Of a DNA stretch of 40,650 nucleotides, positions 1-40,650 are shown one piece after another. The notes beneath the pieces are model-generated. The model was not told the origin of the DNA. It worked only from the letters and a program-made list of their open reading frames with translations, and made no database searches. The position numbers and the translations under genes are program-made. The DNA comes from Chloroflexota bacterium. GTDB taxonomy: Bacteria; Chloroflexota; Anaerolineae; Anaerolineales; Anaerolineaceae. The first letter of the stretch is position 1, and the number at the start of each line of letters is the position of its first letter. The stretch covers positions 1 through 40,650 of the forward strand of contig JAJYIW010000005.1 of NCBI GenBank assembly GCA_021789855.1, written 5' to 3'.

Positions 1-248
1 CGAAGACCTTGTACGACGGACACACCCTGGTCTATGTAATTCTCCAACATGGCCTGGGCAAGCAAACGACTGGCATCCAGTTCGTTGGTGGCGATGATGA
101 AACGGCCCAGCGACCGTTTGGCGACCTGATCGCAAGCTGGGGAACAGGTACGACGGCCTATGGGTTTGATGGGGAACAGACGGACGCGACCGGGCTGACC
201 TACGATTACTCCCCTGGCTTTACGGCAACCGGAGCACGTCCAGCATGA
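1..248 (+). pseudogene. Remnant of an RHS/YD-repeat protein C-terminal core
   Basis: The reading frame is open from the left edge of the window to a TGA at 246-248, so the gene begins outside. It carries recognisable RHS pieces: LYDG near the start, then PFGDLIAS and YGFDGEQTDATGLTY. In intact RHS proteins the last motif continues into a conserved LRARYY-type strand, but here it changes to unrelated residues and stops after about 20 codons. Sequence between the LYDG box and the PFG box also looks rearranged. The 3' end overlaps the end of the convergent phosphatase gene by 29 bases. I read this as a degraded 3' end or orphan cassette, not a working gene. The family assignment rests on short motifs only. 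Confidence 0.55.
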
Positions 249-996
249 GGGGATAGATGGCCGGGTTGGCGGCCAGGACGCTGACCGGCGGCGTAAGGTG
301 GTGGGGCTGGCCAAACAGCTGCGAGACGACGCCCCCGGCCTCCTGGACGATCAGGCCGCCCGCGGCGATGTCCCAGGCATTGAGGCGGATTTCCCAAAAG
401 CCGTCCAGGCGCCCTGAGGCAACGTAGCACAAATCCAGGGCGGCCGAGCCGAGCCGGCGCACCCCCTGGGTGCGCTGGGTGAAGTGGTTGAAGAATTCCA
501 GGTTGTTGAGCGGGCTTTTCCATAGGTCATAGGGGAAGCCGGTTGCCAGCAAGCTGTGGATCAGGTCGGGCGTCGCGGAAACGTGGATGGGCTGGCCGTT
601 CAGCCAGGCGCCTTTGCCCTTTTCCGCGCTGAACATCTCGTCCCGCATGGGGTCGTAGACGGCGCCGAGCACCGCTTGCTGCCCTTCGGCGTAAGCCAAT
701 GAAACGCAAAAGAGGGGCAGGCTGTGGGCGTAATTGAGCGTGCCGTCCAGCGGGTCGGTGTACCAGCAATGATCCGCGTCCCCCTGTAGGTCGCCGCTTT
801 CCTCTGTCAGGATGCGGTGATTGGGATAGGCCTGGCGGATGGTGCGGATGATCAGCTCCTCGGAGCGGTGGTCGACCTCGGTGACCAGGTCGGTGACGCC
901 TTTGTGCTGGATGGTGTGTTCCTGTCCATAGCCATCGCGCAAGATTTCGCCGGCCTGGCGGGCCAGGGTTTCCAGTTCATCTAACGAGGGCGGCAT
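220..996 (-). CDS. Inositol monophosphatase family protein
   Basis: This 258-residue protein has the usual family length and every metal and substrate motif of the Mg-dependent IMPase/FBPase-like phosphatases: TEES at about 64-67 (E65/E66), DPLDGT at 81-86 and AWDIAAG at 207-213. It should hydrolyse a phosphomonoester such as inositol-1-phosphate in the cytoplasm; family members also act on fructose-1,6-bisphosphate or PAP, and the sequence does not decide between these. The ATG at 996 is preceded by AAGGAAG about ten bases upstream. It is the last gene of a minus-strand run, 76 bases after the HD gene, and may have its own promoter there. Confidence 0.88.
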   Translation of the reverse strand: MPPSLDELETLARQAGEILRDGYGQEHTIQHKGVTDLVTEVDHRSEELIIRTIRQAYPNHRILTEESGDLQGDADHCWYTDPLDGTLNYAHSLPLFCVSLAYAEGQQAVLGAVYDPMRDEMFSAEKGKGAWLNGQPIHVSATPDLIHSLLATGFPYDLWKSPLNNLEFFNHFTQRTQGVRRLGSAALDLCYVASGRLDGFWEIRLNAWDIAAGGLIVQEAGGVVSQLFGQPHHLTPPVSVLAANPAIYPLMLDVLRLP

Positions 997-1072
997 AGGA
1001 TTTGCTTCCTTGGGTAGCGAAGGGTAATTTTTTCATGGAGTTATTTTAACCGATGGAAGAGCGGCCTGGCCA

Positions 1073-1726
1073 TCAGGCTTCGCCCCGAATTTCCGCCTGA
1101 AGGCGCTGGAAGAAGCCGGCCAGGAACTGGTCGCGGGCGGCGGCGATATCCCGCGCTGTCTGGGTGTACAAGCGGTCTTTGATTTTGTTCAGCTTGAACA
1201 GGTACTCGTGGTAGGCGCTGTGCGGCTCGCCGGGTTCTTCCCGGCCGGTGCGCAGGAATTGTTGAGAGGGCTGCGTGTAAAACGGTTTGCCATCCAGGGC
1301 AGCATAGGCAATGACGCGGGCGACGCCGATGGCACCGAGCACGTCCAGCTTGTCTGCGTCAAACAGGATGCGGGCTTCCAGGGTGTGGGGCGGTTCAGAT
1401 TGATCGCGGAAGCGGTGGGCGCGGATGGCGTGCTGGACGGCGGCTATGCGACTGGCGGGCCAGCTTTCGGCCTGCAGCACCTGGCCGGCGAACTCGGCCG
1501 AGGAGTGGTGGTGGCTGGCGCGGTCCTCTTCCGCACCACCCGGCGAGCCACCAGGCGCAGCGCCCTGGGCATCATGCAGCAGGGCAGCGGCCCGGATGAT
1601 CTCAAGGTCGCCGCCTTCCATGGCGGCCAGGTGTTCGGCCATGGCGTATACGCGCAAGACGTGGTCGAAATCGTGAACAGGATCGGCCTGCGTGTACCAG
1701 GCGCGGGCTTCTTCGATGGTCGGCAT
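1073..1726 (-). CDS. HD-domain phosphohydrolase, YedJ-like
   Basis: The 217-residue protein shows the ordered metal ligands of an HD hydrolase: HDFDH at 18-22, LLHD at 49-52 and DADKLD at 123-128, followed by the GAIGVARV helix typical of the YedJ-type branch. Members hydrolyse phosphate esters or nucleotides, and the physiological substrate of this branch is not established. A glycine- and histidine-rich insert lies near residues 56-74. The start lies 4 bases after the stop of the 69-residue membrane gene, so the two are probably translated together. Confidence 0.8.
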   Translation of the reverse strand: MPTIEEARAWYTQADPVHDFDHVLRVYAMAEHLAAMEGGDLEIIRAAALLHDAQGAAPGGSPGGAEEDRASHHHSSAEFAGQVLQAESWPASRIAAVQHAIRAHRFRDQSEPPHTLEARILFDADKLDVLGAIGVARVIAYAALDGKPFYTQPSQQFLRTGREEPGEPHSAYHEYLFKLNKIKDRLYTQTARDIAAARDQFLAGFFQRLQAEIRGEA

Positions 1727-1730
1727 GGGA

Positions 1731-1940
1731 TTAAATCAGGCCTTTTAAGCTAATGGTGTGCAGGAAGTACCATGCGATCCATAAACCGCCCCCAATGATC
1801 AGCAAGGTCAGCACCAGGCTTAACAGGTGCCAGGCCAGGCGCAGGAGAAAGCGCAGCGCGCCGACGACGAGCATGATTCCCACGACCACCATCGCCAGTC
1901 GCAGGATCAGAGGAAAATGGGCTGGGTCAATCGACATCAT
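1731..1940 (-). CDS. Small hydrophobic membrane protein, 69 residues
   Basis: No family is recognised. The protein has two hydrophobic stretches (about residues 11-30 and 36-58), separated by an Arg-containing turn, which suggests a two-helix membrane hairpin. The gene is supported by context: its ATG lies inside the last codons of hutI (14-base overlap) and its stop is 4 bases before the HD gene. This is the pattern of a translationally coupled operon. No enzyme motif or cysteine is present. Confidence 0.6.
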   Translation of the reverse strand: MMSIDPAHFPLILRLAMVVVGIMLVVGALRFLLRLAWHLLSLVLTLLIIGGGLWIAWYFLHTISLKGLI

Positions 1941-3180
1941 AGCATATACCCTTCTTGATCACCTGGGTTACAAGGTTAGTGCCGAAGCGATAGCCCAGGT
2001 GGCGGTAATCGGAGACGCCCAGCAGGATCAGGTCGGCCTGCTTGCCCGTCTCGATCGAGCCGATGGCGCGGTCACGGCGGATAGCGGCAGCGGCATTGAT
2101 GGTGGCTGCGGCGATGGCCTGGGCGGGGGTCAGGCGCAGGGTCCGGCAGGCCAGGGCGATGACGAACTGCATGCTTTCACACCAGGCGGTGCCGGGGTTG
2201 AGGTCGGAGGCCAGGGCCAGCAGCCCGCCGGCGTCCAGGATTGCCTGGGCCGGGGTGTAGGCCGGCTCGGCCAGCCCAAAGGGGGTGCAGGGCAGGGCCA
2301 CCGCCACCGTGTCGCTGGCAGCGAGCGCCTGGATATCGGCCGGGGAGGTTTTCACCAGGTGGTCGGCCGAAACGGCGCCCAGGCTGGCCGCCAGGCTGGC
2401 TCCGCCGAGGTTGTCGAACTCGTCTGCATGAATTTTTAAAGGGAGCCCGGCGGCCCTGGCCGTTTCCAGGATGCGCCGCGACTGTTCCAGGCTGAAGGCG
2501 CCAGTCTCGCAGAATACGTCCACAAAGGGCAGCGGGCGTCCTGGGGCGTGGCTGCGCCACCACGCTGGCAGGGCTGGCAGCATAGCCTCGACGACCAGGC
2601 GGGTGTAGCCTTCCCCGTCACCCGGGTATTCCGGCGGGATAGCGTGCGCCGGCAAAAAAGTGGGCGCAATTTCCAGCGGCCCTTCCGCATCCAGGCGCAA
2701 AAGCGCGTCGAGCAGGCGCAGCTCAGCTTCCACGTCCAACCCATAACCGGTCTTGGCCTCGGCCGTGGTGGTGCCGTGGCGGAACATCGCAGCGGCGCGC
2801 CGGCGGGTCTGAGCCAGCAGGTCGGCGGGTTCCGCCTGGCGGGTGGCGCGGACGGTGGAGAGGATCCCCCCGCCGGCGGCCAATATCTCCAGGTAAGACT
2901 TGCCCTCCAGTCGCAGCTCAAACTCTGCCGCCCGGTCGCCGGCCCAGACCAGGTGAGTGTGGGGATCGACCAGTCCCGGCATGAGCACTTTCCCGCTGGC
3001 GTCCAGGCCGGGCTCGTGGGGGTAACGCTGTTTCAATACCTCACTCGGCCCGGCGTCCAGGATAGTTTCTCCCTGGATGAGCACCGCACCATCCGGAATG
3101 AGCCCCAGGCGCCCCAGGCTGCGTCCACGCTGCGGGCCGCCGGCCAGGGTCAAAAGCTGGGAAGCTGAATGGATCAACAT
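1927..3180 (-). CDS. hutI: Imidazolonepropionase
   Basis: HutI hydrolyses 4-imidazolone-5-propionate to N-formimino-glutamate, the third step of histidine degradation. The amidohydrolase metal motif PHTHLVWAGD is present, as are IHADEF, SADH and ASDLNPG, which supply the further ligands (His, Glu, His and Asp in order). The longest frame starts at 3204. I prefer the ATG at 3180 (417 residues) because an extended -10 box, TGGTATCAT, lies between the two candidates and ends 10 bases before 3180. There is no hutH, hutU or hutG nearby, so the gene is detached from the rest of its pathway. It heads the run hutI, 69-residue membrane protein, HD hydrolase. Confidence 0.93.
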   Translation of the reverse strand: MLIHSASQLLTLAGGPQRGRSLGRLGLIPDGAVLIQGETILDAGPSEVLKQRYPHEPGLDASGKVLMPGLVDPHTHLVWAGDRAAEFELRLEGKSYLEILAAGGGILSTVRATRQAEPADLLAQTRRRAAAMFRHGTTTAEAKTGYGLDVEAELRLLDALLRLDAEGPLEIAPTFLPAHAIPPEYPGDGEGYTRLVVEAMLPALPAWWRSHAPGRPLPFVDVFCETGAFSLEQSRRILETARAAGLPLKIHADEFDNLGGASLAASLGAVSADHLVKTSPADIQALAASDTVAVALPCTPFGLAEPAYTPAQAILDAGGLLALASDLNPGTAWCESMQFVIALACRTLRLTPAQAIAAATINAAAAIRRDRAIGSIETGKQADLILLGVSDYRHLGYRFGTNLVTQVIKKGICYDVD

Positions 3181-3190
3181 CTTAGCGCCA

Positions 3191-3199
3191 ATGATACCA
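3191..3199 (-). promoter_or_regulatory. Extended -10 promoter of hutI
   Basis: Read on the minus strand this is TGGTATCAT, a TGn extended -10 with one mismatch to TATAAT. It ends 10 bases before the ATG at 3180, leaving almost no leader and no ribosome binding site. No good -35 box is visible, as is common for extended -10 promoters. Confidence 0.4.
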
Positions 3200-3212
3200 T
3201 CCAATTAACCCG

Positions 3213-3240
3213 CATGCCGCCCCTTTTGTGGGGCGGCATG
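3213..3240 (-). terminator. GC-rich hairpin between the Rrf2 operon and hutI
   Basis: A perfect 11-bp stem (arms 3213-3223 and 3230-3240, CATGCCGCCCC paired with GGGGCGGCATG) encloses a 6-base loop. It lies 22 bases after the stop of the 85-residue gene and just before the hutI promoter, where a terminator is expected. No U-tract follows on the minus strand, so it is an atypical intrinsic terminator. Confidence 0.55.
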
Positions 3241-3262
3241 TGAAAGGACGGGATGATTTGAT

Positions 3263-3520
3263 TTAGTCCATCGTTTGGGTAGGAAGGTCCGGTAACAGGC
3301 GGAGATTGACTACCTGATCATCAAAGGCCAAAATGAGCCCGGACAGCTTCAAGCTGTGCAATTCTTTATCCGTAATGGTGTGGCTGATATCTCTATCCGG
3401 CAGGCGCCGGAAAGCGCCCGTATCGATATCCTGATACAATCCCCCACCCCAATCTACCATGGGGGTGCCATCTTTTTTCATAACCAGAAATTGGCGGTTA
3501 ACGGTTGAGCCAACTCCCAT
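3263..3520 (-). CDS. Hypothetical protein, 85 residues, downstream of Rrf2 regulator
   Basis: I do not recognise this protein. It is soluble, has no cysteine and no transmembrane segment, and mixes charged and hydrophobic residues as a small folded domain would. The ATG at 3520 is chosen because AGAGG lies five bases upstream; a GTG two codons earlier is the alternative. It starts 17 bases after the Rrf2-type regulator stops, so the two are almost certainly co-transcribed and may work together. A hairpin follows the stop. Confidence 0.65.
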   Translation of the reverse strand: MGVGSTVNRQFLVMKKDGTPMVDWGGGLYQDIDTGAFRRLPDRDISHTITDKELHSLKLSGLILAFDDQVVNLRLLPDLPTQTMD

Positions 3521-3537
3521 GTGCACCTCTGTTTGTG

Positions 3538-3993
3538 TTAATGGACCGTGGCGAGTTTCTCCGGTTCAAATATCTTTTGGAGGCTCTGCTTTTGCGTGAT
3601 GATCTGGCCGAAAGTCGCCTGGCGCAACCGCGCCACCAGGTTGGCCTGAGCGTCAGCCCAGACCGAATGCAGGACGCAGTTCGGCCCGAGGGGACAATCC
3701 GTCGTGCCAGCATTCGTGCACATATTTAAGGCTATTGGGCCATCAATGGCTTCGACCACATCTAAAACAGTGATTTCATGGGGATTGCGCGCCAGTGATA
3801 CGCCGCCCCGCGCACCGCGTGAGGTATGGATCAGGCCAGCAATCGACAATTGCGAGATAATCTTGGCCAAAAAAGATGGGGGAATGTGTTGCTGTTCCGC
3901 AATCTGGCTGGTTGAGGCCCGCTGTGAAGGGTCCAGTAAAGCCAGATAGATCATGGCGCGAAGAGCATAATCAGCCTGGCGTGTGATTTGCAT
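3538..3993 (-). CDS. Rrf2 family regulator with a three-cysteine Fe-S signature
   Basis: The 151-residue protein begins MQITRQADYALRAM, the hallmark Rrf2 N-terminus, and has a winged helix covering about residues 8-65 with SRGARGGVSLAR as the wing. Three cysteines at 92, 100 and 106 (C-x7-C-x5-C) match the Fe-S ligands of IscR/NsrR-type members, so it probably senses iron-sulfur status, oxidants or nitric oxide. The frame is open upstream to 4092, but the family start is at 3993, with TTAGAGGA about nine bases before it. It is divergent from the thioesterase gene, and an inverted repeat in its leader may be its own operator. Confidence 0.9.
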   Translation of the reverse strand: MQITRQADYALRAMIYLALLDPSQRASTSQIAEQQHIPPSFLAKIISQLSIAGLIHTSRGARGGVSLARNPHEITVLDVVEAIDGPIALNMCTNAGTTDCPLGPNCVLHSVWADAQANLVARLRQATFGQIITQKQSLQKIFEPEKLATVH

Positions 3994-4008
3994 AGAAGCT
4001 AATCCTCT

Positions 4009-4040
4009 AAATCGTAAAATAGGATAAAGTTTACCGATTT
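4009..4040. promoter_or_regulatory. Inverted repeat, candidate Rrf2 operator
   Basis: AAATCGTAAA (4009-4018) is mirrored by TTTACCGATTT (4030-4040) with one extra base in the right arm and an 11-base AT-rich spacer. It lies 16 bases upstream of the Rrf2 start and about 60 bases upstream of the thioesterase promoter. Rrf2 proteins commonly bind such dyads and repress themselves. Function is inferred from symmetry and position. Confidence 0.4.
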
Positions 4041-4102
4041 TTAGTTTATTCCAAATTGACTGGATGGGCAAGTGACAGAGGTCATCCATCATTTATGACC
4101 TT

Positions 4103-4132
4103 TTGCTATTCATCTTTTATTTGTGATATGAT
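4103..4132 (+). promoter_or_regulatory. Promoter of the thioesterase gene
   Basis: TTGCTA (4103-4108) and TATGAT (4127-4132) are separated by 18 bases, a good sigma-70-type pair. Transcription would begin near 4139, two or three bases before the ATG at 4142, so the mRNA would be leaderless or nearly so. No ribosome binding site is visible. Confidence 0.6.
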
Positions 4133-4141
4133 TAATCCGTT

Positions 4142-4570
4142 ATGCTTAATTTTCATTATATATACCCCATTCAAGTCCGTTTTGGTGACATCGATTCCCA
4201 GGGTCATGTAAACAATGCCCGTATCGTTACCTATTTTGAACAAGCTCGTATCTTTTACCTTAAAGAGTTATCCCTTTGGGATGGGGTGTCCTTCCTTGAT
4301 CTGGGGTTAATTGTGGCGGATGTGCATGTCGCATACAAGGCGCCGGTTCATCTTACCCAATCTGTCCAGGTCGGGATGCGCGTTTCCCGGCTAGGGAATA
4401 AGAGCATGACGATGGAATCTCAGCTTGAGGATTGCGATCAACATATTTTGCTGGCTACCAATGATACGGTCATGGTAGCTTATGATTACCACGAAAAAAA
4501 AAGCATTCCGATCCCGGATGACTGGCGCGAGAAGATTGCCCGATATGAAGGGATCCCGGCTCACTCTTGA
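4142..4570 (+). CDS. Acyl-CoA thioesterase, hotdog fold (4HBT/YbgC type)
   Basis: The 142-residue length and the motif RFGDIDSQGHVNNARIVTYF (residues 13-32) are those of single-domain 4-hydroxybenzoyl-CoA thioesterase-like enzymes. The Asp at 18 and the HVNN segment form the usual active-site loop and helix. It should release free acids from acyl-CoA thioesters in the cytoplasm; the chain preference cannot be read. It is divergent from the Rrf2 regulator and 16 bases ahead of the M42 peptidase. Its base composition is more AT-rich than that of most neighbours. Confidence 0.88.
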   Translation: MLNFHYIYPIQVRFGDIDSQGHVNNARIVTYFEQARIFYLKELSLWDGVSFLDLGLIVADVHVAYKAPVHLTQSVQVGMRVSRLGNKSMTMESQLEDCDQHILLATNDTVMVAYDYHEKKSIPIPDDWREKIARYEGIPAHS

Positions 4571-4586
4571 AGGGTTCAATATACTT

Positions 4587-5636
4587 ATGAAGCTTCCACC
4601 GGTCGATCCGACTTACCTGGTCAATTTCCTCACTGGCCTTTTAAATACCCCCAGCCCGACGGGCTTTACCGAGGCGGGAATCGATTATGTAGCACACGCC
4701 CTGGCGACGTATCCGGAGTTGGTGGCTGGCTACAACCGAAAAGGCGGCCTGAGGGTTGAATGGGCTGGCGCCAATCAGGGCTCGCGACGCGGGCTGACAG
4801 CGCATGTGGATACCCTGGGAGCGATGGTCAAGGAGATTAAACCGAACGGGCGGCTGCGGCTGACGCAGATCGGGAATTATGCCTGGAATGCCATCGAAGG
4901 CGAAGGCTGCACGGTCTACACCTCTGAGGGCGAAACTATCCGCGGCTCAATCTTGCTCTCGATGGCCTCCACGCATGTCTATGGGCCTCAAGTGAATGAG
5001 ACGAAACGGGATGCTGAAAATATCGAGGTACGCCTGGACGCACGTACCACCAGCCTGGAAGATACGGTGGCGCTGGGAATCGAAGTGGGTGATTTTGTGG
5101 CCCTTGACCCGCGAGTCGAAGTTGTGAATGGCTTTATCCGCTCACGCCACCTTGACGACAAGGCCTGCGTGGCCTGCCTGGTCTCAGCGGTGAAGAGCCT
5201 GAACGATGCCGGGTTGAAACCGGCCCACCCGGTCTTTATGCTGTTCAGCAACTATGAAGAGGTCGGACATGGCGCGGCCGCAGGTATTCCGGAAGACGTG
5301 GCTGAGCTGGTGGCGGTGGACATGGCAGCGGTGGGTGAAGGACAGACCTCCGACGAGTTTCATACCACCCTGTGCGCCAAAGACAGCGGCGGGCCGTATC
5401 ATTATGAGCTGAGCCGCCGCTTAAGGGATCTGGCCGAAGATTGCGGCATTGCCTATAATGTGGATGTCTACCCGTATTATGGGTCGGATGGCGAGGCGTT
5501 CTGGCGGGCTGGAGGCGATGTGGCGGTGGCCCTAATTGGCCCAGGGGTTGACGCTTCTCATAATTATGAGCGCACCCACCTGGAGGCATTGCTGGACACC
5601 ACGCGTTGGATCTTAGCCTACCTGTTAAGTGATTAG
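4587..5636 (+). CDS. M42 family metallopeptidase (NAGGN-system-like aminopeptidase)
   Basis: This is a 349-residue M42 dinuclear aminopeptidase. Ligands can be followed in order: H73 and D75 in TAHVDT, D190 in RHLDD, the EE pair at 224-225 in SNYEEVGHG, D245 in AVDM and H325 in ASHNYERTH. The opening (MKLPPVDPTYLVNFL, then TPSPTG) resembles the M42 subfamily named for osmoprotectant NAGGN clusters, but no NAGGN synthesis genes are in view. The frame extends upstream to 4482 inside the thioesterase gene. I chose the ATG at 4587, which follows AAGGG by about 12 bases and fits the family N-terminus. Confidence 0.88.
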   Translation: MKLPPVDPTYLVNFLTGLLNTPSPTGFTEAGIDYVAHALATYPELVAGYNRKGGLRVEWAGANQGSRRGLTAHVDTLGAMVKEIKPNGRLRLTQIGNYAWNAIEGEGCTVYTSEGETIRGSILLSMASTHVYGPQVNETKRDAENIEVRLDARTTSLEDTVALGIEVGDFVALDPRVEVVNGFIRSRHLDDKACVACLVSAVKSLNDAGLKPAHPVFMLFSNYEEVGHGAAAGIPEDVAELVAVDMAAVGEGQTSDEFHTTLCAKDSGGPYHYELSRRLRDLAEDCGIAYNVDVYPYYGSDGEAFWRAGGDVAVALIGPGVDASHNYERTHLEALLDTTRWILAYLLSD

Positions 5637-5670
5637 CTTTTAGGCGATCAACCCTTTAATCGCCTAAAAG
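5637..5670. terminator. Stem-loop after the M42 peptidase gene
   Basis: A perfect 12-bp stem (CTTTTAGGCGAT at 5637-5648 paired with ATCGCCTAAAAG at 5659-5670) with a 10-base loop starts directly after the TAG stop. It lacks a U-run on the plus strand: the uridines are in the 5' arm. It may still end transcription or protect the 3' end of the message. Confidence 0.5.
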
Positions 5671-5985
5671 GATGACCCACAATCCCTTAAAGTTTGGTAG
5701 AATCGAATAAGAGACTATATCAGTCTTGTCATATCGAGATAGGGCCTCTGGCCTCATAAGGCAGCGGAGGTCTTTAAAGGCAGGCAGGATCGATGCCTTT
5801 ATCGTCAAGCCGTTGCGTATCAGGAGATCTAGGGGATACGCAATTGTTATAATACAGGCAACCTGTTCCGGTGCGGTGAAGTGGCATGATGGCACTGTGA
5901 ATCTGAAAATGGGTAACGTCGCATCGATCATTGGTAAACGTAGAGGGGACAGGTTGGTGGTTGTAGAGTTGAGGAGGATTTAGCT
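5671..5985 (+). other. clpC upstream region and leader
   Basis: This 315-base stretch holds no convincing gene. Short frames on both strands lack ribosome binding sites and family resemblance. It contains a perfect extended -10 box at 5845-5853 and a possible second promoter upstream (TTGGTA at 5694-5699, TATATC at 5716-5721, spacer 16). I looked for the HrcA/CIRCE element and the CtsR heptamer repeat that often control clpC, and saw neither. Confidence 0.5.
5845..5853 (+). promoter_or_regulatory. Extended -10 promoter of clpC
   Basis: The sequence TGTTATAAT is a TGn extended -10 with a perfect TATAAT (5848-5853). No -35 box lies at the right distance. Transcription would begin near 5860, giving a leader of about 125 bases before the clpC start. 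Confidence 0.55.
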
Positions 5986-8484
5986 TTGGCTGGAATGGAG
6001 CGTTTTACCCAAAGGGCGCGGCACGTGCTCAGTCTGGCCCATCAAGAAGCGGAACGGATGCACCAGGATAAGATAGGCACGGAGCATCTCCTTTTATCCT
6101 TGATTCAGGAAGACGGGGGGGTCGCGGGCCGTGTGCTGCGCGATCTCGGCCTGGAGGCTGACCGGGTAAAAGAAATTATTGATCGCTTAAGTGGCACTGG
6201 GAATTATCATGGAGGAAAAATTGATCTGGCCCCTGGAACGCAACAGGTGCTGGAATTTGCCATAGAAGAAGCTCGCCGCATGGGTCACCATTACATCGGA
6301 ACAGAACACCTGCTTTTGGGGTTGGTCCGGTATGAAGATGGCCTGGCGATGGACGTCTTGCGTAAACTGGGGGTGACCCCAGAGCAGATTCGCCGCCAGA
6401 CTCGCCGGGTGCTGCAAGAGAGCAGCACGACCAATACTTCTCAGCTTCCGGCGCCTGGCGGTCGGCAGGAAAAATCGCAAAAAGAGCAGGCGGCTCGCCC
6501 GAAGACTCCCCTGGTGGACCAGCTGGCGGTGGATTTGACCTCCCTGGCCGAAGAAGGGAAATTGGACCCGGTGATCGGCCGGCAGATGGAAATCGAGCGG
6601 GTGATCCAGATCCTGGCGCGGCGGACTAAAAACAACCCGGCTTTGATCGGCGAACCCGGCGTGGGCAAGACGGCGATCGTGGAGGGCCTGGCGCAGCGTA
6701 TCCTGGAAGGGGATGTGCCGGCGCCCTTATTAGATAAGCGGGTCTTGCAGTTAGACGTGGGTTCGCTGGTGGCCGGCACCATGTACCGCGGCCAATTCGA
6801 GGAGCGCTTGAAGCGCGTGATCGATGAGCTGAAATCGTCCGGCGCGATCCTGTTTATCGACGAAGTGCATATGCTGGTCGGCGCTGGAGCGGCCGGTTCG
6901 TCGGTGGACGCGGCGAATATCCTTAAGCCGGCGCTTTCGCGCGGCGAGCTGCAGGTAATTGGCGCTACCACCCTGGATGAGTACCGGAAGCATATCGAAA
7001 GCGATTCGGCTCTGGAGCGGCGTTTCCAACCGATCATCGTCAATGAGCCCACCGTTGAGGAGACCATCGAAATACTACGCGGTATCCGCAGTGCCTATGA
7101 AGAGCATCACCGCCTGATCATTTCGGACGATGCCCTGGATGCGGCGGCTCACCTCTCGGCTCGTTATGTGACCGAGCGCTTCTTGCCCGATAAGGCCATC
7201 GATCTGATCGATGAGTCTTCATCTCGGGTGCGCATGTATAAAAGCCCGGCTGCCAAGACTACCAAGGAGCTGATTAACCAGCTCCGCCAGGTGCGCCAGA
7301 ACCATGCCCTGGCGGTGGAAGATGGGCGTTATGACGATGCCCAGGAGCTGGTTGAGACTGAATCCGGGCTGGAGAACCAGCTTGAGCGCCTTCGCACCGG
7401 CTGGGATCGCAGCAACAGCCCGGTGGTGACCGCGGACGATATCGCTGAGGTGGTTTCGATGTGGACCGGCGTGCCGGTGATGCAAATTGCAGCGGAAGAA
7501 TCACAGCGCCTGCTCCAGATGGAGGATGAACTACGCAAAGCGATCATCGGCCAGGACGAAGCCATCCAGACGATCTCCAAGGCTGTACGGCGCGCCCGCG
7601 CCGGTTTGAAAGATCCTCGCCGGCCCATCGGTTCTTTTATTTTCCTGGGCCCGACAGGCGTGGGAAAGACCGAGTCGACTAAAGCCCTGGCGCGCTTCTT
7701 ATTCGGCAGCGAAGATGCGTTGATCCAGTTAGACATGTCCGAATTTATGGAACGCCATACGGTCAGCCGGCTGGTGGGGGCCCCGCCCGGGTACGTGGGT
7801 TATGAGGAAGCTGGCCAGTTGACGGAAGCTTTACGCCGCAGGCCTTATTCCATCGTGGTCTTTGACGAGGTCGAGAAAGCCCATCCTGAAGCGCACAACA
7901 TGCTCTTGCAGATCATGGAAGAGGGTCACCTGTCCGACGCTCGCGGGCGCAAGGTAGATTTCCGCAACGCCATTATTGTGATGACTTCGAATATTGGCGC
8001 GGATGTAATCAAACGCCAGACCTCGCTGGGATTTTCGCTGAAAAAAGACCAGGCAATGGAAGAGAAAGAGTCCTATGAAGAGATGCGCAAGAAACTGCTC
8101 GATTCGCTCAAGCGCGTCTTCCGCCCAGAGTTTATGAACCGGCTGGATGCGGTGGTGGTCTTCCGTGCATTGAACCAGGAAGACATCCAGAAGATTGTCA
8201 AGATCGAGCTGGACAAAGTGGCCAAGCGGCTGGAAGATCACGCGATCGTCCTGCACGCCACGCCCGAGGCGCTCGACCAGCTGGCCACCGAAGGTTACGA
8301 TCCTGAAATGGGCGCCCGGCCGTTGCGCCGGGTCATCCAACAAAAAGTGGAAGATCCGTTGTCGGATGCGCTCCTTTCCGGAACTTTCGAAGACGGTGAT
8401 TTTATCCTGGTCGATCTGAACGATAAAAAGGAAATCGAATTAAAACGGGGAGAAAAAGAAACCACGCAGCCAGAACCGGTGTAA
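5986..8484 (+). CDS. clpC: ATP-dependent Clp protease ATPase subunit ClpC
   Basis: ClpC is the hexameric AAA+ unfoldase that feeds proteins into ClpP. The 832-residue protein has two N-terminal Clp repeats (about 5-145), a first AAA module with Walker A GEPGVGKT at 222-229, a UVR-like middle segment (near 425-470) and a second AAA module with GPTGVGKT at 555-562 and the C-terminal D2-small domain. The start is TTG: GAGGAGG at 5971-5977 is eight bases before TTG 5986 but 17 bases before the first ATG at 5995. No clpP, mcsA, mcsB or ctsR is adjacent. radA follows after a hairpin. Confidence 0.95.
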
Positions 8485-8494
8485 ACTCGCTGGT

Positions 8495-8503
8495 TGATAT
8501 ATA
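8495..8503 (+). promoter_or_regulatory. Possible radA promoter
   Basis: TGATATATA is an extended -10-like sequence that overlaps a TATAAT at 8500-8505. A start near 8510 would place the first transcribed bases inside the hairpin at 8505-8538. There is no clear -35 box. Confidence 0.3.
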
Positions 8504-8504
8504 A

Positions 8505-8538
8505 TCCTGGTGGGTGCACAAAAAAGCACCCACCAGGA
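8505..8538 (+). terminator. Perfect 13-bp hairpin between clpC and radA
   Basis: TCCTGGTGGGTGC (8505-8517) pairs perfectly with GCACCCACCAGGA (8526-8538) around an A-rich 8-base loop. It starts 20 bases after the clpC stop. Only GCCTTT follows, so it is a weak intrinsic terminator. The right arm contains AGGA(G), the only ribosome-binding-like sequence ahead of radA, so the stem could also hide that site. Confidence 0.55.
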
Positions 8539-8552
8539 GCCTTTAACCTTCC

Positions 8553-9971
8553 ATGCCAAAAACACAAACTCAATACGTCTGTCAGCAGTGTGGGAAAATT
8601 TCACCCCGGCCCCTGGGCCGGTGCCCGCAATGCGGCGCATGGGGCAGCATGATAGAAGAAATCGTGGGGCCGGCTCTTTCCCATCCTACAAAAAATGTGG
8701 CCCGGGGATTGGGTGGGCGCTCGGTGCCGCTGCGCATCAACGAGATTGAAGGTTCAGCCGAAGAGCGCATGCCGTTATCGATTGGCGAGTTTGCGCGGGT
8801 GCTGGGCGGCGGAGTGGTTCCTGGCTCGATCGTCCTGGTTGGCGGCGATCCAGGCATTGGCAAGTCTACTTTATTGCTCCAGATGACCATGGCTATGGCT
8901 CCGGTGGGCAAGATCTTGTATGTTTCAGGGGAAGAGTCCGAACGCCAGATCAAGATGCGAGCGGTGCGTTTACTCCGGGAGGAAGACGGCCAGCCGCAGG
9001 CTATCCCCGAGTCGCTCTACCTGGTGACCGAGACCAACCTGAACGTCATCCTTGAGCATATTCATGACGTCCAGCCCATGCTGGTGATCATCGATTCGAT
9101 CCAGACGGTTTACCTGCCTGAGCTCGAATCCAGTGCGGGTTCCGTATCCCAGGTGCGCGAGTGCGCTTCACGGCTGCGAGAGCTGGCGAAGGCCAGCGGG
9201 ACGGCGGTTTTCCTGATCGGGCACGTGACCAAGGAAGGCACGCTGGCGGGGCCCCGGGTGTTGGAGCACATCGTCGATACGGTGTTATATCTGGAAGGCG
9301 ACCGTTTCCAGACGTACCGGCTGCTCCGCTCGGTCAAAAATCGCTTTGGCGCCACGTCGGAGGTTGGGGTGTTTGAAATGCGTGAACGCGGCATGGTAGA
9401 AATTACCAATCCCTCCGAGGCTTTCCTGGCCGAGCGCATGGTCAACGCGGCTGGCTCGGCCATCGCGGTGACCATGGAAGGGACTCGCCCGCTGCTGGTA
9501 GAGATGCAGGGGTTGACCAGCCCGACCAATTTTGGCAACCCACGGCGGACGCCTAACGGCGTGGATATTAACCGCTTGTTGCTGCTCGTGGCCGTGCTGA
9601 CGCGCCGCCTGGGTATGCACCTGGGAGAGCAAGATGTTTTCGTTAACGTGGTCGGTGGGTTACGCGTCAGCGAACCGGCGGCCGATCTGGCCATCGCCGC
9701 GGCGCTGGTGTCTTCGTTGCGTGATGTACCCTTGCGCGCCGATACGGTGTTGATTGGCGAGGTGGGCCTGTCCGGAGAGCTGCGCCTGGTGGGGCAGATG
9801 GCCAGCCGCCTGCGTGAAGCGGCCAAGCTGGGTTTTCGCACGGCCATTGTGCCGCGCCGCATCCGCCGCGTTGAGCATTGGGGCGAAGGCATCCAGGTGG
9901 TGGAAGCACGTTCGCTGCGCGAGGCGCTGTCCAGTGCATTGCTGGCTGAAGATGACGGGGTTAAGCATTAA
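8553..9971 (+). CDS. radA: DNA repair protein RadA/Sms
   Basis: RadA is a hexameric RecA-like helicase that drives branch migration in recombination. The 472-residue protein has the N-terminal zinc finger (C10, C13, C24, C27), Walker A GGDPGIGKST at about 97-106, the RadA signature KNRFG at 262-266, and a C-terminal Lon-like domain with VNVVGGLRV and GEVGLSGE. Its length is normal. No strong ribosome binding site precedes the ATG; AGGAG lies 13 bases upstream inside the hairpin. The DUF6391 gene follows after 19 bases and then holA, suggesting one transcription unit. Confidence 0.96.
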   Translation: MPKTQTQYVCQQCGKISPRPLGRCPQCGAWGSMIEEIVGPALSHPTKNVARGLGGRSVPLRINEIEGSAEERMPLSIGEFARVLGGGVVPGSIVLVGGDPGIGKSTLLLQMTMAMAPVGKILYVSGEESERQIKMRAVRLLREEDGQPQAIPESLYLVTETNLNVILEHIHDVQPMLVIIDSIQTVYLPELESSAGSVSQVRECASRLRELAKASGTAVFLIGHVTKEGTLAGPRVLEHIVDTVLYLEGDRFQTYRLLRSVKNRFGATSEVGVFEMRERGMVEITNPSEAFLAERMVNAAGSAIAVTMEGTRPLLVEMQGLTSPTNFGNPRRTPNGVDINRLLLLVAVLTRRLGMHLGEQDVFVNVVGGLRVSEPAADLAIAAALVSSLRDVPLRADTVLIGEVGLSGELRLVGQMASRLREAAKLGFRTAIVPRRIRRVEHWGEGIQVVEARSLREALSSALLAEDDGVKH

Positions 9972-9990
9972 TCATTTTATTGGAGGTGTC

Positions 9991-10509
9991 ATGGGATTAC
10001 TGGATGTGTTCTTAAATTCACCTGCACTCTTGCGTGTTCGCCGCAATCACGGCCTGGAACACGCGACCATCAATGTCCTGACCGAGCAGTTTCCAAATCT
10101 ACACCTGGCAGGTCATTCGGATATGGCTGGCTTTTGGATCATCGGGAATGTATCCACCGAGTCGTTAGCCGATGCCGTGGAGCAGGCTTTGAACCGCCTG
10201 CAATCGGGTGAACGCGACCTGGCCATCCATCCTAACTGCGGGACGAATTTTGTCACGGCAGGCGCGGCAGCCGGGTTGGCCGCCTGGCTGGTGATGTTGC
10301 CTGGTGGACGTGGCCTGCGCAACAAAATAGAACGCCTGCCGATGGTGGTCATGCTGGCTACCCTGGCAATCATGATTGCCCAGCCTTTTGGGCCGTTGCT
10401 CCAGGCAAGAGTGACCACCTCGGGAGAGCCAGGTAACCTCCAGGTGACCCAGATCAGCGCCGGGCAGCAGGGGCGCCTGCAGGCTTATCGGGTTATCACC
10501 CAGGGATAA
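9991..10509 (+). CDS. DUF6391 family membrane protein
   Basis: The 172-residue protein begins with the HGLEHATINVL segment (H20, E23, H24), continues with GHSDMAGFW and HPNCGTN (H80, C83), and then has two hydrophobic segments at about 87-104 and 117-137. This pattern matches the DUF6391 family, whose function is unknown. The spacing H-x-x-E-H resembles a metal-binding motif, but I would not call it a peptidase on that basis. GGAGGTG sits immediately upstream of the ATG at 9991. It lies between radA and holA, only 8 bases before holA. Confidence 0.75.
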   Translation: MGLLDVFLNSPALLRVRRNHGLEHATINVLTEQFPNLHLAGHSDMAGFWIIGNVSTESLADAVEQALNRLQSGERDLAIHPNCGTNFVTAGAAAGLAAWLVMLPGGRGLRNKIERLPMVVMLATLAIMIAQPFGPLLQARVTTSGEPGNLQVTQISAGQQGRLQAYRVITQG

Positions 10510-10517
10510 AGGAAAAC

Positions 10518-11627
10518 GTGCCTGAGGGAAAACCGGTCGTCTACATCTTGCATGGCGATGATGATTTTGCCATTAATCAGTTCATTGCCGAGCTGATCGG
10601 CCGGATGGGCGATCCCTCGCTGGCGAGCCTGAATCTCACCCGCCTGGACGGCCGTCTTGCCAGCGAAGATGAAATCCGCACCGCGGTGCTTTCGATGCCA
10701 TTTTTAACCGAGCGGCGATTGGTTGTCTTGACTAACCCATTGGCGAAGATGAGCGTTAAAAGTTCTCAGGCGAATGCGGGGTCGGATGAGGAAACCGATT
10801 TATCCCCAGATGAGGCGGCCAGCCAGAGCGCAATCGTTAAAAAGCAACGTGAGCATTTTGTCGCCTTACTGGACTCCTTGCCTCAAACCACAGCCCTGGT
10901 GCTGGTGATTGACGACGCGCTGGTCAGGCGAAAGGGCCAATGGGCGTGGGAAACGCTCACGCCCACCCACTGGCTGAGCCGGTGGGCGACACAGGCAGGG
11001 GGACGGGCACTGACACGCGAATTCCTCCTCCCCAGGATAGAAGATATACCAGGCTGGATTCGTAAGCAGGCCCAGGCCCAGGGAGGGCAAATTTCCCCTC
11101 AGGCGGCCCGGGCTTTGGCCGAGCACCTGGGCAATGATACCCAGTCCATTTCAATGGAAATCACCAAGCTTTTAACTTATGTTAACGGTAAGCGGACGGT
11201 GGAGGTGGAAGATGTGGAGTTGCTCACCGCGCGCCTGGGCCTGGTGAATGTGTTTAATATGGTCGATGCTTTGGCCGATCGCAATGCTCAAAAAACCTTG
11301 AAGCAGTTGACTCTTTTGTTGGAATCCAGCGAGCCCCAGCAGGTATTTGGTATGATCGTGCGCCAGTTCCGCTTACTGCTCCAGGCGCGGGAGGTGCTGG
11401 ATGAAGGGGGAGGTGAGGCGCAGATCGCGGCTGAAGTGATTGACCAAAAGGGCAAAGTAAACCCTTATGTGGCGGGGAAGCTGGTCACTCAGGCGAAGCA
11501 TTTCAGCCTGGATAGCCTGGTGGCTATTTATCGCCGCCTGCTCGATTTTGACCTGGGAATGAAAACCAGCCAGATCACGCTGGAACTGGCCATGGATACC
11601 CTGGTGGCCGAGCTGACGCAGACCTAA
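10518..11627 (+). CDS. holA: DNA polymerase III subunit delta
   Basis: HolA opens the sliding clamp as part of the clamp loader. The 369-residue protein has the family opening VYILHGDDDFAINQFIAEL, the middle segment around LAEHLGNDTQSISMEITKL and the C-terminal QVFGMIVRQFRLLLQ region. The start is GTG at 10518, with AAAGGA five bases upstream. A charged, poorly conserved insert lies near residues 80-110. The stop is 4 bases from the stop of the convergent amrS gene. Confidence 0.92.
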   Translation: MPEGKPVVYILHGDDDFAINQFIAELIGRMGDPSLASLNLTRLDGRLASEDEIRTAVLSMPFLTERRLVVLTNPLAKMSVKSSQANAGSDEETDLSPDEAASQSAIVKKQREHFVALLDSLPQTTALVLVIDDALVRRKGQWAWETLTPTHWLSRWATQAGGRALTREFLLPRIEDIPGWIRKQAQAQGGQISPQAARALAEHLGNDTQSISMEITKLLTYVNGKRTVEVEDVELLTARLGLVNVFNMVDALADRNAQKTLKQLTLLLESSEPQQVFGMIVRQFRLLLQAREVLDEGGGEAQIAAEVIDQKGKVNPYVAGKLVTQAKHFSLDSLVAIYRRLLDFDLGMKTSQITLELAMDTLVAELTQT

Positions 11628-11631
11628 AGGC

Positions 11632-12693
11632 TCAATTCCAAATGCCGGCGATGGGCGCGCCGCAATCTGGGCAGGTACCCTGGGGAGTAACCCGGTTGCT
11701 CCGGATGGTGTACCCAATGCGCGTGACCAGGCGGCTGCCGCAAGCCGGGCAGTGGGTGTCTTCCAGCGAGCCTACCCTGCCGGGAATATTGCCAGCGTAG
11801 ACGTAACGCAAGCCGGCTTCCTGGCCGATCTCGGCCGCTTGCTGGAGCATCTTGACCGTCGTAGGTGGCACGTTATCCATTTTGTAATCCGGATGAAAAG
11901 CGGTGACATGCCAGGGGATGTCGGGCGAGACGGAAACCAGGAAGCGTGCGGCTTCCCATAATTCATCCACGCTATCGTTGAAGCCGGGGATGACCAGGGT
12001 GACCACTTCGACCCATAGCCCAAGGTCATGGGCGCGCTGGATGGTATCCAGGGTGTGCTGCAAGACGCTGCCCATCTCACGGTAGCGCTTTTCCTGCATC
12101 GATTTCAGGTCCACTTTGTAGGCGCTCAGGTAAGGGCGCAGGTAAGCCAACGCCTCGGGAGTGGCGTTGCCGTTGGAGACAAAGGCGCAGCGCAGGCCGG
12201 CTTTTTGGGCCACCTTGAAGATAGCCACGGCCCATTCAGCGGTGATCAGCGGCTCATTGTAGGAAGAAGCGATGATTCTGGCGCCAACGCGCTGGCCGTA
12301 GGCTACAATCTGCTCAGGTGTGACCTTCCGGATGTAATCGATCGAGTCGGCTGCCATGGGATCGCGCAAGGCCTGGCTGGTCAGCCAGTTTTGACAAAAG
12401 CTGCAATGAAAATCACAGCCCAACATGCCAAACGTCAGGGCGATGCTGCCAGGCAGTAAATGGGCGAAAGGCTTTTTTTCAACCGGGTCAGCCTGGAGGG
12501 CCGCCACGTATCCCCATGGCGCGCGCAGTTCACCATCCCGATTGAAACGCACCTGGCAAATGCCGCGCCGTCCAGGTCGCAGGTAACAGCGATGACCGCA
12601 AGCCAGGCAACGCAGGGTGTCTTTCTCTGGAACAGGTTCAACCAGTTGACCTGGAGCCGTCATTTGATCGAGTGTATCTGCTAAATCTATCAT
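11632..12693 (-). CDS. amrS: AmmeMemoRadiSam system radical SAM enzyme
   Basis: The 353-residue protein carries the radical SAM motif CDFHCSFC (C93, C97, C100), an N-terminal cysteine cluster (C29, C32, C36, C46) and a C-terminal zinc ribbon (CPAC and CPDC). This arrangement matches AmrS, which is usually encoded near AmmeMemoRadiSam partners AMMECR1 and MEMO1; neither is in this window. The reaction is not established. GGAGGT lies four bases before the ATG at 12693. A second ATG at 12705 sits exactly six bases after a TATAAT box and could serve a leaderless message. Confidence 0.88.
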   Translation of the reverse strand: MIDLADTLDQMTAPGQLVEPVPEKDTLRCLACGHRCYLRPGRRGICQVRFNRDGELRAPWGYVAALQADPVEKKPFAHLLPGSIALTFGMLGCDFHCSFCQNWLTSQALRDPMAADSIDYIRKVTPEQIVAYGQRVGARIIASSYNEPLITAEWAVAIFKVAQKAGLRCAFVSNGNATPEALAYLRPYLSAYKVDLKSMQEKRYREMGSVLQHTLDTIQRAHDLGLWVEVVTLVIPGFNDSVDELWEAARFLVSVSPDIPWHVTAFHPDYKMDNVPPTTVKMLQQAAEIGQEAGLRYVYAGNIPGRVGSLEDTHCPACGSRLVTRIGYTIRSNRVTPQGTCPDCGAPIAGIWN

Positions 12694-12711
12694 AGATACC
12701 TCCATAAAATG

Positions 12712-12717
12712 ATTATA
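12712..12717 (-). promoter_or_regulatory. -10 box of the amrS promoter
   Basis: A perfect TATAAT is read on the minus strand. Transcription would start near 12705, either on the upstream ATG itself or 12 bases before the ATG at 12693. No good -35 box is seen. The amrS and mutS2 promoters share this 73-base divergent gap. Confidence 0.5.
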
Positions 12718-12758
12718 CGGTATCCCGCTCCCCTGGTAGGTCTCTGTCTAGCTTAAAG

Positions 12759-12769
12759 TATGATAAACT
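12759..12769 (+). promoter_or_regulatory. Possible -10 region of mutS2
   Basis: TATGAT (12759-12764) overlaps TAAACT (12764-12769); either could act as a -10 box. The second ends nine bases before the mutS2 ATG. There is no ribosome binding site and no convincing -35 box. Confidence 0.3.
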
Positions 12770-12778
12770 TTCCATGCA

Positions 12779-15232
12779 ATGGATGAGAAGACCCTGACCA
12801 TGCTGGAATTTCACAAGGTGTTGGAGCGGTTATGCAGTTATGCCGCATTCAGCGCCTCTCTGGAGCTTGGAAAAGCCCTACGCCCCAGCAGCAACTTCGA
12901 TGAAGTGCTCCTCTGGCAGGCCCAGACCCACGAGGCGAGCCAGTTGTTGGACATCAACGCCGATATCAGCGTTGGGGGAGCGCACGACATCCGCCCATTG
13001 GTTGATCTGGCCGGGCATGGCGGCGTGCTGGCGCCCAACGAGCTGCTGGATGTCAAATCGACCCTGGTGTCGGCGCGCAGCCTGGCGCGGACGTTTGAAC
13101 GCCTGGCGGCGCAATACCCTTACCTGTTTGCTTTGACGATGGGATTGCAGCCGCCTATGGGCCTGGTCGATTCTATTTCCCGGGCCATTTCGGAGCGTGG
13201 GGATATCCTGGATAGCGCCTCAGATGAGCTGACCCGGATTCGCCATGAATTAAAAGTGGCCTACGACCGGTTGATGGGCAAGCTTGAGCGGATCATTAAC
13301 GATCCGCGCATGGCGCCGGTGCTACAGGAGTCGATCATCACCCAGCGCAATGGACGGTATGTGGTGCCGTTGCGGGCAGATTTCAAAGGGCGGATCCGCT
13401 CGATCGTTCATGACCAATCGGCGTCCGGAGCGACCCTGTTCGTGGAACCCCTGGTCGTGGTCGAGTTAAACAACAGCTTACGCGAGCTGCAACTGGCAGA
13501 ACGAGATGAAGAAAGGCGCATCCTGACTGAGCTAAGCCGGGCGGTGGGGTTGCACGCCAGTGAGCTGGTAGGAATGGTCGAAGCGCTGGCCGAGCTGGAC
13601 TTGTGCCTGATGCGCGCGAAATATGCTTACGATTTACACGCAGTTGCCCCGGTTCTGGTGCCCTTCCGCCAGGTTGAGCGCCCCGCTGGTGAGGAAAAGG
13701 CCCACCCCGGCAGCACGATCCGCCTGTTCAATGCCCGCCACCCGCTGCTTGACCCGGACAGCGTGGTCCCAATTGATATCGACCTGGATGCCGAGACCTA
13801 TTCTGTGGTCATCACCGGGCCGAATACCGGCGGTAAAACCGTTACCTTGAAAACGGTCGGCTTATTTGTGCTGATGGCTCAATCGGGGATGGCTATCCCG
13901 GCCCAGTCTGGCTCGGAATTGAGCGTGTTTACGTCGGTCTACGCGGACATTGGCGACGAACAGTCCATCGAGCAGTCCCTGTCGACTTTTTCCGGCCACG
14001 TGACCAACCTGGTGCACATTCTAAAGGAGGCCGATCGTACCTCGGTGGTTCTGCTGGATGAACTGGGGGCCGGGACCGACCCTCAAGAAGGCTCGGCGCT
14101 GGCCCGGGCTGTGCTGGGCTTTTTGCTTGAGCGGCGCATCACCACCCTGGCAGCGACCCATTACCCTGAGCTGAAAGCTTACGCTCATGCCACGCGAGGG
14201 GTGGTTAATGCCAGCGTGGAGTTTGACCTGCAAACTTTGCGCCCTACTTACCACCTGACCATCGGTCTGCCCGGGCGCTCGAATGCCCTGGCGATTGCCG
14301 AGCGGCTGGGCTTGCCCGAGCCTATTATTACGGCTGCCCGTTCCACGCTCCATCCGGATGAGCTGCGCACCGAAGACTTGCTGGATGAGATCCACCGCCA
14401 GCGAGACCTGGCTCGCAAGGCGCGGGCAGAGACGGAAAAATTGCAGCATGATGTCGAGACCTTAAGGGCAGGATTGACCAGGCGTTTGGAGGCAATCGAA
14501 GATGAACGCCGGGCGATCCTGGAACGTGCGCGCCGGGAAGCTGGCGAAGAAGTGGCTGAGCTACGCAATGAGCTGGAGGAAGTCCGCCGCCAGCTCGCTC
14601 GCGCCCGCCAACCGCTGGAAGTGGTCAAGTCGCTGGATGAGCAGCTTCAAGGATTGGCCGAGGAGGCCGAAAAGCCGGTTGAGCGGAAGAGCACGGCGGT
14701 AAAGAAACCGGCGACAACCCGGCAGCCCCTGCAATTGGGAGAAAAGATCAGGCTGCGCTCCTTGAAGATGGTCGGGATCGTAACGTCATTAGGCGAAAAC
14801 GAGATTGAAGTCCAGGTCGGCGCGCTACGTGTCAGGGCGCGGCTGGCGGATGTCCAGCGGATGGATGAGGAGGAGGAAGAACTCGCTCCCGCGGCTGCTA
14901 CACCGCCAGCCGGAACGCCATCTGGCGGCCCTTCCCGCAATACGCCGGTGCTGGGAACCGGATCGAGCCTTTTTTCCCCTTCGCCAGGAATTGAACTTGA
15001 CCTACGCGGCCAACGCGCGGAAGACGCGCTGGATGCCCTCGACCGCTACCTGGAGTCGGCTTTCCTGGCTGGCCTGCCGTATGTTCGCATCATCCATGGA
15101 AAGGGTACGGGCCGCCTCCGGCAGGTGGTGCGCGAAGCATTGCGGCTCTCTCCCCATGTCAAAAAGTTTGAGTCGGGCCAGGAAAGTGAAGGCGGCGACG
15201 GCGTCACGGTGGCCCGCCTGCCCGTGGATTAA
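12779..15232 (+). CDS. mutS2: Endonuclease MutS2
   Basis: MutS2 acts against recombination intermediates and, in some species, on collided ribosomes; it is not the mismatch-repair MutS. The 817-residue protein has the N-terminal core and clamp, an ATPase with Walker A GPNTGGKT at 347-354 and LLDELGAGTDP, a charged coiled coil at about 540-630, a KOW-like segment (LGEKIRLRSLKMVG) and a C-terminal Smr nuclease domain with LDLRG and HGKGTG. A Pro/Gly/Thr-rich linker precedes Smr. Length and domain order are normal. It is convergent with recN across a 239-base gap. Confidence 0.96.
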   Translation: MDEKTLTMLEFHKVLERLCSYAAFSASLELGKALRPSSNFDEVLLWQAQTHEASQLLDINADISVGGAHDIRPLVDLAGHGGVLAPNELLDVKSTLVSARSLARTFERLAAQYPYLFALTMGLQPPMGLVDSISRAISERGDILDSASDELTRIRHELKVAYDRLMGKLERIINDPRMAPVLQESIITQRNGRYVVPLRADFKGRIRSIVHDQSASGATLFVEPLVVVELNNSLRELQLAERDEERRILTELSRAVGLHASELVGMVEALAELDLCLMRAKYAYDLHAVAPVLVPFRQVERPAGEEKAHPGSTIRLFNARHPLLDPDSVVPIDIDLDAETYSVVITGPNTGGKTVTLKTVGLFVLMAQSGMAIPAQSGSELSVFTSVYADIGDEQSIEQSLSTFSGHVTNLVHILKEADRTSVVLLDELGAGTDPQEGSALARAVLGFLLERRITTLAATHYPELKAYAHATRGVVNASVEFDLQTLRPTYHLTIGLPGRSNALAIAERLGLPEPIITAARSTLHPDELRTEDLLDEIHRQRDLARKARAETEKLQHDVETLRAGLTRRLEAIEDERRAILERARREAGEEVAELRNELEEVRRQLARARQPLEVVKSLDEQLQGLAEEAEKPVERKSTAVKKPATTRQPLQLGEKIRLRSLKMVGIVTSLGENEIEVQVGALRVRARLADVQRMDEEEEELAPAAATPPAGTPSGGPSRNTPVLGTGSSLFSPSPGIELDLRGQRAEDALDALDRYLESAFLAGLPYVRIIHGKGTGRLRQVVREALRLSPHVKKFESGQESEGGDGVTVARLPVD

Positions 15233-15310
15233 TATTTTCCCCTCTGTTGAATTAAATAAAGAAGACCCCTAGTTTTGGAACTTCCCCTTCCTTCACTAGC
15301 GGCCTTCTTC

Positions 15311-15332
15311 CAGGAGGGCCCTAGGCCTCCTG
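15311..15332. terminator. Hairpin between mutS2 and recN
   Basis: CAGGAGG (15311-15317) pairs with CCTCCTG (15326-15332) around an 8-base loop. It lies 78 bases after the mutS2 stop in a convergent gap. A weak T-run (CTTTT) begins 12 bases later on the plus strand. It is a modest terminator candidate. Confidence 0.35.
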
Positions 15333-15371
15333 ATCCAGTAGCATCTTTTGATAGAACACAGTATAGCCATC

Positions 15372-15393
15372 GATCGTTGACAGATCGTTGACA
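15372..15393. repeat. Two tandem copies of an 11-base unit
   Basis: GATCGTTGACA occurs twice without a gap in the mutS2-recN intergenic region. Each copy contains the consensus -35 hexamer TTGACA, but no well-spaced -10 follows (the nearest, TATTAA at 15415, is 21 bases on). Its function is unknown. Confidence 0.6.
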
Positions 15394-15471
15394 AAACGTC
15401 CTTTTGGGAAGGAATATTAAGACCCATCGTATTTTCTTCTCCAGGGGTTAGAATGAGCCGATCGGAGTGGG

Positions 15472-17196
15472 TTAATGGTGGCTGGCCGCGACTGTTTGCA
15501 AAATTTCGTCTGCAGAGCGCAACGTGCCTTCCGAAATTCCCCCTAGCATAAGCGCCAATTCACGCCGGCGGGCCTCTCCCTGCAGGGCTTCGACGTGGGT
15601 GGAGGTGCGCCCACCGGCGACCAGCTTGGCTACCCGGAAATGCTGGCCGCCGTGGGCTGCCAGTTGGGGCAGGTGGGTGATGCAAAGCACCTGGTGTTCG
15701 TGTGAAAGTTGCCACAGTTTCTTGCCGACGATCAGACCCACTCGCCCCCCAATCCCCTGGTCAATTTCGTCGAATATGAGGGTCGAGATCGTATCTGCCC
15801 GTGCGAGGACATTTTTCAAGGCCAGCATCAAGCGCGAGGTCTCGCCGCCCGAGGCAATCTTAACCAGGGGTTTCAGTCCTTCACCCGGGTTAGGCGCGAC
15901 CATAAATTCGACCTGGTCAAGCCCGTTGGCGTCGAAGGCCACCCGCCGCCCATCGCTTAACAGCACACCGTTCGGATTTGATTTTGTTTGAAAGTCGATA
16001 CTGAAGCGTGCGCCGGCCATGCTCAGGTCGGCCAGCTCGGTTTCAATGGCTTTTTCCATCGCACCAGCAGCTTTGCGCCGTTGAGCGGATAACGCCTGGC
16101 CCTGGGCCGACAAGCGCTCGAGCCATTGGCTTTCTTCAGCTTCCAGCTTGCTGATCCGTTCACCGGCGTGGGTAATGGTCTCGAGCTGCTCTTTGGCTTC
16201 GACCGCAAAGGACAGGATGGCCTCAATCGATCCGCCATATTTGCGCTTCAGGGTATGGATCAGATCCAGGCGTTCCTCGATTTGGTCCAGGCGCTGGGGG
16301 TTGAATTCGACGCCTTCCACATAGCTACGCAGATCGCGAGTGAGCTCGCTGAGGCCATCGGCGGCGGTTTCAGCTTGTTGGTATAAATCCGCTAAAGAGG
16401 GATCGATCCGGTACAGCCCGTTCAGGGTATGCAGGAGCTGCCCGACCTGATCGGTGATGGAAGGCGCTTCAGGGGTGCCTTCATCCAGCAACTGAAGCGC
16501 TTGTTGGGAAAGGGAAGACAGGTTTTCCGCATTGGCCAGGCGGGTCCGATCGGTGCGCAGCTCCTCCTCTTCGCCTGATCGCAGGTGGGCGTTGTCAATA
16601 TCCTCGATCTGGAATTTGAGCAGGTCAATTCGCCGGTTGGCATCCTGCTCGGCGGCGCGGATAGCAGTCAAATCGCGCCGGGTGGCCTGTAAAGCATGGT
16701 AGGTTGACGTGTAGGCAGCCAGCAATGCCTCATCGTTGGCGTACCGGTCGAGCAGGCCGAGGTGATGGCGGTTGTCGAGTAAGGAGAGGTGTTCGGATTG
16801 CCCATGGATATCGACCAGGTAACCACCCAGTTCTTTTAGCAGGCTAACGTTGACACTATGCCCATTAACCCGGGCGGTCGTGCGTCCTTCGCGGCGTAAT
16901 TCACGCCCCAAAACCAGGTAGCCAGGATCGTCCACGAGGTCCTCGCGCTCGAGGATGGCCATGACTGGCGCCCGGATGGCATCGGTCAGGCGGAAGGTGG
17001 CCTCTACGCTGGCTCGATCGGCTCCGCTGCGGATGAAGGTCAGATCCGATCGCCCGCCTAAAACGGTTTCGATGGCATCTAAAATGATCGACTTACCCGC
17101 TCCCGTCTCGCCGGTAAAGGTGATCAGCCCGCTGCCGAACTCAAGCTCCAGGAGCGGGATGATAGCAAAATTCTCGATACGCAGTTCGGTGAGCAT
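15472..17196 (-). CDS. recN: DNA repair protein RecN
   Basis: RecN is an SMC-like ATPase that gathers broken DNA ends. The 574-residue protein has Walker A GETGAGKS at 29-36, long central coiled-coil arms, the ABC-type signature ASGGETSRLMLALK and Walker B LIFDEIDQGIGG, then the switch segment CITHLPQLAA. Size and order are normal. It is the last gene of the ssb-to-recN operon, 17 bases after the B-box membrane protein. Confidence 0.96.
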   Translation of the reverse strand: MLTELRIENFAIIPLLELEFGSGLITFTGETGAGKSIILDAIETVLGGRSDLTFIRSGADRASVEATFRLTDAIRAPVMAILEREDLVDDPGYLVLGRELRREGRTTARVNGHSVNVSLLKELGGYLVDIHGQSEHLSLLDNRHHLGLLDRYANDEALLAAYTSTYHALQATRRDLTAIRAAEQDANRRIDLLKFQIEDIDNAHLRSGEEEELRTDRTRLANAENLSSLSQQALQLLDEGTPEAPSITDQVGQLLHTLNGLYRIDPSLADLYQQAETAADGLSELTRDLRSYVEGVEFNPQRLDQIEERLDLIHTLKRKYGGSIEAILSFAVEAKEQLETITHAGERISKLEAEESQWLERLSAQGQALSAQRRKAAGAMEKAIETELADLSMAGARFSIDFQTKSNPNGVLLSDGRRVAFDANGLDQVEFMVAPNPGEGLKPLVKIASGGETSRLMLALKNVLARADTISTLIFDEIDQGIGGRVGLIVGKKLWQLSHEHQVLCITHLPQLAAHGGQHFRVAKLVAGGRTSTHVEALQGEARRRELALMLGGISEGTLRSADEILQTVAASHH

Positions 17197-17213
17197 CGGG
17201 ATTACCCTTTGGA

Positions 17214-17759
17214 TCAGATGGAAAGCGAAATGCCGCGCAAGCGGTAGTAGACGGTCGAAACCACCAGAAAAGTATACAGCACCTGGAAGGCCAGGGACAA
17301 CAGGACAGAGAGGTTTGCCCCCCCTGCCGGGTTACTGAAGAAGATACCTAAGAGCAAGATCAGAATACGTGGCAGGCTTCCCAAGCCAGCCGCCGTAGCA
17401 GATACCTGGTAAAGGAGCTTACTGCGGTGCTTGCGGGTGACCATGCGGATTCCCTCTGCGATAATGACGCCGGCCACTGGGGCGATAAAAATGGTAAAAA
17501 AGCCCAGCGCCCCGGCGATTATGCTGCCAATAAACCCTAAAACCCCGGCGATTAAGATGGCGATGGGATAATCGATCCACTCGGCTGTGTCGAACGTCTT
17601 TTGTTGAAGGCGCACGCATTCTTTGCAGCGGTAACCGGTGGGCGTCAGGACTGCACATTCCGAGCAGATGGGCTTATTACAACGGTTGCAGCGCAAGTTG
17701 GTTTCGCGCTGGGGATGGTTGGCGCAATACATCACTGGGGTTGAATTATCATCGGTCAT
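17214..17759 (-). CDS. B-box zinc-binding membrane protein
   Basis: The 181-residue protein begins with a B-box-type zinc module (C12, H15, C24, C27, C32, C35, and a further C45/C48 pair). It is followed by about four hydrophobic segments between residues 63 and 172. Similar bacterial proteins are annotated as B-box zinc finger or rhomboid-like zinc proteins without known function. The ATG at 17759 overlaps the nadK stop in an ATGA, so the genes are translationally coupled. The frame is open further upstream inside nadK, but the family-like N-terminus starts here. The zinc domain could tether partners at the membrane; that is inference. Confidence 0.82.
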   Translation of the reverse strand: MTDDNSTPVMYCANHPQRETNLRCNRCNKPICSECAVLTPTGYRCKECVRLQQKTFDTAEWIDYPIAILIAGVLGFIGSIIAGALGFFTIFIAPVAGVIIAEGIRMVTRKHRSKLLYQVSATAAGLGSLPRILILLLGIFFSNPAGGANLSVLLSLAFQVLYTFLVVSTVYYRLRGISLSI

Positions 17760-18628
17760 CGAACAGCACCCGTGAGTGGATTTTGTTGCAGGTGGGGGGT
17801 AAGATTGCGATAAAAATAGTCTGGACCCTGAAAACGGATCATATTCAACGAATGGCTGTTGGCGGTCACATGGACCTGGTCGCCGTCTACCATGGGAACA
17901 GGCGCCTGGCCATCCACGCTCAACACGGCTTCGTGGCTGGTGTTGACGGTAATGGTAACCGAAGACCCTTCTGATAGGACGATAGCCCGATCCCACGAGA
18001 TATGAGATGCTACCGGGATGATCAGGATGTTACGCAGTTCAGGGGGCAAGATAGGCCCGCCGGCGGCCAGAGAATAGCCGGTTGAGCCGGTGGCGGTTGA
18101 AGCGATCAGGCCATCGGCCACGAAGAGGGTGAGATAATAGCCGTCCACGTAGGCGGTAAGCTGGACCGGCCGGACGATCTGGCCCCGGCAGGCGATCACC
18201 TCGTTGAGTACATCCCAGGAGCCTAGAAGGGTATCCTGGCGAAACAACTCGGCGCGCAGCATCATGCGGTTTTCCAGGCGATAATCGCCATTAAGCAGGC
18301 GGGGGATATATTCTTGCCATTCGTTACGTTTGATTTCGTAAAGAAAGCCGAAATGTCCCATGTTGATCCCCATGAGAGGGATGTTTCGTTTTGCGCAAAG
18401 ATGGCCTGCCCGGAGCATGGTGCCATCTCCGCCCACGGCGATCACGGTATCAAATTCGCCCTGAGCAACCCGTTGTACGAGAGCTTCATCCTGAATCTGG
18501 CCTTGCTCAACCCACAGGCCGCCTTGCCTGAGCCTATCAACCACCAGGCTGCCCTCAATAGCTGCATCTTCCAGGGTGGGATGGGTGAGAACGGCGATGC
18601 TCGCCGGTGGTGGATTCGAATAAACCAT
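17756..18628 (-). CDS. nadK: NAD kinase
   Basis: NadK phosphorylates NAD to NADP. The 290-residue protein has the catalytic GGDGT at 66-70, the GINMGHFGFL segment, and ATGSTGYSLAAGGPI in the C-terminal beta-sandwich domain. In many bacteria nadK lies next to recN, as here with one gene between. The ATG at 18628 is seven bases after a perfect TATAAT, so besides operon read-through it probably has a leaderless transcript of its own. Confidence 0.96.
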   Translation of the reverse strand: MVYSNPPPASIAVLTHPTLEDAAIEGSLVVDRLRQGGLWVEQGQIQDEALVQRVAQGEFDTVIAVGGDGTMLRAGHLCAKRNIPLMGINMGHFGFLYEIKRNEWQEYIPRLLNGDYRLENRMMLRAELFRQDTLLGSWDVLNEVIACRGQIVRPVQLTAYVDGYYLTLFVADGLIASTATGSTGYSLAAGGPILPPELRNILIIPVASHISWDRAIVLSEGSSVTITVNTSHEAVLSVDGQAPVPMVDGDQVHVTANSHSLNMIRFQGPDYFYRNLTPHLQQNPLTGAVR

Positions 18629-18635
18629 GGAATAA

Positions 18636-18641
18636 ATTATA
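18636..18641 (-). promoter_or_regulatory. -10 box of a leaderless nadK promoter
   Basis: TATAAT is read on the minus strand and is followed by seven bases and the nadK ATG. Transcription would begin at or next to the start codon. It lies in the 20-base gap between the Cas4-like gene and nadK. Confidence 0.5.
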
Positions 18642-18648
18642 AGCCTTT

Positions 18649-19161
18649 TTAAACCAGGCGCTGATCACAATGCTGCCGGTAGCCACAATGAGAACAACGC
18701 CCGGGTTGGTCGTGCGACCGGTCGGCATCTCCGCGCCTTTCTTGGGCGCGCACCTGGGCTAACAGGTCGATTAACGCTGATTCAAGCTCGGGGGTGTAAT
18801 CCACGGCGAAGGTCTGGTTGGCATAATGTAAAATGCCGTAAGGCGGGCGTTTCCCCAGGGTGTGTTCAACCAGGCGGCAATAGGCAGCCAGTTGGAAAAT
18901 GTGGTTATCGTAAGGCTCAGAGGGCGCGCGGCCGGATTTGACTTCAACCGGGATGGTAAAGCCGGCCTGTTCCACCAGGTAATCCGGCTTTCCGGTCAGG
19001 TTCAATGTGGGATCGAACAGGGGCTTTTCAACCGCCCCCCAGGCACGCGTGTCGGCATAGATGATACGTCCCCCTGGCAAGCCGGTGGCCTTTCGTTGCC
19101 GGCTGGCCTGCCAGAAAAGGACCAACGCTGCCAGGAGCAGAAGGAGAGCCAGGATGTCCAT
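18649..19161 (-). CDS. Cas4-like PD-(D/E)XK nuclease, C-terminal half, membrane-anchored
   Basis: The 170-residue protein starts with one transmembrane helix (about 3-17), followed by the nuclease core of the Cas4/RecB superfamily: D60 in GKPDYLV, E73 and K75 in VEVKSG, and Q90 to Y94 in QLAAY. The C-terminus has CSHC and a further cysteine (C156, C159, C165), which match the last three Fe-S ligands of Cas4. The first cysteine and the motif-I histidine are missing here and are found in the preceding gene. The ATG overlaps the upstream stop as TAATG, so the two halves are coupled. There are no cas1, cas2 or repeats nearby, so this is not a CRISPR gene. It should cut or trim DNA at the membrane if paired with its partner. 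Confidence 0.75.
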   Translation of the reverse strand: MDILALLLLLAALVLFWQASRQRKATGLPGGRIIYADTRAWGAVEKPLFDPTLNLTGKPDYLVEQAGFTIPVEVKSGRAPSEPYDNHIFQLAAYCRLVEHTLGKRPPYGILHYANQTFAVDYTPELESALIDLLAQVRAQERRGDADRSHDQPGRCSHCGYRQHCDQRLV

Positions 19162-19400
19162 TAATGGATCACCTGCTGTGTGCCATAGGCTGCCAGGGAG
19201 ATCAGGGCTGCCAGCAATAGCAGCCAGGCAGCCCCGCGCAGTAACCTGGCAAACCAAACCCTCCGGCCATGCTGGCGGTGCAATACACTTCCTGCGGCTA
19301 ACTCGGCCTGGTTGCTGGATTCGATCCCCTGGTTTTGATACCACCAGGCGCGCTGACAGTAGACGAACAAGCCTATTTCAGAGGCCCGGATGTTCCGCAT
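19161..19400 (-). CDS. Cas4-like nuclease, N-terminal half, membrane-anchored
   Basis: The 79-residue protein begins RASEIGLFVYCQRAWWYQ, the typical Cas4 opening, with C15 as the first Fe-S cysteine and H41 in GSVLH as the motif-I histidine. It ends in one transmembrane helix (about 52-72). In ordinary Cas4 the sequence would continue into the nuclease core, but here translation stops and the core is made from the next gene. The first 23 bases overlap the translin gene. The two helices, at the end of this chain and the start of the next, could form a hairpin that brings the halves together. A simple frameshift is unlikely because both breaks fall at a membrane helix and the junction is a coupled TAATG. 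Confidence 0.72.
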   Translation of the reverse strand: MRNIRASEIGLFVYCQRAWWYQNQGIESSNQAELAAGSVLHRQHGRRVWFARLLRGAAWLLLLAALISLAAYGTQQVIH

Positions 19401-20052
19401 GATCCGAATTAATGGCTTCCAGGTCCGTGAGGCGGGCTGCCAGGGATGCCAGGCTGTTTTCCAATTGCTGCTCCCTCAGGCTGATGGTCAGGTCGCCGCG
19501 GGTGCGCTCCAGAATGCCACGCACCAGGTCTGTCTGGCGGCGCAGGCCAGAGGTGATGGCATCTGGATAATCCAGGGTCACCAGCATGGCATAGATGTCA
19601 TCCATATAGCCCAGCAAGCGTTCCGCCTCTTGAGAATATCCCTGTCTCAAAATATCCAGGCAGCGACGCCGCAATTCACCCACTACTTCCGCCAGGCCGT
19701 TGAGATAGGTGGATTCAACCATCCTCAGGTCTTCCGGAGATGGCAACGGCCGGTTTTCGATCAGGGTGCAGGTGATGGTCGCCTCAACAAACTCCTTCAA
19801 TGCGTCCTGGGTATAGCCGGCGTAATACAAGTCGGGATAATCTTTTAACCCGGCCTGGATGCTGGAGACCAACTGGTGAGCCTCATCGAGGTGCTGTTGG
19901 GCCAGGTCTGACTGATCGCGGTGGATCGCGCGGATCGCATTGGCTGAATGGCGTGTGACCAGGCGAGCCTGGGCCAGGGCCTGGTCACGTGCGGCGGTGC
20001 GGGCGTCAAACGACAGGCGGATCTTTTCGATAATCGGTTCTAAGTTCTGCAT
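19378..20052 (-). CDS. Translin family protein
   Basis: The 224-residue protein is largely helical and shows translin/TRAX signatures in order: ALKEFVEATI (E87, E90), YLNGLAEVVGELRRRCLD (116-133) and the C-terminal DLVRGILERTRGDLT (175-189). Eukaryotic translin and TRAX form an octameric RNA-binding ribonuclease (C3PO), in which glutamates of the EFVEA-type helix are catalytic in TRAX; both glutamates are kept here. Bacterial members are rare and their role is unknown. It starts 3 bases after the DUF3467 gene and its end overlaps the Cas4-like half by 23 bases, a strong sign of joint expression. Confidence 0.85.
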   Translation of the reverse strand: MQNLEPIIEKIRLSFDARTAARDQALAQARLVTRHSANAIRAIHRDQSDLAQQHLDEAHQLVSSIQAGLKDYPDLYYAGYTQDALKEFVEATITCTLIENRPLPSPEDLRMVESTYLNGLAEVVGELRRRCLDILRQGYSQEAERLLGYMDDIYAMLVTLDYPDAITSGLRRQTDLVRGILERTRGDLTISLREQQLENSLASLAARLTDLEAINSDHAEHPGL

Positions 20053-20055
20053 AGG

Positions 20056-20382
20056 TCATTTTTCTGTGGGCGGGTCCGGCGGCCGGATGCCCCGGAAGAG
20101 GTCGCTGGCGAGCGAGGTATCTCCAGGCAGGCGGATCTCGCCAAAGCTGGCTTCATAACGATTAAGGTTTTCCTGGAACGCACTCAAAAACAGCTTGGCG
20201 CTCAAGGGGGTCATCGCCACCCGTGCGCAGACCCGGGCAGACGCATCACCGGGCAAAAAATGAGCAAAATCCAACACGAGCTCAGTAGGCGAATGGGAGA
20301 TACGCACGAGATTTGCATACGTGACTGGCAAGTCTGCTGGAACCTGGAAGGGCGGTACGGAAGGCGGTTGAGCAGAGGTCAT
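20056..20382 (-). CDS. DUF3467 family protein
   Basis: The 108-residue protein has the DUF3467 pattern: TYANLVRISHSPTELVLDF, then MTPLSAKLFLSAFQENLNRYE and FGEI. The function of the family is unknown. A proline-rich head and tail flank the domain. It lies 11 bases after ssb and 3 bases before translin. Confidence 0.82.
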   Translation of the reverse strand: MTSAQPPSVPPFQVPADLPVTYANLVRISHSPTELVLDFAHFLPGDASARVCARVAMTPLSAKLFLSAFQENLNRYEASFGEIRLPGDTSLASDLFRGIRPPDPPTEK

Positions 20383-20393
20383 GGCTTTTACGC

Positions 20394-20831
20394 CTAGAAG
20401 GGAATCACGTCCTCATCCACATTGGGCCGGCCGCCGAATCCCTCGCCTTCTTCCGTGCTGCTGCTGCCAGACTCACCACCTTCGCCCCGGCTGGAAAGGA
20501 AGCGGACGGTACTGGCCATGACATCGTAGGATGCCCCAGCGGTTCCATCCTTTTTGGTGTAGGTCTTGGGGCCTCCCGTTGCCAGGTCAGGGGAAAGACG
20601 ACCTTCGATCAGCACTTTGCTGCCTTTTTTCAGATACTGGTTGCAGGATTCAGCCTGCTTGCCCCAGACTGAGATCCGGAACCAGGCAGTTTCCTTTACG
20701 GTCTGCCCGTTGTTGGACGTATATTGGCGCGAGCTGGCTACTGAAAAGCTGGTGACTGCCTGCCCATTAGGCGAATAGCGCATTTCGGGATCGCGGCCCA
20801 GGTTTCCCACGATGATGATGGTGTGCCACAT
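20394..20831 (-). CDS. ssb: Single-stranded DNA-binding protein
   Basis: The 145-residue protein has an OB-fold domain (about 1-108) with the family opening IIVGNLGRDPEMRYSPNGQAV and WFRISVWGKQAE, then a Gly/Ser/Glu-rich tail. The tip is DEDVIPF, close to the DDIPF consensus that recruits repair enzymes, with Val in place of one Asp. AAAGGA precedes the ATG by eight bases. It is the first gene of the ssb-to-recN operon. Confidence 0.95.
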   Translation of the reverse strand: MWHTIIIVGNLGRDPEMRYSPNGQAVTSFSVASSRQYTSNNGQTVKETAWFRISVWGKQAESCNQYLKKGSKVLIEGRLSPDLATGGPKTYTKKDGTAGASYDVMASTVRFLSSRGEGGESGSSSTEEGEGFGGRPNVDEDVIPF

Positions 20832-20909
20832 GGCTGAATTCCTTTCTTTTTGAGGGGTGAAGGTATAAGGTCAGGATAAGCCTGAGAAGGAGGTTACTCA
20901 GAGGGAGAC

Positions 20910-20936
20910 CATAAAGCAGGGATGGACTACTTTATG
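20910..20936. promoter_or_regulatory. Inverted repeat upstream of ssb
   Basis: CATAAAG (20910-20916) and CTTTATG (20930-20936) form a perfect 7-base dyad with a 13-base spacer, about 80 bases upstream of the ssb ATG. It could be an operator for the ssb operon. I could not place a convincing promoter in this 200-base gap. Confidence 0.35.
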
Positions 20937-21031
20937 CTTGGGAGAGGAGTTCTCCGGCTCAATAGTTTTATTGTACATCCAAATATCTATATCATCGGTC
21001 ACAGCGAGGTAGGATTCATGGGTTAATGAAT

Positions 21032-21967
21032 TCAGGGCTGGCGCGCCCACCCACGGGAATACCATAGCAGGTAGGCCTCCAGGTGAGCGCTCCAATAGGT
21101 TTCGTCGTGGTAGCCGACAAACAGGTGCCACTCGTGAGGAACACCCCTGGCAGTTAAGAGGGATTCAAAAGCCTGGTTGGATCGCAGGTCCAAATCTTTT
21201 GTGCTGATGTCCAGGTAAATGCGAGGAAAGCTGATCGGAGGAATGGCATCTAACCACTCGTTGATCTTTTCGTCATCATCGTCCCAGAAGAGGGGTAAAC
21301 TGTGCGCGCCAATGGCGCCAAAGAGAGCCCAATCTTCTAAGCCCAGGTGGATAGCCCAGGCCGCTCCGCGTGACAGGCCGCCGATGGCGCGGGCCTGGCG
21401 GTCAGCGAGGGTAGGATAATGCGCATCGATCCAGGGCACCAGCTCCTCGACCAGGACATCGCCGAAAGGCGATTCGTTGGGCTGGCGCCAGTCCGAATCG
21501 CCGGGCATCACGATGATCAGGGGAGGAATCCTGGCGCTGGCGATCAGGCGATCCGCTGTGGTGGCAATGCCCAGGCGAGTCCATTGGTCATCGCTGTAGT
21601 CCTGTCCATTCAACAGGTAAAGCACCGGGTAGCGCTGGCTTCCTCCAGCCTGGTAGCAAGGAGGCAGGTAGACCCGGAAGGGTAAGGGCTCAGGCATCTG
21701 ATCAGTGACGAGCTGGCTATCGACAAGCTCTCCTGGCTGGCTCAGGCAGGGAGCCGCCGCGGCAGTGGGCGGGATAGGGGTCGGGGTGGGTGTGCTGGTA
21801 AGAGAAAGGGGAAGAGAGGCTGGCTCGGGCAAGGTGGGACTCGCCCGAAGGGTGGGGGACGGCAGAATTACCGCCGCCGCGCCTGGCTGGTTGGGCAGGG
21901 GGAGCGAGGCCCGGGCGGGAGCAGGTGAACAGGCTGCCAGCAGAACGCTGACCCCCAAGGCGAGCAT
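21032..21967 (-). CDS. Putative esterase, predicted lipoprotein (alpha/beta hydrolase, EsD-like)
   Basis: The N-terminus has a hydrophobic stretch ending in LLAAC, a lipobox at about residues 9-13, followed by a Pro/Thr/Ser-rich linker to about residue 75. The catalytic domain has YPVLYLLNGQ, the nucleophile elbow GLSRG, and a likely catalytic His in VGYHDETYW, as in esterase D/enterochelin-esterase-like proteins. It probably acts outside the cell, anchored to the membrane. The ATG at 21967 gives a signal without basic residues. The frame stays open upstream with basic codons (KRIKPYQ) but no standard start codon, so the true start is uncertain. Confidence 0.75.
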   Translation of the reverse strand: MLALGVSVLLAACSPAPARASLPLPNQPGAAAVILPSPTLRASPTLPEPASLPLSLTSTPTPTPIPPTAAAAPCLSQPGELVDSQLVTDQMPEPLPFRVYLPPCYQAGGSQRYPVLYLLNGQDYSDDQWTRLGIATTADRLIASARIPPLIIVMPGDSDWRQPNESPFGDVLVEELVPWIDAHYPTLADRQARAIGGLSRGAAWAIHLGLEDWALFGAIGAHSLPLFWDDDDEKINEWLDAIPPISFPRIYLDISTKDLDLRSNQAFESLLTARGVPHEWHLFVGYHDETYWSAHLEAYLLWYSRGWARQP

Positions 21968-22067
21968 GGCGATCCCCCGGCAGGTAAACGAACACAGCTG
22001 ATACGGTTTGATCCGTTTCTCTCCTGAAAAGCAAGACCGGTAATAGGTGTGCAGGCCTGACCGATCC

Positions 22068-22097
22068 TTGACGGTTGGGCCTGGTTCGGATTATACT
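22068..22097 (+). promoter_or_regulatory. Promoter of the tRNA-Pro gene
   Basis: TTGACG (22068-22073) and TATACT (22092-22097) are spaced by 18 bases. Transcription would start near 22104, just before the mature tRNA end. This is one of the clearest promoters in the window. Confidence 0.75.
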
Positions 22098-22106
22098 CTC
22101 TCTCGC

Positions 22107-22179
22107 CGGGGTGTAGCGCAGTTGGTAGCGCACTGCGTTTGGGACGCAGGGGTCGGCGGTTCGAGTCCGCCCACCCCGA
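22107..22179 (+). tRNA. tRNA-Pro, anticodon UGG
   Basis: The 73 bases fold fully: acceptor stem CGGGGTG with CACCCCG, a D arm with a four-base GCGC stem, an anticodon stem CTGCG with CGCAG around loop TTTGGGA (anticodon TGG), a five-base variable loop, and a T arm GGCGG with CCGCC around TTCGAGT. The discriminator is A. CCA is not encoded. A run of five T follows at 22181-22185 and may end transcription. Confidence 0.96.
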
Positions 22180-22253
22180 CTTTTTCAGGCCTGCTCTGGT
22201 CAGGTCATTTTGGGCGGAAGTTTCAGGATGGTTAACAGACCCGATTAAAGCCT

Positions 22254-22562
22254 ATGCCAGCAAAGTTTGATGGAATCATCGAAGCAGCCCGTTATGATAC
22301 CGAAGGTCGGCTGCTCGTGGTCAAAGCCTACGAGCGGCGGGGCGCCGCCTTTTCGGATGTCGTTTTGCTCGACCGGAAGACCCTGGTGGAGCGTTTGAAA
22401 GCTCACCAGCGTTTCGTCACCGGTAAGCGAGTTAAGCATCTGGGGGGAACCTTTCAGGTCAGCGCGCAGGTCCGGTTAGCTCGCAACGGCGCCCAGGAAA
22501 TCCTGGCGACGGGTAAGGAGCCTGTGGCGCGCGACACCTTAGAAGGCGTGCCTGTTTTCTAA
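22254..22562 (+). CDS. Hypothetical protein, 102 residues
   Basis: I do not recognise this protein. It is basic and soluble, with an alternating strand pattern (AARYDTEGRLLVVKAYERRG, then VVLLDRKTLVERLKAHQRF) and no cysteine or membrane segment. No good ribosome binding site precedes the ATG at 22254. It follows the tRNA by 74 bases and is 23 bases ahead of the glycosyltransferase, with which it is probably co-transcribed. Confidence 0.65.
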   Translation: MPAKFDGIIEAARYDTEGRLLVVKAYERRGAAFSDVVLLDRKTLVERLKAHQRFVTGKRVKHLGGTFQVSAQVRLARNGAQEILATGKEPVARDTLEGVPVF

Positions 22563-22585
22563 TGTTTGCGTACTGAGTCTCAACT

Positions 22586-23317
22586 TTGCCCTCTCCTTTG
22601 CTTTCGATTGTAATCCCGGCTCATAATGAGGCGCTTCGCTTACCTGGAACTTTAGAGAAGATCGCCGCGTTCACTGCCCGGCAATCCTATCCGATCGAAG
22701 TCCTGGTAGTGGAGAATGGCAGCCAGGATAACACGGCTGAGCTGGCGCGCTCATTTCAGGCGGCCATGCCTTACCTGCAGGTTTTGCACGAGGCCCAGGC
22801 GGGAAAAGGCCTGGCTGTGCGCCGGGGAATGCTTGAGGCGAGTGGGGAATATCGTTTTATCTGCGACGCGGACCTGTCTATGCCTATTGAAGAGGTCAAC
22901 CGCTTTATCCCGCCGGCGTTGCCCGATATGGATGTGGCGATCGCCTCTCGTGAAGCGCCAGGGGCGGTGCGTTACGATGAGCCTCCTTTTCGCCACCTGA
23001 CCGGCCGGGTGTTTAACGCCGTGGTGCGGGCGATGGCCTTACCTGGTCTGCAGGATACCCAATGCGGCTTTAAATGTTTCCGGGCCGAGGTGGCCCAGGA
23101 AGTGTTCCAACAGCAGACCTTGAACGGCTGGGCTTTTGACGTGGAGGTGCTCTACATCGCCCGGCGATGGGGTTACCGGGTGGTCGAAATACCCATCCAC
23201 TGGTATTACAATGCCCACAGCCAGGTGCATGTGTTCAAGGACACCTGGAGGATGCTCCATGAGCTGGTGACTATCCGGCGCAATGCGGCGCAGGGTAAAT
23301 ATGACCGCCAGGTTTGA
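22586..23317 (+). CDS. Glycosyltransferase family 2, dolichyl/polyprenyl-phosphate glucosyltransferase-like
   Basis: The 243-residue protein has a GT-A fold: LSIVIPAHNE at 7-16, VVENGSQDNT, GKGLAVRRGML and the DXD-type DADLSMPIEEV, followed by DTQCGFKCF and an acidic GWAFDVE. This matches Alg5-like enzymes that move glucose or mannose from a nucleotide sugar to a lipid phosphate at the membrane. No ATG is available; the only plausible start is TTG at 22586, since a TGA lies four codons upstream. The end overlaps rnhB by 17 bases. Confidence 0.85.
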   Translation: MPSPLLSIVIPAHNEALRLPGTLEKIAAFTARQSYPIEVLVVENGSQDNTAELARSFQAAMPYLQVLHEAQAGKGLAVRRGMLEASGEYRFICDADLSMPIEEVNRFIPPALPDMDVAIASREAPGAVRYDEPPFRHLTGRVFNAVVRAMALPGLQDTQCGFKCFRAEVAQEVFQQQTLNGWAFDVEVLYIARRWGYRVVEIPIHWYYNAHSQVHVFKDTWRMLHELVTIRRNAAQGKYDRQV

Positions 23318-23987
23318 TCCGGCGCTTCTCCCGGAAACACCTGACCTGGCATTTGAGAATGCTGGTTGGCTGAACGGGTATAAGCTGATCGGGGGAATTG
23401 ATGAAGCCGGGCGCGGCGCCTGGGCCGGGCCGGTGACGGCCGCAGTATTGATTTTGCCGCAGCGCCCAGACCTGGCTGCGCTCTTATCGGGCGTCCGCGA
23501 TTCTAAGCAAATGACGCCTGGCCAGAGGGTTTATTGGGCAGCCAGGGTAAAGGAAACAGCGCTTGCCTGGGGGGTGGGAGAGGCATCACCGGCCGAGATC
23601 GATGCGATGGGCATCCTGGCGGCCACACGCCTGGCGGCCAGGCGTGCGTTACAGGCCTTGCCCTCTCTACCCGACCACCTGTTGATTGATTTCATCACTC
23701 TGCCGGACGTGCCCGTTCCACAGACCAGCCTGGTCAAAGGGGACGCCCGAGTCTTGAGCATCGCTGGCGCCTCGATCCTGGCGAAGACTACTCGAGATTC
23801 GGAAATGGAAGCGCTGGATGCGACCTATCCGGATTATGGCTTCGCGCAGCACAAGGGCTACGGCACTTCAGCCCACCTGGCGGCGCTCCAGCGCTGCGGG
23901 CCTGCTCCGGTGCACCGCTTTAGTTTTGCGCCGGTGAAGGGGGTTAGTCGAAGTGGAGAACGGAGTTCCGCAGCTCACCCCATTTGA
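23301..23987 (+). CDS. rnhB: Ribonuclease HII
   Basis: RNase HII cuts RNA in RNA-DNA hybrids and at single ribonucleotides. The 228-residue protein has the catalytic GIDEAGRGAWAGPV (D34, E35), RDSKQMTP, and the later SIAGASILAKTTRD and HKGYGT segments. I chose the ATG at 23301, inside the end of the glycosyltransferase gene; the frame opens six codons earlier. The C-terminal 15 residues extend past the usual end and overlap the 3' end of galE on the other strand by 44 bases. Confidence 0.93.
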   Translation: MTARFDPALLPETPDLAFENAGWLNGYKLIGGIDEAGRGAWAGPVTAAVLILPQRPDLAALLSGVRDSKQMTPGQRVYWAARVKETALAWGVGEASPAEIDAMGILAATRLAARRALQALPSLPDHLLIDFITLPDVPVPQTSLVKGDARVLSIAGASILAKTTRDSEMEALDATYPDYGFAQHKGYGTSAHLAALQRCGPAPVHRFSFAPVKGVSRSGERSSAAHPI

Positions 23988-24957
23988 GCGCGTCGGCAAT
24001 ACCCTGTTCGATGGGCAGGCGCGCCTCCCATCCCAGCAGCTTTTTAGCGGTGTCTGCATTGGCGTAAGCCCCGGCCACGTCGCCTGGACGAGGGGGCATT
24101 TCCCGCTTATTGATCGTTTTCCCGTAAACTTTTTCAAAGGCCGCCACCAGCTCGCGCACGGTCACACCCCGGCCGGTGCCGAGGTTGATCACCAGGTACT
24201 TCTGTTCTGGATGCTCCGAGCGGGCAAAAGCCTGCGAAAATTGCTCGACGGCCTGGATATGCGCCAAGGCCAGGTCCCATACGTGGATGTAATCGCGGAT
24301 GCCAGTGCCATCGCGCGTCGGCCAGTGGGTGCCGGTGATGTCAAAATAAGGCTCCTGGCCCATAGCTACCGAAACCAGCTTGCCGAGGACATGGGTCGGG
24401 TTTTTGATGTGGATACCAGAGCGCATCCTGGGATCGGCGCCAATGGGGTTGAAGTAGCGTAACGCGATGCCTTCCAGGCCATAAGCATTGCAGAAATCCT
24501 GTAGAACCATTTCCATCATATACTTGGTGCGGGCGTAGGGGCTGGAAGGTTTAAGTGGAGAAGTTTCGGTGACCATAAAACCCGGCACCACGTCATAAAT
24601 GGAAGCAGAAGAGCTGAATACGATGCGCGGGTAACCCAATTCACCCAGGCGGCGGAAAAGATCCATCGATTTGACCACATTTTCATGGTAATAGTCATAA
24701 GGCCTGGCTACCGACTCGGGGACGACAATTAGCGCCGCGCAGTGGATGGTGGCCTGGATGTCTGGATGGTCTTTGAAGATAGTTTCCAGGGCCTGCCGGT
24801 CGGCGATGTCGGCCTGGTAGAAAATGCGCCCACGCGTGAACTCGACTCGTCCGGTGACCAGTGAATCCAGGATGATAGGGGTATGGCCGTGATCTTCCAG
24901 GGCAGAACAAATCGTGCTGCCGATATAGCCTGCTCCGCCGGTGATTAGGTATTTCAT
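23944..24957 (-). CDS. galE: UDP-glucose 4-epimerase
   Basis: GalE interconverts UDP-glucose and UDP-galactose with bound NAD. The 337-residue protein has the Rossmann motif GGAGYIGS at 7-14, the catalytic Ser region SSSASIYD, YARTK (Tyr-x3-Lys), and ALRYFNPIGA. GGGAG precedes the ATG at 24957. It is divergent from the aldo/keto reductase. Specificity for Glc/Gal against GlcNAc/GalNAc cannot be read with certainty. Confidence 0.92.
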   Translation of the reverse strand: MKYLITGGAGYIGSTICSALEDHGHTPIILDSLVTGRVEFTRGRIFYQADIADRQALETIFKDHPDIQATIHCAALIVVPESVARPYDYYHENVVKSMDLFRRLGELGYPRIVFSSSASIYDVVPGFMVTETSPLKPSSPYARTKYMMEMVLQDFCNAYGLEGIALRYFNPIGADPRMRSGIHIKNPTHVLGKLVSVAMGQEPYFDITGTHWPTRDGTGIRDYIHVWDLALAHIQAVEQFSQAFARSEHPEQKYLVINLGTGRGVTVRELVAAFEKVYGKTINKREMPPRPGDVAGAYANADTAKKLLGWEARLPIEQGIADALKWGELRNSVLHFD

Positions 24958-25081
24958 AGGACTCCCTGTGTAAGTTAATTAAGGTAGTTGAATTTTACCC
25001 AGGTTGGGCAGAATCGACCAGTGGAAGTGGGTTTCTTGCGAGTGCCTCTCATGTAGTCATGCGATGCACGGGTGAAGCTAT

Positions 25082-25087
25082 TATAAT
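25082..25087 (+). promoter_or_regulatory. -10 box of the aldo/keto reductase promoter
   Basis: A perfect TATAAT lies 38 bases before the ATG at 25126, leaving room for a short leader with the strong GAGGAGGT ribosome binding site. No clear -35 box is seen. Confidence 0.45.
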
Positions 25088-25125
25088 CAGGCTTATTAGA
25101 TCCTGTGATCACTGAGGAGGTAGCC

Positions 25126-26103
25126 ATGCAATATCGAAAACTGGGTTGGACCGAACTTGAGCTTTCAACGGTGGGGCTGGGCACATGGGCGCACGGCGGT
25201 GGCGGCTGGCGCTTTTCGTGGGGGCCGCAGGACGATGAGGAGTCGATGGCAACGGTGGCTGCCGCCCTGGAGTTAGGGGTGAACTGGATCGACACGGCGG
25301 CGGTCTACGGCCTGGGGCATGCAGAGGAAGTGACCGGCGCGGCTTTAAAGAAACTGGGAAAATGCCCGATTGTGGCCACGAAGTGCGGGCGCGTGCCGGT
25401 GGAAGGTGGGGGCATTGTGAGCCGGCTGACAGCAAAGAGTGTGCGCGAAGAATGCGAGGCTTCGCTGCGGCGACTGCAGGTGGAGGTCATCGACCTTTAC
25501 CAGGTGCATTGGCCCGATCCAGAGGCGCAGATTGAGGAAGGCTGGTCGACCATCGCTGACCTGGTGAAGGCCGGCAAAATCCGCTATGCAGGAGTATCGA
25601 ATTTTAACGTGGCCCAGCTCAAACGCATCCAGCCGATCCACCCGGTAGCCTCGCTCCAGCCCCCCTACAGTATGTTGATGCGCGGTGTGGAGAAGGAAAC
25701 CCTGGCTTATTGTGCTGCTAACCGGATCGGTGTGGTGGCTTATAGCCCCATGCAAAAAGGCCTGTTGACCGGTAAGGTGACGCCAGAATGGGTGGCCAGC
25801 CTGCCGGCTGACGATCACCGCCGGCGCGATTCCAACTTCAACCAGCCGCGGCTGGGTTATATCACCGAGCTGCTGGATGGCCTGCGTGGAATGGCCGAAA
25901 AGAACCAGATCAGCCTGGCGCAACTGGCCATCGGCTGGGTCCTGCGTCGGCCTGAGCTGACCTCGGCGATCGTGGGCGCACGCCGGCCAGCCCAGATTCA
26001 AGAAACGGCGGCAGCCGGGGACGTGATCCTCGCTGCCGGTGATTCAGCAGCTATCGAGACATTATTACAGGCCTATGAGCATAAGCTCCAGGTGGGCGTA
26101 TGA
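25126..26103 (+). CDS. Aldo/keto reductase
   Basis: The 325-residue protein is an NAD(P)H-dependent TIM-barrel reductase with the catalytic tetrad visible: D56, Y61, K86 and H128. The cofactor-binding end is present (YSPMQKGLLTGK and AIVGARRPAQIQE). The substrate is unknown. GAGGAGGT four bases before the ATG at 25126 fixes the start, seven codons inside the open frame. A drug-type MFS gene follows after 31 bases. Confidence 0.92.
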   Translation: MQYRKLGWTELELSTVGLGTWAHGGGGWRFSWGPQDDEESMATVAAALELGVNWIDTAAVYGLGHAEEVTGAALKKLGKCPIVATKCGRVPVEGGGIVSRLTAKSVREECEASLRRLQVEVIDLYQVHWPDPEAQIEEGWSTIADLVKAGKIRYAGVSNFNVAQLKRIQPIHPVASLQPPYSMLMRGVEKETLAYCAANRIGVVAYSPMQKGLLTGKVTPEWVASLPADDHRRRDSNFNQPRLGYITELLDGLRGMAEKNQISLAQLAIGWVLRRPELTSAIVGARRPAQIQETAAAGDVILAAGDSAAIETLLQAYEHKLQVGV

Positions 26104-26134
26104 GTTCTATCCTGATTTCTTAATGGGAGATTAT

Positions 26135-27634
26135 ATGTCAAAATTAGAAAAGGTCACTGAGGCGGGCCCGGCATCAGTACACCAACGCATCGATTACAAA
26201 TGGATTGCCCTGAGCGTGACGACGATCGGTGCATTGATGTCGGCGATTGATGGTACCATCGTGATCCTGGCGCTGCCGGATATGATGGAGAAGCTGCATG
26301 CAGACCTGATTGAGATGGTCTGGGTCATTATGGGCTACATCCTGATCAGCACCGTCTTTTTGTTAACTTTCGGGCGTGTGGCCGATATGCTTGGACGCGT
26401 GCGGATGTACAACCTGGGCTTTGTTGTCTTCACCGTCGGCTCGGCGTTGTGCGGATTTTCGCAGAGCGCGACACAGTTGATCCTTTTCCGCCTCGTGCAG
26501 GGTGCAGGCGCCGCGCTCATGATGGTGAACAGCCCGGCGATTATCACCGAGGTCTTTCCGCCAAACGAGCGCGGGCGTGCGCTCGGCATTAATGGGATTA
26601 CCTGGGCGCTCGGTGGCATTGTGGGCCCGCTTCTCGGCGGCTTAATCCTCACTGCTGCCGATTGGCGCTGGATTTTCTTTATCAATGTGCCCATCGGGAT
26701 ATTCGGTACACTCTGGGGTTATCGTGCCTTGCACGAATTATCCAAACCCAAACAGGGGGAACGGTTTGACCCCTGGGGTGCATTGACTTTTAGCCTGGGT
26801 TTGGTTGCCTTACTGATTGCACTCACATTGGGGATCGACTTCAGTTGGACCTCACTGCCGATCCTGTCACTTTTTGCCCTCTTTGTGGTGATGCTGGTGG
26901 TGTTCTTTACATGGGAACGGCGCGCGACGAATCCGGTGCTCGATCTCTCGCTATTTAAACAACGTGTCTATAATTTTTCGGTCCTGGCCGCAATGCTCCA
27001 GTCGCTGGCCATGTTCGCCGTCAACTTCTTAATTGTCTTCTACCTGCAAGGTGTGCGAGGGTATGATCCACTGACTGCTGCCATCATGCTCATTCCGCTT
27101 TCTGTCGTGAGCGCGGTAGTGGGGCCTCTGAGTGGGTTGCTCGCCGATCACATTGGCGCGCGGATTCCTGCCACCCTTGGGGTGCTGCTGCAAGCCGGTG
27201 CGCTGGTATTGTTTATTACGCGGCTTTCTCCCACGACGCCCTACCTGGAAATTGCTCTTGGCCTGGCATTGATGGGCCTGGGCGGGGGCTTGTTCTGGTC
27301 ACCCAACACCAGTGCGGCGATGAATAGCGCAGCCGTGAACCGGCTGGGGATTGCCTCGGCGACGCTTGCCACCTTACGGCAGACAGGGATGGTGACAAGT
27401 TTTGCGGTGGCGCTGGCAGTGGCGGCAGGGAGTCTACCCCATCAAGTGGTGATGAACCTCTTTGTCGGCACCAATGTGGCCCTCGGTTCGCAGGCGATGC
27501 AAGCGTTCATTGTCGGCATTCAGAATGCGTTTATTGTTTCAGCCGTGCTTTGCCTGGTTGCGGCGGGTTTTTCGCTCGTGCGGGGAAAAGAGGATCGGAA
27601 GCGACAGGCGCAGCTTCACACGTCGTTGGAATAA
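26135..27634 (+). CDS. MFS transporter, DHA2 (14-helix drug:H+ antiporter) family
   Basis: The 499-residue membrane protein shows DHA2 hallmarks: the first-helix motif SAIDGTIVILALPDM, WVIMGYIL, motif A-like GRVADMLGRVRM, and motif C-like GIVGPLLGG. About 14 hydrophobic segments can be counted. It probably exports a drug or metabolite using the proton gradient. GGGAG is close to the ATG at 26135. Leucine codons CTC and CTT appear more often than in the CTG-rich neighbours, a mild hint of separate origin. The stop is one base from the comEC stop. Confidence 0.9.
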   Translation: MSKLEKVTEAGPASVHQRIDYKWIALSVTTIGALMSAIDGTIVILALPDMMEKLHADLIEMVWVIMGYILISTVFLLTFGRVADMLGRVRMYNLGFVVFTVGSALCGFSQSATQLILFRLVQGAGAALMMVNSPAIITEVFPPNERGRALGINGITWALGGIVGPLLGGLILTAADWRWIFFINVPIGIFGTLWGYRALHELSKPKQGERFDPWGALTFSLGLVALLIALTLGIDFSWTSLPILSLFALFVVMLVVFFTWERRATNPVLDLSLFKQRVYNFSVLAAMLQSLAMFAVNFLIVFYLQGVRGYDPLTAAIMLIPLSVVSAVVGPLSGLLADHIGARIPATLGVLLQAGALVLFITRLSPTTPYLEIALGLALMGLGGGLFWSPNTSAAMNSAAVNRLGIASATLATLRQTGMVTSFAVALAVAAGSLPHQVVMNLFVGTNVALGSQAMQAFIVGIQNAFIVSAVLCLVAAGFSLVRGKEDRKRQAQLHTSLE

Positions 27635-27635
27635 G

Positions 27636-30008
27636 CTAATTTGACCTTTCCGCCTCCACCCACATTTGCTTGCCATCGGTGCTGACCTCTACCCAGCCGT
27701 TCTGGTCGGTGCGCAGCAGGGGATAGCCCTGCACGGCCTGGAGCGTGGCATCATCCGGCAGGTTGGTTTGGGTATGGTAAGGAAGGCTCAGGAGGATGAG
27801 CTGGGGGTGGAGTAAGGTAATGTGGGCTGGGCGGTTAAGTTCAGCCGCACCGCCACCAGCCATGAGCAAGACGTTGACGGGTTGTTGCCAGGAGGCATAC
27901 GCATCCTGGGGGGTGGACTTTCCGGAGGCAGACCAGCCAGTGGCAAGCAGCGCCCGGAAGGTGCCCCATTGCAGAAGCAGGGTAGCGCCTTGCTTATCCC
28001 CAACGCTGAGCAGCGCCAGAGTGGCGCCGCCGCCCAGGTCGAATGCCTGGCCAACCTGGATGGAATAGGTGAGTAAACCGGACAAATCGCTGGACAACTG
28101 GCGTGAGGCGGCGCTGGCCGTTGGGTCTACGGCCCATAGCACCCTTTGAGGCGGAAAATTTTCGATGGCATGCGGCAGCCCTGCCAGGTCAGCCTGCTGT
28201 GTGGAAGTGATTAAGATAAGGTCCAGCCCGCGATCAACCAGGGGCAACCGCCGGCCCAAAGCCTGGTTCAGCCCGGCCGGCCCTGTCCCGCCATTGATCA
28301 AAATCCTTTGACCAGCCGGCGCCTGGATCAGCAGGCTGTCGGTGGCGCCCGCCTCAATCATCGTCAGGTGCAGTTGGCCATCCGGACGGGTGAGCACCTG
28401 GCTCCAGACCACGATGGTCAACCCCGCCACCACCACCAGGCCCGTCACAGGCGATGCTACCTGGCGCACCAGGGTAGATTTATCTTTGACCAGGGTGAGG
28501 GTAAAAAGAAAGGTGTAAAAGAAGATTACGAGGGTAAGGCTGACCGGCCCCAGGTTGATGGCGCTGTTGGGCAGGTTACCCAGGGCCATCACCATCCGGT
28601 CGGTGTAGGCAGCAAACGGCCAGGCCAGGTAACCCAGCCAGCGTCCCAGGGAGAGGTCGAGGAGGCCGCCCAGCAGAGCAATCCCGCCGAATATCTCGAC
28701 CAGGGGTTGGGGTGGCAGGACGAGTGGGTTGGCGATGAGGGAGACCAGGGACAGGCTACGGAAATGGTAAGCCATGATAGGCAGGGTGGTGATCTGGGCG
28801 GCCAGGGTCATGAGGAAATAGTCTCCAACCGGGCCCGCCAGCCGGTCGGCGGTGGATTGAGGCAGGAGACGCGTGGCCAGGCGGTTAAAGGCAGCCTGCA
28901 TGGGAGTGGCATAGAGCACCAGGCCAAGGGTGGCCATGAAGGTGAGCTGGAAGCTGATATCCCACGGCAATGTGGGGCTGATCAGGCACATGAGCGCGGC
29001 GGTGAAAGCCAGGCTGTTCACCCCGGCCTGTCGCCGGCCGATCTGCTGTCCTAGCAGGCCGATCCAGGCCATGATGGCGGCGCGCAGCACGGAAGCCCCG
29101 GCGCCAACCAGCAACGTGTAGAGGGCAATGGCGATGGCGGTCAGCGCGGCGCCCTTGCGCGTGCCAAGCAGCCGGCTGAAGACATAGGAAAACAAGGCGG
29201 CCAAAATCGAAATGTTATACCCCGAGATCGCTACGATGTGAGCGGTCCCGCTGGCCTTAAAGGCCTGTGACAGGTCGGCCGGCATGCCCGAAGCGTCGCC
29301 CAGGAGGATACCGGCCATCAGGTCGGATTCGGGGGGTGGAAAAATCGCTTCGATGACGGCCAGCGCGTGCTGTTTGAAGGCATATAGAATGGTTAAGAAG
29401 GGGCTGCCCTGCCCGCTTTTCAGTCGGGTTATTCTGGCGAAGGCCATGCGACTGAGGATGCCCTGGGTCTGGGTCAAGGTTTCGCTGGAAGGGGGCGTTA
29501 AAGTTCCATCCACCTGTACCAGGTCGCCATAAGCAATCGTCGCCAGCGGGGAAGCCTGTACCTGGATGAGCCCGCTGGCAGGTTGGGTTGTGGTTAATGG
29601 GCTGCCCGCGCCGGATGGCGCCACCTGGGAGACCTGGATCAGCAGGGTGGTCGATGGGTCGCGCTGGGTGGGAGGCTCGACGACCAGGCCGGTGATGCGG
29701 AGGGGGCCAGCATTATTAAAGCGGGCAATCGAGCCGGCGGCGACGAGGTCCTGGTTGGCCTGGTAGCGGGCAGCGCCGGCCCCCAGAGCCACCAGCAGGA
29801 GCAGGGGTGGGAGAACCAGGGGAGGGCCGCCCTGGGCCAGCCGACGCAGACCCGCCAGCCTGGTTCCCGGTGGAATCAAGCGCCGGATGGCCAGGAGGGC
29901 TACCAGGCCAAAGCCGGCCAGCCCCAGCCAGGCCGGCCAGGTCCAGCCGATCAGAGAGGCCAGCAACAGGCCGCTCAAAAACGCCAACGAAAGCCAGAGG
30001 AGGGGCAT
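27636..30008 (-). CDS. comEC: ComEC/Rec2 DNA-uptake channel with degenerate beta-lactamase-like domain
   Basis: ComEC forms the inner-membrane channel for single-stranded DNA in natural transformation. The protein has N-terminal helices, a soluble OB-like domain, and the competence domain with DLMAGILLGDASGMP and SGTAHIVAISGYNISIL, then many helices. The C-terminal domain has the metallo-beta-lactamase fold pattern (IEAGATDSLLIQ, ILINGG), but its metal motif reads TSTQQAD instead of THxHxDH and the later HHGS is GGGA. I prefer the ATG at 30008 (790 residues), ten bases after TATAAT. The frame also allows 30050 (804 residues), 21 bases after the methyltransferase stop. Confidence 0.9.
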   Translation of the reverse strand: MPLLWLSLAFLSGLLLASLIGWTWPAWLGLAGFGLVALLAIRRLIPPGTRLAGLRRLAQGGPPLVLPPLLLLVALGAGAARYQANQDLVAAGSIARFNNAGPLRITGLVVEPPTQRDPSTTLLIQVSQVAPSGAGSPLTTTQPASGLIQVQASPLATIAYGDLVQVDGTLTPPSSETLTQTQGILSRMAFARITRLKSGQGSPFLTILYAFKQHALAVIEAIFPPPESDLMAGILLGDASGMPADLSQAFKASGTAHIVAISGYNISILAALFSYVFSRLLGTRKGAALTAIAIALYTLLVGAGASVLRAAIMAWIGLLGQQIGRRQAGVNSLAFTAALMCLISPTLPWDISFQLTFMATLGLVLYATPMQAAFNRLATRLLPQSTADRLAGPVGDYFLMTLAAQITTLPIMAYHFRSLSLVSLIANPLVLPPQPLVEIFGGIALLGGLLDLSLGRWLGYLAWPFAAYTDRMVMALGNLPNSAINLGPVSLTLVIFFYTFLFTLTLVKDKSTLVRQVASPVTGLVVVAGLTIVVWSQVLTRPDGQLHLTMIEAGATDSLLIQAPAGQRILINGGTGPAGLNQALGRRLPLVDRGLDLILITSTQQADLAGLPHAIENFPPQRVLWAVDPTASAASRQLSSDLSGLLTYSIQVGQAFDLGGGATLALLSVGDKQGATLLLQWGTFRALLATGWSASGKSTPQDAYASWQQPVNVLLMAGGGAAELNRPAHITLLHPQLILLSLPYHTQTNLPDDATLQAVQGYPLLRTDQNGWVEVSTDGKQMWVEAERSN

Positions 30009-30018
30009 AGATAAAAAT

Positions 30019-30024
30019 ATTATA
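30019..30024 (-). promoter_or_regulatory. -10 box inside the 5' end of the comEC frame
   Basis: A perfect TATAAT on the minus strand is followed by ten bases and the ATG at 30008. It lies inside the longer frame, so use of this promoter would give the shorter ComEC with almost no leader. Confidence 0.4.
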
Positions 30025-30071
30025 GCCAGGATGCGCCAGGGCGCTGGCATTTTTACCGTCGATTATGGTGT

Positions 30072-30683
30072 TTACTGAGGCTGGCGTTTACGGAGCAGGC
30101 CGGGGATGAACATGGGTGTATGCAAGCGGTAATCCTGGTAGGCCTGGCCGAAACGCTGGACTAATTTTTTCTCTTCCAGGATGGCTCCCACCACGATGTA
30201 GCCGCTCAAGCCCAGGTATAGGATCAGCAAGCCCTGCGTCATGATGGGTGTAAGCCAGATGAAAAGCAAGCCGAAAGTGTACAGGGGATGCCGGATCCAG
30301 CGATACAACCCAACCGTGACCAGTTGGCCTTCCTCCTGGGTCAGGGAGCCTGGGGGAGTGAACCATTGGCGCAGGCCGATAAAGGCCAGGGCGCCGGTTT
30401 GCCATACCCCTGCCAACAACCCAAGCCCGGATAATCCCTGTAAGAGAAGGGTGAGGGCAACCCATGGATACGGTATCCGGTAAAGGACGCGATCAGGAAA
30501 CCAAAGGGGCAGGAAGAGGATGGGCACCAGGGTGACGACCGAGATGATGGTAAATAGCAGGCGGTATAGGCGCCTCGCGTTCCCTCCAAACCGGGCTTCC
30601 GCCCATCTTTTGAGCCAGAAGGATGCCAGCAGAGAATGAACGGCGCCATATACGATGACAGCCAGGAGGATGGCGATAATCAT
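30072..30683 (-). CDS. Membrane methyltransferase, isoprenylcysteine carboxyl methyltransferase/PEMT-like
   Basis: The 203-residue protein has about five hydrophobic segments and the C-terminal ICMT/PEMT pattern: GLYRWIRHPLYTF, then EEKKLVQRFGQAYQDY. Members transfer a methyl group from SAM to lipid-linked or small hydrophobic substrates at the membrane; the substrate here is unknown. NnrU-type proteins are a related possibility. The frame opens at 30743, but a TATAAT seven bases before the ATG at 30683 and the hydrophobic start MIIAILLAVIVYG support the shorter form. comEC follows. Confidence 0.8.
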   Translation of the reverse strand: MIIAILLAVIVYGAVHSLLASFWLKRWAEARFGGNARRLYRLLFTIISVVTLVPILFLPLWFPDRVLYRIPYPWVALTLLLQGLSGLGLLAGVWQTGALAFIGLRQWFTPPGSLTQEEGQLVTVGLYRWIRHPLYTFGLLFIWLTPIMTQGLLILYLGLSGYIVVGAILEEKKLVQRFGQAYQDYRLHTPMFIPGLLRKRQPQ

Positions 30684-30690
30684 AGACGAA

Positions 30691-30696
30691 ATTATA
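30691..30696 (-). promoter_or_regulatory. -10 box of the membrane methyltransferase promoter
   Basis: TATAAT on the minus strand is followed by seven bases and the ATG at 30683, which predicts a leaderless mRNA. No ribosome binding site is seen upstream. Confidence 0.55.
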
Positions 30697-30829
30697 AAGC
30701 GATTCGGCTGGTCGCCTGGTAGAATGTATATCCCTGCTTCCATTCAAAAGACGTGGAGGAGATTGGCAAATTAGGTGGGAATGGGTAGAATCAGCTATTA
30801 TTCATACTTACAGGAAGGATGAGAATGGT

Positions 30830-31627
30830 ATGCCGAAAAGTAAACGCCCTAGAAATTATGGCAAGGCCCAAAAAAAGGTAAATAAGAGGGACTCGAATTT
30901 TTACGTCCGTATCGCCGCCGGTGCAGTGATCGTGCTGGTCCTCGTCGCGATTGTCTATTTTTTCATCGCGAACAACAAGCAGCGTGCAGCTACGACCGCG
31001 GACAGCAGCACAGCTACGGCGGCCATGCTGGCGACGGTTTCCCAGGCAACGTCAGCCGTTACCCCTTCACCCGCTGCGACCTCGGGAGCCACCACTCCTC
31101 AGCCTGCCGTAGCGAAGACCTTACAGTGGTCTTCCCCGCCGCCTATGACCATCGATAAAACCAAGAAATATACCGCCACTGTCACCATGGCCAAGGGCGG
31201 GCAGTTTGTTATCCAGCTCTACCCGGATAAGGCGCCCATTACGGTGAACAGCTTTGTTTTCCTGGCCCGCCAGCATTTTTATGATGGTGTGACCTTCCAC
31301 CGGGTACTCCAGGGCTTTATGGCCCAGGGTGGAGACCCAACCGGCACCGGTTCGGGGGGGCCGGGATACCAGTTCGTCAATGAAAATAGCGACCTGACTT
31401 TTGATAAGGCGGGTGTGGTGGCCATGGCAAATGCCGGACCCAATACCAATGGCAGCCAGTTCTTCATCACCTTCGGCCCCCAGCCATCCTTGAATGGTAA
31501 TTACACGATCTTTGGGCAGGTCATCAGCGGCATGGATGTGGTCAATTCCATTCGCCTGCGCGACCCATCGACAAACCCCACCTATCCAGGCGATGCCATC
31601 TCTACGATTACCATATCTGAACAGTAA
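30830..31627 (+). CDS. Membrane-anchored cyclophilin-type peptidyl-prolyl isomerase
   Basis: The 265-residue protein has a basic N-terminus, one transmembrane helix (about 27-46), a Ser/Thr/Ala/Pro linker and a cyclophilin domain from about residue 110. The active-site motif FHRVLQGFMAQGGD holds the catalytic Arg, and MANAGPNTNGSQFFIT and GQVISGMDVV complete the pattern. It should help proteins fold on the outer face of the membrane. AGGAAGGA lies about 11 bases before the ATG. A strong terminator follows. Confidence 0.92.
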   Translation: MPKSKRPRNYGKAQKKVNKRDSNFYVRIAAGAVIVLVLVAIVYFFIANNKQRAATTADSSTATAAMLATVSQATSAVTPSPAATSGATTPQPAVAKTLQWSSPPPMTIDKTKKYTATVTMAKGGQFVIQLYPDKAPITVNSFVFLARQHFYDGVTFHRVLQGFMAQGGDPTGTGSGGPGYQFVNENSDLTFDKAGVVAMANAGPNTNGSQFFITFGPQPSLNGNYTIFGQVISGMDVVNSIRLRDPSTNPTYPGDAISTITISEQ

Positions 31628-31649
31628 CTGCCCTCTTTTTGTAGACAGG

Positions 31650-31685
31650 ATACCCGCAACGGATGGACTGGTTGCGGGTATTTTA
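31650..31685 (+). terminator. Rho-independent terminator after the cyclophilin gene
   Basis: An 11-bp perfect stem (ATACCCGCAAC at 31650-31660 paired with GTTGCGGGTAT at 31671-31681) has a 10-base loop and is followed directly by TTTTAT. This is the clearest intrinsic terminator in the window. Confidence 0.88.
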
Positions 31686-31779
31686 TATCGATAACTCCCT
31701 AAAGTTTGGTTGTAATAGAATACGAATGGCCGTAGAATCATTCTATTCTCCAATTTACCCGTTGAAAGGGAATGTGCCA

Positions 31780-33141
31780 ATGAATGAGCGCTTGCCTTTA
31801 CGTACCAAGCTGGCTTATGGGTTTGGCGATATGGGCTTTAGCCTGACTTCGACCATCATTGGGGCTTATTTCGCCATCTTCCTGACCGATGTGGTTGGCA
31901 TTCTGCCTGCCACAGCAGCGGCGGCTATCTTCATCGGGCGTACCTGGGATTACATCAATGACCCCATGGTCGGCTATCTTTCGGACCGCACCCGGACGCG
32001 TTGGGGCCGGCGGCGCCCGTTCATTTTATTTGGCGCGATCCCCTTTGCCCTGGCTTATGTCTTGATGTGGTACCGCCCGCCTCTCGCCAGCCAGGTGCTG
32101 CTGGCGGCTTATTATGCCTTTGCCTATATCCTTTTTGATACGGCGGCCACCGTGGTGTATATGCCGTATTATGCCCTGACCCCTGAGCTCACCTCCAACT
32201 ATGATGAGCGCACATCCCTATCCACTTACCGTATGTTCTTCTCCATATTGGGTGGCCTGGTCGCGTTCACCATCCCACTGCTGATTATTGGCGCCTTCCA
32301 ACCTGAAAATGCTCCTCGCATCTTGTTAATGGGCGTCATTTTCGCGGCAGCCAGCGCCCTGCCGATGTTCGTGGTATTTTTTGGCACGCGCGAGCGCCCG
32401 GAGTTTTCTGAGCTAAAAGAACCCGGGCTGCGGGATTCTTTAAAGGCAGCCGTCAAAAACCAGCCTTTCATTTTTGGTGCGGTGATCTTCCTTCTCACTA
32501 TGGTTTCCATCGATATCCTGGAAACCACCCTGTTGTATTTCATCAAGTACGTGGTGCAGCGTGAATCGCAAAGTGACCTCATTATGGCGATCATTTTTGT
32601 AGTCGCAATCTTATTCCTCCCGTTTTGGGAATGGACATCTCGGCGCTGGAATAAGCGCCTTGCCTACTGCGCCGGCATTGCTTTCTGGGCGGTTGTGCAG
32701 ATCGTGATGATCTTGCTGAACGCCGCTACCCCGCTGAGCATCATTCTTTTCCTGTGCTTCCTGGCAGGAATTGGGGTCAGCTCAGCCCACGTGCTGCCCT
32801 GGTCGATCATTCCGGATGCCATCGAATGGGATGAGTGGCAAACGGGTGAGCGCCACGAGGGCATGTTCTACAGCCTGGTTACCCTGTCTCAGAAAGTGGC
32901 TTCGTCTATCGCCATCCCATTAATTCTGCTGATCTTACAGGTCACCGGGTATGTTCCCACGGCGCAAACCCAACCGGCCAGTGCGCTCCTGGGCATCCGG
33001 CTGGCCATCGGCCCCATCCCTGCGCTGCTTCTTTCCGGCGGCATTCTCTTCTCTATCCTTTATCCCCTCAGCCGTGAAAGTCACCAGCGCATCGTGAGAG
33101 AACTGGAAGCGCGGCGAGCGGCGCAAAAGGCGGGCGCATGA
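31780..33141 (+). CDS. GPH family (MelB-like) sugar:cation symporter
   Basis: The 453-residue membrane protein begins LRTKLAYGFGDMG and has the GPH motif WDYINDPMVGYLSDRTRTRWGRRRPFIL. It has about 12 helices and the late IEWDEWQTGERHEGMFYS segment typical of this family. Members carry glycosides, pentosides or hexuronides with Na+ or H+. AAAGGG is nine bases before the ATG at 31780; the frame opens earlier, inside the terminator region. It is the first gene of a seven-gene run and its stop overlaps the GNAT start as ATGA. Confidence 0.88.
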   Translation: MNERLPLRTKLAYGFGDMGFSLTSTIIGAYFAIFLTDVVGILPATAAAAIFIGRTWDYINDPMVGYLSDRTRTRWGRRRPFILFGAIPFALAYVLMWYRPPLASQVLLAAYYAFAYILFDTAATVVYMPYYALTPELTSNYDERTSLSTYRMFFSILGGLVAFTIPLLIIGAFQPENAPRILLMGVIFAAASALPMFVVFFGTRERPEFSELKEPGLRDSLKAAVKNQPFIFGAVIFLLTMVSIDILETTLLYFIKYVVQRESQSDLIMAIIFVVAILFLPFWEWTSRRWNKRLAYCAGIAFWAVVQIVMILLNAATPLSIILFLCFLAGIGVSSAHVLPWSIIPDAIEWDEWQTGERHEGMFYSLVTLSQKVASSIAIPLILLILQVTGYVPTAQTQPASALLGIRLAIGPIPALLLSGGILFSILYPLSRESHQRIVRELEARRAAQKAGA

Positions 33142-34280
33142 ACGCCCCGGTGGTGGTCAGGCCGGTTCGCACCCCGCAGGAACGCAAGCTGTTCCTGACG
33201 TTCCCCTGGCGCATTTACCAGAATGATCCCTTGTGGGTCCCGCCGTTGTTGCCGGACTGGCAAGAGCGCATCGACCCGGCGCGCGGGATCTTTTTCAAAC
33301 GGGGCACCGCCGATTTCTTCATCGCCTGGCAAGGGGATCGGCCCGTTGGGACGGTCTGCGCCGCGGAAGACCGCGACGCCAACGCGGAGCGCGGCGTGCA
33401 CGAGTGTGTCTTTGGCTTTTTCAACTTTATTGAAGATTACGGCGTGATGGAGGCCCTCTTGGCCCAGGTCAAGGAATGGGCAGTGCAGCACGGGCTGGAC
33501 GCGCTGACCGGGCCTTTTAACCTGGATTATGAGGATGCTTACGGCATCCTGGTGGATGGGCGCGACCGCCCGCCGGTTTTGTTGTGTGGGCATACTCCGC
33601 CTTACTACCTGGATTATGTGTTGCGCTATGGGTTTAAACCCATTCGCGGTGAAAACCTGGCTTTTGCACTGGATATCACCGAAGACACGCCGGCTTTCCA
33701 GGAACTGAGCCGGATGGCGGAGAGGGTGCGCCGGCACAACCGGTTCAAGGTGCGCGGAGGGGATATGGCCCATTGGGAGGACGAGCTGGAGAAGATTTAC
33801 GTTCTGCTCAATATTGCCCTCAGGCACCTGCCGGATTATCGCTCGTGGCCGCGCGACGTGGTCTTCAACAGCCTGGCGCCCTTTCGGCGGATTGCCGACC
33901 CGGAGCTGATCCTGTTTGCCGAAGAAGGCGACCGCACGGTGGGCTGGTTCCCCGGGCTGCCTAATATCAACGAAGCGTTCATCCACGTGGATGGGCTGCG
34001 CCACCCGTGGGATTACCTCAAGCTGGCTTGGTATATGCGCCAGCACACCCAATGTCTGACGGTCAAAAGCGTGCTGGTTTTGCCGGAATATTGGGGCAGC
34101 GGCGTAGCCATCCTATTATTCGATGAGATGTTAAAACGGGCCAGGGCGCGCGGTTATCGCTGGATCGACCTGTCCCTTACCTCGGACGATAACCCGCGCA
34201 CGCCACAGCTCGCGACCCGTTTTGGAGCGAAGATTTACAAGCGCTACCAGGTGTACCGCCTGCCCATCGAGGCGAATTGA
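33138..34280 (+). CDS. GNAT-like acetyltransferase, YghO-type
   Basis: The 380-residue protein has an N-terminal domain with WRIYQNDPLWVPPLL and GPFNLDYEDAYGILVDG, and a C-terminal GNAT fold with the acetyl-CoA loop VLPEYWGSGVAILL at about 314-327 and the ending ATRFGAKIYKRYQVY. It resembles large uncharacterised GNAT proteins such as YghO. The substrate is unknown. The ATG overlaps the symporter stop by four bases. Confidence 0.75.
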   Translation: MNAPVVVRPVRTPQERKLFLTFPWRIYQNDPLWVPPLLPDWQERIDPARGIFFKRGTADFFIAWQGDRPVGTVCAAEDRDANAERGVHECVFGFFNFIEDYGVMEALLAQVKEWAVQHGLDALTGPFNLDYEDAYGILVDGRDRPPVLLCGHTPPYYLDYVLRYGFKPIRGENLAFALDITEDTPAFQELSRMAERVRRHNRFKVRGGDMAHWEDELEKIYVLLNIALRHLPDYRSWPRDVVFNSLAPFRRIADPELILFAEEGDRTVGWFPGLPNINEAFIHVDGLRHPWDYLKLAWYMRQHTQCLTVKSVLVLPEYWGSGVAILLFDEMLKRARARGYRWIDLSLTSDDNPRTPQLATRFGAKIYKRYQVYRLPIEAN

Positions 34281-34312
34281 CATTCCGAATTTCTTGACCC
34301 TAAAGGAAAGAT

Positions 34313-34906
34313 ATGGCTGAAAACCCCTATGATTACGAAAATCGGACTGGCGTCCATCCTGTTTCGTGGGAAAACTTTCATGGCTTATGTAAGGGGCTGG
34401 TCGTGGCGATATCCCCTTTTGAGGCGGATATCATCCTTCCGATCGGCCGGGCGGGTTATTATCCCGGCACGCTCATCGCTAATATGCTGCAGGTCGAAAT
34501 CTATCCCATCCGGCTTTCACGGCGGGTCAAGGATGTGGTCACTTACCAAAGCCCACAGTGGATTTTAGAACCGCCAACCATCGTGAAGAACCGTCGGGTG
34601 GTAATTGTCGATGAAATTTGCAGCACCGGTGAGACCATCACTTTGGTTAAGCAGGAAGTGATCGCGATGGGAGCGCAGGCCGTTAAGAGCGCTGTTTTAT
34701 ATGCGCACACCAGGGGAGCGGCAGTGCCCGATTATGTGGGCTTGATCACGGATGAGTTAATTCTCAACCCATGGGACCGAGAAATATGGAAGGATGGCAA
34801 GTTTCAATTTCACCCTGAATATGCGGAGGCTCTGCGGCAACAGGGATTGAGTGCGGATACCTCGTATTTAATTCCGGCGGGCATCCTGGAAATAGCCAAA
34901 GGATAA
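34313..34906 (+). CDS. Phosphoribosyltransferase family protein
   Basis: The 197-residue protein has the PRPP-binding motif VVIVDEICSTGET at 96-108 in a type I phosphoribosyltransferase fold, with ILPIGRAGYYPGTLIA earlier as the pyrophosphate loop. The acceptor base cannot be read; the hood does not clearly match pyrE, hpt or apt. AAGGAAAG is close to the ATG. It stands 32 bases after the GNAT gene. Confidence 0.8.
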   Translation: MAENPYDYENRTGVHPVSWENFHGLCKGLVVAISPFEADIILPIGRAGYYPGTLIANMLQVEIYPIRLSRRVKDVVTYQSPQWILEPPTIVKNRRVVIVDEICSTGETITLVKQEVIAMGAQAVKSAVLYAHTRGAAVPDYVGLITDELILNPWDREIWKDGKFQFHPEYAEALRQQGLSADTSYLIPAGILEIAKG

Positions 34907-34933
34907 GGCGTGACCTTTACCAAGGAGGATCAT

Positions 34934-35833
34934 GTGTTTTCAATCCATGGCGCCTGGCCGACTATGGTGACGCCTTTCAATCAAGATCTCCAGGTTGACC
35001 TGGGAATTTACCGGGACATGATCGGATGGTACGCGGCGCATCGCGCCTCCGGGTTGTATGCCAACTGCCTTTCCAGCGAGATGTTTCACCTGACGCCCCA
35101 GGAACGATGGATGCTGGCGCGCGAAGCGGTGGCGGCCGCCAATGGCCGACTGCCGGTTGCGGCGACAGGCAACCTGGGTTCTACCTTTGAGGAACAGGTC
35201 GATTCGTGCCGGCAGGCGGCAGATGCCGGGGCAGATATTGTGATGCTGGTGGTGCCCAAGACATTGAATACCGATGATGAGCTCGAGCGGTATTACCTGT
35301 CTATCGCCGAAAAGGTGCCATCGCCGTTAGGGTTGTATGAGTGCCCGGTGCCGCGCAATTTTCACCTGAGCGTGGAATTAGTGGGCCGGCTGGCACAGAC
35401 CGGGCGGTTCGTGGCTTATAAAGAAACGAGCTGCGACCTGGAAAAGATTCGGGCGCTGCTGGACGCAATCCGCGGAACGCCCCTGGCATTGATGCAAGCC
35501 AACACGCCTTATTTGCTCGATGCGGTGCGCGCCGGGGCGCCGGGCTCGATGAGCATCGCCGCGATCTGGCTGCCTGACCTGGCGGCTGAGGTGATCGAGC
35601 AAGCCAGGGCCGCCGGCCCAAGGGCTGACCAGCTTCACGCCGGCCTGTGTGCCATGGAGCTGGCGCAGCGCGCCGTACACCCGGTGGGGTCCAAGTACCT
35701 GCTGGGCCGGCGCGGCGTCCCCATCAGAATGGAAAGCCGGTCAGCCGCTCCTTTGCATGCTGAGGAGATACGCGCGCTGGGATATGCCGCTCAAACCTGG
35801 CTGGACGAGCGTGGGGAATTGCGGGTGTTATGA
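34934..35833 (+). CDS. Dihydrodipicolinate synthase/N-acetylneuraminate lyase superfamily protein
   Basis: This is a TIM-barrel class I aldolase of 299 residues with the Schiff-base lysine K163 in AYKETSCD and the catalytic tyrosine Y135 in GLYECPVP. The usual GTTGE loop reads CLSSEMFHLT, so it is probably not a true DapA or NanA; the substrate is unknown. I chose GTG at 34934, five bases after AAGGAGG. The frame also opens with GTG at 34910, just three bases after the previous stop. The stop overlaps the next start as ATGA. Confidence 0.82.
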   Translation: MFSIHGAWPTMVTPFNQDLQVDLGIYRDMIGWYAAHRASGLYANCLSSEMFHLTPQERWMLAREAVAAANGRLPVAATGNLGSTFEEQVDSCRQAADAGADIVMLVVPKTLNTDDELERYYLSIAEKVPSPLGLYECPVPRNFHLSVELVGRLAQTGRFVAYKETSCDLEKIRALLDAIRGTPLALMQANTPYLLDAVRAGAPGSMSIAAIWLPDLAAEVIEQARAAGPRADQLHAGLCAMELAQRAVHPVGSKYLLGRRGVPIRMESRSAAPLHAEEIRALGYAAQTWLDERGELRVL

Positions 35834-36516
35834 AGGTTAACCGGGCTGATTTGTCGAATTGCCACCTGGCGCGGGGTTGGGTGGTGGCCATCGATGTGCT
35901 GCGCGCTTTTACCACGGCGGCTTACCTTTTTGACGCGGGTGTGACGGAAATTATCCTGGCCTCCGGCGTAGAGGAGGCCTTCAAGCTGCGCGAGGCAATG
36001 CCAGATTGCCTGATCCTGGGTGAAGTGGATGGGATCAAAGTAGCGGGATACGACCTGGGGAATTCGCCCACCGAAATATTGGCGCATGATCTGCAAGGGC
36101 GGCGGCTGATCCAGCGCACCACCGCCGGGACGCAGGGGGTCATGCGGGCGCTTCACGCCCAGGTCATCCTGGCGGCTTCCCTGGTCAACGCTGCGGCCAC
36201 GGCGCGCTACCTGGCCCGGTGCGCCCCAGAGGAAGTGACCCTGATCCAGACCGGGTTGTTCCCGGGAGAAGGCTATGGCGATGAGGATGTGGCCTGCGCC
36301 GACCTGATTGAAAACCGCCTGGCTGGTAAGGAGATGATCCTGGCGACGATCGAGCAACGCGTGCGCTGCTCCCGTTCCGGGTTGCATTACGACGGCACGC
36401 GACCGGATTTCCCCCCTTCTGACCTCGATTATGCCTTGCGTTTCGACCAGTTCGACTTCGCCATGCGGGTCGAACGCCGGGAGACGCTGGCCATCTTGCG
36501 CGCTATTCCTACCTGA
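35830..36516 (+). CDS. 2-phosphosulfolactate phosphatase (ComB) family protein
   Basis: The 228-residue protein shows the ComB pattern: VVAIDVLRAFTTAAYLF at 18-34, LGNSPTEI at 77-83 and QRTTAGTQGVMRAL at 95-108. ComB removes phosphate from phosphosulfolactate in coenzyme M synthesis, but family members are common in bacteria without coenzyme M, where their substrate is unknown. There are no comA or comC partners here. It is coupled to the DHDPS-like gene by a four-base overlap. Confidence 0.85.
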   Translation: MKVNRADLSNCHLARGWVVAIDVLRAFTTAAYLFDAGVTEIILASGVEEAFKLREAMPDCLILGEVDGIKVAGYDLGNSPTEILAHDLQGRRLIQRTTAGTQGVMRALHAQVILAASLVNAAATARYLARCAPEEVTLIQTGLFPGEGYGDEDVACADLIENRLAGKEMILATIEQRVRCSRSGLHYDGTRPDFPPSDLDYALRFDQFDFAMRVERRETLAILRAIPT

Positions 36517-36529
36517 TGCAGGCGAGACA

Positions 36530-37531
36530 GTGAATGAGCTTGCGGACCGTCTTCAAGGTTACCTTGCGGATCGCTACTCTGGCGCCAGGGTAAGCGATTT
36601 TCATTTTATAGTTCACGGCTTTGAAAGTGATATTTACACATTTGTGTTTCACCCCGCCGGAGAGGGTCCAAGGCTGCTCATTCTACGGGTTTATCCTGGC
36701 GATGGCGTTATCGAGAAGCAGCAACGAGAGGTGAACGGCTTACGCTGGCTCTACCGGGCCGGGTTTCCAGTCCCCGCCTTTTTTTGCTATGAAACCGACC
36801 CCACTTATCTGGGGAGGCCATTTACCATCATGGAGAGGATAGAAGGGCGGCTGTTGAGACCTTTATTGGATCAGGTTGCGCCTTCGCGAGCGCGCGATCT
36901 GATCGATCAGTTTAGCGCCCTCCTGGCCCGCCTGCACCAGCTGGAATGGCGTCTTTTCACCGACCAGGCTGCCCGGCATGAATCGAATCCGGCTGCCTGG
37001 TTGGATGATACAATAGATCATCTGCACCAATTGTACGCAAAGTATAATCTGCCGGGTTTTACGAAAATACTCGGATGGCTGGAATTCCATAAGGCAGGGC
37101 TCGACATGCAGCTGGTTGTGGCTCACCTCGACTACCATGCCAGTAATGTGATTCTGCGCGGGGACGGCAGCATGGCGGTGATTGATTGGTCGCGAGTTGG
37201 CATCGCGGATTACCGGGCAGATTTGAGTTGGACGATGATGATCATGGGCGATTATGGTCAACCTTATTGGCGGGAGCAAATTTTACGCGCTTACTCCCTG
37301 CACTCTGGAAAGTCAATTGAGGATCTTGATTATTTCAACATCCTTACCGATCTAAAGTCCCTGACTGACACGGTGATTTCACTGAAGGCGAGTCCAAAAG
37401 CATTGGGGCTAAACCCTGCCAGGGCCGAGACGGTGGAGCAAGAAGCCCCTAATATTCAGAGATTGTTGAGGCGAATCCGGGACATCACGGGTATCGAAAT
37501 CCCTGAGGCGAAAGAGTTACTCACTTTTTGA
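36530..37531 (+). CDS. Aminoglycoside phosphotransferase (APH) family kinase
   Basis: The 333-residue protein has the APH/choline-kinase catalytic loop AHLDYHASNVIL (H199, D201, N206) and the Mg-binding VIDWSRVGIAD (D219). It should phosphorylate a small hydroxylated molecule. The expected ATP lysine appears as Arg in ILRVYPG. No resistance is implied: most members of this superfamily phosphorylate metabolites. The start is most likely GTG at 36530, 13 bases after the ComB-like gene, because the frame upstream runs inside that gene. Confidence 0.78.
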   Translation: MNELADRLQGYLADRYSGARVSDFHFIVHGFESDIYTFVFHPAGEGPRLLILRVYPGDGVIEKQQREVNGLRWLYRAGFPVPAFFCYETDPTYLGRPFTIMERIEGRLLRPLLDQVAPSRARDLIDQFSALLARLHQLEWRLFTDQAARHESNPAAWLDDTIDHLHQLYAKYNLPGFTKILGWLEFHKAGLDMQLVVAHLDYHASNVILRGDGSMAVIDWSRVGIADYRADLSWTMMIMGDYGQPYWREQILRAYSLHSGKSIEDLDYFNILTDLKSLTDTVISLKASPKALGLNPARAETVEQEAPNIQRLLRRIRDITGIEIPEAKELLTF

Positions 37532-38793
37532 ATGATATGCAGACGCAATCCAGCCACCAGGGCACCCATCAAGTGTCTATCTTCCGCCAGGTGTTGCGGC
37601 GGGATAAGATCGCGCTCAGCCTGATTTTTTTGATTATGTTGATGGATGTGGTAGGGATGACCATCCTGTTCCCTATCTCCGCCTATGTGGTCCAGCAGTA
37701 TAGCCATGAGGCATTGATGGTCACCTTGCTCAGCGTGAGCTATGCCGCTGCCCAATTTTTTGCCGCACCGGTGTTGGGAAAAATTAGCGACCGGGTCGGA
37801 CGTCGCCCGGTGTTATTGGTTTGCCTGGCTGGCGCCGGCGCAGGTTACCTGATGTTCGGATTGGGCGGCGCGCTGTGGGTGTTGTTGCTTTCTCGCGTGA
37901 TTGCCGGGATTACTGGCGGGAGTATTTCCACCGCCTCGGCTTATATCGTGGATTCGTCCAAGCCCGAGGAGCTGGCTAACGCCTTTACGCTGGTGGGAAT
38001 GGCCTGGGGGATCGGGCTGGTGCTAGGGCCGGCCCTGGGGGGCGCGTTGGGCCAGTTCAACTTGCGCGCACCGGCCTTTTTCTCGGCAGTCCTGGCCATG
38101 GTAAACATGGTGCTGGCCATCTTTTACCTGCCAGAATCGTTGCCTAAAGAACGGCGCGAAACCCGTTCGATGCGGCTGTCTGACTTCAACACTTTCCAAT
38201 CCATCGGCGCTATGGGTCGCCTGCCGGGGTTGGCCGTAGTACTGGCCGTGACGTGCCTGTTCAACTTCGCCTTCAATGCGATGAACAGTACAGAGACTTT
38301 GTTTATCATCCGGCGCTTTGCAGCAGAGCCCTGGCAGATCGGTTTGATGACCATGCTGGCGGGCATTGCTATTGCTGTGGTCCAGGCGTTGTTCGTCGAC
38401 CGCCTGGTAGCTCGCCTGGGCGAGGCAGGCGTCGCGTTTATTTGCCTGTTGCTGCAGATGGCCGGTGCGCTATTGATGGTGTACAACTATGTTTTTGTGA
38501 TGATCTACCCCATCGTGGTTTTACGATCCGCTGCCAGTGGCTTCATCTTCCCCACGCTGGGCACGCTTAGCGCGAAACGCGTGTCATACCGCGAGCAAGG
38601 CTTGTTGATGGGTGTGACTACCTCTTTAAATAGCCTGATGGGCATCATCAGCCCGGTACTGGCAGGGCTGTTGTATGATCATTGGTCGCCAGGGGCGCCC
38701 TACTGGCTGGCAGCAGTTTTTTTCGTGGCCGGGGCTTTCTTGCTCAGGCTCAGCCGGCCGCTGGCGCCGCGCCTGGATAAGGCGGTTTCGTAA
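37528..38793 (+). CDS. MFS transporter, DHA1/TetA-like
   Basis: The 421-residue protein has about 12 helices with motif A GKISDRVGRRPVLL, motif C-like GIGLVLGPALGGALG, and the first-helix LIMLMDVVGMTILFPI. It probably exports a small molecule. The ATG overlaps the stop of the APH-like gene by four bases, so export may be linked to the phosphorylated or otherwise modified product of this operon. It is the last gene of the run. Confidence 0.87.
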   Translation: MNDMQTQSSHQGTHQVSIFRQVLRRDKIALSLIFLIMLMDVVGMTILFPISAYVVQQYSHEALMVTLLSVSYAAAQFFAAPVLGKISDRVGRRPVLLVCLAGAGAGYLMFGLGGALWVLLLSRVIAGITGGSISTASAYIVDSSKPEELANAFTLVGMAWGIGLVLGPALGGALGQFNLRAPAFFSAVLAMVNMVLAIFYLPESLPKERRETRSMRLSDFNTFQSIGAMGRLPGLAVVLAVTCLFNFAFNAMNSTETLFIIRRFAAEPWQIGLMTMLAGIAIAVVQALFVDRLVARLGEAGVAFICLLLQMAGALLMVYNYVFVMIYPIVVLRSAASGFIFPTLGTLSAKRVSYREQGLLMGVTTSLNSLMGIISPVLAGLLYDHWSPGAPYWLAAVFFVAGAFLLRLSRPLAPRLDKAVS

Positions 38794-38815
38794 AGGGCTT
38801 CACCCGATTCCTCGT

Positions 38816-38845
38816 TTGCCATCCTGGGTTAATTTGTGGTATAAA
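38816..38845 (+). promoter_or_regulatory. Leaderless promoter of the alkyltransferase-like gene
   Basis: TTGCCA (38816-38821) and TATAAA (38840-38845) are spaced by 18 bases, and TGG precedes the -10 as an extended element. Six bases later comes the ATG at 38852, so transcription should begin on the start codon. No ribosome binding site is present. Confidence 0.65.
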
Positions 38846-38851
38846 ACAGCG

Positions 38852-39268
38852 ATGGATGAGGTCAATCTATCGCCTGACCAACGCATTGCATTTGATGCCA
38901 TTGTTTGGGAGATCGCCCGGCAGGTGCCTTCAGGCCAGGTGACCACCTACGGCCAGGTGGCAAGCTATATTCCTTGCCCGGAAGGTGTCTCGCCCGAGGT
39001 TTACCCATTCTACCGGGCACGCTGGGTCGGGAACGCCATGGCCGCCTGTCCGGAGGACGTCCCGTGGCAGCGCGTGATCAATGCGCAGGGAAAAATCAGC
39101 CTTCGTCGTGGCGCTGAGAAGCAACGCCAGTTGTTAGAAAAAGAGGGGGTGGTTTTTGATCCGCACGATCGGATTGACCTGGCGCACTTTGGCTGGCGTG
39201 GGCCGTCCGACGACTGGCTGAAATCACAAAACCTGGTACGTCCCGATGGCCAGCTTTCCCTTTTTTAA
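38852..39268 (+). CDS. Alkyltransferase-like protein (MGMT family without the reactive Cys)
   Basis: The 138-residue protein has the DNA-binding domain of O6-alkylguanine-DNA alkyltransferase: VPSGQVTTYGQVASYI at about 25-40, VGNAMAACPEDVPWQRVI and GKISLRRG. The alkyl-acceptor PCHR motif reads PWQR (Trp72), as in ATL proteins, which bind alkylated guanine and flag it for nucleotide excision repair. The Arg finger position holds R54 or R56. The start MDEVNLSPDQ follows a leaderless promoter. Confidence 0.87.
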   Translation: MDEVNLSPDQRIAFDAIVWEIARQVPSGQVTTYGQVASYIPCPEGVSPEVYPFYRARWVGNAMAACPEDVPWQRVINAQGKISLRRGAEKQRQLLEKEGVVFDPHDRIDLAHFGWRGPSDDWLKSQNLVRPDGQLSLF

Positions 39269-39275
39269 CCTGAAC

Positions 39276-39299
39276 GCGACCCTTGACGCGAAGGGTTGC
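39276..39299 (+). terminator. Hairpin after the alkyltransferase-like gene
   Basis: ACCCTT (39279-39284) pairs with AAGGGT (39291-39296) around GACGCG, and three outer pairs including one G-U extend the stem to nine. A T-run (six T) lies before it, not after it. It also overlaps the -35 box of the next gene, so it may be incidental. Confidence 0.35.
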
Positions 39300-39311
39300 C
39301 GATGATAATAT
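39283..39311 (+). promoter_or_regulatory. Promoter of the LacI-family regulator gene
   Basis: TTGACG (39283-39288) and TAATAT (39306-39311) are spaced by 17 bases. Transcription would start near 39318, inside the operator-like dyad. Confidence 0.55.
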
Positions 39312-39324
39312 GGTAACGTTATCA
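39311..39324. promoter_or_regulatory. LacI-type operator over the regulator's own promoter
   Basis: TGGTAACGTTATCA is a 14-base dyad around a central CG, with a single mismatched pair from perfect symmetry (TGATAACGTTATCA). LacI/GalR proteins favour such sites. It covers the expected transcription start, so binding would block the gene: simple autorepression. Confidence 0.6.
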
Positions 39325-39350
39325 TAAAGAATTGGAAATGACGGTTTCAA

Positions 39351-40358
39351 ATGCCCACCATCCATGATGTTGCCCGAGAAGCTGGTGTTGCCCCGATCAC
39401 GGTTTCGCGGGTGATCAACAACAAGAATTATGTGGCTGAGGAGACGCGTAAGCGGGTCAACGCTGCTATCCAGCGCCTGGGATACCTGCCTAATTCCCTG
39501 GCGCGCAGTTTGCGCTCCCATAAGACACATATCCTGGCTTTGGTCCTGGCGGATATCACCAATCCCTTCTGGACCACCGTGGCCCGGGGAGTTGAAGACG
39601 CCGCCAGTGAAAATGGTTTTAACGTGATCCTGGTCAATACCGATGAATCCGAGATTGAACAAAAGCGTCACCTGCAAGCTGTGCTGGAAAAACAGGTCGA
39701 TGGGCTGTTGCTGGCGCCGACCGGCGATCCATTCCAGGCAATCGACATGATTCGGGCCCAGGGTGTTCCGCTGGTTATCCTCGACCGGCGACCGCCTGGC
39801 CCTCTCGCCGTGGATGTGGTGCGCTGTGATTCGGAAGGTGGCGCTTACGCCATGACGCAATATTTGTTCTCCCTGGGCCATCGCGCGATCGCGATGATGT
39901 GTGGGCCGTGTGGCGTTTCCACCTCCGACGATCGCGTGTCAGGCTTTCAACGTGCTTACCAGGCGGCGGGATGGACGCCCGGGCCCATCCAATATGGTGA
40001 ATTTACTGTTGAGAGCGGTTACGCGATGGCTAATAAGGCTTTGGAAGCTACGCCCCGCCCCACGGCCCTATTTGCCGGGAATAACTTTATTGCGATGGGG
40101 ACGCTTAAGGCTTTGCGCGATGCTGGCCTGCGCGTCCCAGAGGATGTCAGTGTGGTTGGTTTCGATGATTTACCTCAGGCGCTGGTCGTGGAGCCCTTCC
40201 TGACGGTGGTATCCCAGCCCGCTTACCTGATGGGCCATAAGGGGAACGAGGTTTTGATTGCGCGCTTGTCCGGACTCGCGCCTGAAACGCCTGAGGAAAT
40301 TATCCTGCCCACTCAAATCATCCAACGCCGTTCAACGGCGGCCATTCTTCCACAGTAA
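39351..40358 (+). CDS. LacI family transcriptional regulator
   Basis: The 335-residue protein has a LacI helix-turn-helix (TIHDVAREAGVAPITVSRVI at 3-22), the hinge YLPNSLARSLRS, and a periplasmic-binding-protein-like sensor domain (ALVLADITNPFW, VDGLLLAPTG, VSVVGFDDLP). It probably senses a sugar and controls the adjacent epimerase gene and itself. A weak GGAA lies before the ATG at 39351. Confidence 0.93.
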   Translation: MPTIHDVAREAGVAPITVSRVINNKNYVAEETRKRVNAAIQRLGYLPNSLARSLRSHKTHILALVLADITNPFWTTVARGVEDAASENGFNVILVNTDESEIEQKRHLQAVLEKQVDGLLLAPTGDPFQAIDMIRAQGVPLVILDRRPPGPLAVDVVRCDSEGGAYAMTQYLFSLGHRAIAMMCGPCGVSTSDDRVSGFQRAYQAAGWTPGPIQYGEFTVESGYAMANKALEATPRPTALFAGNNFIAMGTLKALRDAGLRVPEDVSVVGFDDLPQALVVEPFLTVVSQPAYLMGHKGNEVLIARLSGLAPETPEEIILPTQIIQRRSTAAILPQ

Positions 40359-40418
40359 ACTACTGACGAAATTGACTGCAAAATCCATTATAAACATACA
40401 CAAAGGAAAATACGACTT

Positions 40419-40650
40419 ATGAAAACTAATATGACTGCTGCAACCTGCCCGGATATGAGAAAAGACGATTTGATTGTCATCGCTGGTGGAGGTGGATTCA
40501 TTGGCGGGTCATTGGCCCGCTATTTCCATGATCAGGGCTTTACCCGTATCCGCGCCGTTGATAAAAGGCCGCTGCCAGACTGGTACCAGCGTATCCCGGG
40601 TGTGGAGAACCTGTGTATGGATCTGAGCGAGAAGGAAAGTGCTGTTCAGG
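40419..40650 (+). CDS. NAD-dependent epimerase/dehydratase, 5' part
   Basis: The frame starts with ATG at 40419 after AAAGGAA and runs off the window without a stop (77 codons seen). After a short variable head it has VIAGGGGFIGGSLARYF, the Rossmann dinucleotide motif of extended short-chain dehydrogenases, then AVDKRPLPDWY and MDLSEKES. The spacing resembles GDP-mannose 3,5-epimerase-like and other sugar-nucleotide epimerases. It follows the LacI-type regulator by 60 bases and may be its target. Confidence 0.75.
   Translation, partial: MKTNMTAATCPDMRKDDLIVIAGGGGFIGGSLARYFHDQGFTRIRAVDKRPLPDWYQRIPGVENLCMDLSEKESAVQ

Follow-up and report, generated by a model that had tools for sequence, protein, structure and literature searches.

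A conserved Chloroflexota gene pair likely encoding a two-subunit, membrane-anchored nuclease of the Cas4 type

A Cas4-type nuclease is normally one protein. The described Cas4 proteins (DUF83, PF01930), including the type I-C enzyme (PDB accession number 8d3l), SSO0001, and Pcal_0546, are the best structural and profile matches of the gene pair presented here, A and B, and have the same RecB motifs I to III, the same QxxxY motif, and the same cysteine pattern in the same order. Whereas Cas4 is one soluble chain, A and B are membrane chains encoded by separate genes, with the break between motifs I and II, and neither Cas1 nor any other or intact Cas4 can be detected in the 94% complete draft of their source genome. 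In Pcal_0546 and SSO0001, one cysteine from the N-terminal part and three from the C-terminal part ligate the iron-sulfur cluster; some Cas4 proteins can cut without the cluster, whereas for others it is essential (PMC4176176).

The iron-staple domains of AddB, AdnA/B, Dna2, and Exo5 share the same fold and place one cysteine far N-terminal of the three others, to which it is joined by the cluster, as is predicted for A-B. On the other hand, the pieces of these enzymes lie in one long helicase-nuclease chain without membrane anchors. ACE1, an Argonaute-associated Cas4 family protein (PDB accession numbers 9iab and 9iac), resembles the pair as a non-CRISPR member of the family and as a structural match; however, it is a single chain in the PDB entries and is not known to have a two-chain or membrane form. 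Bacterial solo-Cas4 and the A-B pair are alike in that the Cas4-like gene lies outside CRISPR loci, and the survey of Hudaiberdiev et al. (2017) describes monophyletic solo-Cas4 in many Chloroflexi (PMC5704561), which may possibly be chain B. That survey states that all Cas4 proteins hold four cysteines, whereas in A-B these are split over two chains, and its main text makes no mention of a transmembrane (TM) segment, a split, or a partner chain for solo-Cas4. The pair thus meets the definition of solo-Cas4 (i.e., a cas4 gene outside CRISPR loci), while its split and its membrane anchors fall outside that description.

The open-access literature searched yielded no paper describing a Cas4 that is split or located in the membrane, subscription papers and preprints being outside the scope of the search. 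An earlier note, made from the DNA sequence alone, had stated that no described nuclease is known to be built in this way; this is consistent with the same literature, and within that limit the two-chain membrane design is likely undescribed.

The gene pair, its motifs, and its predicted fold

The window, i.e., the whole stretch of Chloroflexota DNA that was analyzed (40,650 nucleotides), contains the pair and its junction at the following positions.

19161 to 19400, minus strand: chain A, 79 amino acids and a stop codon, the N-terminal part of a Cas4-like fold
18649 to 19161, minus strand: chain B, 170 amino acids and a stop codon, the rest of the Cas4-like fold
19159 to 19163, minus strand: the TAATG junction, where the stop codon of A and the start codon of B overlap by one base

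The junction reads ATTAATGG, in which one base is common to the TAA of A and the ATG of B, and a Shine-Dalgarno-like AGGTGA is located approximately 8 nucleotides 5' of the ATG of chain B. Chain A carries Cys15 and His41, the predicted first Fe-S ligand and the motif-I histidine, together with Gly37 and His44, and ends in a TM helix at about residues 55 to 75. Chain B begins with a TM helix at about residues 2 to 20, followed by RecB motifs II and III and the QxxxY motif (Asp60, Glu73-Val-Lys75, and Gln90-x3-Tyr94) and a C-terminal module of three cysteines (Cys156, Cys159, and Cys165). The earlier note had assigned the first cysteine and the motif-I histidine to the first chain, the remaining motifs and cysteines to the second, one TM helix to each half at the break, and a TAATG sequence to the junction. 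All of these assignments held when coordinates, frames, and residues were re-derived, with one strongly hydrophobic 18-residue stretch in each chain, although the exact TAATG is not conserved among relatives. The note had also placed the assembly inside the membrane, and this part failed. The motif positions are in the predicted cytoplasmic portions of both chains, separated from the TM helices by at least approximately 15 residues; the cluster and the active site would therefore form at the cytoplasmic face.

The two halves match complementary columns of the Cas_Cas4 profile (PF01930), as the note had proposed to check. Chain A aligns with columns 3 to 43 of 160 (E = 0.0076, below the cut-off), and chain B aligns with columns 53 to 158 (E = 4.4e-8, score 33.8 against a cut-off of 22.7). 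Chain B also matches PDDEXK_1 (E = 2.4e-9) and comes close to the TIGR00372 cas4 model (63.6 bits, cut-off 65), under whose cut-off chain A falls too, while chain A matches the PADLOC Cas4 model with an E value of 6.8e-5. In the NCBIfam and PADLOC Cas4 models, A and B again cover complementary parts. This complementarity and the invariant motif residues among relatives place the observation far beyond chance. Across A and B, the RecB set of His (I), Asp (II), Glu-x-Lys (III), and Gln-x3-Tyr is complete and 94 to 99% conserved, and so is the pattern of one N-terminal and three C-terminal cysteines, each at least 99% conserved.

The hydrophobic segments are maintained in nearly all of the 163 pairs compared. 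The median Kyte-Doolittle maximum is 2.63 in A and 2.58 in B, with 98% of the chains above 1.6 in each case. The mean net charge is approximately +2.7 to +3 on the nuclease side of each TM segment and approximately 0 on the other side, and only 4 to 5 residues follow the helix of A and 0 to 1 residue precedes that of B. This charge pattern fits a topology, which is inferred, in which A has its N-terminus inside and its C-terminus outside, B has the reverse orientation, and the catalytic parts are cytoplasmic. One-chain Cas4 proteins of the same phylum have 56 to 73 residues from the cysteine to the aspartate, with no hydrophobic stretch there.

The fold was predicted with AlphaFold2 from in-frame relatives in which the stop codon of A was read as a residue, with 21 natural pairs aligned. 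The read-through of one relative (L054) gives one confident RecB-like, Cas4-like fold (mean pLDDT = 88.6, pTM = 0.81), in which an unbroken helix (residues 31 to 77) carries the motif-I histidine and continues into the TM segment, and a second helix (residues 84 to 111) is the TM segment of B. In a PDB search, the best match of this model is the full-length type I-C Cas4 8d3l_I (query TM-score = 0.57, target TM-score = 0.66), with an alignment that spans columns of both halves; Dna2, a Cas4/Cas1 fusion, ACE1, AdnAB, and AddAB are further matches. The A+B sequence profile is likewise colinear with one Cas4 chain, covering residues 10 to 50 and 102 to 201 of 8d3l, including the N-terminal cysteine and the C-terminal cysteine module. 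A model in which the two halves could not meet would have spoken against the pairing, and the fusion does not behave in this way. However, the fusion ties the chains covalently and could favor contact, and the result rests on fold metrics only, without a Cys-Cys distance.

A mean-field DCA of inter-chain coevolution (151 pairs) ranked A6-B93 at the top; this pair reflects Ala-to-Ser substitutions at both positions within a single clade and was therefore not used as evidence of contact.

Conservation and distribution of the two-gene arrangement

The split, which the earlier note had proposed to look for in related Anaerolineae genomes, is conserved. In the family and order of the window, 45 of 61 genomes have chain B, and chain A is a separate open reading frame upstream of B in 41 of 44 loci examined there; of the three others, one ends with its contig (L044), and two have the A gene on other contigs (L016 and L039). 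In the first alignments (39 relatives for A and 43 for B), Cys15, Gly37, and His41 are invariant in A, and Asp60, Glu73, Lys75, Gln90, Tyr94, Cys156, Cys159, and Cys165, among others, are invariant in B. When 160 A and 163 B chains are compared, all ten predicted catalytic and cluster residues are at least 94% conserved: Asp60, Glu73, and Lys75 are kept in 160, Gln90 in 161, and Tyr94 in 155 of the B chains.

Among 400 genomes of the phylum, 138 have a B-like match and 118 have A. After 14 weak, one-chain-like B matches were removed by hand, and without correction for phylogeny, 112 genomes have both chains, 12 only B, 6 only A, and 270 neither. A single family (f41) accounts for most of the genomes with only B, and its diverged A escapes the profile; in one of its genomes (G403, locus L163), the A gene is visible directly upstream of B.

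A single intact chain at this locus in relatives would have refuted the two-chain design, and none was found in the 162 distinct loci having both genes on one fragment. The Cas4 family proper has all motifs in one polypeptide, which is not the case here, as none of these loci is fused and the genes are unlinked in several lineages. The frame relation of A and B is distributed over the three possibilities as 79, 42, and 41 loci, and the spacing varies (44 overlapping, 59 at 0 to 30 nucleotides, 30 at 31 to 150 nucleotides, and 28 longer), with gaps in relatives ranging from -19 nucleotides to more than 1 kb. Seven genomes of family f16, and also G009, G051, and G154, carry the two genes unlinked; they lie 509 kb apart round the circle in the single contig of G263 (family f23) and 887 kb apart in G341 (family f93). 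The two-gene architecture is thus conserved across Chloroflexota. In a quick tree, the cores of B separate from the one-chain Cas4 proteins of the same phylum (SH-aLRT = 92), a topology that is compatible with a single origin of the split, with narrow sampling of the one-chain forms.

Several loci depart from the common form. In one Anaerolineae group (L057, L058, L060, L064, L067, L076, L094, L118, L135, and L143), A and B are separated by a gene for a conserved protein of approximately 210 residues, HEAT-repeat-like by appearance only, and in two distant families a gene that looks L,D-transpeptidase-like by eye occupies this place (L175:509-1450 and L179:713-1486). The B chains of three loci of one family (L170, L172, and L173) lack the Asp and the Glu-x-Lys and keep the cysteines, and appear to be dead enzymes; the A chain of L163 lacks His41. 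These losses indicate that nuclease activity is not needed everywhere. In Ktedonobacteria-like genomes, chain A is diverged and has approximately 40 extra residues.

Genomic neighborhood and plasmid copies

The following other genes were noted in the window.

20056 to 20831, minus strand: a DUF3467 gene and ssb, upstream of the translin-family gene, identified by profile match and synteny
19378 to 20052, minus strand: a translin-family gene (PF01997, E = 1.9e-8), directly upstream of A and overlapping its start
17756 to 18628, minus strand: an NAD kinase gene (PF20143/PF01513), directly downstream of B
17214 to 17780, minus strand: a gene located between those for NAD kinase and RecN, with synteny in 26 of the 42 loci; its membrane protein product starts with a B-box-like zinc finger
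22107 to 22180, plus strand: tRNA-Pro(tgg), with no other tRNA in the window

In the taxonomic order of the window, the conserved cluster is ssb, DUF3467, translin, A, B, and NAD kinase. The translin-family gene, a same-operon neighbor in most of the order, and the NAD kinase gene are each found beside the pair in 34 of the 42 loci having any neighbor match. With these neighbors and no detectable Cas1 in the draft genome, the pair is not of the CRISPR-associated kind that accompanies Cas1/Cas2 adaptation genes. Translin itself gives weak Pfam matches in approximately 50 of the 400 phylum genomes. Translin as an obligate partner was rejected, as its gene is unlinked or undetected in many A-B genomes, with the caveat that the Pfam sensitivity is low. 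In other families, the pair follows an M50 (RseP-like) protease gene, preceded in one of them by a cdsA-like gene, or is found in unrelated housekeeping surroundings, with a dnaX-type gene nearby in one family. The context differs between lineages and therefore indicates no single pathway. The pair occurs in one copy per genome in Chloroflexota and appears to be vertically inherited.

Outside Chloroflexota, a tblastn search found the same pair on plasmids of Paludisphaera borealis (PALBO2), Singulisphaera acidiphila (pSINAC03, typed as conjugative), and Bacillus subtilis (63.6 to 65.2 kb). Matches to plasmids were few overall, and the range outside the phylum rests on them, as the best 80 matches of the genome scan were all titled Chloroflexota or members of it. 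The residues Cys15 and His41 of A and Asp60, Glu73, Lys75, Gln90, Tyr94, Cys156, Cys159, and Cys165 of B stay invariant when the plasmid pairs of Planctomycetota and Bacillus are compared with those of Chloroflexota. The two-part form is kept across the phylum and on plasmids from two other phyla, so that it is a real design rather than a broken gene. In the B. subtilis plasmids, the pair adjoins a Helicase_C_2/DEAD_2 (XPD/DinG-like) helicase gene, with the following arrangement.

L244:12339-15660, and also L241: genes for the helicase and a small unknown protein, then A and B, then an Hfq gene

These plasmids carry Tad-pilus-like genes elsewhere. On plasmid pPL62-2 of Planctomyces sp. SH-PL62, a broken B lies beside an IS701 transposase gene (L243:2337-2836). 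A phage origin was rejected, as no relative was found in viral contigs or in phage records, the latter queried with the B. subtilis B chain.

The single copy and the housekeeping neighbors weakly favor a role in cell maintenance, e.g., DNA repair at the membrane, while the plasmid copies leave a role in DNA transfer or defense possible.

Alternative explanations and the proposed assembly

The one-base overlap and the adjacent reading frames give the locus the look of a local frameshift, a decayed one-chain Cas4 gene, or an assembly error in this genome. This reading is all but excluded: the same split recurs in all 162 distinct loci, the motifs are strictly conserved in both halves, both breaks are at TM helices, and the mixed frames, the intervening genes, and the unlinked copies in several lineages rule out a local event. 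Through programmed frameshifting or stop read-through, at least some of the product could be a single fused chain, and part of the family has short overlaps (ATGA in 27 loci and a -1 type in 10 loci). However, the mixed frames and the unlinked genes make this explanation untenable as well, and intervening genes in gaps that can exceed 1 kb, together with the separate ribosome-binding site of B in the window, also speak against it; we regard it as very improbable.

It is also conceivable that B works by itself or as a homodimer, with A as a regulatory or anchoring partner whose residues are kept for another reason. Both metal ligands, Asp and Glu, are in B, and A is diverged in the Ktedonobacteria-like genomes and has lost its histidine in L163. 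Nevertheless, A keeps exactly the residues that B lacks (Cys15 and His41), it matches the missing profile columns, and the predicted A+B fold (read-through fusion) is confident, so that this reading is unlikely. We have similar doubts about a catalytically silent Fe-S sensor or scaffold in the membrane that merely resembles a nuclease; the three B chains that lost the Asp and the Glu-x-Lys but kept the cysteines support it, whereas the near-complete retention of the catalytic residues across the 163 B chains opposes it. A defensive role, in which the membrane-anchored nuclease attacks incoming DNA, draws support from the plasmids, one of them conjugative, from the DinG-like helicase in B. subtilis, and from the membrane location. 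On the other hand, the Chloroflexota copies lie among housekeeping genes (ssb and NAD kinase, cdsA/rseP-type genes, or, in one family, a dnaX-type gene nearby) and are apparently inherited vertically as one copy per genome, unlike defense islands. On balance, defense seems the less probable reading, and repair or membrane DNA processing is ranked ahead of it on weak inference.

The explanation that we prefer is a Cas4-like iron-sulfur nuclease of the PD-(D/E)XK type, anchored in the membrane, of which A and B form the two subunits (probability of approximately 0.8). The two genes, the strict residue conservation, the placement of the TM segments, and the co-occurrence are shown, as is the fold insofar as it is predicted by a model; assembly, cluster, topology, and nuclease activity are inferred, with no experiment. 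Compared with a one-chain Cas4, a TM hairpin would be inserted between the motif-I His and the motif-II Asp, and the chain break would fall in the short outer loop of this hairpin. Chain A would insert so that its N-terminus stays cytoplasmic and its C-terminus lies outside, and chain B would start outside and cross inward. The two helices would pair in the membrane and bring the N-terminal helices of A, with Cys15 and His41, against the sheet and the C-terminal cysteine module of B. By homology with Pcal_0546 and SSO0001, whose clusters use one N-terminal and three C-terminal cysteines, the fourth cluster ligand must come from A. The earlier note had proposed such an assembly of cluster and active site across two chains; the proposal is supported and is still an inference, since pairing, cluster binding, and DNA cutting are all inferred. 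Because the RecB-like fold, the metal site, and the four-cysteine cluster would be completed across two chains on the cytoplasmic face, we propose that the nuclease would work solely as the assembled heterodimer and solely at the membrane. The likely substrate would be DNA close to the membrane that is single-stranded or has exposed ends, encountered during repair or during the processing of incoming or stalled DNA.

A bolder reading, toward which we lean by a small margin, is that of an obligate two-chain nuclease, in which two single-pass membrane proteins must pair for the [4Fe-4S] cluster and the active site to exist at all. Such a system would be old enough to be found throughout a phylum, would have moved between phyla on plasmids, and would couple DNA cutting to the membrane during DNA entry, conjugation, or repair, with cluster assembly as a possible switch.

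In plasmid records, A is annotated as "hypothetical protein" and B as "PD-(D/E)XK nuclease" or "Dna2/Cas4 domain-containing protein"; the B half of this widespread system is therefore all that annotation pipelines and surveys see. The pair gives a testable role for the solo-Cas4 of Chloroflexota and a natural split nuclease, and cultured carriers exist in Anaerolinea thermolimosa and the B. subtilis plasmid carriers. Whereas the cluster of Cas4, AddB, Dna2, and Exo5 staples distant parts of one chain, that of A-B would join two chains at the membrane interface. If this is true, cluster assembly would be a natural on-switch, and DNA cutting would be tied to a place in the cell, because the staple would hold the two chains together.

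Follow-up and report, generated by a model that had tools for sequence, protein, structure and literature searches.

The window analysed here, a stretch of 40,650 nucleotides from a Chloroflexota bacterium of the Anaerolineaceae (assembly GCA_021789855.1, contig JAJYIW010000005.1), corresponds to contig C60 of a 3.4-Mb draft genome and contains a tightly packed run of minus-strand genes that extends from SSB to RecN (Table 1). Spacing within the run ranges from a gap of 20 bp at the widest to an overlap of 23 bp between the translin gene and the gene that we call cas4N. The latter overlaps cas4C by a single base pair (TAATG, where the stop TAA and the start ATG meet at position 19161), with the two genes in different frames. 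Across the loci we compared, DUF3467 keeps its position between SSB and translin, NAD kinase follows cas4C in many families and the place of RecN in the run is also conserved.

Table 1. Features of the SSB-to-RecN run and of the plasmid-borne Cas4 pairs (window positions, unless a locus label precedes them)
Feature	Position	Strand	Basis
SSB gene (single-stranded DNA-binding protein), first of the run	20394..20831	-	PF00436 E 2.4e-30
DUF3467 gene (PF11950)	20056..20382	-	PF11950 E 3.8e-18; 3 bp upstream of translin
Translin-superfamily gene, TRAX type, 224 aa	19378..20052	-	PF01997, NF011160 and AfTRAX matches; quartet E87/E90/E122/E126
Overlap of 23 bp, translin 3' end with cas4N 5' end	19378..19400	-	Gene coordinates; similar overlaps in linked pairs
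cas4N, N-terminal half of a Cas4-family nuclease, 79 aa	19161..19400	-	FeS Cys15, Trp19, GxxxHxxH (His41, His44), C-terminal TM; weak Cas4 N-terminal matches
cas4C, C-terminal half of the nuclease, 170 aa	18649..19161	-	N-terminal TM, GxPD60, E73xK75, Q90xxxY94, FeS Cys156/159/165; TIGR00372
NAD kinase gene	17756..18628	-	PF20143/PF01513; 20 bp downstream of cas4C
B-box-type zinc-binding membrane protein	17214..17759	-	PF00643 E 2.9e-5; likely start 17759 (ORF inspection), 4-bp overlap with NAD kinase
RecN (SMC-like DNA repair ATPase), last of the run	15472..17196	-	PF02463/PF13476
Split Cas4 pairs on plasmids	L226 2142-2923; L227 2176-2914; L229 3624-4396		P. borealis, B. subtilis, S. acidiphila

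The genome has three SSB genes (the others at G000 C5:4203 and C129:3443), among which the copy in the run is the weakest match to PF00436. A structural model for DUF3467 reached medium confidence (pLDDT 82.5, pTM 0.59) and contains three strands and a long helix; searched against the PDB it gave no significant match (best E 0.18), and the top non-significant ones include the single-strand nucleic-acid binders MoSub1, MRP1/2, PC4 and Pur-alpha. Adjoining the run is a plus-strand cluster of DNA-maintenance genes (ClpC, RadA, HolA and MutS2, window positions 5986-15232), and elsewhere in the window an RNase HII gene and the end of a glycosyltransferase gene overlap by 35 bp (23283-23317).

The translin gene matches Pfam PF01997 with 35 bits (cut-off 25.9, E 1.9e-8) and NCBIfam NF011160 with an E value of 3.5e-75, yet falls under the strict cut-off of the latter model. 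The NCBIfam models NF011156-NF011161, which describe bacterial and archaeal translins, are named ‘haloacid dehalogenase superfamily protein’, an apparent misannotation. When a family profile built from 13 homologues of the phylum was run against solved structures, the best relative was Archaeoglobus fulgidus TRAX (AfTRAX, 3zc1/3zc0; E about 1e-39), with a full-length match over profile positions 9-200, along with Nanoarchaeum NEQ131 (E 6e-16) and human TRAX (3pja, E 3e-8). In the alignment with AfTRAX, the ExxE pair (E87 and E90) and the GE glutamate (E126) are identical and the catalytic Asp, which entry 3zc0 carries as Ala, is replaced by Glu (E122). Of 92 distinct homologues, 91 keep all four residues and one has a gap. 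We take the catalytic quartet of human TRAX to be E126, E129, D193 and E197. E197 is also named in PMC9246224, according to which translins proper retain just the last acidic residue of the quartet. Because the window protein keeps the full acidic quartet, whereas translins proper keep only the last residue, we class it as TRAX-type and read it, from its sequence, as a bacterial TRAX-type protein with a predicted intact acidic active site. The first-pass annotation had named this gene a translin with two TRAX-like catalytic glutamates, fused by a 23-base overlap to a Cas4-like first half: the identity is borne out by the profile search and the overlap is exact to the base, the glutamates are kept but were undercounted, and the genes overlap rather than being fused.

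As such, the protein is a new member of a family already known, since bacterial translins were reported before (Gupta et al. 2012, as cited in PMC5424206 and PMC3834833). It shares full-length homology, the ExxE pair and the GE glutamate with archaeal C3PO (3zc0, 3zc1), and in both cases there is one TRAX-type gene per genome, Archaea having one paralogue that is more Trax-like (PMC9246224); the window protein differs in being bacterial, in carrying Glu for the catalytic Asp and in its SSB-Cas4 operon. The pattern of the active site is also shared with the eukaryotic translin-TRAX complex (C3PO), from which the bacterial case differs in that a separate inactive translin paralogue was not found here and the RNAi context is absent.

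Downstream of translin, two short genes divide the hallmarks of one nuclease between them. cas4N encodes the first FeS cysteine, within YCxRAWWY, and the histidine motif GxxxHxxH, followed by a C-terminal transmembrane (TM) segment, and cas4C begins with a TM segment and continues with GxPDY, ExK, QxxxY and CxxCx5C, thus contributing the D/E-x-K/Q nuclease motif and the other three FeS cysteines. Together they hold every RecB motif of Cas4 (His41 from cas4N; D60, E73/K75 and Q90/Y94 from cas4C) and, at the residue level, its four-Cys FeS site (C15 plus C156, C159 and C165). All 110 distinct cas4N sequences keep C15 and H41, apart from one gap at C15, and all 126 distinct cas4C sequences keep the catalytic and Cys residues, apart from two gaps at Cys positions. 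cas4C matches TIGR00372 (cas4) slightly below its cut-off (E 2e-17); cas4N alone, as a sequence query, did not retrieve solved Cas4 structures. The two are the only Cas4 matches in the genome, and a PADLOC scan of the pair named only Cas4-type or other PD-(D/E)XK nuclease domains. We set aside dN/dS of the cas4 halves, as their synonymous sites are near saturation and the NAD kinase control behaves alike.

A TM-like segment is present in 109 of 110 cas4N and 104 of 110 cas4C sequences from pairs, with a flanking charge of +2.8 before the cas4N segment and +3.1 after that of cas4C, a positive-inside pattern that would place the soluble parts of both halves in the cytoplasm. In another family of the phylum (L206-L213), an acidic stretch inserted between the Cys and His motifs goes with a longer cas4N, which is mostly still a separate gene with a C-terminal TM segment.

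To model the two halves jointly, the stop codon was read through in a locus where both share a frame, and separate alignment rows were added for each half. The AF2 model of this chain has a mean pLDDT of 93.8 and a pTM of 0.88. In it, helix 37-80 holds the catalytic-His motif and continues straight into the membrane segment, and helix 86-114 forms the second membrane segment, after which the RecB core begins. A VIA-align search of the PDB placed Cas4 7mi4_A first (Z 20.8, rmsd 2.0 A, 177 aligned residues, 27% identity), in an alignment that spans model residues 2-257 and hence both halves of a Cas4 fold. The read-through residue that links the two chains in the model is probably not made in the cell, and some rows for the N half are misaligned in the TM region; given this artificial linker, the model speaks for cas4N and cas4C completing one Cas4 fold when joined, not for their binding each other. 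cas4N and cas4C are two halves of one Cas4-family nuclease, whose chain is broken after the catalytic-His helix and before the first core strand, with one TM helix per half at the break.

The halves travel together. Among 396 genomes of the class, the cas4N family is present in 264 and strong cas4C in 261; 255 genomes have both, 9 only the N half, 6 only the C half and 126 neither (Fisher p 1e-83, a value that ignores shared ancestry, as genome counts are not phylogenetically independent). They are not always adjacent: whole, unrelated and intact genes intervene between them in many families, and those found between the halves, or between translin and cas4N, resemble L,D-transpeptidase, HEAT-like, phosphoribosyltransferase-like and toxin-antitoxin-like pair genes (names by inspection). 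In many families the gene that recurs between the halves is an intact YkuD-like L,D-transpeptidase (L064, L081, L086-L088, L095, L096, L105 and L107), and toxin-antitoxin-like pairs occupy the same place in L099 (4344-4942) and L100 (4312-4943).

We gathered the surroundings of these genes in three ways. Among loci taken by translin alone, SSB-DUF3467-translin-cas4N-cas4C occurs complete or in part in the window's own family, elsewhere in its class and, once, in a genome from beyond the class. In 60 larger regions, chosen partly for linkage, more than 20 families of the class show the arrangement SSB-DUF3467-translin-cas4N-(other gene)-cas4C-NADK-RecN, whole or in part. A less biased sample comprised 80 named loci picked by similarity to cas4C only, all labelled Chloroflexota save one ‘uncultured bacterium’; where at least 3.5 kb lay upstream (n=61), that stretch contained cas4N in 50 cases and translin in 44. 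Linked translin and cas4N genes (98 pairs) overlap by 1-50 bp in 62 cases and lie within 100 bp in another 23. The SSB-to-RecN neighbourhood is thus ancestral and not local, in line with the conserved setting that the first-pass annotation needed beyond close relatives; the membrane location it raised as a possibility also held as a prediction, each Cas4 half carrying one TM segment with positive-inside flanks. Its suggestion of a joint nucleic-acid processing complex of translin and nuclease is not established by the distribution of the genes. Translin, counted by family alignment (PF01997, which finds 38 of 301 genomes, is too weak for phylum-wide counts), occurs in 355 of the 396 class genomes compared with 261 for strong cas4C and is found without Cas4 in many, and at least six genomes have cas4C with no detected translin. 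Translin and Cas4 are unlinked in several families. Within the order to which the window belongs, translin and cas4 have drifted 8-10 kb or further from each other (L111, L112), and another family of the class has translin and both halves dispersed, as in the single-contig genome G503, where translin maps to 3.16 Mb, whereas cas4C lies at 3.21 Mb and cas4N at 3.64 Mb. The obligate partnership in these data is that of cas4N with cas4C, not that of translin with Cas4.

Split pairs also occur outside the Chloroflexota. A tblastn search of plasmids with cas4C found Paludisphaera borealis and three Bacillus subtilis plasmids, and the Paludisphaera protein, used as the next query, found Singulisphaera acidiphila. 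In P. borealis, S. acidiphila and one of the B. subtilis plasmids the gene just upstream is a cas4N with the Cys, the His motif and a TM segment; it is annotated only as ‘hypothetical protein’ and either overlaps cas4C by 4 bp or lies 4 bp away. An upstream ORF in Planctomyces SH-PL62 was rejected as a cas4N and left uncounted, as it seems to be the beginning of cas4C read in a different frame. When sequences from all three phyla are aligned, precisely this set of residues, Cys, His, D, E, K, Q, Y and CxxC..C, is among the positions that do not vary, so that, judged by shared motifs, a predicted two-part Cas4 is present in at least three bacterial phyla. The plasmid copies lie near DNA methylases, one of them also with a MobF relaxase, and another context holds a helicase, a thermonuclease and a T4P/Flp-type pilus cluster. 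We rejected a viral origin: viral contigs contained no relative of cas4C, and phages contained no relative of translin or of the Bacillus cas4C.

From these observations we consider it likely that the run (SSB, DUF3467, translin, cas4N, cas4C, NAD kinase, the B-box protein and RecN) is an operon for housekeeping-type DNA metabolism that encodes a two-subunit, membrane-anchored Cas4 and a TRAX-type protein, its biological role being read only from the neighbours. The two TM helices would pair as a hairpin and hold the nuclease on the cytoplasmic face of the membrane, where the active site would be shared, with the His from one chain and the Asp, Glu, Lys and Gln from the other; this site and the FeS cluster of four cysteines (1+3) would form only when both proteins meet. 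Less surely, the nuclease may share a pathway with SSB and RecN and trim DNA ends or single strands at the membrane, whether the DNA is incoming, excised or damaged, and the TRAX protein could be a soluble nuclease in its own right within this regulon, breaking down fragments of RNA or single-stranded DNA, instead of a fixed subunit of the Cas4 nuclease. As to substrate, the neighbours in Chloroflexota (ClpC, RadA, HolA, MutS2, RecN, SSB and RNase HII) point to genome maintenance, and the contexts of the plasmid copies point to DNA entry or exclusion.

Several other readings were weighed. Two short genes that overlap by 1 bp in different frames could be a single broken one, be it a frameshifted pseudogene, a sequencing error or a programmed frameshift or read-through that yields one chain, and six named loci do have both halves in the same frame with a single stop between them. 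One locus, L212 (2321-3310), is a natural single ORF of 330 aa with two mid-chain TM segments; as both its catalytic Asp (GKPT) and its His motif are gone, its sequence seems degenerate and it appears to be the odd one out, and none of the 62 among the 80 named loci that carry both halves has a fused ORF. Against breakage stand the occurrence of the split in hundreds of genomes, the unrelated whole genes between the halves, their location on different contigs in some genomes or 435 kb apart in G503, and the retention of all catalytic residues; these intervening genes, unlinked halves and invariant residues largely rule out a broken Cas4, which we hold to be highly improbable. Equally improbable in our view is a CRISPR-adaptation Cas4 that became split, even though the best family names for the pair (TIGR00372, PADLOC) are Cas4. 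Cas1 was not detected in the genome, so that the Cas1/Cas2 company of a CRISPR-associated Cas4 is wanting, the neighbours are housekeeping DNA genes, and the genome's sole Cas4 is the split pair, whereas the Cas4 of CRISPR systems is one soluble chain.

The membrane nuclease might also serve in defence or gate the uptake of DNA, by restricting phage, plasmid or transforming DNA that comes in; this fits the membrane anchoring and the methylases, relaxase and pilus genes beside the plasmid copies, and has a precedent in a Synechococcus Cas4-like nuclease that lowers plasmid transfer or maintenance (PMC10653904). In Chloroflexota, however, the pair is near-universal in many families and sits among SSB, NAD kinase and RecN, not in defence islands, and PADLOC recognized nothing beyond nuclease domains; we regard a defence role as possible but rather unlikely. 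Translin, for its part, could be a conserved operon neighbour with no physical partnership, co-transcribed but acting alone (for example, as a bacterial C3PO-like RNase that clears RNA fragments), with the overlap merely coupling translation. Its presence in about 100 more class genomes than cas4C, the loss of its linkage to cas4 both in the window's order and in a further family, and overlaps that are mostly 1-23 bp, the size seen in ordinary operons, speak for this, whereas the linkage of translin, cas4N and cas4C has lasted longer than expected by chance, across more than 20 families and as far as one genome beyond the class; on balance we lean slightly towards translin acting on its own. 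A partner in the regulon is the best reading of translin, and a complex with Cas4 is possible, albeit unsupported by co-occurrence. The most far-reaching version, in which an obligate two-subunit, membrane-embedded FeS nuclease with its active site and cluster across the subunit interface is widespread in Bacteria (on Chloroflexota chromosomes and on Bacillota and Planctomycetota plasmids) and in Chloroflexota forms one membrane nucleic-acid processing machine with a bacterial TRAX ring and SSB, we consider doubtful as a whole.

Compared with known systems, the joined halves match the whole fold of the Cas4 proteins of CRISPR adaptation (7mi4, Cas4/Cas1; 8d3l, type I-C) and have the FeS and RecB motifs in common with them. 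The difference is that the latter are soluble, work with Cas1-Cas2 and keep the Cas4 domain in one chain, whereas here there are two chains, predicted to be membrane-anchored, in a genome without Cas1. Outside CRISPR, the Argonaute-associated Cas4 family protein ACE1 (9iab/9iac) has a similar fold (Z 10.7 to the model), but is a single-chain entry with an Argonaute partner, unlike the two-gene Cas4. A solo-Cas4 that is not CRISPR-linked and is monophyletic in many Chloroflexi has been described (Hudaiberdiev et al. 2017, PMC5704561), and cas4C may be what was counted there; in that text we found neither a split or membrane form of Cas4 nor the N-terminal half, membranes coming up at one unrelated place. 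A literature search limited largely to openly available papers, in which absence is not proof, returned no paper combining Cas4 with translin and no description of a split, membrane-anchored, transmembrane or two-subunit Cas4. Because the nuclease domain lies on two genes in nearly all the pairs seen, and not on a single polypeptide, the pair is a new variant of Cas4 and not a plain member of the family, with its motifs and fold in place.

If this enzyme cuts DNA only once two membrane proteins come together, with one active site and probably one FeS cluster shared between them, that would be an unusual way to keep DNA cutting local and checked. The Cas4 family, in which the solo members are without a settled function, would gain a membrane-bound branch, and the copies on B. 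subtilis plasmids open the question to direct testing in a standard laboratory organism. Conserved linkage with a TRAX-type gene, in turn, provides a concrete genomic setting in which to seek the function of bacterial translins.

What the first reader, a model, noticed from the sequence alone, without database searches (positions are those of the whole stretch)
31780..38793. Uncharacterised seven-gene operon from sugar symporter to exporter
GPH symporter, GNAT, phosphoribosyltransferase, DHDPS-like lyase, ComB-like phosphatase, APH-like kinase and MFS exporter are linked by three four-base ATGA overlaps and short gaps. The set has an importer at the front, chemistry in the middle (Schiff-base aldol, phosphorylation, dephosphorylation, acyl transfer) and an exporter at the end. 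I know of no named pathway with this set. It could make and export, or salvage, a small phosphorylated metabolite.
Basis: partly seen in the sequence, partly recalled or inferred. Interest (0 to 1): 0.62.

Follow-up and report, generated by a model that had tools for sequence, protein, structure and literature searches.

The report
Lipid-type transporter paired with N-acyltransferase
Only the first two of the seven genes form a unit that other bacteria keep: a transporter that resembles the animal carrier of single-chain lipids more than any sugar pump, next to an enzyme related to bacterial ceramide synthases, so the pair may move and re-acylate a membrane lipid.

Summary
The seven ORFs exist at the stated coordinates, co-oriented and tightly packed. 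There are two ATGA overlaps and one TTGA, not three ATGA. As a seven-gene pathway the cluster was not found elsewhere: in 41 fetched neighbourhoods only GPH and GNAT recur together.

That pair is strongly conserved. Of 26 relatives of the GNAT at 49% identity or more, 21 have the GPH next door on the same strand, across seven families and two orders (one of the other five is cut by a contig end). Two genomes pair the GPH with a different GNAT subfamily in swapped order.

"Sugar symporter" is probably a mislabel. The transporter scores 190.9 bits with zebrafish MFSD2A and 116-154 with six E. coli GPH proteins, which score 21-79 with MFSD2A. MelB's sugar-site residues are mostly gone, yet many MFSD2A headgroup residues are missing too. 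The GNAT is homologous end to end to YghO and to enzymes inside sphingolipid clusters.

Best reading: a two-gene, LplT-Aas-like module that flips a single-chain amino-lipid and N-acylates it. Linkage is well supported; substrate and chemistry are inferred.

The parts
31780..33141 (+). GPH/MFS_2 family symporter of the MFSD2A-like branch; first gene of the conserved pair
   Evidence: PF13347 E 2.7e-102; TIGR00792 302.3 bits over cut-off 231.35; PDB sequences: MFSD2A 1.3e-55 against MelB 3.5e-27, the reverse order for UidB; bit table; tree
33138..34280 (+). Long (380 aa) GNAT, YghO / bacterial ceramide synthase-like N-acyltransferase; second gene of the conserved pair, ATGA overlap with the first
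   Evidence: PF00583; 24% identity over 377 columns with E. coli YghO, E 2e-33; adjacent to GPH in 21 of 26 relatives; tree
34313..34906 (+). Type I phosphoribosyltransferase; not linked to the pair elsewhere
   Evidence: PF00156; closest homologue 76% in L015, there in one ORF with a DegV domain; no strong hit to any other of the seven in that neighbourhood
34934..35833 (+). DHDPS/NAL family aldolase or lyase, subfamily unknown
   Evidence: PF00701 E 3.3e-26; dapA equivalog 89 bits against cut-off 206; 5 of 151 order genomes at E <= 1e-20, own included
35830..36516 (+). ComB (2-phosphosulfolactate phosphatase) family protein
   Evidence: PF04029 E 1.1e-41; homologous to the solved ComB-family proteins 2z0j, 1vr0 and 2yyv; 14 of 151 order genomes, own included
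36530..37531 (+). APH-fold small-molecule kinase, HLDYHASN catalytic motif present
   Evidence: PF01636 E 8.4e-30; translation (motif meaning recalled)
37528..38793 (+). DHA1-type MFS efflux transporter, Tet-like but below the Tet cut-offs
   Evidence: PF07690 E 5.3e-48; tet_MFS_A_B_C_D 223 bits against cut-off 475

Best explanation
The conserved unit is the GPH-GNAT pair, and the five genes behind it are a lineage-specific addition to its transcript. The pair most likely works like LplT-Aas: the GPH protein, of the branch that holds the animal lysolipid symporter MFSD2A, uses the Na+/H+ gradient to flip a single-chain amphiphile that carries an amine (a lysolipid, sphingoid base or N-deacylated lipid) across the cytoplasmic membrane, and the ceramide-synthase-like GNAT N-acylates that amine with a fatty acyl group on the inner face. 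Shown here: the ORFs, the conserved adjacency, the affinity to MFSD2A, the end-to-end homology of the GNAT to YghO and to enzymes inside sphingolipid clusters. Inferred: that the substrate is a lipid, the direction of transport, and the N-acylation. The role of PRT, DHDPS, ComB, APH and MFS stays open; co-transcription here may mean they act on the same or a linked metabolite.
For: Adjacency: 21 of 26 GNAT relatives at >= 49% identity, same strand, match-to-match gap 14-68 nt in 18 and 213-296 nt in 3; families f1, f2, f5, f8, f12, f14, f22. No other gene family recurs in more than 7 of the 31 neighbourhoods plus window compared, so this is not long shared synteny. Two genomes (L131, L132) pair the same GPH clade with a GNAT of another clade, order swapped. 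Transporter: MFSD2A outranks MelB by 28 orders of magnitude in E, the reverse holds for UidB; 190.9 bits against zebrafish MFSD2A, 116-154 against six E. coli GPHs, which score 21-79 with MFSD2A; the tree splits MFSD2A plus the Anaerolineae GPHs from the six, 100/99; M181 and I333 of MFSD2A are kept in 14 and 16 of 16 and in 0 of 6 E. coli GPHs. GNAT: YghO homology; yghO is listed as the acyl-CoA N-acyltransferase gene for dihydroceramide in PMC9386255 (passages); 3 of 3 named plasmid relatives opened sit in clusters with sphingolipid or envelope-lipid genes; the sister clade L097, L099 lies beside an acyl-AMP ligase; L132 has a PlsC-type acyltransferase gene directly upstream.
Against: Nine of the MFSD2A pocket or gate residues checked (Y50, Q51, Q149, Q152, D174, F312, Q345, F396, T432) are kept in 0 of 16, and the essential glutamate (E309 here, E312 in chicken) in 7 of 16, the rest Gln, so the substrate cannot be assumed to be lysophosphatidylcholine. 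The window GNAT is a divergent clade, 24% to YghO, and no SPT or reductase lies beside the pair in any of the fetched pair loci, save a weak EPI hit (27%, E 1e-9) in L051. Four relatives have the GNAT without the GPH (G079:C6, G125:C24, G071:C18, G520:C12) and three have the GPH without a GNAT (L135, L136, L137). GPH relatives at 32-36% on three plasmids of other phyla sit near esterases or serine hydrolases (2 of 3) and not near a GNAT. The tree has long branches at MFSD2A and MelB.
Confidence: 0.42

Rival explanations
1. The pair handles a soluble amino compound: the GPH imports an amino sugar or glycoside and the GNAT N-acetylates it.
For: GPH is by name a glycoside-pentoside-hexuronide family and the protein passes TIGR00792; GNATs are mostly acetyltransferases; plasmid GPH relatives lie near esterases and hydrolases.
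Against: K18, D19, Y120, D124, W128 and W342 of MelB are replaced in the window protein (residue roles from PMC8329300 passages), although one search also says that these are only conserved among MelB orthologues. The transporter is nearer to MFSD2A than to any of six E. coli GPHs. The GNAT is homologous end to end to YghO, not only in the acetyltransferase core.
Confidence: 0.25
2. All seven genes are one pathway in this lineage, from import through aldol chemistry and phosphorylation to export.
For: Gaps of -4 to 32 nt with no room for promoters at most junctions.
Against: No relative has two of the seven together except GPH-GNAT, apart from weak 24-25% GPH-like hits 2-4 kb from the PRT in L058 and L060. 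ComB, APH and PRT relatives sit in unrelated contexts.
Confidence: 0.15
3. A resistance or detoxification cluster: GNAT and APH modify, Tet-like MFS expels a toxic compound.
For: APH and Tet family similarity.
Against: Neither reaches the resistance cut-offs (APH(3') 62 against 205 bits; Tet 223 against 475). The GNAT is linked to GPH, not to APH or the Tet-like MFS, elsewhere.
Confidence: 0.06
4. The ComB gene marks a sulfolactate or coenzyme M branch and the cluster belongs to it.
For: ComB family match.
Against: ComA (PF02679) is absent from the own genome and over cut-off in 4 of 101 relatives searched; ComB equivalog cut-offs are not reached.
Confidence: 0.04

Closest known systems
LplT-Aas lysophospholipid flipping and re-acylation system (E. 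coli; PMC11416262, passages read)
   Same: Two adjacent genes, an MFS transporter and an acyltransferase; the proposed logic is flip, then acylate.
   Different: Neither protein is of those families here: the transporter is GPH/MFS_2 and the enzyme a GNAT that would acylate an amine, while Aas is an acyl-ACP synthetase plus glycerolipid acyltransferase. [quoted passage not shown]
MFSD2A, Na+-dependent lysophosphatidylcholine symporter (PMC10167227 and PMC10250862, passages read)
   Same: Best match among solved structures by sequence; Na+ site Asp pair, R180, W400, E421, K433 equivalents kept in 16 of 16 (most of these also in E. coli GPHs); M181 and I333 shared specifically.
   Different: Nine headgroup or gate residues differ in all 16; the essential Glu is Gln in 9 of 16. 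About 30% identity to the zebrafish protein.
YghO / Aca / bCerS, bacterial ceramide synthase (PMC9386255 and PMC11334938, passages read)
   Same: Homology over the whole length; 14 positions near-invariant across 39 rows that include YghO and an SPT-linked homologue.
   Different: Separate clade (100/100), not beside SPT and reductase genes; the same order also has members beside SPT (L103).
MelB / UidB sugar symporters
   Same: Same GPH family and Na+/H+-site residues D55, D59, K377.
   Different: Most sugar-site residues absent; 22-24% identity.

Membership tests
GPH symporters (TIGR00792, PF13347) | Score over the curated cut-off | tested here: met
   302.3 bits against 231.35; PF13347 342.9 against 27
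MelB-type sugar symporter | Sugar-site residues K18, D19, Y120, D124, W128, R149, W342 | tested here: not met
   Window has F, S, A, Y, Y, M, H in those columns. The R149 column may be shifted by one, since an Arg stands next to it.
MFSD2A-type lysolipid symporter | Closer in sequence to MFSD2A than to sugar GPHs | tested here: met
   190.9 against 116-154 bits. Of the 16 pair-clade GPHs in gph.fa, L048 scores slightly higher with YagG (169.3 against 166.0).
MFSD2A-type lysolipid symporter | Headgroup-binding residues of the zwitterionic traps and the essential Glu | tested here: not met
   Nine residues 0 of 16; Glu 7 of 16 though present in the window protein
MFSD2A-type lysolipid symporter | Transports a lysolipid | not testable with these tools
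   No assay
Bacterial ceramide synthase (YghO/Aca/bCerS) | End-to-end homology | tested here: met
   377 columns, 24% identity, E 2e-33
Bacterial ceramide synthase (YghO/Aca/bCerS) | Gene beside spt and/or reductase | tested here: not met
   Absent from the window and the pair loci; one weak EPI hit (27%, E 1e-9) in L051. PMC11334938 notes that co-localisation is not required.
Bacterial ceramide synthase (YghO/Aca/bCerS) | N-acylates a long-chain base | not testable with these tools
   No assay
LplT-Aas | Bicistron of MFS transporter and acyltransferase | tested here: met
   Layout only
LplT-Aas | Aas domains (PlsC-type acyltransferase and AMP-binding) | tested here: not met
   The second gene is a GNAT
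ComB, 2-phosphosulfolactate phosphatase | Equivalog score and ComA in the genome | tested here: not met
   At most 96 bits against cut-offs from 175 up; no ComA in the own genome. The Pfam family itself is met.
APH(3') resistance kinase | NCBIfam cut-off | tested here: not met
   62.2 against 205 bits
Tet(A/B/C/D) efflux pump | NCBIfam cut-off | tested here: not met
   223.2 against 475 bits
DapA, dihydrodipicolinate synthase | NCBIfam cut-off | tested here: not met
   89.1 against 206.15 bits

The most novel reading that the evidence does not exclude
Anaerolineae carry a bacterial counterpart of MFSD2A/MFSD2B that works with a ceramide-synthase-like N-acyltransferase: a Na+-driven flippase and N-acylase for sphingoid bases or other amino-lysolipids, a second and unrelated solution to the LplT-Aas problem, built from parts of which one is the bacterial branch nearest to the animal lysolipid symporters.
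Probability: 0.3. Interest if true: 0.78.

Novelty: new variant of a known kind. Interest (0 to 1): 0.5.

Why it matters
If true, it gives a genetically simple bacterial model for MFSD2-type lysolipid transport, a function known from animals, and it points to a lipid-salvage or remodelling step in Anaerolineae, a class tied to unusual ceramides in the Black Sea (PMC11334938, passages). It also corrects a likely annotation error: transporters of this clade are named sugar symporters by family default. If false, the conserved two-gene linkage still defines a testable transporter-enzyme pair.

Tried and rejected
One seven-gene pathway: rejected as a conserved unit because PRT, DHDPS, ComB and APH relatives sit in unrelated neighbourhoods.

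Coenzyme M or sulfolactate link: no ComA in the own genome.

LacI regulation of the cluster: a near-palindrome ATGGTAACGTTATCAT lies at 39310-39325 before the LacI gene, and no second copy within 3 mismatches exists in the window, so nothing ties it to the GPH promoter.

Presence of SPT as proof of sphingolipids: 145 of 151 genomes match at E <= 1e-40, own genome included, but the match cannot tell SPT from KBL or BioF (family knowledge, recalled), and the neighbours in L138 are not reductase or ceramide synthase genes.

Structure prediction was not run: its stated rule admits only window sequences and loci from other tools than the one that gave the relatives, and a single-sequence fold would be weak.

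The one genome-contig scan used the PRT and found one locus. The MFS exporter gene was not used as a genome-wide query; it was only sought in the fetched loci.

Papers: searches. In the listings I saw no paper on a bacterial MFSD2-like and GNAT pair; this is limited to those searches and that library.
Full report
What is there. The window is one whole contig (C60) of a 3.4 Mb draft genome; the related named locus L015 is an Anaerolineae MAG. With the starts I prefer the gaps are -4, 32, 27, -4, 13 and -4 nt; two overlaps are ATGA and the third is TTGA, or absent if the MFS gene starts at the ATG at 37537. The DHDPS gene most likely starts at GTG 34934 behind AAGGAGG. A shared transcript is plausible; the consensus scan is too weak to prove it.

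Is the seven-gene set conserved? I searched the same draw of 151 genomes of the order with six of the seven proteins. Matches, own genome included: ComB in 14 of 151, DHDPS in 5 of 151 at E <= 1e-20, APH in 13 of 151 at E <= 1e-10, a PRT in 127 of 151 but a close one (E < 1e-30) in only four, GNAT in 104 of 151 at E <= 1e-10, GPH in 71 of 151 at E <= 1e-40. I fetched 40 neighbourhoods plus L015 and searched them with ten window proteins. The 15 GNAT loci (L045-L057, L083, L084) gave GPH next door in 14; the fifteenth, L049, ends at the contig edge. The 13 ComB loci, 7 APH loci, 2 DHDPS loci and 4 PRT loci gave no second member of the seven, except weak GPH-like hits (24-25%, E about 1e-8) 2 to 4 kb from the PRT in L058 and L060. 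So the linkage that other genomes keep is GPH-GNAT, and the five genes behind it are a local addition as far as the search reached.

How strong is the pair? Using coordinates relatives have a GNAT at 49% identity or more; 21 have the GPH upstream on the same strand, one is cut by the contig end (G130), and four lack it (G079:C6, G125:C24, G071:C18, G520:C12, all family f12). The 21 cover families f1, f2, f5, f8, f12, f14 and, in another order of the class, f22. In a comparison of all ORFs around 31 such loci and the window, the GNAT and GPH families stand out and the next family recurs in 7 loci, so the linkage is not a by-product of long synteny. In G054 and G079 the same GPH clade lies next to a GNAT of a different clade, with the order reversed. 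A second pairing of this kind argues for a functional tie. Against it, three GPH genes of the clade have no GNAT neighbour (L135, L136, L137).

What the transporter is. The closest solved sequences are MFSD2A proteins (E 1.3e-55 to 2.2e-50); MelB follows at 3.5e-27. As a control, the glucuronide symporter UidB ranks MelB first (1.5e-36) and MFSD2A far behind (1.5e-16). In a direct comparison the window protein scores 190.9 bits with zebrafish MFSD2A and 116.1 to 153.9 with six E. coli GPH proteins; the six score 21.0 to 78.0 with MFSD2A. The 15 other pair-clade GPHs in that table score 157.8 to 188.5 with MFSD2A; in one of them, L048, YagG is slightly ahead (169.3 against 166.0). Two other GPH paralogues of the own genome score 124.8 and 69.4. 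A tree separates MFSD2A and the Anaerolineae proteins from the six with 100/99 support, with a warning on long branches. MelB's sugar residues K18, D19, Y120, D124, W128 and W342 are replaced, and the cation-site Asp pair and Lys are kept (roles from PMC8329300 passages). MFSD2A's own pocket is only partly kept: D87, D91, R180, I333, W400, E421 and K433 in 16 of 16, M181 in 14, the essential Glu in 7 (window included), but Y50, Q51, Q149, Q152, D174, F312, Q345, F396 and T432 in none (roles from PMC10167227 and PMC10250862 passages). D91, K433, R180, W400, D87, E421 and Y425 are common in the E. coli proteins too and so say little. The fair statement is: a transporter of the MFSD2-like branch with a pocket of its own.

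What the enzyme is. The GNAT aligns over 377 columns with E. coli YghO (24%, E 2e-33). PMC9386255 lists yghO as the acyl-CoA N-acyltransferase gene (aca) for dihydroceramide (passages); in BL21(DE3) it stands beside fatty acyl-AMP ligase, epimerase, ACP and spt genes. Full-length relatives on three named plasmids that I opened (of 42 records with a match) lie in comparable clusters: Rubrobacter radiotolerans (SPT-like, GNAT, reductase), Pseudomonas sp. BYT-5 (SPT, ACP, epimerase, acyl-AMP ligase, GNAT, LptF/G, acylglycerol kinase family) and Sphingomonas parapaucimobilis (desaturase, GNAT, LptF/G). The order itself has GNATs of this family beside SPT: L103 with an epimerase-type gene between, and by coordinates G100:C52 and G092:C112. 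In a tree of 39 rows the window clade, the SPT-linked clade and YghO lie on one side of a 100/100 split; the window clade is its own 19-row group, with L097 and L099, which lie beside an acyl-AMP ligase, in its neighbourhood. So the window enzyme is a divergent member of the ceramide-synthase-like GNATs, not a proven ceramide synthase.

How it may work. A transporter of the MFSD2-like branch beside an N-acyltransferase of the ceramide-synthase type matches the logic of LplT-Aas, where a transporter flips a lysolipid and the partner acylates it, the two genes being adjacent (PMC11416262 passages). I therefore propose flip-then-N-acylate of an amino-lysolipid. The layout and the families are shown; substrate, direction and reaction are inferred. 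One supporting oddity: in G079 a PlsC-type acyltransferase gene stands directly upstream of the swapped pair, and members of that family occur in two more of the neighbourhoods, farther away. One adverse fact: plasmid GPH relatives at 32-36% in cyanobacteria and Caulobacter are not near a GNAT and in two of three cases lie near esterases or serine hydrolases.

The other five genes. The PRT's nearest homologue (76%, L015) is one ORF with a DegV domain. The DHDPS, ComB, APH and Tet-like MFS proteins reach Pfam cut-offs but none of the equivalog or resistance cut-offs shown. ComA is absent from the genome. I cannot assign them a pathway.

Verdict. Observation mostly right, seven-gene pathway not supported, a conserved two-gene module found within it. 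Interest is moderate: the pair makes a clear and cheap test possible, but the lipid reading rests on homology and linkage alone.

Noticed in passing
window 30072-30743 (-): PEMT/ICMT-like membrane methyltransferase (PF04191) divergent from the cluster, with a peptidyl-prolyl isomerase gene between.
   Followed up: no
window 39310-39325: Near-perfect palindrome ATGGTAACGTTATCAT just before a LacI/PurR-type regulator (39351-40358), probably its own operator; no second copy in the window.
   Followed up: partly
window 38852-39268 (+): MGMT-like (alkyltransferase-like) gene directly behind the seven genes (PF01035); the strand run continues through it.
   Followed up: no
L015:947-2497: Phosphoribosyltransferase 76% identical to the window's, in one ORF with a DegV domain, 516 aa.
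   Followed up: partly
L073, L074, L075: ComB-family gene, ECF-type sigma factor and DegV gene in a row in three genomes of one genus.
   Followed up: no
L103:510-4117: SPT, epimerase-type reductase and YghO-like GNAT in a row: a likely ceramide gene cluster in the window's order.
   Followed up: partly
L133:4139-9953: In G327 the pair lies in a minus-strand run of five overlapping genes with a LysM protein and two proteins without Pfam match.
   Followed up: no
L058, L059, L060: PRT homologues (36-40%) lie near a MoaA-type radical SAM gene, with a tRNA-editing-domain gene or a HAD hydrolase nearby.
   Followed up: no
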